In this document: one piece after another, positions 1-64,000 of the stretch | How positions within the stretch are numbered: position 1 is the stretch's first letter | How the letters are laid out: each line of letters opens with the position of its first letter | From: Nymphaea colorata | Taxonomy: Eukaryota > Streptophyta > Magnoliopsida > Nymphaeales > Nymphaeaceae | Assembly (NCBI RefSeq): GCF_008831285.2 | Contig: NC_045140.1 | Coordinates: 22,132,370-22,196,369 of the forward strand | Direction: 5' to 3' | Length of the DNA stretch: 64,000 nucleotides | The notes under the pieces: model-generated | The model's database searches: none | Told to the model about the DNA's origin: nothing | Seen by the model: only the letters and a program-made list of their open reading frames with translations | Program-made: the position numbers and the translations under genes

Positions 1-2744
1 GAGAGAATTACTGTGAGCAAAGACCATGGTGGAGAAGGCAAAGTAATAGACCAAGCCAAACTGCTTCAAGGGAGGTCCTCTGAACTCATCGTTGATTCGA
101 TGCTCTAAAATCCATACCACCAAACCAGTCCAGACAAAGAAAACTCCACTGACCACCCAAAGCTGGGCCGTCATTGGCTTCAAGAATATGAAAGGGTTCG
201 ACTTCCTTCCGGCTTTCATCCGCACAATCATGGACACACCAGTCTCCGTGTAGGGCAACGTGAAATCCACGTATTTGGTTCTGCTTGCCCTGATAGTCGT
301 ATCACCCACCACTGCGTCGAAATTCTGTATGCCAACATCTTAAATTAATTAATCCATGCAACCTCTCATGCATAGTCATCTCATGGATAGTCGTACATGA
401 TATAATACATAATTCAAGCATGAATACTCCAGGTAATATATAACCCTTACGATAGAGAATATAAATAGCAGCTTTTGAAACCATGTAACAGTAACCAACA
501 TAAAAGATCTTCTCTGGGCATATTTATAGGATGAGTGTTATATGTAACTTTTAAAAAATTGCGACAGTGATTTTTACATTCTTGCAGAATGTTATTTACA
601 CATTAAGGAGACATTTAATGAGGTGAAAAGGACAAGAAATGAAAGACGGTTTTATGCGTACGGTGGTTAAAATTTTTCAAGAAAATAAACCAGAGTTTTT
701 TAATTTGTGGAACAAAGAAGTTGACATGACTGTACAGATCTAATAAAAGGAAAGAAAAATCTCAGGAATTCCTTTTCAGTGTTCGATGCATGAATGTGCC
801 GTGGAGATAACTTATCAAACAAAGTATGCCTCGAAATTTTTTCTTGTTCATCGTTTCCAGTAATCTATAACGTTTTGGATCGCCACGAAAAATCCAAGTT
901 TATATGGTAAACTTTTGTAGGAAAAAAGAGTAGAAATATGATGAAACGACGGGGTACAGCCAGCAAGAACAGAAGGTAAATGGCCTCACCCCAAGAAAAA
1001 CTTGGTAGACAAGTTCATTGTAAGTTCCATTGGGCTTCCCTTCGGCGTCTTCAAAAGGGACGAACTTATGGGGCAGATAGTACGGCATGTTTTGCAACAC
1101 CATATTGAAAACGTCTATGCAATAACCCTCCACGGCCGTGCTGCCGTCCGTCGGGTTCCTCTGGATCTTCAGAAATTCGGTGAACGCAAGCTTTACCGGC
1201 ACTCCTATTATCAGTTTCTTCCCGCTGGTTGGAATTTCCCACCCTCTCGGCGTCGCCGTCGTACCACCAGGCCAGTTCACCGTCTTAAGACTGGAATCCT
1301 TCTGTCCGCCGTCCACCTTTCCGGTTCTTGAGAGTCCGGTCGCCTTCTTCCAGAACCCCACTCTTTTTTCTCCACGTCCGATCAGATTCAGTATCTCAAA
1401 GTCTTCGGTGGTTAACTGCCCGTTTCGGAGATCGAAATCACCACTCAAACCTTGCAATGGATTGCGTCGCATCTCGTGCAATATGCTTGGCCCGGTTGAG
1501 GAGACTCCCAAATTCCCGAACACTCCCGTCGAGTTGGAGCGGCCGTTTCCACGTTGGTGGTGCTTGATGTTCCCGGCTTCTGTTCTTTCTACTGCTGAAG
1601 CCAGGGCCCAGACGGTGTCATATGCCCACAAACAGAAGATGTCGGGATCCCATGGCGGTTCTTCAACGTGGGTGAGGTTGGACTTGGACCAGATTCTCTG
1701 CCGCCATCGCACCTTGAAATCGTCCAACTTTTCCGACTTGGGCACGAAGGTTGTCAAGCCTAACACCCCTTCCATGGAAGCAATTTCCGACGGGTTTAAC
1801 GAAACCAGCTGATTTCCAATCCCATTCGTGACGATCCAAACGTACCCATCGGTCAGCATCTCCAACTCACGCACCAGTTTGAAAAGTCGCCTCCCCAGAG
1901 GTGCCCATCCCATATGCACCACAAAGACTCGAGTCTGCATACCCTTCAGCCTGTAGAGCTCTTCCTTGATCTGATCCTCACTCTGGCTATTAGCAAGGAT
2001 GGATCTGCTGGGCACCTTGACGTTCATCTGCTGAAGCGCGTCCGTCAAGTAGGGGATCATTCCCCTCCCGAACTCGCTGCCTTCGTAAACGAGGACGACC
2101 TCTCCCCACCCGTAAGCTTTCACGATGTCCGCTATGGCGTCCACCTGGTTCGCATCGCTCTGCGCAGCTCGAAGGAAGTAGCCATCCTTGTCCAAAGACA
2201 AGGAGGGGCTCGTCGCCGTGAAGGAAATGACGGGAACCCGAGCCCTGTCTCCCAGTTTGGCCACGAATTCCGCTTCCCCGGAACTCCGCGGTCCGAGAAT
2301 TGCTTCCACCTCGACGTTCTCCAGAAGATCAGTGGCTGGAGAGAAACGGAAAAGGAGGAAATTGAAAAAGGATAATCACTGTTTAAGCATGCACATAGCA
2401 GGTAGGCGCATTTACCGCTAATCAAAAGGAAAAAATGACACGAAGACGAAGAGTCGGAGAAAGTTAGGGCGGATGTTATTACCAGCAGAAACCGCTCCAA
2501 CCATGTCACTGTTGTATGGGCGTCTTTGTAGGACGAGCCGCTTGGAGTGGCTGCTGCTGTTGGAGTAGAAATCCTCCATGGCCATGTCTACGCATAAGCC
2601 AATATTTCTGCCTCCCAACTTCTCGGAATCGAGAATGAGACCGACCTTCACATCTGTCGCCGATGGATTAACAGCCGACGAGGAGCAAAGGTGCGGCAGG
2701 GAGCTGGAGATCAGCACGAGGAGAAAACCCACTAGAAGTTGCAT
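1..2744 (-). CDS. GLR: Glutamate receptor-like channel, gene 1 of cluster (3' part outside window)
   Basis: Plant glutamate receptor-like protein, a ligand-gated non-selective cation/Ca2+ channel of plasma or endomembranes. Exons on the minus strand: 2483-2744, 990-2335, 12-324; exons 4 and 5 lie beyond the left edge. The ATG at 2744 starts a hydrophobic signal peptide (MQLLVGFLLVLISSS). Exon 2 carries the amino-terminal periplasmic-binding-like (ANF receptor) domain and the start of ligand-binding lobe S1. Exon 3 gives the rest of S1 with its conserved Arg (SRTKYVDF), M1 (LWVVSGVFFVWTGLVVWILEH) and the pore loop (YYFAFSTMVFAH). About 640 residues are visible and all phases are consistent with genes 2 and 3 (exon 3 is 313 nt in each). 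S1 and pore wording resembles the Arabidopsis GLR1/GLR2 group; that placement is inference. No internal stop is seen in the visible exons. Confidence 0.93.
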
Positions 2745-4716
2745 CTCCGTCCTCCTCCGGCGAGGCTGGAAACCCAATGTCGTGCGTTCTAGGAAGAACT
2801 CGTGGTGCCTTGGCTCCGAAGCAGGCAGCCCCATTAGAAATCTACTTGGAGGGCTCCAAGAGTCTTAGAGTCTTTGCAGAGACCCTTGACTACAGAAGTC
2901 CATACGTCCTTTACTTTTACTCCTCCTCCACGATCCTCTCTTTCCTACAAGTTCAGACAACTTGCAAAGAATCGAACCGAGTCTGAAAAATACGGCCGGT
3001 CAGAATTTGAGAGCCCGACGAAGTCCATTGCATAGAGTCTGAGCAAATAAAAAATTCGAGAAATTAGTGGCTTGATCACCGGAATCCGAGCCATTTGCCT
3101 CTCGATCAGCTTAATTGCATATTAATCAATACATTATGAATGAAATCATTTTTCTTAGCCGTTTACATGGAAGAAATTCCGAATCAGCTTGGTCGCCAAC
3201 AATTTTTTTTTTTTGCAGGATTTATTTTAACCATTTGATGAAAATGTTGTCCAACGCCTACGCTGGCGATCGTGAGTCATTTCAGATAAATTATAAAATG
3301 GACCTTCTTTTTAATTAAATTATAACCAACTGGTAATTTCTTAAATGAAAGGTTTCCGAATTTCCTTGTTCATGCGTCCGAAAAGTCTTATTTAAATAAA
3401 GAATGTGTGACACAAGGTAACGATAAATTTAAGTAAGTTGGCAACTACGAAAGACAATATAAGCATAAAATATGTAAGAAATTATAAGCTATAAACCGTG
3501 CAGCCATGAGAGCGAGCATGACTTTGTCATAGAAATCATAAACGGATGCAGATTTGTCATGAATTTATCATATATTGTTAATCACGTACTGTTCAATCAG
3601 AACTGGACTTAATCTTCAATTTTGATGCAGTAATATGAAGTTTTCAATCAGAACCCATTTTCTTGGATTCTGATTCTAATTGAATATCAGTAAAACAAAA
3701 GTATCTAGTTAGCATTGTCCAATAGTTAGGAAGTTGGACCTTCCGGGCAGGCAGTAGACTTTGGGTAACGTATAAGACCTGGATAGCTCCGAGGAGCATA
3801 GTTCAAACTCGCGGACTTGGGGCAAGTTACGTGGCGTGTCTGGTCTGATTCATGCTTGTCCCGTAAGATGGGTGCGTCTTGCATGCAAATTGAAGCAATA
3901 GAGATCTCACCACCTGGTATCGACGCAACTATGAATCTTGGGGGCACTAAATGGAGGAAAACTTCGGCTATCACCCAAGAAGTGGGATTAATCCCCTCGA
4001 TCACCCAAAGTACATGACCAGAATATACAATCGATTAATTACAGGGACTTCTTAATTCACTGGAAAGAAAAGCATAGTAGAAGTAGGTCTTATTAGTGAG
4101 TGAGAGGAGCATGCAGGGAAGGAACAAAGTTACTCCATTCGGTTCCAAGCATTTCTTGGTTACCAATGGAACGTTAGGAGAAGTGGGAAGCATTCAAAAG
4201 ACCACTTGTTTCCATTCAAACATTGAATTCAACGTTGAATGCTGGACTGGCTGAGAGTGGGTGGCCTGGGACCAACCGAGTTAACGTGCATCCCAAGTGC
4301 ACTGAATTCGCACTTGTACCATGTGCTTGGACTTTTCATCTCTTAGTATAAGCGTGTGTAAGGAGGCGAAGTTGGATCGAGTACCATCCAGCGAATTCGA
4401 AAATGGAAGATTAAAACTTATACTATCAATAGAGAAAGGGAAAAAATTTTATATCCAGTCAAGAGTTCGATCGAGACAATGACACGCTCAAATTCGATAT
4501 GAATGCATATTTGGTTGTCAATTCGATGATCCGAACCTGCGAATAACATGTCAATTTCAAGTCAGGTATCAAAAGCTACTCAAAGTCGATGTCATTAAGG
4601 GCTAGATGCCAAAGACTGCACGGATTTGAAGTTTCTTTTACATTAATGTCTTTCCTTTGATGAAAAATCAAGCTTACATCGCTTTCTTCTGGCTTTACGA
4701 GTAGCAACTAGTAAGC
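2745..4716. other. Intergenic, upstream of GLR gene 1
   Basis: Contains the presumed 5' flank and promoter of GLR gene 1. I see no convincing TATA box at the usual distance and no coding sequence with family resemblance. Short open frames near 3730-4020 on both strands overlap each other and look like chance or old repeat sequence. Confidence 0.4.

Positions 4717-4744
<28 letters not shown>
4717..4744. repeat. (AT)14 microsatellite
   Basis: Fourteen perfect AT dinucleotides just outside the left arm of the inverted repeat described next. Confidence 0.95.
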
Positions 4745-4749
<5 letters not shown>

Positions 4750-4789
4750 AAGACCAGTAGCATCATTCCATCTGTGAATAGCTCGCAAC

Positions 4790-5690
4790 TTGTTCCTTTT
4801 ATGATGGAAGGAAGAAGATTATAACGGGGTCCCACCTAAAAAGCGACCAATGACAGAAGTTAAGGTACCTAGAAAGGTAGAAAATGACCAACTGCTTGTT
4901 CAATGTCTGGGTCCGCAGACGTTTAGTTGATCGATGCAAACCCTCACTTCCCATGCGGGCCTACCCTGAACTCAACGTCACTCATGTAGCCTGGACTTAT
5001 AAGTTGGAGAGGTTCTTACGTTGTGAAATGCCTCAATATTCTTCTGTTTTTTCTCTGTAAATGGCATGTTTCCAAACCACAGGTTGCAACACATTTTGCT
5101 CCACTTCTTGTGGCTAATATCTAGAGCGAATGGCCCATCGATTTCATAAATCCTGGACCCTCAGAAATTTATACCTTTCATAAGAAACTATTCAAGTAGA
5201 TTCTTCTCATAGCAAATTCTATGATAAACTAGTTTCAGTAGCAGGTGTGTGAAAATGGTCTTCATATAAACTCCAGCCGTCACCATCTGTTACCTCTAGC
5301 TCCCTCCTTGTCGAAAAGCAAGCGAGAATGAACCATTTCACCAGACATCAAGAAATATTGTTTTTGAACGAGTCTGGCCAAGTTAATGCGCTGAATTTGG
5401 CGTACCTTGATCGGAATAGACTCAAGTCTTGCGTTTATTTATTTCTGGGACACAACACAACAGTCAGCCGGCTGGCGTACGAGTTGTGTCGACTATCCTT
5501 TGCCTTCTGGGCCACGAATGCTTGGTATAAATTTCACCAACAGTGGAACTAAGGTTCAAAATTTCAGGAAAGTACCACAGGGGAAACAAATATATAACTT
5601 TAATTAATCAAATCGTCCAAAGGCAATCCCTCCAGAAATGGTGGGACTGGAAGGGAAAGAGAAGGCAATTTATTTTCTCTTGTGCTTCTT
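4790..5690. repeat. Left arm of a large imperfect inverted repeat
   Basis: Read on the plus strand this arm matches the reverse complement of about 6640-7325. Shared blocks include the region around 4820-4950 (GATTATAACG, TCCCACCTAAAAAGCGA, GTCCGCAG.CGTTTAGTTGAT), around 5365-5600 (GAACGAGTCTGG, CAGTGGAACTAAG) and 5620-5680 (AGAAATGGTGGGACTGGAAG). The left arm has roughly 310 extra bases around 4968-5277. Origin unknown: a foldback element or a local inverted duplication are both possible. Confidence 0.75.
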
Positions 5691-5975
5691 ATTTCTTGTT
5701 TTTTTTTTTGTCTACGATATCTTCTCTCGCCATTGCAGGCGGGCTTCGTCTTTTTGTGCCAACTTTTATTTTTTAAAAAAATGAAAAAAATGTGATGTTT
5801 ACATCATACTTTATACTAAATTTCTCCATGTTATCAATACCACCTCGCACTGAAGTCTGCGCATCATTCGATATGTATAGTATCGGCCCAAAAAAATATA
5901 TAAAACGTTAATAGCGGATAGACATTCAAATGCCACCTTAGTTACATTTCACCAGGAGATATATAACTCAAATCG

Positions 5976-6247
5976 GCTGGGCCGTCATTGGCTTCAAAAA
6001 TCTGAAAGGGTTCGGCTTCCTTCCGGCTTTCGCGCGCACAACCATGGAGACACCAGTCTCCGTGTAAGGCAACGTGAAATCTACGTATTGGCTTCTGCTT
6101 GCCCCGACAGTTGTATCACCCACCACTGCGTCGTAATTCTACACGCCAACAGTTTAAATTAATTATACTATACTTACAGATCCATGCATGCTCTCATGCA
6201 TAGTCATACATGATATAATACATAAATTCAAGTATGAATACTCAGAG
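5976..6247 (-). pseudogene. Orphan GLR exon 3 / intron 2 fragment
   Basis: Close copy of 162-434 of GLR gene 1, covering the 5' part of exon 3 (exon begins at 6138, after an AG) and about 110 bp of preceding intron 2, including the same GTACATGATATAATACATAA stretch up to small differences. The copied exon part is still open in frame (VVGDTT, YVDFTLPYTETG) and stops at 5976 before M1. No other GLR exons are seen nearby, so it cannot encode a channel. It sits between the two arms of the inverted repeat 4790-5690 / 6640-7325. The intron match to gene 1 suggests gene 1 or a very close relative was the source. Confidence 0.85.
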
Positions 6248-6639
6248 CTAGCAGTTTAATATATTAATCATGTCTAGCTATTTTTTTGTAATTAAACTTG
6301 CTTCATGAAATGCCACCCGCTGGTGCACCCTTAAAAGGAGCTGAGGTTCAAACTATTTGTTCTGGAGTTTTTGACTTTGTGCAACATTCTGAAGAAACGA
6401 GAAGTTGACTTTCAGTTTCTCATGCAGCCAAACAGCCCTTTCGAAGAGTGTAATGGAAAGTAAATAACACCTTTTGAAACTATTGAGTGTCTAGTATTGA
6501 AATGTCTGACATTTAATACCGATCAGTTGTTTTGGTGGAACAAAAGTTATAGATTCCGAATAAAAAAAGCAAAAAAGGCTATTAAAAGCACATAAACTCC
6601 GATAAATTAATATAACGTGTAGGAAAAAAAATTGCCTAA

Positions 6640-7325
6640 TCTTCCCCTTCCAGTCCCACCATTTCTAGAGGGATTGGAAATATACTAGGAAGTCCTTTCC
6701 CTTCTTCCCTCTCCTTTCCATTCCTTTGCTTTCCTTTCTCTTGTGCCAAAATTTTTAACTCTATTTCCTTTTTCCTCTCATTTGATTAATAATCCAAACA
6801 TAAATTAGCCATCATTTCCTTTCCTTTCTCTCCCTCTATCCAAGCAGCACATAAAGTTTCGTATTTGTTTCCCAGTCGCACTTTCCTGAAATCTTGAATC
6901 TTAGTTCCACTGTCAGAGAAATATACACCGAGTATTCGTGGCCTGAAAGGGAATGGATAGCCAGCACCACTCGTACGCAGCTGGCTGACTGCTGTAGCCC
7001 ATAAATAAATAAAAGAAGTAAGCAAACGCAGGACTAGACTCTCTATTCCGATCAGAGCGTTGATTTGACCAGACTCGTTCAAAGAGAGTATTTTCTTTCG
7101 ATAAGGAGTGAGCTGGTGTGGTAACAGAATGTACAGGCCCCATGGCCAAGTCTTACAAGTGAGGGTTGCATCAATCAACTAAACGCCTGCGGACCCAGAG
7201 ATTGAACAAGCAGTCAGGTCATTTTTCTACCTTTCTAAGTATCTTTGCTTAACTTTTGCCGTTGATCGCTTTTTAGGTGGGAGCTCGTTATAATCGTCTT
7301 CCATCACAAAAGAAACATCATCCTT
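6640..7325. repeat. Right arm of the imperfect inverted repeat
   Basis: Reverse complement counterpart of 4790-5690. It begins about 115 bp downstream of the stop codon of GLR gene 2. It carries about 190 bp of TTTCC-rich sequence (roughly 6665-6860) that the left arm lacks. Open frames within it are out of step with those of the other arm, so coding is unlikely. Confidence 0.75.
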
Positions 7326-7439
7326 TGTAATAATAAATTTACATAATCGACAGCTTGAGATGCTCCGTTTTCGAGTAGTAGACATTCAACGATCAAAAGC
7401 ATCAAGAGAGTTCCCAGTTACTGTACAGCATCAGGTTCA

Positions 7440-10400
7440 TCATATATGAATCTCCACACTTCCGTTTTGATCTACCTCGAAATTGTCACTCGCAGACGTA
7501 TTTCCGAAAGCACGGGACGGCGTATCCTTCTCACCAAAGCGCTTGAAGATGGAGGCTGCACTCTGCCAACAGATCATCCGTTCTGTGATTGGGCCTGCGA
7601 AAGGAGACCGCGGTGTGCCACTGCTGAAACAGAAGCTGGTCAGGAAGAGGAGAAAAAGTACTCCAGTAGTGGCTGTCCCAGTTAAGAAAAAGAGACCCCG
7701 GAGGCGAGTGAGGGACAGGTTATTGGTGCCCACTTCAATGGCCACATCTATACAAGTCTGGTTCTCATACAGCCTCTCCTCAATCTCCAGCAAGCGATCT
7801 GCTTCCGTTACGTTCAGTATTGCACGTGAAACGGCGGCTACAAAAGGAGAACCTCTAGGGAAGACCTGAAAGATGCACGAAGCAGAGACAGTCACAGACG
7901 AAAGAGATCACAGAGAGAGGGAGAGATATCACAGAGAGAGAGAGAGAGAGAGGGAGAGGGGCTCACGAAGCCAAATCCTCCTGCTTTGTAGATAGGGCCA
8001 GCCATGGCGAAGCCACGGCAATACTTGGCAAGGAACAGCCTGATGTACGGGATCTCATCAAAAATGGCTCCAACACCACCCTTCTGGCTACCATTAACGA
8101 GTGCATCTGCGTATTCAGCTGGTGAAGTGTACAGCTTCAGTTGGGATTCGGGGACCTTCAGTTGGTTGATCAACATGTTGCGGACGAAGGATCCATTCTG
8201 GCAACCTATGCTCTCCCCATCTCTTAGGAGAGTATCAATGTCGGTGACGGTGGGCTGGAGCTGCTGAACTGTGAGCATGGAAGTCAGGCTGGCCATGTAG
8301 CTCTGCGTCAGGATCAAAACCACAAACACCCAAACGATCACCACAACCCGAGACAGGTTGCTTGCCAGCCTCTCCCCTACAGTGAGCAAGGGGAACAAAA
8401 CAATGCAAACTTTAAAACAGCGTATAAAAGCACAGTATGATCGATATATATGGAACTCATGGATGATAATATGGTACTTTAGATCAGTTCTGGCAACAAA
8501 ACAATGGATGCAGACGTGAACGAAGAGAAAGGCGTACTGTGGGCGAAGACCATGGTAGAGAAGGCAAAGTAGAAAATGATGCCCATCTGTGCTGAGGGAG
8601 GTCCCCTGAAGTCGGGGTTGATCCGGTGCTCCAGAATCCAAATCACGAAACCGGTCAGAACGAAGAAAGCCCCGGTTGTGAGCCACAGCTCCTTGGTCAA
8701 GGGTCTCAGAAATATCAAGGCGCTCATTTTCCTCTCCGCTTTGTTTGCCACGATCATGGTCACTCCGGTATCCGCGTACGGCATCGTGAAGTCCACGAGC
8801 TTGGCCCGCTCGGCTGTGATGGTCGTGTCGCCGACCACTGCATCGTAGTTCTGTAAAATAAACTAATCCAGCGTGTTATGCATGAATCCTTTTATCAATC
8901 ACTGCAAAGATACTCCTTCGATCAGAAACCAAACTCAGAACGCCAAAGTTTAATGATTTACGCAGGAATTAAGAACAACCTGAAGGTAAACCCCCTTGAC
9001 AAGATCGTCATACGTTGAGTTCGGCTTCCCGTCGATCGGAAAGGGAATGAAATCGTGATGTAGATAGTATGGCATAATCTCCAAAACCTTCTTGAATACC
9101 TCTATGCAATATCCCTCCACAGCAATCTCTTGGTTCCCGGTGTCCGTTTCCACCTTGAGCAACGCCTGGAATCCACTCTTCACGGGCACAGCTATTCTCA
9201 ATCTTGTTCCGTTAGCGGGTATGACCCAACCCTTTGGAACCGCCGGCCTATCGCCCGGCCAGACCACCGTCCTGAGGCCGACGTTGGCGCTGCACTTCCC
9301 TTTACTGCCGCTTTCCAGGCACTCTTTGCTTATCTTCTTCACCAGTCCAGTTTTCGAAGTCCAGAACCCCACGTGTTTCTCCCCTTTTCCCACGAGATTC
9401 GTTATCTCCATTACCTGGGAGACCAGCTGCCGCTTTTCCAGAACAAAATCACCACTCAGGCCCCTGAATCTGCTCCTTCCGAGCTCGATTGATATGCTTG
9501 AACCACTCGGGGACACTCCCATATTCGCGAACGGTTCGCCTGAAGCGGACGAGTTTCTTCTCCCATGGTGGTGGTGATGGTACCTGGTGTTCCCGGAGTA
9601 GCTTCTCTCTAGTGCAGAAGCGAGCGCCGATATGGTGTCGTAAGCCCACAGGCCAAACACGTCTGGGTGCGGAGGTATGTCATCCTTGGGATATCGACTT
9701 TGGAACTTTGATCGCCACTTGACCGTGAAATTCTTTAGTTTTGGGGTTTCGGGGACGTAAGTTTTCAGAACCAAGGCCCCTTCCATGGAAGCAAGAACTT
9801 CCGGCCGGTGGGAGAGTTCGTCCAAGAGATTTCCCATCCCGTTGGTCACGATCCAAACGTACCCTTCACTCAACATCCCCAACTCTCGCGCGCAGGTGAA
9901 GAGGCGACCCCCGAGATCCGGCGGCATGTGCACCACAAAAACCCGAGTCTGCATCAACATAAGGCGTTCGAGCTCTCCTCTGATGTGCTCATCGACAGAG
10001 TTGTTGGAGAGCACGGCCCTCGCCGGCACCCGGACGTCCACCATTTGAAGAGCGTCCGTCAAGTTGGGGATCACCCCCTTTCCGAACTCGCTGTCTTCGT
10101 AGATGGGGACGACCTCTCCCCACCCGTAAGCTTTCACGATGTCCGCTATGGCGCCCACTTGGTACAAGTCGTTCTGCGCAGTTCGAATGAAGTAGCGGTG
10201 TTTGGGAGACAGCGAGGGGCTGGTTGCGGTGAAGGAAATGACGGGGACGTGAGCCATGTCCCCCAAGTCGGCCACAAATTCCGCGTCACCGGAGGTCACA
10301 GGCCCGAGAGTCGCCTCCACCTCCACCTTCCTCAGAAGTTCAATGGCTACAGATTAACACAGGGAAATTAAACAAACCTCCAAACAAAGAACAGCTCCAA

Positions 10401-10736
10401 GAGCATACATCCCCATCACCATGGTAAGCAATTAGCCCAAGAGAAAAAAAATGAAATCATGTTAGACGTACCAGCGGAAGCTGCTTCAACAACGCCACGG
10501 CGGTAGTTGGTTTCCTGATGGAGGACTAAAATTTTGGAGTGGTTATGGTTGGAGTAGAAATCCTCGAGGGCCATGTCTATGCATGTGGAGCTGATCTTCC
10601 CATTCGGAGTGCTGAGATCGAGCATGAGCCCAACATTCACTCGCGTTGCAGATTGGTTAACAGCTTGGAAGCCACACACATGGCGCCAAAACAAGGCAGT
10701 CAAGAAGAATGAGAGATGGAAGGTGACCGCCTGCAT
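7440..10736 (-). CDS. GLR: Glutamate receptor-like channel, gene 2 (complete)
   Basis: Complete five-exon GLR: 10472-10736, 8980-10346, 8538-8850, 7967-8376, 7440-7865; phases agree and give 926 aa, normal for the family. The ATG at 10736 precedes a signal peptide (about residues 1-23). The amino-terminal ANF-receptor domain occupies most of residues 30-440. S1 ends in exon 3 with its conserved Arg (TITAERAKLVDF). M1 is about 599-619, the pore loop about 634-648 (FYFAFSTMVFAH), M3 about 659-680, S2 follows with the DEIPYIRLFLAKYC block, and M4 is about 841-865, with a short Ser-rich tail. The M3 gate motif reads SYMASLTSMLT where GLRs normally have SYTASL, so Met676 replaces Thr. Exon 3 ends in a split Arg codon (A|GG). 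Same orientation and structure as genes 1 and 3: a tandem array. Closest in wording to the GLR1/GLR2 group. Confidence 0.95.
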
Positions 10737-10808
10737 CTAGTATTTCCGCTCTCGGCACACGCAGTGATCCACTACCATCTCTCCAATATTTGTATATGTG
10801 TTTGTCTG

Positions 10809-10820
10809 TATATATAAATA
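10809..10820 (-). promoter_or_regulatory. Possible TATA box of GLR gene 2
   Basis: Minus-strand TATTTATATATA lies 73-84 nt upstream of the ATG at 10736, a usual spacing for a plant core promoter. The surrounding sequence is generally AT-rich, so this is only suggestive. Confidence 0.35.
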
Positions 10821-13800
10821 TGCATATACGAGAGAAAGAGAATGTTTCTTGCTACTCAGTTTTGACCATGTCGTTAGATTCTAAGAATATTCCAAATTAA
10901 ATTGAATTCTTCGAGACCCAAAAATTTTTGACAACGTTTAGATTGCGTAGCTTGTTCGTGACTAACTGAGCGCGCTTTAAATCAAATGATTTCGGGTTCA
11001 ACGGTATCAAACCCATTGATATTTCTCCTCCTAAGAAATTAAACACACCTTATCCAAAAATTGCACACATGATATAGTATTTATTTAATGAAACATAGTA
11101 AATATATGTATTACTTTCAATCCTATTGTGGGTTTTTTACGATAAGAATGATCTTCTAGAGCCTATTTTTAACATTCCCAAGGGGTCCAGTTCGTGTTTT
11201 AGGTTTTCTTGGTGGCTATTTTTTATTGGGTGCTCATGCAATTTTGAGCCTTGAAAGATTCAAGTCCGGACTGAGAGATTTTCTCAAGGGTTCAGCCATG
11301 ACTCCTCCTCCCTTTTCCTCCCTGGCTCCTTGGAAAGCCGCGTTTGAACTTAGTTAGTCAAGCTTGATGTAGGTCAAGTCGCCAATTACTACGTACGTCG
11401 CTTTCTTAATAATGTCCATACGTGCCTCGTGAATTCTTATCAGCATTATACGCTGATGCTTTGCACCCGTTAAGATCCCATCTCATTCTTTTACTTGAAC
11501 ATTTTGAATTAGTAATTAAGTTTTCTGATAAAATTAGTTGGCTTCTAATCATATATAACCATCCTTGCAATTACACAAAGACATGAGGGACTCTTAAATG
11601 TTTTAATTCGGGACGTTTATGACTAGATTTTCGTTGAATAATGAAATTTTCTTCCTATCGTGTTAATTTTCCACATAACAAGGATCTGCAGTAAAGTGAA
11701 ACGTTTCAATCAACTGAAGCAGGAGTAGCTGAGAAGTCACGGGTATTGAACTTGCACATCGTACAGGTAGAACCGATGTTGAAGTCATCATAGTTCTAAT
11801 CGAATTAAAATTGTGTTATATTGAAGATTACACTAACATTCCATGACTAATCTGAATTGAAAAGAATGTCCTCATGCTATCTATTGAATGCCTTTTGTTA
11901 CCTTGAATGGCGATCTTTTAATTACTATCTCCCATATCTTTTCGTCTCAAAATTACTTTAAAGCGCTTGAAAATTGAAGCACAAGAACAGATCATCAAAA
12001 TCATACCACTCATGACAATCAGGCAGCAAGAAGCAACTTTGCATTCGATATTGAAGGGCAAGTGGAAATTCATATACCTTTTGTACCTTAGTTGTCTGAG
12101 CCTCATATAGTGTTTGTATCGTCGTATTGAAACTGCATCTGTTTGACACATTATAAATTCTAGTTTTTATAACTAGGATGAGTTTTTAGCACTGGAATTT
12201 CGATCTCTGCAATGTAGTGTTTGCATCTTTGAGACTTAATCGGGTATGCTTGCGTCTGATAAATGAATTAACAATTCATTATGCCTTCATTGATCTCTCT
12301 TCCGTAATTTTTCTTTCCCTGTCGTCCTCATATGACATGACAGACTAAGGAAAATCTAGACAAAGAGAAAAGAACATAGCAATTCCTTTTCTCCAATGTC
12401 TACGTAGTGTAGGGCCAAACCTTCTTTCTCAACCATTTATAGGCGAAAACAACTTGATGTTGCAGATGCAAGGGTTTAGTGATTCAGGACTGTGCCGTGT
12501 TCAACCGCGCGCCACTGCCCGAGAGGGTCATTGGACTTGATGATATACAAGCCAAGTTCAGTTTAATTTATTTCCAACTTATTGTCATTCAGATCTGTAG
12601 TTATTCTAGAATATGTCGTAATTTCAACTTCCAGATTCTGTTCGGTTGACTTGATATTCTCTTCGAAACTAGAGACTAACGTGTCAGCTCGGACTAATTG
12701 CAGCAATTGCAAGCTAGAGAACTTAATCCCTTCTTGACGTCGATCGCCGTGCATGCCCTTGATATATGAGATAGCAAGTCCCTGTTATAGCAAGCTGTGA
12801 GATGATGAACCCATCCAATCCCGCTGGAGAATGTTTAGAATCCAGCGGTTTTTTGACGCGTTGGCTCCAGATTCGGGATAGGATCAGCTTTGCTTGGAGC
12901 TGAAGTTGAGGACATGACGGAGATGGAAGATAGAGATGGGAGGTCTGCTAATTCAACGGCATTTTTTCATGGCAATCAGTCGACAATAAATATCTCATTT
13001 TTCTTTTCGTTGGCATGTTTCCCCTTTTACGCATCTCCCTTTTATTTTTGGTGTGGATTGGTGTTTGTTTTTGTCTTCTTCTTCCACCTTATTCGGTCTT
13101 CATTTTTGCATCTTTGGCCTTTTCCTGGTTTCACTTTTACTTTTTACTATCTAGTTTCTTTTGATTCTTTGTTACATGGCTCTCAAGCCAATTTCTTTGG
13201 TCCTTTTTCTTATCGTGTCATTGTTGTTGTCTGGTCTCGCTATGTCAATATATTTGACTACCTACAGCGCCTTAACGTTAGTTTAGTTAATCAGTGTCCT
13301 CCATCTCAGATTTCTATGCATAGTCTTTCTTTCATTATTTGTAGCCTTTAGACTTTATTTATTGTCCCTTTTTTTGGTGGGTTTTTTCTTAAGGTCTTAA
13401 AGCTATGATTTATATCCTGTTGATGGCGTATTGAGGAAGAACGCAACAATAACTCCTTATGGTCGAATTTGTGGCACATCTTGTGCATAATGATATCTAC
13501 TTTGCTATTTAGCTTAAACACCGTCCATTATTTGTTGGTGTGTAACTCTCACTTTGTTTATCAACTCTTCCTCCTCCTTTACTCTGTTTTATTGCTGTCA
13601 TGCATATTTTATTGTGGTTTTGCCGCTTGTTATTGTGTCTAAAAGACTTCTTTTCTTTGAATTTTATTATTTCTATCGGCTCTGTTTATCTCTCTCATCT
13701 AGATCCTTGAACACCCATAGCCTTTACCTCAAATGTGCTTTGGCTGACGACTAATCATTATGTAAGAGCCAATTGTTGACGCACTGAAACTCTCTGGTCC

Positions 13801-14530
13801 CACGGAGATGTGACATTCTCCCGCGAAAACGTCACGGCTCCCTCACTGTGACCTCAATGCCTGCCATGGTAGACGTTGAGCAAAATGACGACCGCCTCTC
13901 CTTGATGCAAGAAAGGAAAGCTAACTAAAACAATCCATTTTTTAATCTCTTGCCCTCTCTTTCTCTCTTGCTGCTGCTCATCCGAAAGAATAGCCGGATT
14001 CGCGTAGGGGAAAGACAGAGCAAGAAATGGGAGAGAAACAGGGGAGAGATGAAGATATAGCGTGTTGTGGCAGGTCGTACGGTCTTTACGGTTCTCATAT
14101 TTATTTTGTTTCCCAGATTCTGGCAGACGATGGAGAAGTAAGAAAAGAAGAGGTCGGCGGGCAACCAAGACGGCAAGGCAAGAAAAATGCGAAGCTGCGG
14201 ACAGACGAATTGCTGGTAGACCTCTGATTTGAAGGATACGAACGTGGTTGGAGCTCGGGAACAAGGAGAAGAGCAGCCGGAGCCCTGTCTTCCGGTGGGA
14301 GGATTTGACCGCCTCAGTGACACGGCCCGCGATGCTGCCATCGCCAAACCATCCTCGGCGACGGCGATTGGAAGGAGTAGATTATTAGGGTTAGTCGGAT
14401 TTTCCTTCTATGAAGAGTTTATTACTTTAATGCAATTAAATAATGAATATTAGAATAACATGAATGGTCAGACTCCATTGATGGTTAAATTTGTTTAATT
14501 CAATTAAATCAACAGAAAATCATTTTGCAG
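10821..14530. other. Gene-poor spacer between GLR genes 2 and 3 (part 1)
   Basis: Mostly AT-rich sequence without recognisable genes. A T-rich open frame at 12890-13351 (+) encodes Phe-rich low-complexity sequence and is probably not a gene. On the minus strand an ATG at 14341 opens a Ser/Arg-rich N-terminus (MAASRAVSLRRSNPP) resembling an organelle transit peptide, with a telo-box AACCCTAA at 14385-14392 (minus strand) upstream. I could not recognise the protein or confirm splice sites. Confidence 0.35.
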
Positions 14531-14691
14531 AGGTTGACATTGTGCTTGCTGGGGACATGCCACTAAGTTAGGCCTACGACATTGGATAAGATCTTCAAGA
14601 GAGGATTGAGCAGCTTTCTCAGGTGGAGCATTCATTTGTGCATTTAGATTTTGAGTGTACCCATCAACCTGAGCATAACAAGAAGGTGTAA
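14531..14691 (+). pseudogene. Relic of last exon of a metal tolerance protein (Mn-type cation diffusion facilitator)
   Basis: Starts after a good acceptor (TTTTGCAG) and reads VDIVLAGDMPLS, then [26 protein letters not shown], ending at TAA 14689-14691. This matches the carboxy-terminal cytoplasmic domain of plant MTP8-11-like transporters, where VDIVLP..MPL, a helix, and FVHLD...H.PEH are typical. Two in-frame stops interrupt it, TAG at 14569-14571 and TAA at 14587-14589, and no upstream exons of the transporter were found. A dead fragment, not a working transporter. Confidence 0.85.
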
Positions 14692-17600
14692 GCTTTCATC
14701 CAGTTTTATGACGTTTTTTTGCTATCAATGACAGTTTCGTCAGTCATGTGGCTAAATATGCGTGTCTACTTCAGGGTAGTTCTAGTTTGATGATGTGATC
14801 CTCTATTTAAAGTTTAAACTGTTAAAAATGTGATAAGTCATCATTCGTACTTGATTAATATGATGCGACCCTTACAGCACGGTTTTCTTTTTCTTCTTTT
14901 ACTCGAAAATATTGCGGTTTCGTTCTAAAATGATGAGAAGAACTTCAATTGTAATGTTTGTTGTATTTCAAGGATTTCAATTCTCAAAGCTGTAGGAAAA
15001 CTTTCTGTAGGAAAACTTTCTTATGCAATACGTCATGCATAGATCATTACTGAATGACTTGACCTGCAGAAAAAAGGGGAATTATGAAGATTTGTAGCCT
15101 CGTTAGAGGGTCCACAACTTAGTCCAGTGCTGCAAAATTTTTTCCATGCACATTTCTTTCAAGTTTTGAATATGTGAACATATGCTACTAAGATTGATTT
15201 TTCACTTCTTCTAAAGAGTTGGAATTTGCTGATAGGAGAAGGTTGCATGTATGTCTTTTCCTTGGATTCCAGTATGAAATATTTTTGTATCCAACAAAAT
15301 CAAGGACTAACTTCGACATCGTCAGTGTGGAATGGATAATCTTCCTTTCCATGCTTTTTGAGATTGTGTTATATAACCTGATTTTTGTGTCTATGTTTCT
15401 ACTGTTGTAGGTAGTTGGTTCTGACACAAATTTATCCGTTTGCTGTTGGTGCTTCCTTGCCATGGACAAACGGGTTCATTCTAGTGCATCTGAGATGCTT
15501 CAGGATATGCTTATCAACAAAAATATGCGTATGTACAAGCTTACAAGGACATTTCTTTGTATTATTATTGCTAGTGGAATGAAGTTCATAGCAGAAACTC
15601 ATAAGATGTTCCTGTTTTATGCTGTTATCTTATTGACAGGTGTTACTGCTCTGAAGGTTCATCATGTGATTATTCTAATCTCTTTCCATTCTCCCAAAGC
15701 TCCCACAGTTACTGGGTATCGAGGGGAAGATGATGATCCCTAGTAATTTTTAGTATAATTAATGTTAGCACGGAGTGCTTTATCGGACTAAGTCACCAAG
15801 TTTTTTCTTTTTGTGCTTGGGCATGTCATTTTCGAGGCATTGCTATTTCTTGTTCTCGGCAGATATATACCACTAATTGACTGTTAAATTGAGGATATCA
15901 CTTCTGCTGACGTTTGTTCCACTTCCATCCGTGAAAGGACCTCATTTTTTGGGCTGTTTGGGCGTACTTTCTCCCCCACGATTAATGGTGTGAAGATTTC
16001 TTTTCCATAAAACCATTTAAATTTCTAAAAGTTACCAACTTGTTACTTTGAAACTTGTTCACATTCTATGTGCTAGTGTTACACGTGAATATTCCACTGC
16101 TTTTTTTTTAATTTTCCTGTTTTCCTCTATGCATTGATAACTGTTCTGTTCATGCACTGTATATGTCTAATTGTGCAGGGTGTATCCTGTCATATCCAGC
16201 TATTATATTTATTGGGGTCACACCTGCTATTATAATTATTGAGGAGGTCTTGGCAGTTTAGTCTAATGAAGTTGCTAAATGTGCTAGTGTTCATCTGTGT
16301 TGATACATTGCACTGAGAAAAGAACATGGAGTAAGACTTGAGGATCGAGACTTTCCCCTAAACCTACTTTTTATTGCTTAAGAATTTGCCATAAGCCAAA
16401 AGATGTGGATAGAATTTCTTATTCAATGACCCCAACTGTGGCTGTCAAGTTGCTTATCAACCACATCTGATAGAATGATACAGGAAATTGAATATAAGGA
16501 ACTCGGTGAAAAGTTGGAATTAACTATTACAAGCAAAATTTATTAGGACAACAGCCTTAAAATAGAGATAATCTAAATAAGTTTCAGCCAGGCAACCTGA
16601 TCTACAAGTAGGAAGTGGGCTAGATATTCAGAGAAGTTGCTTGTTTACAGCCCATGATAAATTTGGCCAATCGGTGAGGACATTGTGTGGCATCTTTGAA
16701 GGATTTTAGGTAAAGATGCTTTTGAATCGCTTTCTCTTTTCTTATGGATATAATAACCTGCATAAGATTCTAGTGGTCAAACTTGTAGGTAACAATAGTT
16801 TGTTGCTAATTTTATGTGACAATGTACTCTTACGTAATTCTTCCAAGTGCTCTAGTTGAACTTTTCATATTACATTTTTTTATATTTATTATGTCTTTAA
16901 CATATGCTCCTAGAGCTTGTAATAAATGCACTACAAATTCAAAGAGACAAAGGAATAGTTAACCAATATTTATGCATCCTAGTGCTTGCAATAGATGCTC
17001 TATAGATTCAAAGAGAACAAACGAATAATGAACAAATATTATGCATCCTAGTGCTTGCTTAATGACAGCTAAAGATTGGCAGTCTGATAGTTTTGATGTC
17101 GTTCCTTTACACTTTGCAGTCCTTGTCTATATCTTCTGCAAATTTTTAAGTTTAAAACTGCTCTAATTAAATACGGATTGTGGCATTCGATCTCCCCGAT
17201 GGTCGACATCTTTCACATCGTTATCAGGTGCTTAGGCTTTTTATATGTTATACGTTTATCTTCCATTTCATTGTAATTCTTGTGCAATCGAAGTTCAAAA
17301 TTATCTTCAAGATTATCTAATGTGTTATGAAGCTGGACTGTGTGAGCTATTAGGTCTTAAGCATGTTTCTGTAACATCCAAAGGTTTGCAGTTTCTGTGG
17401 AACCAGTACTTCCCCGTAGTCATACTGGTCTCGAGATCTTGGCTTCCCTAGTCTATGGGTTTATGCTTCTTGACCGTCTGTAACCTTATATAACGAAAGG
17501 AAAAAAAGAAAAAAGAAAAACGAGGCTGTTGGACGATGACTAATCAAATGGCGTGCTTGTGTTACTTGACTACATAGTTTCAGCTGTCTCTATTTTCTAT

Positions 17601-18245
17601 TGTTGATGACGCTTCAAGGCAATTGTTGCACTTCGTGTGATTAAGTAGTGGTTTGACGATTGAAACATGGTTTATGGATTTGTGGGTGTTCATCTTTTAT
17701 TTTGAGGAGAGATAAACTCGTAGTGCAACATGAGCTTAATGTCTTAGAGATCAGTGATATGCACTATGCTTGTCACTTCTGGTGAAGCCGAACCAATTAT
17801 GCACTTATAGAATGGAAAAGTGGTGGGACTTTTAGTGGCGACCTTTTATTTTCATTAAATGACACTTTCTTATACTGGGTCTTTGCAAAATTTGCTATTG
17901 GAAAGTATGCTTGGGTGTCAAACCTTCTGAATTTTTTATAGTATGCATGAATATCTTAAGATATTGTATTACCAAAGCATCGCTATCTAAACTGGTTATT
18001 TTTAGAGTTATTCTCAGAACTTATCTAGATCCAGATTTTATACAAAGTAGGCACTAACACGAACCTGGTACATGCACCTGACTATTTATGAACAGAATGT
18101 GCAACCCGAAGTAAAAAAGCGAACTTAGATCTAGCTTCTCGCAGCCGCACCTCCACCTGCGCAGGACCGAACTAGCAGGGATTTGATTTGGCTTAGTGAT
18201 CAAGCTTCGCAATCTACTGGCTGGTTCAGACTTCAGATAAGAACT
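14692..18245. other. Gene-poor spacer between GLR genes 2 and 3 (part 2)
   Basis: AT-rich sequence downstream of GLR gene 3. Several short open frames (for example 15462-15743 and 17245-17451, +) have no family resemblance that I recognise. Contains a 69-bp tandem repeat, listed separately. Confidence 0.4.
16909..17058. repeat. 69-bp tandem repeat, about 2.2 copies
   Basis: Units begin at 16909, 16978 and 17047 with CCTAG(A/T)GCTTG. The first two run AT-rich to TATGCAT, with ATTCAAAGAGA conserved inside. Spacing is exactly 69 bp both times. No coding content. Confidence 0.85.
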
Positions 18246-21200
18246 TTAGTTGCACGCAGAGGCCTGTTTGTTTCCCGACGTCTTATCTTCACCCCGAACT
18301 TCTTCAATGTATGTTGCAATACTGCGTGGTGTCTCAGCAAGAATAATGATCTTTGTTTCTGTATCATCGATTCTATGGCCTTTCATGTTCACGGATGAAA
18401 TAGTGGCATCTACGCTATTTTCTTCGACATTCATTGTTCCTTTCCGGATTTCTGCCTCCCAGGTTACATCAGCTCTACGAATTCGTCTTCTGGAATCAAT
18501 GATGATGGACAAGAGGAAGGCAGAGAATGCACCAAATGAAACTGTTCCCGTTACGACGAATAGTCCCCAAAAGCTAGAGAGGGTTAAGACCTTGCTGGCA
18601 ACCTTTGCATCGTTTTCCAGACAAGTCTGGTTTCCGAACCATGCGTTCTCGAATTCAGTCATTCTGTCTCCCTCTGTAACATTAAGCACTGCCAGCGAAA
18701 GATCGGCAAGAAAGGGGGACCCCTTAGGAAAAGCCTAGATAAGTCGCAGAATCAGTTCGGGGACCGAATTATTTTGCAAAATGAGACTAGAAATATCAAC
18801 TTAAATCCAACCGGCCTGATCCGGTTTGTGTTGCAAGATTAACTTTTAGAGGTATATATCGGAAGAGGGGAAGAACATCTAAAATAAGTATAATCGAAAA
18901 AAAATAAAACAAAACGTTAAGTCCTACATGTACATTAATATAACAGGAAAAGAAACAAACTCGGTCATGACAAGCGGCACGGATTTCTTGTGCTGCTGAA
19001 TTGTGATTTCATCTTGTATTATATATAGGATTGAAATTGACCCGGCTTCATCAGTTTTGGAAAAAAATCATTTTTGTAATAAATGCTGAGATAAAGGGGT
19101 TCAACCCTTCAAGCCTAGTCAGTAAAACTGTATAAGGTGTTGATTCGGTTCAAATTGGCCGGTTTAAGATGGGTGTGTGCGTGTGTGTAATTTCCAAGAG
19201 AGGAGAGAGAGAGAGAGGCACTCACAAAGCCAAAACCTCCAGTTTTGTAGATAGGACCAATCATGGCGAATCCTTGGCAATACTTGGCAAGGAACAGCTT
19301 CAGATAAGGAGTCTCGTCGACGACAGCAGCAACTCCGCCATTTTTGCTGCCTTTAGCAAGGGCAGGCACATAGTCCTCGACTGTGGTGTATGGCCTGAGC
19401 TTGGATTCATCGAAATTTAGTCGCTTCAATATGCCCAGCACAAAGGATCCCTTCTGATAGCCGACGTATTCTCCATTTCTGATGAGTGTTTGGATGTCCC
19501 CGACTGTAGGTTGAAGCTTCTGAACCGTGAGTATTGAAGACAAACTGGCTGTATAACTCGAAGTCAGGATCAAAACCACGAACGACCAAACAATGACCAC
19601 AAACCGTGCTGGATTGCTTGTCAGTCTTTCCCCTGTAAGCACAGAATTACTGTAAGTTAGAAAGAAAAAGATGAAAAGATTGCATTCATTCATGGGTGGC
19701 AAAAACTAATTCCTAAAAGTCTTTCTTAGGAACCCATTTTCGTTCCTTGAAAACTTACATCCTGTATGGGTTTTCCGCTTCGAAGTGAAACTCACCAATT
19801 CATGGTACTCGTGCGTGTAGTTCATGAGAAGGTGCCTTTTAAGTGCTTCAAACTACTTGCAAGCAGACATGCACACACAAAAGAAGTGCAACTTACTATG
19901 AGCGAAGACTAACGTGGAGAAGGCAAAGTAAAAGGCCAAGCCAATATGTTGAGAGGGCTGACCCCGGAATTCGGGGTTTCTTCTGTGCTCCAACAACCAG
20001 ACCACCACTGCAATCAACAGAAAGAAAGATGCAGTCGTCAGCCAAAGACCTGTGGTGAAGGGCTTCAGGAAGACGAAAGCGCTGTATTTGTCCTCATCCT
20101 TCACAGCCACAAGCAAAGACAGCCCACTCTCCGTGTAGGGGAACGTGAAATCCACGTACTGCGATCTGTCCGCTAGAATCGTTACATCCGCCACAGCTAT
20201 GTCAAATTCCTGCAACACCGTAACATCTCTGTTATCAGTTCTATTTCATTGGCATTAGGCTTATGAGGGCAAGTTAATTTCTCTCTCTCTCTCTCTCTCT
20301 CTCTCAATTAGGGAAACGAGTAAGGATTAGTACCCCAAGAGACATGTAATGGAGAAATTCATTATAGCTGCCTGAACTTTCCCCGTGTGCTTTAGCAGAC
20401 TTGAAAGGGACGTACTCGAAAGGCAAGGCATAAGGTAGGAGCTCCAAAGCTGCTTCGAATATGTCTATGCAGTAGCCTCTCACCGTCTTCTCGCCGTCTT
20501 CCAGATTGGACTCCACATCCACGTACTCCCTGAACCGTTTCTTTACTGGAACACCAACCTTCAGTTTCTTCCCGTTGGTGGGCAAAACCCAACCTCTTGG
20601 TACCTCTGCCGTCTCGCCAGGCCATACCACCATCTTCAGATTCTTGGACAGGCTAGAATAGTTTCCATCATTCCCACCCAAAACCTGTTTGTTGGGTGTG
20701 AGTCTCCTCATCGTTGGGCTCCAAAATCCCACCACTCTTGCCCCTCTACCAATCACATTCACTATCTGGAATGGATTAGACGTCCGCTGTCCACCGTTGA
20801 GCTCAAACTGACCACTCAAACCCCTGAATTTGGTTTTCAGAATTTCTTCCAGCAGCTCGGGACCAGTCGGTGACAATGTTAATTCCATGATATTAGTGGA
20901 ATCATTTGAAGATCTTCCCAAACGATGAAAGTCGAGATTCCGTGGTATTTCTGTTTTCTCTAGTGCGGAAGCTAATGCCCACATGGTGTCGTATGCCCAC
21001 AGTCCAGAGACGCTTATTTCCCTTGGAATGTCAATCTCGGTGTACTCTACACGGAACCTCCTCTTCCATCTCACTGTGAAATTTTCCAACTCCTTCGTTT
21101 CGGGTATGTAAGTCTTCACCCCCAATACGCCTTGCAAGGAATCAAACTCCGAGGGATGCAAGATATCCAGGAGGTTTCCCATCCCCGTTGTCACGATCCA

Positions 21201-22277
21201 AGCATACCCTTTACTCATCATCCCCAGCTCGAGCGCGGAAGAGAACAGACGGGTGCCGAGGGGCGGCGCCATGTGCACAACGAAAACCCGAGTCTGCATC
21301 GTCATGAGCCTGTAGAGCTCTTCCCTTATGGACACGTCCTTGCAGTCAGTAGGAAAAAGAGATCTAGAGGCCACCTTGACGTCTGCTTCTAGAAAAGCCT
21401 CCGTCAAAGAGGGTATCATTCCGTTGCCGAACTCGCTGTCTTCGTAGATGAGCGCGGCCTCCCTCCAGTTGTAAGCTTTAACAATGTCTGAAATGGCCTT
21501 AACTTGGTACAAATCGCTCTGTACTGTTCGAACGAAGTAGGGAGCATCTGCCATGGACGGTGAAGGGCTTATTTCAGTGAAGGAAATAATGGGGATATGG
21601 GCTTTGCCTCCCAAAGCTGCCACGAGTTCCACCTCAGAAGGTGACACTGGCCCAATTATCGCCTGCACGCCGATGTTCTCCAAAAGGTCGATGGCTGGAG
21701 CAAAAATTAAATAGCGTTTGTCAAGTTCAAAATCTTCGATGAAGCTTGAAGTTTAATTTAATCTTTCAACCTTCTTGTTTCCTGCTGGTAGAGCAGAATG
21801 CGATGCCTAGCGGGTCCAGATATATATATCTTTAAGTAATTTGTTGGAGACTAAAAATTGAAAAGGAAAGGCGCATCTAATAAATGAAACTCTAATGGCT
21901 CCATGCTCTCGATTGGACACAAAAGCACAGCCCAAGATTGAGACTTGGCTACATCTGAAGCATAAAGGAAGAGAAGATCTGCATGACGATATATTACCGG
22001 CAGATGCAGCTTCAACAATATCGCCTCTCTGGTAGTCGCGCACGTGAAGCACCAACTGATTCGAGTGACTGCGGCTACGATTGGAAGAGAAATCCTCCAC
22101 GGCCATGCGTATACAGGAGTCGACCACCTTCCCTTCCAGCGTACCCAAGTCGAGGATCACTCCCACCTTCATGGGTGTCGAGAAAGGAAGGTGGCCGTTC
22201 TGCAACGGACATCCTCGTCGAGGGCACAGCAGCAGCAAGAGAAGGAGAAGAATTTGGCGGAGGTCCGCCAAGAGCAT
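18246..22277 (-). CDS. GLR: Glutamate receptor-like channel, gene 3 (complete)
   Basis: Complete five-exon GLR: 21998-22277, 20334-21694, 19897-20209, 19226-19632, 18246-18734; phases agree, 949 aa. The ATG at 22277 opens a Leu-run signal peptide (LLLLLLLLC). The amino-terminal ANF-receptor domain lies in exons 1-2. S1 in exon 3 has the conserved Arg (TILADRSQYVDF). M1 is about 602-621, the pore loop ends FYFAFSTLVFAH, M3 is about 662-683 with the standard gate SYTASLSSILT. S2 contains VVDETPYLKLFLAKYC and M4 follows (FWGLFVVTGTVSFGAFSAFLLS). The cytoplasmic tail is about 20 residues longer than in gene 2 and rich in charged residues. It diverges from genes 1 and 2 at many sites (VADVTI versus VGDTTI, LVFAH versus MVFAH), so it is probably the older duplicate. 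Confidence 0.95.
20281..20305. repeat. CT microsatellite in intron 2 of GLR gene 3
   Basis: Uninterrupted CT tract about 30 bp downstream (minus-strand sense) of the exon 2 donor site. It reads as AG repeats in the transcript. Confidence 0.9.
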
Positions 22278-23114
22278 GATCTCGTGCTTAGGTGGGCGCT
22301 TTCTCCTTCCGCAGTTGCTGCGACCAAGAAGAAAGAAATAACCATCTTTCAGGTTTTATTTTTTGTGGGGAACAATAATAAAATTTTTGTGGGGAGCCAC
22401 TTGGGCCTTTTTCCACAAGCCGCGTTTGGGGTAGGAGACTCGTACTTTTCTCCATTCGGATCTGACCATGAAAATGAATTTGAATTCACCATGCCTGTTT
22501 AGCTACAAGTATAAACATCGTCTTCACAGAAACTCGGTCCGACTCTTCTCAGCTTGTCTTAGTCTTAGGTTTAGTTCGTCCATGTGCAAATAAAGGAGAA
22601 AGAAAATTAATAGTACTGAAAGATTTACTGCTATTTTACTTATTCCGTCACCCTTTTGCTCAATTATTTGAGTTTCAAATGTTTCTTGAGGGCGAAAAAA
22701 AGACTTACAGCACTGTTGTAATCTTCCAAATAATAGATCTATATTTTTTTCTGTTTCTTAGTTAATATGATTAAATGACATAAAGTAATCGGTAATTATA
22801 TTATGCTCATTTGTCTCATCACGCGGGTCCTTAGACATGCTAAATAATGATATTTTTAACAAATATGATTTTTCAACATAGGTTAACGAAAAGCCACTGT
22901 TTGTGGTGGAGAAATCTCAAATATATATAGTCCCTTCCATGCTCAAAATTCATTATGAATAGCAGCGGTTTTTCCAGGTTTACCTTTGTGGTGGCACGCG
23001 TAACTTAGGTGGATTCAGTCATGGAACAGATTCCCCGTTTCAAAAATAATGACGACACAGGCCTGAACTGAAATGTTTATGTATAGTGAAATTCTGAAAA
23101 AAAAAACCACCCAA

Positions 23115-23668
23115 GAGAAAGGATTTTAGATCATCTTTGCCTTCTAAGATTGATTTTCTTTGAAGCAGCCAAAACAATTTCTCTTACTTTCCGGTGTTAA
23201 AATCACACTGCACAGAGAGGCAAAGTGGCAGATAATATGTCAATATTTTGGAGCTCTGTGGATTAGGTTTCTGAATCGTCTAACAAATAATATTATAACG
23301 TGGACCATTAATGCCATTGACAAGCCATTGGTTCTTAGACTTCCACTAGTCAATTACAAGCAGTCGGCTTCTCTCCTAAGACTAGAAATGCCAAAAAATT
23401 CTTTATTCAGAGTTTTTGACTTGGAACAAAGCATCTCTTCGGATACCAACTAGGTAAGCGTCCACCAATCAGACCAGAACAGAAGGTTTGGAATCCATTT
23501 TTCCCCTTCCTTTCTCATTTTCAATTCAGGAAACTCTCGTTGTTTACTGACTAAGAAATCCTGGAAGATCTCGTCTCTAGTTTTTTATCCGGCCTCTTTG
23601 AATAAAATTGAACTTAGTGATACCCATCGCGGTGGCGTCACGAAGGCCACAAGAAGTCGCGAGCAGAC
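23115..23668. repeat. Direct repeat copy 1 (interrupted)
   Basis: Matches 26690-27240 at roughly 80 percent by eye. Shared blocks include GGATTTTAGATC, AACAAATAATATTATAACGTGGACCA (split here by small differences), GGTAAGCGTCCACC, GACTAAGAAATCCTGGAAGATCTCGT and GGCGTCAC. The homology resumes after the insertion, at 24098. It does not start TG or end CA, so a paired-LTR origin is not supported. Confidence 0.8.
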
Positions 23669-24082
23669 TGTTAGGAACAACACACAATAAACTCTCTCTT
23701 ACACTCTCAAGAGGGGGTTAGAAGCAACAAGAAAGAGACAACGATTTACGTGGTTCAGAGCAATAATATCCTACGTCCACGGTCGCACACATCTCTTGTA
23801 TTCTCTCTTTCAGAAGAACACACACAGACAGACACACACCAACAGCGGCCATCCTCTAAACATAAGGATTAGAGCAAACCCGCATTTGTATAAAATGATA
23901 TATATGCCCTTATATATAGAAAAAATTCCGTATTAGGACAAACCCGCATTAGGGCAAACCCGCATTTGGATCCGCGGTATTGCAAATGAGTGTTCAGTAT
24001 GGATCAAATTTCATACACCAACACGGACCAAGCAGCAATCAGATAGCGATCCAAAGACAACTTCGTATGAAGAATTTGGCCC
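23669..24082. mobile_element. 414-bp insertion flanked by 15-bp direct repeats
   Basis: Begins TGTTAGGAACAACACAC and is flanked by identical AAGTCGCGAGCAGAC at 23654-23668 and 24083-24097. The related direct-repeat copy at 27221-27245 continues straight through the equivalent point (AAGTCTCAAGCAGAC), giving an uninterrupted paralogous site. The TGTT start and the internal TTACGTGGTTC...CCTACGTCCACGG block are reminiscent of plant LTR sequences. The 15-bp flank is longer than an LTR element's usual 5 bp and fits a LINE/SINE-type event better. Class undetermined. Confidence 0.65.
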
Positions 24083-26689
24083 AAGTCGCGAGCAGACGAA
24101 GTAGTGCCCTTTCATCGAGTGAAGGAATGCCAAAAAGAAAGAAAGAAAAAAAAAACATCGGAGATTGAATTAACAACTTAATTTTCTTCATAAATACAAG
24201 AACATTTTGAAATGAAAATCTACTAAAAACATTCTCCCAAATCCACTATCTGGTCAGATTAACTGTAACGAAGAAACTTTTGTTATTATTTCCAGTTTTG
24301 TGAAAGAAGAGGTAATACGTTCATAATCGAAACCAGATTTAATTTGGGCGTCACAGGGAAGTGAAGGGTAAGTGGTCTTCGAATTTCCTCAGATTTAATT
24401 TAATTTGACTAGCAGCACTTACTGGTAGTGGTGAACATCTACGTACTAGCAAGGATCGTTCAAACATTAGCCACGTGAGTTCTCCCTTCTCGCTCTACGA
24501 GTCGCCAAGGTCAAGACCTTTACAAGAACAGTAGAGAAACGGCAAGTCTATTTTTCCAAACTCTTGACTTTGGATGATGCTTCTGCGTCCACTGGTAAAT
24601 CAACTGCATTATTTAGTAAAAGGTATGTGGGAATAATTCTTCACCGTCCACTTCTTGTTTCTTCTCGGTTTTCCTTTTTCGGGACTAGCCATACCATCTC
24701 TGCTTATTAATTCGATAAATTAAATCCAGAAAGATCTCTGCCTTTCCATTTTATTCTACCGAATTGGCAAGCCAAGGCCGTGTTCCCTGCTTTTCTTCTT
24801 AAAGGTTTTTTTTTTCAATAATCAAATGAAAAATGGCTGAAAAATCAGATTTCCGCATTTTAAAAAAATGAAATTTAGAATATTGGACAGACATTGCCAT
24901 AATTGTCTGTCAGCCAAAGAAGCTTAACGATCTAGTCGATGGAATTAAAGTTTAAACACTGAGATTTTTCTTAGTATCTTCGTCTTTTTCTGCCATACAT
25001 GGCAATACTCCATTTTAATACCTGTTTTGTATGACTTTAGAATTACATCGAAACATTAGTAAAATGGCCATATCCCAAACTCTTTAGCAGCGTCTATGCG
25101 ATATAGTTTATGAATATCTAACATTTTTGGTTGCCTTTTTACCATGGCTGCTAAACATATCAGCTCAGCTGTTGCACATTGTGTTTGTCATATTTCCTGT
25201 GTTGACATGTACGTGTGTATAGCAATCTCTTCAACTACTCTTTTTTTAAGTGCTACATGCTCAGAACAGTGGGACCATCAATGGCTAATCTGCCTAATTG
25301 TTTTGGTAGAAAGAATTTATACTTCCAAATAGTAATGAACTGTTATTCTACGGAATTGTTGTTTTTGTTAATTTCGTCCCTTTTTCTACTTGTTATCATG
25401 TACCACATGTTTATTTTTGCATATAATTTTTATGCTTAGTTGTTTTATAATTATATCTTTCTATTTGTTTCTTTGCAGTTTACCTTTGTAATTTGTTCAT
25501 GTCGTTATTTCTGCTAATCCAACGTGATGTGCATGTGTCCCTCTAGAAGGGTCAGCTACAGGTAAGCATTTCAAGAAAATGGATCGACTGATAATAAGCT
25601 AAGATCCTACAATGTCCCTTATTTCTGAATATTAGTACATGAATTTGCTTAACTTGGCCAACTATAGCTAAGCACTTTTATAGGACCAAATTTAGTGTAG
25701 CCAGCTTCAACCTATGAAAATATTGTAGTGCAGACCACTTCTGCCTTTATTTTGATAAACACGCCTGCGTTTTCCACTGCTCAACAAAATTATGCAAATT
25801 AACCATAGGTTGCCGCTTAAGTCGGTGTTGGTGTCATAAAAGAGCTAAACTACTCTCCAGTAAAACAAATTTTAAATTCATTAGTTTGTTAATCTCTTGA
25901 AATATACCCAATAATGTGAATATTTCTTTAATCTAATCAGTTGGTGAATGACATTGTTCTGTTCAGTAATTTTAGAAAGTTATCTACTCGAAACTGATGT
26001 ATCCATAAAATCGTTTTCTTTTTCATGTCAATTTTATAAGGCAGAAGGGTAACCTTTTGCTAATTTAACAATCGCTGTGACATAAAATAATCTTATGGAC
26101 CTTATTAGTATTGGAAAAATATTGGTGTGTCTATTACAATATGTTAAAAGTTTAGGTATGATTCAAAAAATCAGTTGCCTTGGTACCTGTTTAAAGTATT
26201 AAGCGCAATTTATATTACAAACAGGGCTCTCCTTTCTGCTGAAAAGAAGCGTCACTAAATGTTATACTTTCGCTGATGCTAGGATCGAAATGTCAGTGTA
26301 AGTTTACATTGAATGGCATGGTAGGGACTCTTGTCAAAAAAGGGCAACAATTGCTGATGAAAAGAATGGGAAGCCAGTAAAAGTAATCATCTTTACCGAC
26401 GAAACGAGGTTAAAAGGTTGTATGCGCCATTGACGTTGCCCAGGCAACGTTAGTAATGGTCGTCCGCAACAATATCGTTTGTGATTTGATTTATGATAAA
26501 AATATATAAAATGGCCTTTGTGTATGTATTTTGTCTGTATTATGTTAAGTAGTGATGGTGGAGATACGCTGCCGAGTAGGGATCGACCATTCAGAAAATC
26601 ACTTCTGCCGACTCGTTTCATTTGTTGAGCACCATCTTGCAAAGTTTTCAAATTTACATTAGCAAATCTACAAAGAATTTGAGATCGTC

Positions 26690-27245
26690 TTTGGGGATTT
26701 TAGATCGTCGTTGCCTCCTAAGGTTGATCTTCTTTGAAGCAGACAACAATTTCTCTTACTTTCTGGTGATAAAAACACACTGCAGAGAGAGACATAGAGA
26801 ATAAGTCATTAATTTTGGAGCTCCGTGTAGGAGGTTTCAAAAGCGACATAGAAGACGACTTTTCTAACAAATAATATTATAACGTGGACCACTAATGTCA
26901 TCACAGGACATTCATTGGTTCTTAGATTTCCACGAGTCGATGGCAATCGTCGGCTCCGCTCCTAAGACCAGAAATGTCAACAGAAATTCTTCCCCAGAAT
27001 TTTTGACTCTCTCTTCTGATACCAATTAGGTAAGCGTCCACCCAGCAGACCAGAACAGAACGTTTGGAACCCACTTTTCCCCTTCATTTCTCATTTGCAG
27101 TTCAGGAGACTCTCATTGTTTATTGACTAAGAAATCCTGGAAGATCTCGTTTGTAGTTTTTTCTCCGGCCCTTGTTGAATGAAATTGAAACTAGTGATGC
27201 CTCTCGCTATGGCGTCACTACAAGTCTCAAGCAGACTTAGCAGTG
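26690..27245. repeat. Direct repeat copy 2 (uninterrupted)
   Basis: Second copy of the repeat at 23115-23668, about 3.6 kb downstream in the same orientation. It lacks the 414-bp insertion and so records the pre-insertion state. Confidence 0.8.
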
Positions 27246-29731
27246 ATCTTTTAGTTTGACGTATGTAAAAAATTCTGGAAAATGTTATTTGGTACCTGTA
27301 CAAATTTGAAAATACTGTTTGACTCTCTCCAAAAAATATATATATATATATGTATTTATATTTGTGGAAAAAAATTAGTTTGACTTGTCTAAAAATTTTT
27401 TAAGTACACATTTGAAAATACTATTGGGCCCCTTCTAAACAAATTTCTAGTTCCGTCCCTACGTGCTCGACATCAAGAAGCGATCAAAATCAGATCCACC
27501 AGCAGCAGAAGGAGTCATCCTAATCAGACCTTATTGGTCGTAAACTTTTGTCTTATTAATCGAGCTTTGATAGATTACCTGCACAGCTATAGCAGCCTTT
27601 GAGCAGGAGTTTCTTCGACCATGGGCTTCCCGAATAATATAAAAATGCACTGCTGTAGCAGCTTTTGAGCAAAGTTAATTTCTTTGTCCATGGACTTCCC
27701 GAATGGTATAAAAGCAATGTAATAATTGCTATTTAAATTAGACCTGTTAGAAATTAAAAATCAAACATATTTTGATTTCTTCTGCGATGAACAACAGGTG
27801 GCCCATTAATCCTCCCTGTTCCGGAACCTCTACTGCATATCTTAAGTTGGATTAGAGTGCTCAGATTGGATGGCATCGTATCCACTTTACTGTCGATGCC
27901 TTCAAGCTTTTCACGAAAAGAAAGAATGTCACGGCAGATCATTGTAGAACCGACGACCAAATAGAGAATAGCGAGCAACAATGGAACGGAAGATATTGGC
28001 TCTTACAAGCGGTGCAAAGTCTGACACTGTTAATACCAATGCTGGAGACATGTAAATCATTTTATCAGAATTGATGCATCAGCATTTAGAAATAATCTTT
28101 CACTTAAAAAAAAAAAAAAAAAATTAAGTCGATTTACTGATTTTACTAAATAAGTGGCCTTTAGGTGATGAATCTGCTCTCACAGTCGGATGGTTGATTT
28201 CACCAATTCAGGCAAGCGACCATCAATACTCAGAGGCAGCAAAGGACTTTTACCACATAAAAGCCAATTTACGGGATTTGCAAGAGAAGTCATTGAAAAT
28301 AAAGGATAAGTTGATTGCCCCGAATATCCATGGAATGACGCAGCAAAATCAACACAAATGTGCCATTACCTCTCGAAAACCGCATAATTATGAAAGTTTG
28401 GCTCATCAGCCATTCCGAAACTTAGTTTGCAAAAAATATGGTTTTTCGATATTTCAGCTCCCTTTTCTTCCCTTCCTCACAAATCCAAAGTGCAATACTA
28501 ATATGTGGTTTTATTGCTCAGATACAAGAAGAGTTCATACTGATAGGTAGCACTGGTCCACAGAGAAAACCAACAGGCCTATTTGGGAAAAAGAAAGGAA
28601 TAAGATTTTTTTTTTAAAAAAAAAAAAAAGATAGCTAATGTTGTGTTTGGAAGCTTAACTTTAAAGGAAAAGAAAGATTAAACATTTGTGCTTGATAGTC
28701 AGAAAGAAAATGAAACGAAAGGAAAGGAGAGAAAAAATTAGTGCATCTAACAATGTCTCCAAGTCCTCTAAAAATGCAGAGATTTAAGAGGGAAACGGAA
28801 GGGAATTTTGAAAAACAATAGAACATAACGGATTCTCAACGCATCGACATGATTCGTGTCGTAAAATGCTAAGGACAAAGATTTTAAAAAAAAAATAGTT
28901 TTTGAAAACATTCTTTAAGCTTCGGTGAACAAATTCTGCTGCGCGAAAACTTGGCTCTCAGACCACAGTTAGATCTCAGGAATGCCTCCTTACGTACATT
29001 ATTCACAAAGAGGTGAGCGGTTTCCTCAACCAAGTCTACCCCATAGAATGTTTTGGACAAGTAGTCATAAAATTTCAAATTCCTCTTCCTCTGAATGTGT
29101 GTGTGTCTGAATGTGTGTGTGTGCGTGTGTATATATAATTACCAGGCCTTCCGTGTGTGTGTGTGTGTATATCTATAACTACCTGGTACCATAGATTTAA
29201 TGGAAACTTTACGTGTCATTAATTTTAAAGACACGAAATAGTTAAGATTGAACTGGAAAAAAAAATGAAAAGTCCAACTATATTTTCAAAATATTAAAAT
29301 ATATGCATCGTGCCTCCTCCTTTGAGGGGTATTTTAATTTCTTGAAAATACAATTAAGTTTTTAATTTTTCCAACTTAATTCCATTATATGATCTTAAAA
29401 TCAACAATTTTCATTCAACCAGGCATATGAAGGTGTGTTTGTGTGTGTGTGTATATAGTATATACATCTACACAACCACTTTTTTTTCTCTCTTCATGAT
29501 CAATTGGCTCGCTTCTTAGAAAATACAGTACGCCGGGGCTCTAAAATGATTTTTCACCCTGCACTTGATTTTTCCATTTAAGGCTGGTCTCTACCGTACC
29601 ATTTACAAGTGAAACGAGAATCCTGTCCTCTGTAACACGTGAGGTGCAGCAGTAAAGTCGTAAGGGAGCATAGAATACATCTATCAGGATGACGTAAAAT
29701 GGACTGAACGATGCACAAATTCCACAAATAT

Positions 29732-32700
29732 TTATAGACCATTTATCAGAAGTGACTGACAAGGAACCCTTTTGATGTCAACGAATGTCGAATGCTCCGC
29801 GTGTATTGGCTGCTTCCACGGTTCTCCATCCATTTGCATGTAAGCATCTTTCCACTGGCCCCCTCTTAGTTCCAACTTGATGGAAGCGGCCTGAACCATC
29901 AAATTTTTCCAACGATCAGGCAAATGATAATTCGAAAACTGAAAGTGAAGATTTTCCTAGTCATAACAACATGATCACAGCCCACCATTGGATCAAAGCG
30001 GAACTTCTAGAATTGCAATTCTACACATTTTACATTTAAAAGAGACTTGGCCAGCAGAAATGTGCTTCAGAAGTGGAAATATCATAGTACGGAATATTTC
30101 CTTCGGGTAGAAAGAGAACACCATTGGATCAAACGGAACTTTTAAAGTTCCAATTCTACACATTTTAAATTTAAAGACACTTGCTCAGCAGAAATGTGCT
30201 TCAGCAATGGCTTCAGAAGTGGGAATACTCTTAGTACAGAATATTTCCATCAGGTGGAAAGGGAACTCGATTGGATCAAAAACGGAACTTTAAGCTGCGA
30301 TTGCACACATTTTATATTTTAAGAGACTTGGTCAGCAGAAATGTGCTTCAGAAGTGGGAAGTACCCTGCTTCAGAAGTGGGAAGTACCCTGCTTCAGAAG
30401 TGGGAATACTCTTAGTACAGAATATTTCCGTCAGGTAGAAAGGGAACAGGTGCTTCAACTGAAAAATATGCAATGGACATTTCTATGGAATAAAGAGAGC
30501 ATGCATTTGAATCCACTTCTATTGGAGATCTTTGGATATCTGGACACACTCGCACATCAAGTGTACTAACCTGCGCTAAATGCTTGGCGTTAATCAGTTC
30601 TGCCATCACAAACGAAGCGTGCCACCCTTGCTTAAAACCAAAGATCTCAAGCAGGCCATCATCAGCACGAGCCTCTACAAATCCTCTCTGTGAAATTGCC
30701 AGATATATCAGATACGCCAGAGTCCTTTCTCATCCATAATATAACACAATATGATAGGTCAACTTTAAACAGTACAAGTAACCAAAAGGTAGACATCATC
30801 TCTTATAAATGGCAAACAACTCCCAAATAATCAGGTCATCCTTCAAAAGTCAAGATGCTTCTTTATTTTTGTAAACAACTTACAAAGTCATTCAACTTGA
30901 TAATTCATTTGTCAGCAAATCAAAGAAAACCATTTTAAAGCTTGAAAACAGCATACCCAGTGGCTAACCGTTAGTCAGACCAGACTAGCACCAGAATCTG
31001 CTTCATAGGGTCATCAACAACATAAGCAGAAACCTGTAATTGCTTGCCTCATTTGTGAGTCTAACTTAAGCAATAGGTTTATAAACTATTGGTGTACAAT
31101 GGGATTTTGGTGTTCTAAACAATTGACAGATAAAAATCTGAAAACTCATTGGCCCAGGGTGCATCATTTGGTCACTAAACCAAAGAGAGACAAATCAGAT
31201 AGAAAATGTGTTCCTCAGTAAGCTAACACCAGCAATGGTTTCAGCTGGACAGTTGGCACTATTGATAGTACGAAGATAAGTATGTTGTATATGTCTTTTG
31301 TGCTGGCATGCATGCATGAATGCCTCATTCCTTATAACTAGTATAACCACAACATCTCATCTATTGATTATTGCTTGACTTTGAACACACTCTAGAAACA
31401 AATCCAAACAATACAAAATTATCATGAACAAGGATACAAGGAATCACCAGATTATAGTGAAGGCTAATCTAAAAGGGACAACATTTACTAAATGAAAATC
31501 GTAAATACATCTGTACAACCAGATCCTGTTAAGCAATGCAAAGAAAACGGTGCTGACCTTCTCCAAATAGTCAGGCTTCAATTGGCCCCATGGGTTTCTT
31601 CCACTTCCATAGTTGGGAAGATTCAATGCTACAATGGCCCTGACACTGTGATTAAGCATTTCATTTACAGCAAATAAAGTCAGAACTTAGAACTTTAGGA
31701 GTAGATCATAAATAATGAGCATGCTATCAGACTTTAGTTAGAGATGGATCTGTAGTTATAATTCCATGAAACAAGAAATAGATGCCCATCCAGAAATTTC
31801 CAAAAAAAAAAAAACAATTAACCTTTTGAATTAATATGAAAAAAGTCAAAGTATACACACATAGGGGCATATGTTCAGAACATGTGGAAGCATATTATGC
31901 CTATCCTCCGAATCCCCTACAGTGCACAAAATTGCATAGTCAATTACCCTGTTTGGACACTAAATGGAATATAGACACTTGGCATCACCCTCGTGAGACA
32001 ACCACCTGCCAACTTTTCTAAAGAAAAACCACCCCTTATACTGAACGATGGCTTTGACAATCAGAACATTCAGAACCTTTCAAGTAACAAATGATTTTTT
32101 CTATGCATGTTCTGAAGTTTACAAGACTTTATATTTTAGTATCGCCTGAAAAGTCAAGAGTGCTTTTAAATGTTCCCTATGTACTCAAACATGAATACCT
32201 GCAAAAACATAATATGATGTTCCCTTTCATTTTAAAGGTGAAGGCCAGCCAATCAAACAGACTATTTTAACAAAACATGAAGGAATCATACCTTGAAGGA
32301 ATCCGAACCGGTTCCCATTTTGAGGAGTTGGGTCGTTTTATTTGTAACCGTAGAATGTTTTTGAGCCCCCTGTCATAAACAAGTGAATACAAATATAGAA
32401 AATACACTAGAACATCCAACGCTGATTAATACAGGCATGCTTTCTAAACTTGGAAGTTTATAAAATTACTAGAATAAGCTTTTCTAATGCACAGAGGTTA
32501 ACAAACTTTTAGGGGCAAAAAAAGAAAAAAAGCGAAACAGCAGATTAGTGCCTGACCTTAGACTTGGATCGCTTAAGCAAGGTGTAAAGAACCATCCCTG
32601 AGTGCAACTGTAACCTGAATATATCAACTGGCAAAAGGGAAAATAAGATGTATTTCAAACTTCCAATAGTACCCCTTAGGTTCCAGAATCATTGAAAAAT

Positions 32701-35700
32701 ACATGTCAGATAATAATTTAGACTAAAAATGTCAGAAATGTTTAATAGAAAATTAGTAACGGAGTACATAAAATCATGACTGAACTAATCAAAAAAAAAA
32801 AAAATAGAGAGTAGGGGCTCTCTAGTATACCAAGTGATTTTGCTTCAAAATTTTGGATGACAGGATGATGAACCCTTTCAATTAGAGTTCCACTCTTTTT
32901 TTAACACTTATAAATTATAATAGCACAAATATTGTCAATCTTTTAAAACATCACAAGTTTTATAAAACAACGTCCTTGCCTACATTAAAGGAGAAATATT
33001 GCAATATTTTCAAAATCTTATACCAAAAATATAATAGAATCACAATACTATCACAGTAATAGGACAAAAAAATTTTACTTAAGTATATTTCTTACTTTGG
33101 TCAGTTTCTTTTCATACTTTTCTAGCAACTTTGGGTTTTCAATTTCATCAAAGTACATACGAGGCAGTTAAAGAGTACACCTTATTTGAAATTGGTCCTT
33201 GTGCCAGCGATGGTTTTTCGTTCCGCAAATGATGAAACCCATAAGCAACCTGTGCATCCATCCCTGGGAACAGCATAAAAAAAACTTAGGATTCTTAAAA
33301 TCATGATCTAAAATAATAACATAAAGACGAGCATCGGAAACATCTGAAATGTGCATGCCAACAGTGGAAGCAAAGCATCTTTCAAACCAAGACACCACAA
33401 GATACCATTGTTGCAACCCACATGTAACAGATACAGAAAAAGAAAAAGGCCAAAAGCTAACAAACATATTGCCATGATGAGTTCAGGGAAAGATTACATG
33501 CAAATAATCACCTCAAACCTTAATAAAATATAAAACTGGAGTATTTTGGATTTACAGTCACGCATCCTCTGAGTTATGATAACGGAATAAGAATCATACT
33601 CTACTGTGCTTTATTCTGTTATGTTTATTCAAGGTACTATATCAGTTGGGACAAATGGATCAGAAGGTAGTGTGGCCGATTCAGACGTGTGTCCAAACAA
33701 GAATTTTGTATAGTTTCTTCAAATTCAAGTTATCCAACAGATTAGTAAATGAAAAGGATACTTGCAAAACCTACAATTTGAAAATCTGTTGGCAAAATAT
33801 TTTTTGACTTCCCACCAAAAACCAAGAGCATGGTCACCAATGTCAGTGTCATAGAAACATCAAAAACAAGTGAAAATGAAATGGGGGAAATCATATAAAA
33901 TAATTTTGAAAATATCAGCAAAACAAAATATTGTGAAAGCATTTTTTTAATATATTTTACAGTATTCATTTTAATAGCCATTTTAAATTTTATGAACATT
34001 TTAGCAAGAAAATCAGTAGAATCCAGATAATTTCACAAAATTCTTTATCATTTTTTAATCTTCCGAATTCATGAGATATTCCCCAGAAAAACAAACTTTC
34101 CAATTAATACCCAAGAGAAATCTATCAGATAAAAAACCGAGAAGTCTATTTGTGACTGGTTGTAACTGTAGTTCCAAGAAGAACAAATGAGGCAGGTCTA
34201 TCATGGCTAATTATTAACAGTTATTGATAGAAAGTTTAACCAATTTCTGGACAAACTTGCATAAAAAAGTACACATGAGAAGGCCAACTTTTGCAATTTC
34301 TACATCCAGGAGATGAAGGCAAGTCATTGTACAAATGAGCATTTCAACATTATAAGGGCAAGAGGCTATCCAATACACTGCAGTTCTCAGCATTGTCACA
34401 AATATAATTTTCGGGTATTAAACCAAGAGGTTTTTCTCGGGTATAATTCCGCAGAGTTGTTTTTCTAGGGAAAATATTGCTAAGCTTTTAAGTTAAACAA
34501 GGAAATATCCTAAAAATGACATGTGAAAATAAAAATCTGGTAACTAAAAAAAATTAAAGAACACAAAAAACGCGAGAAAATGCAAAACAATGAGAAAGGG
34601 AAAAACCAAAAAAATGTGAAAACAAAAAAAAACATGTTCGTTTTGTATTTTTTTCATTTTGGTGTTTTCCCTTTTTTTTTGCTGAAATGTTTTTAACATT
34701 TTTTTGTTGCATTTTTTCGAATAAAACATGTTTTCTGTGACAGTGCTTCTAACTCTTGTTCCACCTCAGTTGAAAAACAGACCACTTTTTGGAATTTGAC
34801 TTATATTGCAAAGTTGGCACCAAGTTTCAACTGATTATAGAAAAGATTCCAGGGATGCAATGACAAGGGGAAAAAGCATGGTTGCTTCAAATACATTAGT
34901 GACTAGGAAATCCAATAGAATATTCTCAAAATAAATTTCACATAGTTAAAAGTAACAAATAAACACTAGCACCGCCTATATAAAGCTTCAAGCATTCTGC
35001 AAAAGAAGCAGAAAGACAAGTAGATGATGCCCCTTATAGACACAGTAAGGAAAAAAGTCAGAAAGTTGTTTCACTGTACCTATACTAAAATAATTGTAGA
35101 ACACTCCTTCAATCTGAGTAGGTTTTTCTGGTAAATAGTCTTCAATGTTGTCATCCTGATTCAAGAATAATAATCACTTATTTTTTCTTGGTGACAGCAG
35201 TAAAAGGCATTCATGTCAGAACAGTAACATCATGATACACAAAACCCAGATTTTCTGTGAAATGTTTAGTGCTTGCATATACATCACTTGCACACCCACA
35301 TAAAGGTAGACACATGAATGAGTTTCACTCATCACATGAGTACATCAAGCACTACTTGGTACATGTATCTGGATTTCTACATTATCTATTGGTATATGTG
35401 CAACAGTGCAAGAGAGGCAAGCAATTTTCAAGCATTTGAGACACTTCCATAAATCTGTCACCATCAGCAAAGATAACAGAAACAATCTATATGAACAAGC
35501 CTAGAAGCAAAGAGATCATACCTTAAGATGCTTCTAATCATGCTATGCTTTGTTTATCATATCACATTGCAACATTTGTAATAATGTGCTAAAAATAAAT
35601 AACTATTTTTCTGCATATATGAGTTACTGTACAACAGTGATACACATCATAAGTTGTGGCAATGTATATAAGGAAATACATCCAAACATAGTTCTAAGGA

Positions 35701-38700
35701 AAAAAAAAATATTTTGATTCCTTGGTTGTTATCAAATTCAATGTTTTATTTTACTTATGTGAAATATATATTAAACTATCATACGGTCATACCAATTACC
35801 AAAGCATATATCCATGCTAGAACAGCATCATATACACACATACCCCTCCATAAAAGCCTAGCAGACCAAAGCAAATTACAGGTACATACATGAAGTCATG
35901 CAGCTCAAGCATGAAGAATAGCAATAGTATTACTCGACATTCGTACAAAGACAATTTTGCATTTTCTAGTTGTTTGAACTTTGTAGCCTCCAAAAGGGAG
36001 ATATGCCAATGCAACACACTATCTGAAAAAGTAGAACCTCCAGCTAATGAATAATTTAACAACAAAAAATAGCATAGAGTAATCATCTTTACCTTATCAA
36101 AAACACACTCTTCTCGATTTTTCAGAGCATATGGGAGTTCTATTGCCTCTCCTGATGGCATTGATACCACAATTTGCCAACTATCATAATGCAGAAAACA
36201 AGACAAAGAAATACAGAAAAAAGCCATATATTAGCACTCATAGACAATGTCAATGGCACTAAGTCAAGAAGATATTAGTTTTGTCATGTGAACCATAAAT
36301 AAAGAATTTGATAGGATGGCACATAAATGAGATGGATACAATAAAAATAACAGCGAGTTGTTTATGGCTTTATGCGATAGCACTATTATTGCAACATGTT
36401 AAACAATGTAATTTATTTGAAATTTCAATTCATTAGTTCTTTTTAATTACATGAAGTATGAATTATCCAATTTACTAAATTTTACCCTGGACCCTCTCAT
36501 GAATCATCATAAGTTTAATTTTTACGCCTTGCTCATGGACAGTACTTGGGCATCACTACATCTCAACATTTTTCATAATATGATGAAAACAGCAAGAATC
36601 CCCTATCACTACCCACCACATTATAAATTCCTAATTATGGCACATGCAAAAATAAACTGGCAATCAATATGCAGCATTGTAGTCATATTTTATAAAAAAA
36701 AAAAAATCGCACTCAAGAAGTTCCAGTTAAAATGCAAGTATCTTTATTCATATTTACATGTCAAATATCTTTTAGAATGCAATATGACACTAGACAAAAT
36801 GCCTCATAGGCAATACCAAGCTGTGATGACACAATTATTTGCCATATGCCACCCTTCCATATGTGCTTGTGTATTTTGTGGTTACTTGTCTATCTTATTC
36901 TTCTAAGAGCTAAATTCATTCTCATGTTACAGGAAATATGTCCATCATGTACCATATTGATGCATATACGTATATGATGATGTTCAATTCCAAGAGTGTA
37001 TACAGAAGCACGAATGACATTAGCATACCATTCCTAGATCATTCACATTGCCAATACACTAGATATATTTGACTTCCCAAAATTCTCCACGAGTGAAACA
37101 TAAAAGGAAAGACAGAAAAAGCATCTTGGCAGTCAGATTTAGAAACCCAAACCTATCAAGCTGGCAAACTTGTCCAGTTGTTGCTTTAAAAAGAGAGCGC
37201 TTAACCGCGGACTTCCATGCAAAAGGGAACGAACCACCCTGAGGAAAACTTTAAAAAGTTCTTATGAATAAATTGTAAGAGATGTAGAAATGAAATGTAG
37301 ACCAATGACAAAAATACTTTAAAGGGGAACTACAGCTCACCCAACCAAAACTCCTAGACAAATCATTGCCAGTTCCAAGGGGAATGATTCCAGTTGGTGG
37401 AAGTGGCAATCTGTTTTGTAAATAAAGCTCTGAAATACTCCCTAACACCCAGCCAACAGTGCCATCACCACCTGCGACCTATCATGGGAAGAGAGGGTTC
37501 ATTTAACTTACCAGGGAAATATTTATTGCAACCAAGTGATGTTACTGTTATCTAGAAGACAAATTCAAAAAGCCCAAGACAGCACAATAATTGTGCATAA
37601 CATAAAAAAATATTTCGTCAGCATTTTCTTGGGCATCTAGAAGAGATGGATGACCATACACACACATGTGAGAAAGGGAGAACCACGCACCATAACCCGC
37701 AGCTTTTCACGAGTCTCACTTGCACAATTATCTCCAAAACCAGCTAATCTCTCCAGGCAGCCCAATCCGTATTGAAAGAAATCTGTAGGTTTCACATTTG
37801 ATAGGTCAAACACCTGCAGAGCACCCCAAAAAAAAAATTATGATGATGTGAAATTGATAAGAAATTATAATTACTTTGTGCTGACCAACTATCATACATT
37901 ATAAAACCAGTTTAATAGGCATCTGGATTCTGGGGTGACTTGTCGCAGGGTTGCATGCATAATAAAGCACTATTCATCTATGCATAGAGAATAGAGATGC
38001 ATAGTTCGGTATAATGTATTAAAAAAATGTCCTGGTACATTGTAAGCAACACAAGTTTCTGTTGGCATGATACAATTAAATCTACAAAAAGTGTTCTTTA
38101 GGACTGGACATGACCGCGAGTTGCAAACTGACACACAAACTCCCAGATTGTTGATTTATTTTCAACATTGTTTTGCCAAAAACTTTAGACCAGTCATGCC
38201 ATAGAAGAACTGTAACTTCTAAGGTTTTATTTTTCCAATTTTTCTTCCTCTGGACAACATGTAATTAAGTATTTAAACATGCACATAATGGTCATCCTGG
38301 CAAGTAGAAACAGGAACCAGAAAAGTAGAAAAACTCAATACATTTCCAATTTTTAAATAGAAATATGGATGAGTAGAACTCGATGAGAATATTGAGAAGA
38401 GACATTAGAAAAGCGGCGCCTACCTTTGGGCAGGGCTAAGGGCAGGTTCTCCAATAAAAGTACAGAAATCTTATCCGGGCTTTTGATGCTTCAACTTTTC
38501 AATACCCTATTTACGTGTCCATTGTGAAGTCTTTCCCAGGTGGTGTGTTAGAAAAGCAGATGCCATGTGAACTATTTTATGTTCATCTGTTATTTCCTCT
38601 GAACTTAAAACAAAATAGGGGTGGTAAGTGCAGTGTCTTTTCTTGACCCTTACCATTAGGACCATATTGTGTTATTCTTGTCATCAGAACTATGCATTCA

Positions 38701-40477
38701 CATCACAAGGTCCAAGATTTGAAACAGAAAAAAAGGACGTCAAGTCCATGGCACTTTCAAAGGCAACATGTAAGCCTAACACAGTTTGAAGAACAAAATT
38801 CAAAATTCTTTATTTTTTAAGCAAAAAAATTAATGTTCGAAGTATCAAAAAGATTAAAACTAATATCCATGCTTCAAAATGAAGCCTTAAATTCAAGTAG
38901 ATTATTTTCTTACCACGAGGCACAATGATACTTGTACAGGTGTCTGTTGCAAGGACCTAGGAAGAAACTAACAGACATGATATACAGGTTCTTGTTCAAT
39001 AACATGCGATGACTGGGAATAAGGGTCTGTGGTATACTTCCTACCTTGAGATGCTGCAGAATATCAGTTTTCCACACTTCCCAGTTACCACGACTACTAG
39101 TTTCCACATAAAGTCATAACGTTACCTATTCTGCCCTTGCAAGTTAAGAAAGATAACTCTGTCCCTGGTAGCTGAATGATTATATCAGGAGACTTCTGCA
39201 TCCTGCACCATTACCAACAGGAATGATTTACGTTACCCTTAAAAGGGTAGGCAGCACCAGAGATATGCTACAACATATTCAATCGGTGGGCAGCTCAGCA
39301 AAAGGATCGAAGGCCACAGGTCCACAAGAATGAACGAAGAACGGTTTCTCACGTTCAACGGTAGATATTATCGTGACAGCAGAAATAGTCAATATTTCGA
39401 CGCAAAGGACGAGAGTCCAATCTAGTCCGACGGAACTTTACCAGCTTTGCTCTTTAAGTTTTCGAAAGAAACTTCAGTTCGCAAGAACATACTTCATTAC
39501 TTCACTTTTAATTCCCGAGTCTAAAAACTAAATATCCAATGGGGACAACAGCCCATTCGCTTGCGCTCATTGTGCTAACCAATCAAAGATCACAAAAAAC
39601 TCAAACAACTAACGAAGTCCGAAAGCGACGAAGAGGAAGAGATCAAACTTCAAAGAGATAGACGAGGAGATTTTCTCTTCTGTTCGGTTTCTTTCTCAGT
39701 TTCTCCTGTTAAACAAGAAGCGGGGCCAGTTTCTTTTGCTTCAGGCAGTTCGCCACATTACAGTTCGCCACATTAAAGATGGCACCAGAGTTCACGCATG
39801 ATAAAAGAAAAACAGGTATCACAAAGGAGAGGGGAGACAACAAAGACATCCTCCTCCCCTCCTCAACACGAAATCCTTTCAACTACGTTCATTAAATGAA
39901 AGAGGGTCGAATCCCGAAACGCCAAACAAACACATTAAACTTTCACAAACCACAAAAAAGGAAATTAAAGGACGGAACTTGGAAAAGGAAAAAATTAACT
40001 AATTTACGCGACGCTGTGGAGAACCGGTAGCTCTTCATTCCCCAAAAAAAATCAACAAAATCAAATAAAAATGCAAAACATCAAAAGAAGCTCTAGAGGG
40101 AAGGGGGGATGCTAGGTGAAGGGAACGAGCCGGCGGACCTGCTCCTCGCTGATCAGCTCCTGTAGACGTGCCATGAGGGCGGGACCGTGACGGCCGCCGC
40201 TGCGGGAGTTGACGAAGACGACGATGGGCGCCTCAGGGGCGGTGCTGGAGCCGTCCCAGGGAAACCGCTCCTCGGCGTCCCCGGGGACATCCTTGCGGCT
40301 GATGGACTCGGAGAGGGCTTGGCGGAGGTAGGGCGGGATCACCACCCGCCGCTGGAGGTCCTCCTTCTCAATCCTGGGGCCCGCGAGACCGCAGCCCATC
40401 AGAGAGTCAATGAGCGACGTCCTCGCCGGCACCCTCGCCGCCTCCCGATCGGCATCCGACAGGTCTATCTCCGCCAT
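29732..40477 (-). CDS. DGK: Diacylglycerol kinase, short plant type (cluster III, DGK3/4/7-like)
   Basis: Phosphorylates diacylglycerol with ATP to make phosphatidic acid, a lipid messenger. Twelve exons: 40139-40477, 37691-37813, 37341-37478, 37153-37238, 36093-36180, 35080-35155, 33181-33263, 32557-32627, 32292-32369, 31558-31645, 30571-30687, 29732-29890. All phases fit and give 481 aa, close to Arabidopsis DGK7-type proteins. No C1 domains or membrane segment, as expected for this cluster. Catalytic domain: [14 protein letters not shown] (about 86-99), nucleotide loop [10 protein letters not shown] (155-164), [14 protein letters not shown] (187-200). Accessory domain: [55 protein letters not shown] and the terminal [21 protein letters not shown]. 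The N-terminus keeps the cluster-specific MGCGLAG and IPPYLRQA segments. Intron 1 is the largest (2.3 kb). No stop or frameshift seen. Normally cytosolic, acting at membranes. Confidence 0.96.
29987..30449. repeat. Three tandem units in last intron of the kinase gene
   Basis: Units begin ATTGGATCAAA at 29987, 30123 and 30270 and share CAGCAGAAATGTGCTTCA and GAATATTTCC. Unit lengths are about 136, 147 and 180 bp. The third is longer partly because a 23-bp segment (TGCTTCAGAAGTGGGAAGT + ACCC) is repeated at 30344 and 30367, with a third partial copy at 30390. Lies within intron 11, between exons 11 and 12. Confidence 0.9.
34540..34735. repeat. A-rich / T-rich imperfect hairpin in intron of kinase gene
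   Basis: An A-rich half (about 34540-34635) is followed by a T-rich half (about 34640-34735), both containing CG-bearing words (AACGCGAGAAAATGCAAAA and TGCATTTTTTCGAATAAAAC). Similar A/T-rich blocks with AAAACGTG-like words occur at 47080-47350 and 54660-54850, suggesting a dispersed degenerate repeat. Confidence 0.4.
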
Positions 40478-43400
40478 ACTCCTTCCCCTCTCCTTCCTTG
40501 AAGAGAGGGGGCAATTTTCAGAGCGAGAGCGCGAGATATAGAGGGACAGAGGTGGCAATGGCGGGCTCCGCTTTTTCGCTTTTTACAGGCGAGATCTCCT
40601 CTCGCTGACGGGGGCATCACTCAATTTTCCGTTTCTCCAAAGCCTCGGCTTCCGACTTCGCCCTTCGTGTGTCCACAGAACGACGGGCGTATCCTTCCGT
40701 GGCCTTTATACCTCCACCAAACGGTTCCTTCATCCAGGCAAAGCAGTTATAACTCAAACCCCGCTCCTTGCTTTCGAACGCGTGTCATTTCCGGGTCTCT
40801 TCTTCCCATCGGCGCAAGATTTGGCGCCGGTTAATTTTCCTCTTTTTTGATGAGAGAATTGGTCGCTGTTGTCCTGTGTTATTTATGCTCAAGTGTCTTT
40901 ATTTATGAATTAAATGCTTACTTACATTACATATTGTTTCTTGTGAATAAATGATGAAAGGCAGAGCTTGTCTGCCGAGCAGTTTTAATCGGAAATGGTT
41001 CGGGTTTTAGTGCCATTGATCTAAGCAGTTGAAGGTATTCGTCTAGTGCTTCACGGGGCTTGATCTTAGGATGCGTCATCTGGGTCACCGACGACTTCAA
41101 CAGGGGGGCCTCCAGTAGCCGGCCTGTTACCGAATTTACGAATCCGAAAAGGCCCAACGTTTCAAAGGAACGCGTTGGGAGACTGGATTCGTGAAGCAAA
41201 GTTGTGTTTCTCGAAACCCGACGGCCCAAAGGGAACGGTCCAAAGCTGGGGAGCGATTGGACGATATTATTTTGGTGGGTCCCGGAGACCCCACTTCAGA
41301 GTAAAGCTAGCCAGCTCGATTCATTTCATCCGTGTCTCCATCTCTGCCAGCTGCGGCACCCGTGGTGCCCATTTCTGGAATTTCTCCCTTTGTTCTTGCT
41401 AACTAGTATAGTATATATAACCTGTTGACGCTCAGATAACAATTTTTTATTTTTCATCCTATCTCCGCTTATAATATATTAATCGGTCCACTCACATGCC
41501 GGCTGATGTTTTAGAACTTTCCATTAAACATTTGTTGCGACAGTCGATTTTAATTTAAGTACATCGAATCTGAGCTACTAGATAAATTTGAATCTAATTA
41601 CTAATCAAATTGGTATTCGAGTATTCGCAACCCAATTCGAAATCTGAATTCAGCGTCGGGATTCGCATTAGTGGGATTTAAGATGAATGTTGAAAATGAG
41701 ATTTGGATCTGGGTTTGATTTCGAGATGTGAATCCAAACGTTCCGTCCAGTGCACAGGTATCGGTGCGCGGCCAGAGGGTGAGATGCACACGACAATTAT
41801 AAGAGAGAAGAAGTAAGTGGTAGATCCGTTTGTCTGACGCTTTAGACAGTATACAACGCATTTCTCGTGTTCCTCCCCACGCGCACGGCAAAGAAGAAAT
41901 GCGATGATTGTTTCGACGGACGGGTTCGCCAGTTAACGGTTGGCGCGCGATTACTCTCCTCTGGCTCTGACCGCTGACTGGGTTCGCTTCCCCTCTCGCT
42001 CGAACCATGGACCGGGCTTGCCGAACTCTCTGACGTCAATGGACCCACCACCTCTGCTCCTTGGACCGACCGGGCGTTGGGTGCATCAGGTCAACACAAC
42101 ACGTTGGCTGCCACTGTCGCAATGGAATTTATGGAGCAGTCTTCGTGGTGGGTGGGCTCGGTCCGAATTTCGAATTCGAGTCGCCGTGGTAGGTCGCTCC
42201 AATTGCAGATATCGGTAAATTGAATTTACCGGAAATCGTGCACTGGTAGGATCTAGAAGATGCGCGGATTTGTGGGGAAGATAAAATTTTACCGTCTCAA
42301 CCGACCGTAACTACTTTATTTATAGAGAAGAAAGAGATTTCAGGTTCGTGAGGGAAGTAGTTATTATTGCATTTGAACGCATCGTTTTCCGGCGTCCACT
42401 CGAGAGGTGGGATTAAATGGAGGCCATGTGGGCGTGCACCCTATACAGCCATAACGAAAACGAAAGCCACGATGCATCGGTTTTCAACTCGCATTCGCAT
42501 CAAGTGGAAGGTTGGAACTCTTTCATCCAAAGTATTACCCTCTCACACGAAGCCGGAGTCTTTCCCACGGTGTTGATTTCGTGGTTTTCCGGTGGGCTTT
42601 TCGGACCTTGACCAATCGAGTGGTATGTGCCTAAGGGCGCCGATTGTCTAGTAAATCCGGGTGGTGGAACTTGTTCCTTCATCTGGCCAAGCCAGCCTGG
42701 CTTGGCTTCTCTTTGTATTTAAAATGCGAGACCCCAACTGATATGGCCGACAGCTAGTGGATGGAATGCATAACCAACCCCCCCAACAAGTTGACGTGGC
42801 TGTTGGCCTGTAGGTAGATTGATTGGTGTTCCTTCATTGCCCATGAGTTAATGTATCTTTTATTTTTTTTTATACTTTGTATACAAGACTCGAGATTCGA
42901 GTATCAGCGCGTTTATAAACAAGTCGACCACGAACTGAGTTTGTTCGAGCGAGTTCAAGTTGAGCCGAAGTTGGCCCGGCTTGTTAACCAGCCCTATCTA
43001 CATTATAACTATCGCAAGCTTCGAGTATCTTCGTAAGCTCAAAGTCCATTTGTTTATAAACGAGTCGACGAGTTTTTGGCTCGGCTAATTATGCAGCCCT
43101 AACGAACTATAGCAAGTTTCATCTTCAAAGCCACGTGGCCGTCAAATTCTTGGGTTGGGAATCTTTTCCACTTAACGTCATTAGTTGTAGTTAGATTGAG
43201 AAAGTAAAATATGAGACAGGATGCAATTGGTGTAAGAAAGAATTAAATGATCTCTGTACCTAACAAATTTATAGCTTGTAACGAAAATGAAGCCCGTAAA
43301 AGCCTACGACTAGCTGCACATGGCTGCTGCACTCCTGGAAGAATGTACTTTGAGGGCCGAGAGGACTCCTCCCCCAGAGGATCCAGGACGACGTCCTTCG

Positions 43401-46400
43401 GAATTTGGGGGACGTGACCCCATTGTTGTGGATTTGGGCAACAATTTTGTGTTCATTACTATTGTGGTACTCAAGAGACCAGTGTTGTCAAATCGATATC
43501 AGTATCCGTATCCATTTGCTCATCAAGATAATGCATTAGTCACGGCTTATCATCCTATTTTTAATTAAAAATTAATTTAAATATATTTGAAATTAATTTT
43601 ATAAATAAAATAAGTCTGCCTGTATTGGCCGGCATCATCTAAGGTTTTGCCTCTGCCATCCAAACAGGGCCTAAAATTTATCACTAAGTTAGCCAAATCT
43701 TTTGGTGACATAATTAGGATTCGTTATTCCTTTGGGGCACTAATACATTATAGATCTATTAATCCCACCCATATTTCTGAACTTTACTAAAGTTTTTTTT
43801 TTATACGTATATGATGAAAGAGAGAAAGAACTTTCTGTCAATCATTCATTTTGAATCGTCTGTTCTTTTAATTTGCCATATATTTGCATGACAAGGCAAG
43901 CGGATTTATGTCGGACTTTCTAATTGTTTTACCCAACGTCATAAAAAGAATAATTTTGTTGATAATTACGTGAAGACTAATTAGTCATTATTAATGAACT
44001 TTATGCCGCAATAAATTTCGTAGTCTTTTTTGCTGGTCAAGAGAGAGATAGAGAATGACCGTAGTCATCAGACGTCATTATTATTATTATGATTATTTAA
44101 GATTTTGCATGTAAGTACTCTCTTTCTCTCTCTCTTGCTTTCCGTATTTGTTCCTTGCTTGCATAGCCACTTTCTTGTGAGTTTCGGTGACAGCTTGCTA
44201 CTCTTTTTGATAATTATATCCTCCTTAGGCACGTGCCCTTATTCACACTGTCGGTGCCCCCATTGTTCATCCATCTTCACTATACATGGCGTCCGTAAAG
44301 AAGCCAATTATTTTTTCATTCTGGAAGCTACTACATAATATATATATATATATATATAATTTCAAGCAACAATTTTTTACAAAAAAGAAAACAAATCATA
44401 AAGAATTTTGAGTTAGTCTCGTCTGCTTTTATTTTATAAAAAAATCACGACTGTTACACCAGTAATTCCGTCAAATGTACTATTTTCAATGTAAGTACCT
44501 AAATGTATCTTTAGCACAATATCGTCATATGCAGCTTTGCATGTTATATTGCTAATATAGGGAGGCAAGTTTCAACATTTGTATTTTTATAATTTTATTT
44601 GAGAAAAAACTTGCTTCTATATGGGGAGAGCTTTTGGTTAGGGGCCATAACTATATGAACTGCTACATGGTTGAGTTCTTATATTGTTAATGTTCAAATT
44701 CTGAATCAAGGCAGACAGTTCTTATTCCGAGTCCCCCATGTGGCTCCTTGGTGGCCTTTCTATAAAGGTAGCCCAAGGGTTTTTTTTGTCTTTATGAAAA
44801 GAAGACTTTTTCCCCTTCCCAAATTCACCCGTGTAGGGGGGAGGGGGGAGCGCTCGCTTTTTATTTAAAGTGAGGGTAGTTTAGTCATTTAATCATCTAA
44901 GCATTGAGTTGAGTACTTAACCCCCAGGCAGTCAAAAGTGTCTCGTCACACTTTAGCAAACACAAATTGCACCACGGTGAAGGTGCTTGGACTATTAATT
45001 TCGACGTCATGAATTCCAATTAAATTAATAAAACAAGGGACAATGAACTTAATTTTCCTGTCATTAACTCAAATGGTAGGTCAAACATACGCATTAAAGT
45101 CTTAATTAGGAAACAGGAAGAACTATCTGAATAGTTAACTCAGAAAACAAGGAGCTACGAAATGGAATAACGTCAATGAAGCATGAGCACACATATTTGC
45201 TGATTGACTTCTTCAATGTGATACATATTTTCTACTGAAAGCTTGGGGAATAGTTAATTAGAAATTAGACGAGAAATTGAACATAAAAGAAGCAATCTTC
45301 TTTTCGGACAAGAGCTCATCAGAAACTTCCAAAGCATGGGTAATCTATTTTAACTTCCACGTGTTGTTAGTGTCCAGGATAAGGAGGGGTTAAGATGAAA
45401 TGAGCGATGAAGAATGATGTCTCCTTCAGCTATTAATCCATAGCAAAAGCTAAAGATCGTATTTGATGTACGACCAATATAGTAAAACTTAACGATCGAT
45501 ATACAATTTCTTAGTCTAAAGAGCCGAAGCATAACATAGCTGGTTGAATTAGAAGAATGTTTATAGTTTAATATTTGTGGGTGTTATACCTCTACATCTT
45601 AAGGTGGTAGGTTGGTGTACCTAAATTAAAGGGTGCGTAGATGCCAAGTGCAATCCAAGATACTGAAAGCAGAGGAAATAGGGGAACCTTTGAGCCTCTT
45701 TTCGAGCGATAAGTGGTTAACCTCTTGCTCACTCAAATAATAACAGTTTCCTACAATCACACAGATGAACTAAAGCAATCAGTGCTTAAACATTCATTCA
45801 GGCCCAAAGAACAAGAAAACAATGAACTTGATCTCTTGAAACATTTTGCCTAGTCAAGAATATAGTATAATTCAAAATAGAGTTTGGCTAGCTTAATCAA
45901 ACTTTACATCTCTTGAAACACAACTTGTTTTCAAAATCTTTGCAACAATACCCTTTATAAAATGGAAAATATCCTTAGATAATGCATTTAAATGGCCCTT
46001 CTTTCAAACTTTTTTTCGTACTTTGGCTGATTTCAAATGAAATATTGCTTTCAAAGATTCTTAAATGACTAAACGTAACATCCTGAAAGTTTACTCCTAT
46101 GATGAAAATTGTGAAAAATCTTCAAAAGGAGGTTGATTAAATGTTGTTTGTCCTTGTTCATATCTTTTTTAGTATTGAAGTTAAAGCTACAAAGAAGCGG
46201 GTTGGGATTCATCGGACTGAAAGGTCAAGCCCGGTTTGAGAGTATGCCACGCTTTTATTTAGGAGCCTTGTTCTTCAACGTGTAGATGAATGATGAAATA
46301 AACTATTAGTGGCCATAGCTTCATCAAAAAAAATTGAGGCATATTTCCTTGAAATAAAATAGCGCGAGTACTTTCAAGTGCCAATTTTTCCATCTGATTG

Positions 46401-47590
46401 ATAACTCCGTTTTTTGATGAGTTCCAACAGAATTTACTTTAACCCTCCATGTCACGCTCATTTTAAATTTGGTAAAATTGTCATTTATATGTTTTTTTCC
46501 ATTATTTGTCCTCAACAACTTTACGTTAACACATTTAAATTAATTTAAACCAATCTTATAAAAATCATGAAATTTGGATGAAACTTTATCATTGGTCTTA
46601 AAAAAATAAACTGACGTTGCTTGTGACTAATCATCCATAAGTTAGCAATCATTCTTCAGTTATGACGTTCACAAGGTCATTTTTACTCAAACAAGATAAA
46701 AATGCATTGCTTATACTTGAATTGCTTTCTCTTTGGCGGTTATAGCAGCAAAATGCTCTGTTTAGAGAACTCCGGAAGGATTTGAGTGAGTCTTTTCTGT
46801 TGTTAGCGGAGCCTCCAGCTTTCTAGTTAGGTGCTTTGGGCAGTTCTTGCTTTGTCCTAATTGGATTTAGATTACTTATGAAGCTTCGAACAACTATCCC
46901 GCATATGATTCTCTTCTTGCAGAGTGCAAAAACGACTACCTTTGTCTCTTTTAAATGCTCTTTCTTCTTTTTTATTTTGGGTCTTGCTTTATGACAAGAT
47001 TCGATTGCTGACTATATTACTTGACACCATCGCTCTTTCGTCAAGTTGGTAGCATGTAAAGAATTCAGTGTATCATAAAAAACGTGAAAAAAACGCGACA
47101 AATAAAATTACCGATTAAAACTTAAAAAAACTCTTTTTCTTGAAAAAAATAAAATAAAACCAAAGGACAAGGAAAAAATTGTTTTGTGTGTTTTCTGCAT
47201 TTTTTTAATGCCAACAGATTTTTTTTTCATTTTTTATTTGTTGCAACTTTACTTATTTTTTGATCTTTGTTATTGGTTTCTAACTTATTTTATTTTTCCC
47301 TAATTTTTAGTTTTTTTAAATTTTAAAAAATTTACTGTATTTTTTTTCAAGCTTACCGTATTTTATACCATGAAAAAAAAATCATACACAAGAAAAAAAA
47401 CATATTTTCATGGTTTGTCATGGATGACCTACGTCCACCAGAGCAATGAGGAAAACCACTTTTTTTTTTCCTCACTTGATGAACAAGAAGAATATACCAA
47501 TCCTTTAAATACAAGAGCTTATGGTAATAAAAAAAGGGAAAAATCTGCATGGTACATGCTCATAACTAAAGATATGTAGATGATAATGGC
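40478..47590. other. Intergenic, upstream of the kinase gene
   Basis: Contains the kinase promoter side and AT-rich sequence. At 42890-43105 is a stretch with repeated GAGTCGA/GTTCGAG words ending GCAGCCCTA, resembling one end of a TAGGG-type hAT MITE, but no matching left end was found. AT microsatellite near 44338-44358. No protein-coding region recognised. Confidence 0.4.
40703..40710 (-). promoter_or_regulatory. Probable TATA box of the diacylglycerol kinase gene
   Basis: Minus-strand TATAAAGG lies about 226 nt upstream of the ATG at 40477. This allows a leader of roughly 190-200 nt, rich in CTCTC and GAGAG motifs, which are common in plant leaders. Confidence 0.5.
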
Positions 47591-47849
47591 AAGACACGGT
47601 TCTCTAGTGACGACTTCAACTTCTAATGAAAACTGCTGGGAACAACGCTCTTTTATTAAGAACGAATAACTATGTACAGAGAAAAATCAATAGAAAACAA
47701 AAAACAGAAGAACTGAACTGTACAAGATGCCCATGCATCAGACTAAAAAACCAGAGCACTAAGATAACAAAAAACCAGGCGACTTAACAACAGTCCCATC
47801 TCATAGCGTTTCCAAAAACAGTACACTATATTCACAAAATGCTTCATCC

Positions 47850-48720
47850 ATTTTCGCATCAGTTTCCTGTTCCTCTGTAATTCAGGATCCTTTCCCTTGC
47901 CTCTACATGAATTTCTTTCTCCACAATTTGCAGATGACTACACTATTGTTCCACTTCCTGCTATCTATCTGGCCATCTGTGATTCCCTTCTAGTATTCTT
48001 CTCAATCTGTTGCCCAACCCTTGTTATTAGTGATGACCAGCATGGCTCTCAATGATGCTTCGCTAATAACCTGCCTTCCCCGTTTCAGCACATTAAACTT
48101 TGCAGTGCTTGACCTTGCACAGCATGTTCCAGTTGCGGCAGAACCTCTCTATTATCCATTCCCGGTATACATCCATTAATCATCTTCTTCCCATCAGTTC
48201 TAGTCATCAGAACTTTTAACGAAGTACCCTCATCTTCCTCCGTCTGCTTGTCTACACATTTCAGCCAATGCAGTAGAGGGTAGCCAAATATTTCACCAAT
48301 TCCTTTTCATTTTTCCAATTTACAGCCATAAAAGCCTCTTTGCAGCTCTGCCATATCAGGGCAGGGATTGCATTGCTCGGGACTTCCTCTTCATTTTCAT
48401 GCACAATCTTGTTTTTACGTCATCATATCTTCCAAATGTATGATATGAAACACAATAGACCAACACTTTTTAAGCTACTTTAATTCAAATCTCACCTTTC
48501 TTCATGTAATAAATGCTTGCTTTACACTTTGCCAAGGTATTCTTCTCTTCCCAAAGTGCTGAATCGACGATCTCCATGTTTTGGCTGCTACCTAACAACT
48601 GATGAAAAGGTGGTGATTACTTTCTTCTGCTTTTTTGCACAGTCTACATTGGTTCGCAAGAGTCGCTCCCCACTTTTTCATTCAGTCTACGGCCGGCACT
48701 TTCTTTCAGCAGCAAGATAA
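47850..48720 (-). pseudogene. LINE (L1-type) ORF2 carboxy-terminal zf-RVT relic
   Basis: On the minus strand near 48680-48600 the translation reads GATLANQCRLCKKAEES then NHHLFISC, the zinc-binding zf-RVT signature (C-x2-C ... H-x-F-x-x-C) found at the end of plant LINE reverse transcriptases. It continues through a Trp-containing segment (AAKTW) with several stops and frame changes. Only the tail is recognised; no reverse transcriptase or endonuclease core is seen here. Boundaries are approximate. Confidence 0.65.
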
Positions 48721-49886
48721 AGAAACCAGCTTGCTCTAGCTAGCACGTTACCCCTCTATATATCCTTTCTCCAGTCTTCTTATCCCCCTTTTTTCCTATT
48801 TGCTTCAAATATCTCTTTGGCTCTCAGCTCTTTAACCTGATCGTTGATCAATCTCAATCAATACGGGGCAGTGCTAAGTACCAAATTATGGAGGTCCTGC
48901 AACACTGTGAACGGAAAGTTCGCCACTTCCCTGTACTTATCCTTAATTTGTAGTTTGTACCGCTGGTAACTGCAAGTCCAGATGACTTCAAAGCTTGCCT
49001 ATCCGATAAATGCTGCAATTTTTTAGAGATAAACACACTATCTCAAATGCGAAAGAATAATGCCGATAATCCTGCTGATATGCTGCAAAATATACGATGT
49101 TCATAGAGGATAGTTAAGTTATTTTCACTGTTTACCATCTAAATCCATAGATTTCAACAAGGATCTTAGATCCCTTGTTTGAAAGAAATGATATATGTAT
49201 CTTTAATCTATGAATCTTGAAGTCAAAATAACTTGAATGGTCATCACTTTATTTAGGTTCTGTTGCATGCTCGTGATATCAAATCCGCGGATTTGAAGCA
49301 GGGAACTTGTATGTCTTGTTTGAAAGATGCATGGATTACAATATGAACCCACAAACTTATGTATTTTAGTTCACAGGCTTGAAGTCACAGGAATCTCAAA
49401 TCAATGGTTCAACCAACACCGTATAATGCTCTCGTTGAGCACTTGCACAACTCCTCTTCAAGTTCCGAAGAAGGATTGCCAAGTGCAGATCAATGTGGGA
49501 TGCTTTCTGAATGGGGAAAGACCAGGAGCCCTAATAAGTGACTCACCAAAAAATTTAAGTGTACGTTTATAAGTAGACTACAAGTTTATAAGCGTGGACT
49601 TTGTGAGACATTTACATGGATGTTCTTAAGTGAGGTTAATGAAAGTGCATAGATAGTTGAACCTGTATGATTGAATGGGCTTGGATATTGAGTTTAGATC
49701 GACTAGCATTGCTGTGTTCATCACATAGGCCATAGTCGAGCCATGTGAAACCATTGTTCAATAGGAATACCTTGATCTTCACTTGATCCGATTGCATTTC
49801 TTTTAATCCTGAACCAAGTTCATGCACTTGTGAACCGTGATACTTACCTGTTTAAACCAGCCCCTTTCGAGCGGGAGAGAATTGGG

Positions 49887-50292
49887 TAGGGGTGAACAAT
49901 GAGTCGAGCTCCACTCGTTAAAACTCGGCTTGTGAACGAGTTTGAGGGAAGTAATTTGCTTAAGGAGTCAAGCTTGAGTTCATGAGTCGACTCGTTCAAA
50001 TAATCAAGTTGAGTTCGAGCTCAACACGTAACGGACGAGTCGAGCTCGAGCCTTAATCGAGTTTGTTGAGCTCGAGCTCAACATGTAATGATGAATATCA
50101 ATTCTATTCAAACGAATTTGTCGAACCTTAATCGAGTCGAGCTCGAGCTCAACACGTAACTGCCGAGTCGAGTTCGAGTTGCTTTTGTCAAGCAATTCTC
50201 GAGTTCGAGCTGAGTCGAGCTCGAGGTTTCATTAGGCGAGCCGAGTTCGAGCTGACTGAACTCGGGCTTGACTTGGTTCGTGTTCACCCCTA
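49887..50292. mobile_element. hAT-type MITE with GAGCTCGA arrays, 406 bp
   Basis: Terminal inverted repeats TAGGGGTGAACA at both ends, flanked by a perfect 8-bp target duplication GAATTGGG (49879-49886 and 50293-50300). An 8-bp duplication with TAGGGGTG-type ends fits the hAT superfamily. The interior is packed with GAGCTCGA / TCGAGTTCGAG words in both orientations and AACACGTAA repeats. No transposase, so non-autonomous. Very similar elements are familiar from many angiosperm genomes. Confidence 0.9.
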
Positions 50293-50300
50293 GAATTGGG

Positions 50301-51331
50301 TCACAATCTCTGAAGAACATTTTGTCAAATCTCGAAGTTAATCCACCTTGCCTTCTCACTTGAAGAAACAGCTATGCACTCATTTGTCAATGTACTCAAT
50401 GCAACAAGAACTTAAATGATTGATCACACGTGGAAAATTTTGGTCCAAAATGAACTGGACTTTCAATAATTAAGGACAAAGGTTTCCAACCTCTTGAATT
50501 TTTTATTAGGAGTCATTTGACAATAGAAACATTAACAAACTGCCCCAAAGATTGAAATAGATTCAGCAACATATAGGGTCATTAGGGCATATTCATAAAA
50601 CAGTTTGCTACTGTTTCCATTACCAAGCAACCCTTTAAAGGTGTGTTTGAATGTCGCTAAAAGCTCTTGACAAGGTGTTTCATATACAGGAACAACATCG
50701 AAACACGGTGAAACTGGCAGCTAGAGATTTGCCTCTCACATGGCATTTTCATCCTTAAAAATCAGTAAAAGCCGTCCATCACCAATAACACGCACCAGTC
50801 TGCCTGAAACTACCATTCACAAAGTTGGGAGCTGCTAGGACTTCCAATTGTTGCCGTGCCCTGCTGTTGAGACCATTGTGCAGATGCCTCTCCTTAGGAG
50901 CCTCTCTCTCTCTCTCTCTCTCCATTCTTTCCTGCTCTCTTGCCCATGTGATTGGACAATGTGACCGACTGATTCAAACACGGTGAACTATGTCGATGTG
51001 GAACCAGTGTCTGGAATGACACCACAAGAATGATCTAACCAATGCGTGGCTCTATAGAAATTGAGGGCTCTAATATAAGCTTTGTTGGTAGGCTGAAACC
51101 AGTCTGACTCCGCAAGATTGTTCGCGGCCACATTGTAAGATGAAGGTAGGATTGAGAACCAAATTGAGCGTTCCCATGCGCCATTGATGTTAGCCAAGTG
51201 AGGACCAACTAGTCCGAGCACGAGCGCGCCATAGACACAATCTTGACCGAGTCGGTACGTGGAGTCATATAATTGGGAAAATTCTGCATAATCCGTCCCT
51301 TTCTGTGTCCCGGCAGCTCCAAGGAGGGGCC
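50301..51331. other. Intergenic and distal promoter region of the coiled-coil gene
   Basis: Contains a CT microsatellite near 50907-50931. A 132-codon open frame on the minus strand (50988-51386) overlaps the putative promoter of the plus-strand gene. I do not recognise it and see no splice or promoter support. Confidence 0.35.
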
Positions 51332-51338
51332 TATAAAT
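51332..51338 (+). promoter_or_regulatory. Probable TATA box of the coiled-coil protein gene
   Basis: TATAAAT in a GC-richer setting (GGGGCCTATAAATGG), 550 nt upstream of the ATG at 51889. A leader of about 520 nt follows. It may contain an intron, since a donor-like and T-rich sequence lies around 51450-51600, but this could not be settled. Confidence 0.5.
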
Positions 51339-51888
51339 GGCGGGAGAGATTCGCTCCCAAATTTTCCCCTTCCTGGAGAGTTGCAAGCCAAATCGTTCTA
51401 GGGCACCGATCTTGCGAATTTCCCAATCAAGGATTTCTGTGCTTCTCCAATAAGTCTGTTTATGCTTTTCATTAATTTATTTTTTATTATTTTCCAATCT
51501 TATTTTTCGATTTCAAGATTCCGGAAAAGTAAGATTAATCTCCCGCGAGGGTCCGTGCGTCGAGAAATTTTGCTACATTTGTTTTTCCAGCCATCTCTCT
51601 CTCTCTGTCGCGTTCGGCTGTGAATGACGGTCGACGTTTGATTGTTGATTCCCAATGCCTGGTGATTCAGTCTTTTTATTCGGGGCGCTTGGTTTTCTAG
51701 GGTTTGCTGGTCCCGGGGCTGGAGGTTTTTCCGTTGTTTCTGGGTTAAAATGTGATTGAGAAGATTGGGGAGAGGGGATTTAATGATGTTTCGTTTAGTC
51801 GCTTAGCTGAACACAGGAGATTTTTGGGTTTAGGGTTAGGTGTTGAATCTGGGCAACTCCCCGAGGGGGTTTGAGGTGGTGTAATCAC

Positions 51889-54800
51889 ATGGAGAGTGGG
51901 GGAGGATTGGTGACGTCGGCAGGGCACAGCTCCTCATCGTCCGTTCCGTCCTTGCAGTCTTCAAGGAAGGAATGGAAGGCCAACAACGACCATGCGCTTC
52001 GCGATTCTGGTGTCCAGGTAAATGGCGGAAGGGTTGGATACATCTCCTCGTTGCTTAGTGTTTCTTTATGTTTTTCTTTACAGGAAACTCCTTTGTTTTC
52101 CTTTTGAACGTCCGGCTTTACCCCACCGTTTTGGGTTATTTATGTTCCCTCGAATCTTGGGCAGGAGTTGGAAAGATCGAAGTTGAGCCAATCGGATGAG
52201 AAGACGATTTATGAGGTACGAATGACTGCTATTCAACTTATTTAACTTTGTAGCAGTTTGCATGTTTCATCTGTTATGCCCTCAGAATTTCGTTCAAGGT
52301 ATTCTTGCGTGAGTAACTCATGTCAGGTATTTTTCGTGAACCAATGAGAGGTTTCCAGCCCATGCCCTCTTTCCTGCGGACGCGTTTCCGTTGGCATCCT
52401 TTTTTTTTTTTTTTCAGTTGGTTGGATAAGAAAAAGACTAATTCAGTTTATATAAGTATCGTCTTGGAACGTAGTTTTTTGTATCTATATTGCTGCCTGC
52501 TGGATAGAAATTTTAACACTGGATTGTCTTCATTATTGGAGTTCCTTAACGTGGAGACTTTCTAGCGATTCTGGCTGATATGCTTAATTCTTATCATTGG
52601 TGTCACGCAAGGTGCAGCAAGGAACTGGGCCTCTGGATGTTGATTTTTGTTCGATTACTATAGATAATGGGGTGCACGATGATCCATTGCAGCAGAGACT
52701 TCGTGATGTCACCAGACAGAGAGAAGAACTGCAACAAATGGAAATTGAACTCAGGGCTCGGGTTATTGCTGGGACAGAAATTATGGAAACGCGCAAAAGT
52801 TTTGAGTCTCAACTCAAGGACCATGCTGAAGCCTATGCTAACCTGAAGGTGTGTACAATTTTCATGTTCCTATGTCATGGTTTATGTATTTAGTAAGCAA
52901 AGAAGTTGTGAGTCCAATATGTATCTCGTTCTTTTGTTGGCAGTCAGCAAGGCTTGTGTGTAGTCCATGTTTTGCCTCCAAACTACATATATATTGGCAT
53001 CCTAACTCCTATTGATGTATCGTTGGAGGTGCCTGTCTTTCTAAGGACATTTGGTGATTCCCAACAATAAATGCAACTAAAATGTAACATATGCACTCAA
53101 CCCAGCTACTATACGGAAGCTCATAGAGATTGATGACGGATGTTTGAGGATTGAAATGCTTTCAGAATTTGAGGTTTTCTTGTACGAGTTTAACAATCTT
53201 GCAGCATATTGAGAATCAGATGCTTTTTTTTAAAAAAAAAAAAAAAATTCTTGTGATACTAACCAGTTCTGGTAGATTGTACTATTTTTAGATGGTTTAC
53301 AAATCTCAAACATGTTTTGATTAACCGGTAGTCCTTTTACTATCTAAAGACGGTCTTTCCCATTTGTGTTAAGGGATTTTTAGTGGTGGTTCATATCGTT
53401 CTATGGTTTTTCTGAAACGAGAAAACTCAATCTTAGTGTTAGTGTTGGGTACTGAATATAATTTTCTTCCTCCTAGGGCAAGTTTGATTGCAGATATATT
53501 TGTATGGCACCTGTGCTCATTTTGCATATGTGGCAGCCATTTCCTTTGCCATTGATGGTTCAGGGTTATATATAGTTGCTTTTTCCTTTGTAGCTTTAAG
53601 TTAATGCTTCCTGGAAGCATTACCATGCTCATGGGTGTTTTGGGCCTTGTGGCCTGCTGAAAGCAGTTATTTCTTTTTTTGAGTTTGTATTTTATATTCT
53701 CCTGACTTAAATTACTCTTTATTTAAAAGGAGCAACTCCAAGAAAGAGAAGAATTCATTCGTGAGTTGGAGAAGAAGATGGAAGATATGGATAGAGAGCT
53801 TCGTGCAATTAAACTTGACAATGAAAAAGTTTGTTCAACAGCATTGCCTATTATTATTGTTTATGCTGGTTGTTTCCATGCTGAGTTTACATATACTTTC
53901 TCTTTAATGTGTTTCTGTTCTTCTAGGCATGGGCCAAGGAGGACCTTCTTAGGGAGCAAAATAAAGAGTTGGCGACCTTTAGGTATAGACCCTTGTTCCA
54001 TGAAGGTTTTTTCTGCCAGAGTATTAAGAAGCAATATTATTTCTCATTATAAGCATTCATCATAAGAGGATAACATGCTCCTGAAGTATTCTTAGTGATG
54101 GAAATGTGCTTTGACTTTTATAAGCAATAAATCAGCTAGAGAATAGCTGGTACTTTTATTCATAGCATTATTTATAGGGATAAGGAACTCTTTCATCCAG
54201 AAGTTATGCTCTTGAACTTGACTACTTTTTATCATTGCAGAAGAGAACGTGATAATTCTGATGCTGAAAGAGCCCAACATATTACACAAATACATGAGCT
54301 CAAAGCACATATCCAGGAAAAGGAAAGGCAGTTTCTTGAGTTGGAGGAACAGGTTTGGTTTTTGCTTTCCTGTTATTCTCTACCTCTACAATTTCAGAAA
54401 CTTTTATGTCAGTTGGTAATAATAAGTTTCAACACTGAGTAGCAGGGTATGAGAGGGCAAACCTATTGTTATTGTTGGTTGACATCGTCACAGCTACTAC
54501 TATGTGATATTGTCTGAGTTTTCTTGGATTGTAGGTAGAGGACATGAACTATGTGTCTTTTCTTTCTTTCATGCATATGGTGGCTTGTTTTATACCCAAA
54601 TTAAAGCATAGTTGCAAACATAGTCACAAATATCTTTTGGAGTTTTAAACGGCGAGGTTTTTCTCAAGTATAATACGACGAGCTTAAAAAAAATGGAAAA
54701 GGGGGTCAAGTATGGTAATTTAAAAAAAAAATTTAAAAAACTAAAAATTAGAAAAAAATAAAATAAATGTAAACTAATAAGACATCATTAAAAAAATAAG

Positions 54801-57800
54801 TAGATAAACAATATTTAATAATTGAAAAATGGAAACAAGTTGTCTGATTTGATAATACATAAATAAGGGCAAGTTCATAACTAGCAGTATATAGCTCTCA
54901 TGGCTTTACAATACAAATCAAGTCTTTATTTGCTTTAGAGAATAGATCAATTCTTAAACTTCATCGCATGAAGTAGAGTCATCTTCTTCACTTATTCTAT
55001 TACGTTCACATTCTTCATCACTTTTTTCTTTTCAATTTGAAGGCCAGTTATTCATCCTAGGCTCTAGTTTTTCTTCTTCAGGAAATGAATTCACATGGTC
55101 AATATAGCTTGGGTTTGCATTTATCTTCTTTATTTCTGCAGCTATGTTTTGTAAATGCATATTCATTCCAATGAATACCAAATCAATTGATCTGAATGGT
55201 AAATGATTGTTTCTCTTCTTCATGTTAGCAGCTTTAAATGCACTCCAATTCCTTTCACAAGTTGAGACACTGCATGACTAACTCAAAATATTAATTGCGA
55301 TGCTTTGATGTGTAGGAATAGAAGATCCAAATATCTCTCACAAAATACCTAACATAAATAAAAAATAGACAAAATTAAGAATTATATAGTTGTAAATCTG
55401 TAATTAAAATATTTAAGTTATTTGTCCAATCATCAAATTTTAACAAAAATGGGGGCACTTACAACACATGGATGTGCAGTGTCAATAACACTTATGGCTA
55501 ACCCATCACAAAAAGTAATATAGGATTTTTGTTGTGGTACTTGATAAATTCAAGATCCATTGTTGCATAATCCTCATGAGCAAGAAGCTTTTTTGTTATT
55601 AAGTCCAAACATTCTTTAACTTATTTATCCATGTTTACCATGTTATTATAAAACAAATGATGATTTAGATAAGTTTCTGCAACATATATGAGACAAATTA
55701 CAATTCCATGTCTTACCAATTATATTCTAGTATGACATATACTTTTCTTTTCTGTCTTCGCTTGCATTCCTGATAACTTATTTAGCCCTCTCAAGTGCTT
55801 TATATAAATAAACCGTAGTGGCCCATTCCCCATTAGCCTCTTCAGTACTCTCACTAATGGTTCAACAAATCTGATTATTTTCATTCCATTTTCTTAATCT
55901 CCATTTTGAATGAGATTTGTAACTTGTAAGTTATTTTCTATCGTTCTTTTCAGTTTTTTCTACATGCCTCCATTCATTGTAGGCAACCATAAACCTCATG
56001 TCCTCTTCTTGTTTAAAGATAGAATCCAAAAAAATTAATTGAGAGACAAATCTAGTGATACCAGGCCTTCTTAACTCCTTTCCCTTTGTATAAGTTTTCA
56101 TTATGTCAAAAACCTGTTGCTTATTGTATGTGAACTTGACATTTTCCCTTGCTTTGCTTATGATATTTGCTATGTCTTCTAAACAATCAATGTCTTCAAA
56201 GTTCAAACATTAAGTCAATGCATTGGCCAGCGTAAGATGTGGTAAAAATGTTTGGATCAATATTGTGAAAGGCGTAGCGTAATGTGTATCGGACGGGTCG
56301 ACCTATACACCTTATCGTAATGTATCACAAATGTAGTGTAGCATATCGTATTTTTTTTAATTTAAAAAATAATTAAAAAATCAGAAAATATAAACAAAAA
56401 AATCACAATTCATAACTTCAAAACATATAGTTATCATCTTTCATGATTTAACGATAATCCACGTCATTTGCATCATCATCTTCATTATCATCTTCATTTT
56501 TTTCATTAATTGCTTCTATCCCTTTTGTTGGAATGTCACCAACATTCCATTGCTCTCCAACCTCTCCTTCAAAAAGCTCTGCTGCTCCTTCAATGTTTAG
56601 AAAATCAAGATCGTCCTCATCAAGGATCGCAGATGGTTCTTCTTCAATCAATAATCTAATACATCAAAATTGTCAAGACTGATGGGATCAAACCGAGTGT
56701 GATGCTTCCTCGTAGATGCTGCTTCTATTTGCCTAAAGTGCTACAGAGTTTAACAAATTGTTAAAAATTAAAATATATATTAGAATTTGCAATTTTGCAT
56801 AACAAATTTATTTAATTTTGCCTCAACGTCATATTATAACGAACAAAAACAAGGTCATTCAACATTTTATTTTTCAGCCTATTTCTATTCTTATTGTAGA
56901 TGTTCTGAAATACACTTCAATTTCTTTCACAACCTGTTGCACTACATGTTTGGCTGAGGATTCTAATTGCATGCTTCTTTAATTATGGGCAATCAAGCCC
57001 AAACCTACTCCACTATAAATCTAATAACAGATGGAAAGTAACTATGAAATAGTAAATATATGACAAGGTAGAAACATCAAATAAAATAACAATAAAAAGT
57101 TAGGTCAGATAAAGTCCGTTTTTTCTAATACCTGGATGCGAGAATGTCCTGCATCAAATTGTTGCGTCTCTCCCCATGTTACCATAGCAAGTATCATATT
57201 TGTTGATCGACACGTGGACAACATTTTGTTCTCTATAATCACTTACCAATATCTCAATACAATCCAACATGCTATACTTGACCTCTTTGTCCTTCTCGAA
57301 AGTGGGAAGATAACTGATAGTAGGATTTAAGTAGTAGGTTGCTGCATGAAGTGGTGATGAAGTTGTCTAGACCACCTTTCATCTATAATCTTCCATATAG
57401 GCATGTACAACTTTTTTTCCTTTAGATTATCTCTAATGACTTCCTTTGTCCATAGGCTTGTATAAATATCCAATAGAAGGTCTATCTTCATTGTCAACCA
57501 ATCTGAGGACATTCACTAGAGGTACACAAACCTTCAATAAGTTCACATATGATTCTCAAAATTCAGTGTTGAATATAGTTTCCACAACTGTCGTGGCCTT
57601 TCTTTTATAGGCATGTCATAGGTGGATATGCAGCCCAATCATCACTTGAAAACATCTTTGCCTGAGAGGATTTCTTTGCTTGACTATACCCTGCACAGTC
57701 AAAACATTTATAGCAAACCATGTTTGGGTAGGTCGAATCAATTCAGCCCCATTTGTGAATTTTTTCATCAGGTTCAAGATATGAACATGATTATAAATAA

Positions 57801-60800
57801 ACTTTGTGATTTCTTGGCATCTTTGAACTGTCCACTTCATATCATCTCTTTCACCAAGATCCTGAAGCATTAGATTTAAACAATGAGCGACACATCAGCT
57901 CCAATAAAATGTCCCATATCGTGCTGCTAACATTTCACTTGCAGCTTTATAATTTGCTGCATTTTCTGTGATAAATTGCATGACATTTTCAGGCCCAACT
58001 TCTTGTATAACTTTATTTAAAGTCTCACACAAAACATCAACAGCCTTAGGAGCTATGTCACATGGGTGTAGGTGTGGGATGCGGCAAGTTCTAAAAAAAA
58101 TTCGGTGAGGGTGCGACGAGATCATATATATATATATATATGTATGTATGTATACATATATTATCTACATATATATGTTATTTGTTATATAAGTAATTTT
58201 ATTTGTATATATTTTAAACTTTTTTTTATCAAGGTTTCCTTGAATCGATATATCAATGAATACTTGGCTGAAAGATTTTTCAGAACGGCCAAAACACATT
58301 TGACTCCGTGTCGGGCCGCACAAGTACCAGCACCTGCACCAACGCAGGTGCAGGTGCGCCACCGTAGTTGGCGCACCCGTGTGACTTAGCTTAGGAGTAT
58401 AAAAAAAATTAATATTTTTTAAGAACATTGTACCTAAGGGGCAATATGCAAGGAAGTTTACTAATGTTTTGTTCTTGATGTTTGTCCACTCGTCAGCCGT
58501 TCCACTGCATTCTGTGTTTTTCCATCTCAATTTCAGTTCATCACAATTTGCCTTGACATCTCTAACTACATTATTATGAACTTTACCTCACAATTTATGA
58601 TAAGAGGGCATTTATACCCTTGACCTTCAGAAGCGATGACACCTGCTATAGGCTGGAAATGACGCATGGAAATGACAAAAGTGTGCTGCATTAGAGGGCA
58701 TGGATGCGTCATAGAACCACCTCTCTATTGTGTCATTTGCTGCGTCAATAATATCCTTTGAACACATGGCTGTACGAATCTCAGGTTGGCACTTGCAACA
58801 GTATAAATGGGAAAAAAAATTCTTGCTCGAGTCGGATCCAATACTCGACCTCAAAGTAGGTACTCTACCATCACTAGTTCAATAGTACGACCATGACTCC
58901 TGCCACATCTTCGTGAAATTGTACCTGCACCTTTTCTCTTTCTGGTTGCAGTTGAAGAGCCACCTCTATGCATGATGAGTTTCCCTTTATCTGTTCCCAA
59001 ATTGACACCAACATCTTTTTTGAGCTCAACATCTTACTTTTGCTTCCTTCCTCTTCATATGGGTCCCCATTTCCTACATCTAAGTCACACTGATGTTGCA
59101 TTTTTTACTAACGCACCAGCGTTGACGCGAGGCAGGTGCGGGTGAGACCCGGTTCACACCCAACCACAGTCAAGGAGAGTCGGGTGCGGTCAGCTGCACC
59201 CGACCGACCTTTTTTGTCATTTTTGAACTCGCACACTACTCGCGTTTGACGTGAGTCGGGTGCGGTCAAACCGTGTTATCAGTGTTGTATGTATTGTACG
59301 ATATGGGGCCGTATCGTACGATACGTGTCGCCGCGTTTCGGAAATGTGATACGATACACCACCTGTATCGTACACTTAAAATACAGGCACCGTATCGTGT
59401 GATACAGTTACGATACGTAACGATACAGTTACGTTACAATACAGTTACGATACGTTAAGTTTTACTGATTTTTTATGATTTTTTCAGAATTTTTTCTATT
59501 TTTATTATTATTATTATTTTAAAAATACGATACAGTTACGATACGTTACGATATTTTACGATACAACATATCTTAAAGCCAGACCGATACGGCTTACGAT
59601 ACTCTTTTTACAACATTGCGTGTCATGGACTTTTTTGTTCATTTTTTTATTTATTTTTATTTCTTTAAAAATGATTTAGGGCACTATCGTGCCCCTTCCC
59701 ACGGCATAGCTTCCCTTCCTGCGGCATAGCTTCTTCTTCCCGCAGCAGCCATTCCTGTCTTCTCCCTCTTGCATTGAAGCACCCACCTGTGACCAACGTT
59801 TGCATTTTCGATGGCTGGCGACTGAGCTTGTTCCTCCGTCGGCGACTATAACTAGACGGTCGGTCGGCAAGGGTGTTGTTCCTCCGACAGCAGAGCTTGC
59901 CAGATTTTTTCTGGCAGCTTTCTCTGGTTCTTCAAATCCCATCTTACAGTCCTTTTCTTTGTTTTATTAATCTCTTGTGCGTTGTATTGATTTCGTTTTC
60001 ACGTTCCTTTTTTCATTAGATGTTAGTTTAAAATTTTTAACGATTCTTCTTAGTTTGGTCTCTGCCGTCTGAATGAGTGAATGTTTCATTGATTGTTTTT
60101 ATTTGTTTTCTGTTTCTATTTTTTTGTTTCTGTCATCAAGACTCAGCCAGACAGCCACTCAAGGCTTATGAGTGCTGCAAAGCCTGCTATAATGCTAATT
60201 TTTCTGTTCTAACTGTTCTGTTTTAATTTTTGAACATTAAAATGATTAAATGAGTATTTTTTTTGCTGCAGCCTGCACTGACTTTTACTGTTTTACAGTT
60301 TTACTTGTTTAGCGTGTTCTTTTTACCTGTTTTGAATTTCCTCTTTAACCATGGCGTGAGTCATGACTGTGTGTAATGGGGAATGAGTGGGCAGTGAATA
60401 GAAAGGCTGAAGGGCTGGGGTGCAAGAAGGTTGATGCTCACGGCATCCATTGTTGCTCAGCCTCACAAGTATTACAGATCACAATATTTCTTGATTAGTG
60501 TTTTGATATTTTGATAATTTTGTGGTTTATAGATAATTTTTGTCATATATATATTATATATATATATATTATATATATATATATTATAATAATAAATTCA
60601 TAATAATAAAAAAATATCCTCGCCCCACCGTCGCACCAAAATTTTTTGAGATGTGCTGCTCCTGCACCGGCGCCGACAGCCCGCACCTATGTGACATAGT
60701 CCTACATTTGCCTCGTGCATTTCCTTTTCAATCCTATTTGCTTTCATGATATTAATAAGCTCCAAATGTTGGTGCTTGACATAACATGACAATGGGTTCT

Positions 60801-63800
60801 CTTGGACAGTGCATTGAGCCACATCGTTGTGTGTACCAGCTATATGGTGTTTTTAAAGCGAGAGATCTCTCCTGATATGATTTGCTTACAAAAATTACAC
60901 GTAACTTTTAACCTATCTTTGGGATCCACCCTCGTACACCACTACCATGCAGGGTTTGACATTATGTCTTCACAAAACAAGTAAAAACCTACGATTAACT
61001 GTTGGAAATAAGAGAAATGAACAATTCAACGGTGAAAATGAGTAATTTTTTACTTTCTTGTTGTTAAAAACCAGAAAACTCTTTCTCCAAGCTTCCCACT
61101 GTTTCCACTACGAGAAAGCTTCTTCACCGGCTAGTAGACTCTTCCAAATTAATGATTCCTCAGTGATTTTTGATGAAAATGAGCAAAGTGATTTTTGATG
61201 AAAATGAGCAAAATCTCTCTCCCACGTCTCTTGGAGTTTTTAGAAACAAGAAGAGAGAGAGCGGAGCGTTTAAAACTTGATGCAAAAAGGGGCCGTCAGG
61301 CCCCTTTTTTCCTTTTCCCCGCATCATACGATACGAGGGTGTATCGCCCGTTTCATACGATATGGTGAGTGTATCGACTGTGTATGATATGGTGATCGTA
61401 TCGACCGTATCGTACGATATAAGCAATACACTTACAATACAGGAGCGTATCATGTATCTAAGCATACCGTATAGGTTTATACGTGTGTGTATCGTATGAT
61501 ACAAAGAACATTGGTTTGGATATCTCCCTTCGAGAATATGTTTTTGCCCTTCTGAAATTGCTTCCATTATTTGTAACAATATTTACAACATTGTTTGCCC
61601 CAATTTCTTCTATAGCTGAAGATTAAAAGTCAACTATGATATAGCATTTTTAGGACCTTCTTCTACATGCTTTGCTTCCAAAATATGGTGCCCGTTGGAG
61701 AGATCATTGTGTCTTTCCAAATATCATACATAATTGTGCGTCCACACCATGGCTATGTTTTCTTCATTTCATCAACATATGATATGACATTTTCCTTTGC
61801 TTCATCTAGTAGTTTTTTCTTTGTTGTTTCACTGCTTGGGAGAATGTATCCTAGGTCAAAGTTTGTAGTAGCTGCAACAAACTTCTTGAAATCCACTAAT
61901 TGAAACAAATTGAAAGGTAAGTTGTTCATTACAATAGCTTTAAATGAGAGCTGGTCAACAAAATCTTTTTTTTTTGTTTTTTTTTCTCCTTACGTTTCTC
62001 TTATCGATCCTTCATGAGTGCTCAACGAAGTTTCTTGGAACATTAAGAAAATTTTCTGTGGGTTGATAGGCTTTCATGTTTTCGTATTCCTTCTCTTCCT
62101 TTCTTTCATTTCTTAAAACTTATCACATAAATTGTAATTTCTTTCTGGACAGGCTTATAAAGGATCGACTTTGCTGTCATTCTGTAATTCCTTTCATTGT
62201 TCCCTTGTTTTTGTTTTAAAGGATGACAACTTCATGTGTTTGTTGATTGAATACATTAGGCTTGGGTACTGGAACTTTACATTTTGAGTTGTTTTTCCTA
62301 GGTTTGTTCGATGAACATGAAATTTGCCTAACAAGTTCTCACTGTTACAGCAAAGGGTTGCCCAAGAAACAATCATGTACAAGGATGGCCAACTTAGAGA
62401 GGCACAAACTTGGATAGCCAGAGTCCAAGAAATGGATGCATTTCAGTTGACTGCCAATCACTCATTGCAAGCAGAACTTCGTGAACGTACTGATCAATAT
62501 AATCAGCTTTGGTTGGGTTGCCAAAGACAGGTTGATGTCTCCCTCTCTGATAATACCCTTTCCAGTAACCTTTTTTGCCATTTCCTCTCTCTTTATGTTG
62601 ATTGTTTAAGTGGCAGAACGTTAAGTTCAGTTTTCACTCAAAAAAATTAACTGTTTATTTTGTTAATGCTAGTTGGCAGATATGGAGAGGCATCACATGC
62701 AAACTGTACAGCAACTTCAAGCTGAATTGGCAGAGGCACGTGAACGGTGTGGTGTCTATAATGAAGATGTTTCAGTGGCAAGAGTTAATGAAAAAGATTC
62801 TTCTCATTATGTACAGAAGAAGGGCAACCAATTTGATGTGAAGGGTGGTGCTGGTTCTAGTTCTAACTCTATGGTTCTGCCAAATGGGAACACAGAAAGT
62901 TCACCGTCTTTTGCTTCAGCCACTAACATATCGCCCAAGGTAGGAAACATTAAATGCTTAGTAGTTAATAAATAGCTTTTATTTTGTTATAATCTTTCCA
63001 TTCTTGATGTTCAACTATTCTAAACTTTGTTTTTCTGTTCATTTTTCTCTATTTCTCTGTTTGTTGCATTAGTACTTGCCTGAAATTGTAGACATGCACC
63101 TTTGCATGTTCATTGACTTGTAGTTTGCGAGATAAGATGACATGGCTCTTAAACATTTGATAATCACATCATTCCTTCTGGAACCCAGAACATGGAAAGG
63201 GAAAATTCTAGCCCCCTCTTTTAACTTTGGATGTGCTCAATTACTGTTACTGATATTTGATTATTTGCACTCATGAAAGTGAGCATGTGAGAAGTCACTA
63301 AGAACATAACTGCATTACCTGGAGAAAATAATAATGGAATTTGATACTTTTTATTGCCATGAGGCCTGAAGCTTGTTCTATCTATGCCTAACTGATATAA
63401 TTCATCTTGTTAAAATTTCCCTTATCATCATTGTTATATGTCATTTATCAATCTTCTGTACTGCCAGAAAAGAAAATTCCTACATGTATTCAGTCTCCTA
63501 CACCAATATGTTTCTTGCTGCTGCTGGGATTTCTTTTTCTTTTTTATGTATATGGATTTTTCATACTTTGAACATATGGAACACATCTAGTGAGTCAATT
63601 AATTTGTCTGAAGTTGAAAAATGCATGATCTACACCTTTCATGGCTTTTGATTTTACTTTATTACATTTTGCAGCTTGATCATGCACCTGCAGTTACAGT
63701 TGTTCCATCATCTGTTTATGGCATGAATGCTTTTGTTCCACCTGGGCATGTTCCTCCTTTACATCCATACATAATGCACCAAAGTGGTATCCCACACGCG

Positions 63801-64000
63801 GTACCATCAGCAAATTCTCATATTTCTCAGTCTCAAATAGGGCATTATAGGCCGGTGGCTTCTGTTCAGTCAAATCAATACACAATGGAACAACAGGTAA
63901 CTCAGTGTTAAAATTTTCAATCTATTTATACTGATAATTCTGTACCTTTTTATATTTTTACATTTACCACAGGCAGTTCCAGAGAACTCAAAGATATCGA
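51889..64000 (+). CDS. Conserved plant coiled-coil protein, function unknown (3' end outside window)
   Basis: Ten coding exons with consistent phases: 51889-52017, 52165-52215, 52612-52848, 53730-53828, 53927-53982, 54241-54352, 62351-62530, 62673-62939, 63675-63896 and 63973 to the edge, about 461 residues so far. The N-terminus is Ser-rich (MESGGG...SSSSSVPSLQ). Residues about 70-330 are heptad-like and rich in Glu, Gln, Arg and Lys (QQREELQQMEIEL-type, ELEKKMEDMDRELRA, HELKAHIQEKERQFLELEE, LQAELRERTDQYNQLW), a long predicted coiled coil. After about 345 it becomes Ser/Pro/His-rich and disordered (PPGHVPPLHPYIMHQSG). No catalytic motif. The block YKDGQLREAQTWI...NQLWLGCQRQ looks like a conserved plant family, but I cannot name it with confidence. 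Intron 6 is 7998 bp and filled with nested transposons. Confidence 0.85.
54958..56257 (-). pseudogene. hAT transposase relic B, carboxy-terminal part
   Basis: Reads on the minus strand from IFTTSYAGQCIDLMFE (56250-56200) through NIISKARENVKFTYN and KELRRPGITRFVSQLIFLDSI to a hAT dimerisation region near 55320-55030 (STCERNWSAF, KKRNNHLPF). Multiple frameshifts and stops. The amino-terminal part of the same element lies at 61522-62000. The two halves are separated by element A and rejoin in frame at YPNIF when A and one target duplication are removed. Confidence 0.85.
58053..58389. mobile_element. hAT-type MITE, 337 bp, inside the transposase gene of element A
   Basis: Perfect 8-bp duplication CTTAGGAG (58045-58052 and 58390-58397). 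Terminal inverted repeats CTATGTCACATGGGTG and CTAAGTCACACGGGTG (14 of 16 identical). Subterminal GGTGCGG/GCACC-type words; the core has an AT microsatellite (58123-58142). Removing the insert plus one duplication leaves 345 nt fewer, a multiple of three, and joins the transposase frame between FFYTPK and AVDVLCETL. Confidence 0.92.
59280..59618. mobile_element. MITE with element A-like ends, 339 bp, inside element C
   Basis: Ends CAGTGTTGTA and, inverted, CAATGTTGTA. Flanked by an 8-bp duplication with one mismatch, CGTGTTAT (59272-59279) and CGTGTCAT (59619-59626). Interior is almost wholly GTATCGTACGATAC / CGATACAGTTA words. Shares terminal CARTRTTGT and the subterminal words with element A, so probably a non-autonomous derivative of that family. 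Confidence 0.85.
60545..60588. repeat. AT-rich microsatellite (TATATATT units)
   Basis: Runs of TATATATA broken by TT, within element C near its right end. Confidence 0.85.
61522..62000 (-). pseudogene. hAT transposase relic B, amino-terminal part
   Basis: Minus strand from about 61960: NNLPFNLFQLVDFKKF, GYILPSSETTKKKLLDEAKENV, a Trp-rich segment (TWLWCGRTIMYDIWKD) aligning with the hAT region before the DGWT motif, then AIEEIGANNVVNIVTNNGSN (TNNGSN in place of the usual TDNAAN), ending at the target duplication of element A. The carboxy-terminal half continues at 56257. Interrupted by frameshifts and stops; the true element ends were not found. Confidence 0.8.

Follow-up and report, generated by a model that had tools for sequence, protein, structure and literature searches.

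Within the window (the whole 64,000-nucleotide stretch analysed here, from Nymphaea colorata contig NC_045140.1, positions 22,132,370 to 22,196,369) lies a host gene whose exons 1–8 form a single continuous open frame with GT..AG boundaries at all introns, which bears out the first-pass annotation's placement of intron 6 at 54353–62350. This intron is 7,998 bp long, as against 98–881 bp for the remaining modelled introns (n = 7); a Pfam search with the host protein, which is coiled-coil-like, returned no match above cut-off. The intron contains the elements A, B and C and the MITEs M1 and M2, arranged as follows:

54241–54352, plus strand: host exon 6 (open frame and splice sites)
54353–62350, plus strand: intron 6 of the host gene, GT..AG, 7,998 bp
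54619–56257, minus strand: element B, left part, with the 3′ side of a broken transposase gene; left end CATAGTCACAAATA
56250–56257 and 61514–61521: target-site duplication (TSD) of A, GTTTGGAT on both sides
56258–61513, minus strand: element A, a hAT element with a broken transposase gene, 5,256 bp, defined by its TSD, Pfam matches and relatives with their own TSDs
58045–58052 and 58390–58397: TSD of M1, CTTAGGAG on both sides
58053–58389, no strand assigned: MITE M1, in A, 337 bp, ends CTATGTCACA / CTAAGTCACA
59072–59079 and 60700–60707: TSD of C, TCCTACAT on both sides
59080–60699, no strand assigned: non-autonomous element C, in A, 1,620 bp, M1-type ends
59272–59279 and 59619–59626: TSD of M2, CGTGTTAT on the left and CGTGTCAT on the right, one mismatch
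59280–59618, no strand assigned: MITE M2, in C, 339 bp, A-family ends CAGTGTTGTA / CAATGTTGTA
61514–61971, minus strand: element B, right part, with the gene's N-terminal side; breaks off in a T tract
62351–62530, plus strand: host exon 7 (open frame and splice sites)

Subtracting the transposons leaves 266 + 379 bp of intron 6, and subtracting the nested DNA leaves 3,283 bp of A. Intron 6 measures ~8 kb because cut-and-paste transposons inserted into one another, and the nest accounts for this length beside neighbouring introns of <0.9 kb.

The four 8-bp duplications that had been proposed lie at exactly the claimed positions; three are perfect and the M2 pair differs at one base. The corresponding joins (56257/61522, 58052/58398, 59079/60708 and 59279/59627) are correct on a check against the sequence, such that an unaided reading of the raw letters had located four insertions to the base. 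At fixed ends, a perfect 8-bp flanking repeat is expected by chance with a probability of ~3e-5, given the local base composition. A strict search across the entire window for 8-bp repeats on either side of a 12-base inverted repeat (≥10/12 matched) gave three matches, M1 among them; A, C and M2, with inverted repeats that are shorter or have diverged further, do not reach this threshold. Given the repetitive nature of the sequence, an assembly error that joined unrelated repeats might be suspected; however, exact duplications at four junctions (that of M2 but for its one base) are not expected from misassembly, and the host exons stay in one frame on both sides, making such an error extremely improbable. 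Separately, upstream of the host gene, the 406 bp at 49887–50292 have a perfect 12-base inverted repeat, TAGGGGTGAACA, and a perfect 8-bp duplication, GAATTGGG; this is probably a further hAT-type MITE.

Element A had been called a hAT transposon, and its protein domains and 8-bp TSD establish this identity. Specifically, Pfam matches to DUF659 (E 3.9e-23 and 4.5e-16) and Dimer_Tnp_hAT (E 3.7e-11) are all over cut-off; a BED finger (zf-BED) falls below it, at 18.1 versus 20.6 bits. Full-length relatives with their own TSDs measure 3,300 bp (AATGTGCA), 3,329 bp (CTCTCAAT) and 3,492 bp (one mismatch), the duplications being perfect in L002 and L040 and one base off in L003; a further relative, L006, also shows a perfect TSD, although its right end could lie at either of two places. 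Two of nine other fetched A loci carry nested A-type inserts of their own with 8-bp duplications: L005 (AATCTAAT, 947 bp) and L006 (GTACCGGC, 1,143 bp). Two features of the window's copy emerge from the same comparisons and from its own letters. At 56402–56408 it lacks 160–590 bp that are present in the five relatives in which both sides were found (L001–L004 and L006), so that its left subterminal region has probably suffered a deletion; at 61162–61211 there is a perfect 25-base tandem duplication.

The hAT identity proposed for element B also stands, through a DUF659 match over cut-off in one fragment (E 2.7e-9, 37.3 bits versus a cut-off of 34.7). A second fragment scores 20.7 bits with DUF659, under the cut-off, and the one C-terminal fragment tried gave no Dimer domain by Pfam. 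Over 63 nt in the region of this C-terminal fragment, A and B are 71% alike; the transposase genes of both are broken by stops and frame shifts. The left end of B is well defined, as the match to relatives begins at 54616–54623 in many copies whose flanks are unlike. On the right, the match ends near 61971–61984 in most of the alignments, and the relatives run ~0.9–1.1 kb further. Local alignment of 61972–62351 with three relatives detected no similarity (scores of 37, 31 and 39 versus shuffle maxima of 47, 42 and 48), and a search for a TSD of B yielded no convincing pair; with the right end missing, a truncated copy cannot show one. B is therefore a truncated relic, antisense to the host gene and without a duplication. 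The claim that intron 6 holds B is correct as to location and left end; B presumably landed there, and its entry into the intron, with a single end and no duplication to go by, is neither dated nor delimited. From B's position and age, rather than from a duplication, we infer that it was the first to hit the intron. Elsewhere, a B-family copy in L010 (431–3001) contains a 2,557-bp insert, possibly an LTR element, whose ends are of the TGTTAG type and whose borders carry a direct repeat around ACAAGTTGTT.

If the elements are real mobile units, they should recur in the genome with the same ends. We searched for each, scoring the best 40 candidates (of 800 for M1, 2,223 for C, 1,118 for M2, 890 for the left and 605 for the right part of A, and 1,934 for the left and 48 for the right part of B), so that the copy totals are lower bounds and include the window itself. 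Among the matches scored, the top identity to another copy was ~84% for M1, 85% for M2, 88% for the left part of A and 87% for C, and 76–80% for the pieces of B. Other copies of M1 and M2 match over precisely the proposed extents. Other copies of C reach its right end, and a few its left; the left end of A is reached in two copies and its right end in two of the matches listed. Paralogous copies with the proposed ends thus exist for A, C and both MITEs, and homologous sequence was not found to run across the claimed boundaries.

The strongest evidence for the nesting is that the disrupted sequences occur uninterrupted at other loci, where the target is present once. For each insertion, we joined the 100 bases on either side and compared the product with fetched loci. 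All 13 fetched B copies are continuous across the site of A; these represent ~9 independent copies, as L009/L041/L042 and L045–L047 look mutually duplicated. Among ten fetched A loci, the M1 site is empty in eight (L040 matches partially and the fetched piece of L050 is too short) and the C site in nine (L050 matches partially). The site of M2 in C is empty in four loci (L013, L014, L016 and L054), of which ~3 are independent, L016 and L054 having given identical alignments; L015, L033 and L052 match only partially. Beside this site L013 has 4 extra bases and L014 lacks 2. At the base that differs between the two copies of the M2 duplication, L013, L016 and L054 read ..GTCAT, with a C, and L014 also has C. 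Because the empty sites carry C here, the mismatch would most simply be explained if the left copy had changed afterwards. Duplications and empty paralogous sites together substantiate all four nestings: A in B, M1 and C in A, and M2 in C. The nest in intron 6 is therefore confirmed as real.

The first-pass annotation described all layers as hAT-type, and for M2 this holds, as its ends and subterminal sequence are those of the A family. The right half of M2 aligns with the left ends of A copies, for instance at 75.6% over 160 columns for L002 and at 76.9% over 173 columns for the insert of L005. The match to the left end of the window's own A is weak, at 71–78% over short pieces, and is clearer with other A-type elements. 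Of 19 M2 copies, 15 have a TSD mismatched at no more than one base, 10 of them perfect. M2 is thus a non-autonomous relative of A that resides inside C, itself inside A.

The superfamily of C and M1 is a more delicate matter. They have in common the inverted repeat CTAWGTCACA, and neither contains a recognised transposase. In the genome, a 19-base version of the motif is matched 501 times, versus 0 for a reversed control. With strict ends, 8/21 M1 copies have a TSD that differs at no more than one base (6 perfect), 4 have no recognisable ends and 9 have mismatched flanks; the shortfall is due in part to the copy set, which was not confined to full-length matches. One of four C copies has a perfect duplication (L014, AGTAAATC), and an 8-bp TSD is seen at three of six loci with C/M1-type ends.

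Ac-type hAT elements are expected to follow the target pattern nTnnnnAn. In the C/M1 duplications (6/14 of which were added by hand from the window, fetched copies and loci), T at position 2 and A at position 7 fill 15/28 places, against a shuffle mean of 8.7 (P 0.009); in the M2 duplications they fill 17/32, against 9.0 (P 0.002). The strongest positions, noticed post hoc, are T at 3 and A at 6, with T at position 3 in 10/14 M1/C and 12/16 M2 duplications. A passage in PMC3942097 distinguishes the Ac and Buster groups by target choice. From the 8-bp duplications and the target preference we infer that C and M1 are hAT members. They could instead belong to another superfamily that makes 8-bp duplications, as their inverted repeat is unlike either the CAATRTT of A or the CATAGTCACAAATA of B and no transposase could be tied to CTAWGTCACA ends; however, their duplications are similar in composition to those of the A-related M2, and we consider this alternative rather unlikely. 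The hAT label for C and M1 is thus favoured by duplications and target preference and is left incomplete by the divergent repeat and the lack of a transposase or partner among the candidates found.

Several of these candidates were considered and set aside. L039 has two facing M1-type repeats 3.4 kb apart with a gene between them, without a matching TSD, and the intervening open reading frames read like an ordinary WD-type (WD-repeat) gene. The loci retrieved for the C core, L051–L054, either are non-autonomous or have no paired ends. Comparison by eye of 100 listed places of the repeat, out of 501, with 150 Dimer_Tnp_hAT places gave no pair, both lists being incomplete. We also considered a captured host gene at 59906–60368 of C. 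This piece does occur apart from C, yet L017 and L018 are themselves elements that have these ends and are flanked by 8-bp duplications, so that the piece is a core common to related elements rather than a proven gene capture. The core is found in another element group (L017, L018 and L053), again with ends of the same kind and 8-bp duplications, a mosaic relationship between non-autonomous families. One could go further and read C and M1 as a large orphaned lineage with 8-bp TSDs and an unusual CTAWGTCACA repeat, its transposase lost here or belonging to an undescribed hAT branch, with A-type elements tending to land in A copies; we regard this combined reading as doubtful.

It had been asserted that nesting fixes the order of insertion. 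This is true of B, then A, then C, then M2; M1 and C followed A in either order, and M1 is not ordered against C or M2. Tip lengths, which are upper bounds on insertion age, are 0.135 for B, 0.090 for M1, 0.081 for M2, 0.073 for A and 0.068 for C, and taken alone would set M1 and M2 slightly above A. Outside CpG sites, the distances to the nearest relative are 0.181 for B, 0.110 for A, 0.104 for M2, 0.098 for M1 and 0.089 for C. By divergence B is clearly the oldest, and the values for A, C, M1 and M2 lie too near one another to give a ranking.

These results make it very probable that intron 6 holds a serial nest of class II transposons assembled in place. The hAT element B would have come to lie in the intron, antisense to the host gene, and later have lost its right end. 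A would then have inserted into B by cut-and-paste, and filling of the staggered 8-bp cut would have produced GTTTGGAT; M1 and the 1.6-kb C would have followed into A, and M2, with its A-family ends, into C. Transposases elsewhere in the genome may have mobilised M1, C and M2 in trans, and splicing would remove the whole nest. Because B has neither a duplication nor a right end, there is no date for its arrival, and the nest, or B plus A, might have been assembled elsewhere and then carried into the intron whole, through duplication or composite transposition. We think this very unlikely: a second B/A composite was not seen, the A site being empty in every fetched B copy (13/13), and the next match to the left part of B after the window is 76% identical, although with the best 40 of 1,934 candidates scored a copy could be missed. 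Assembly in place is thus the preferred reading, and in sum the earlier interpretation stands for the nested insertion and for A, B and M2 as hAT elements, and in part for the C/M1 label, the entry of B and the full order.

A literature search, which was not aimed at proving absence, found no paper about this locus. According to a passage in PMC10741241, nested organisation is very common in plants rich in repeats, and multiple layers are known. Since nesting is common in plants and 2/9 other A loci carry nested inserts, the nest is correct but ordinary: a neat case that shows no sign of function and leaves existing knowledge of transposons unchanged. Its value lies in the relative timing that it provides for DNA-transposon activity within a single plant gene.

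Comparison with known systems places each layer. hAT elements are given in PMC3942097 as 2.5–5 kb long with inverted repeats of 10–25 bp and 8-bp TSDs. A and B share the transposase domains of this superfamily (DUF659, with Dimer_Tnp_hAT in A), and A also its 8-bp TSD, short inverted repeats and, at ~3.3 kb, its full length; both copies, however, are broken. M2 resembles hAT-derived MITEs in its 339 bp, its lack of a gene, its many copies with 8-bp TSDs and the ends and ~160 bp of subterminal sequence that it has in common with A-family copies, and departs from them in its weak match to the window's own A. M1 and C are like other MITEs and non-autonomous elements with 8-bp TSDs in being short and numerous, with inverted repeats and no recognised transposase; in contrast, their repeat starts with CTA and no autonomous partner was found among the candidates. 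Finally, the intron 6 nest is like other plant nested transposon clusters in its multiple layers, readable by their duplications. Whereas LTR retrotransposons are stressed as hosts in the passage of PMC10741241, the layers here are DNA transposons within one intron.
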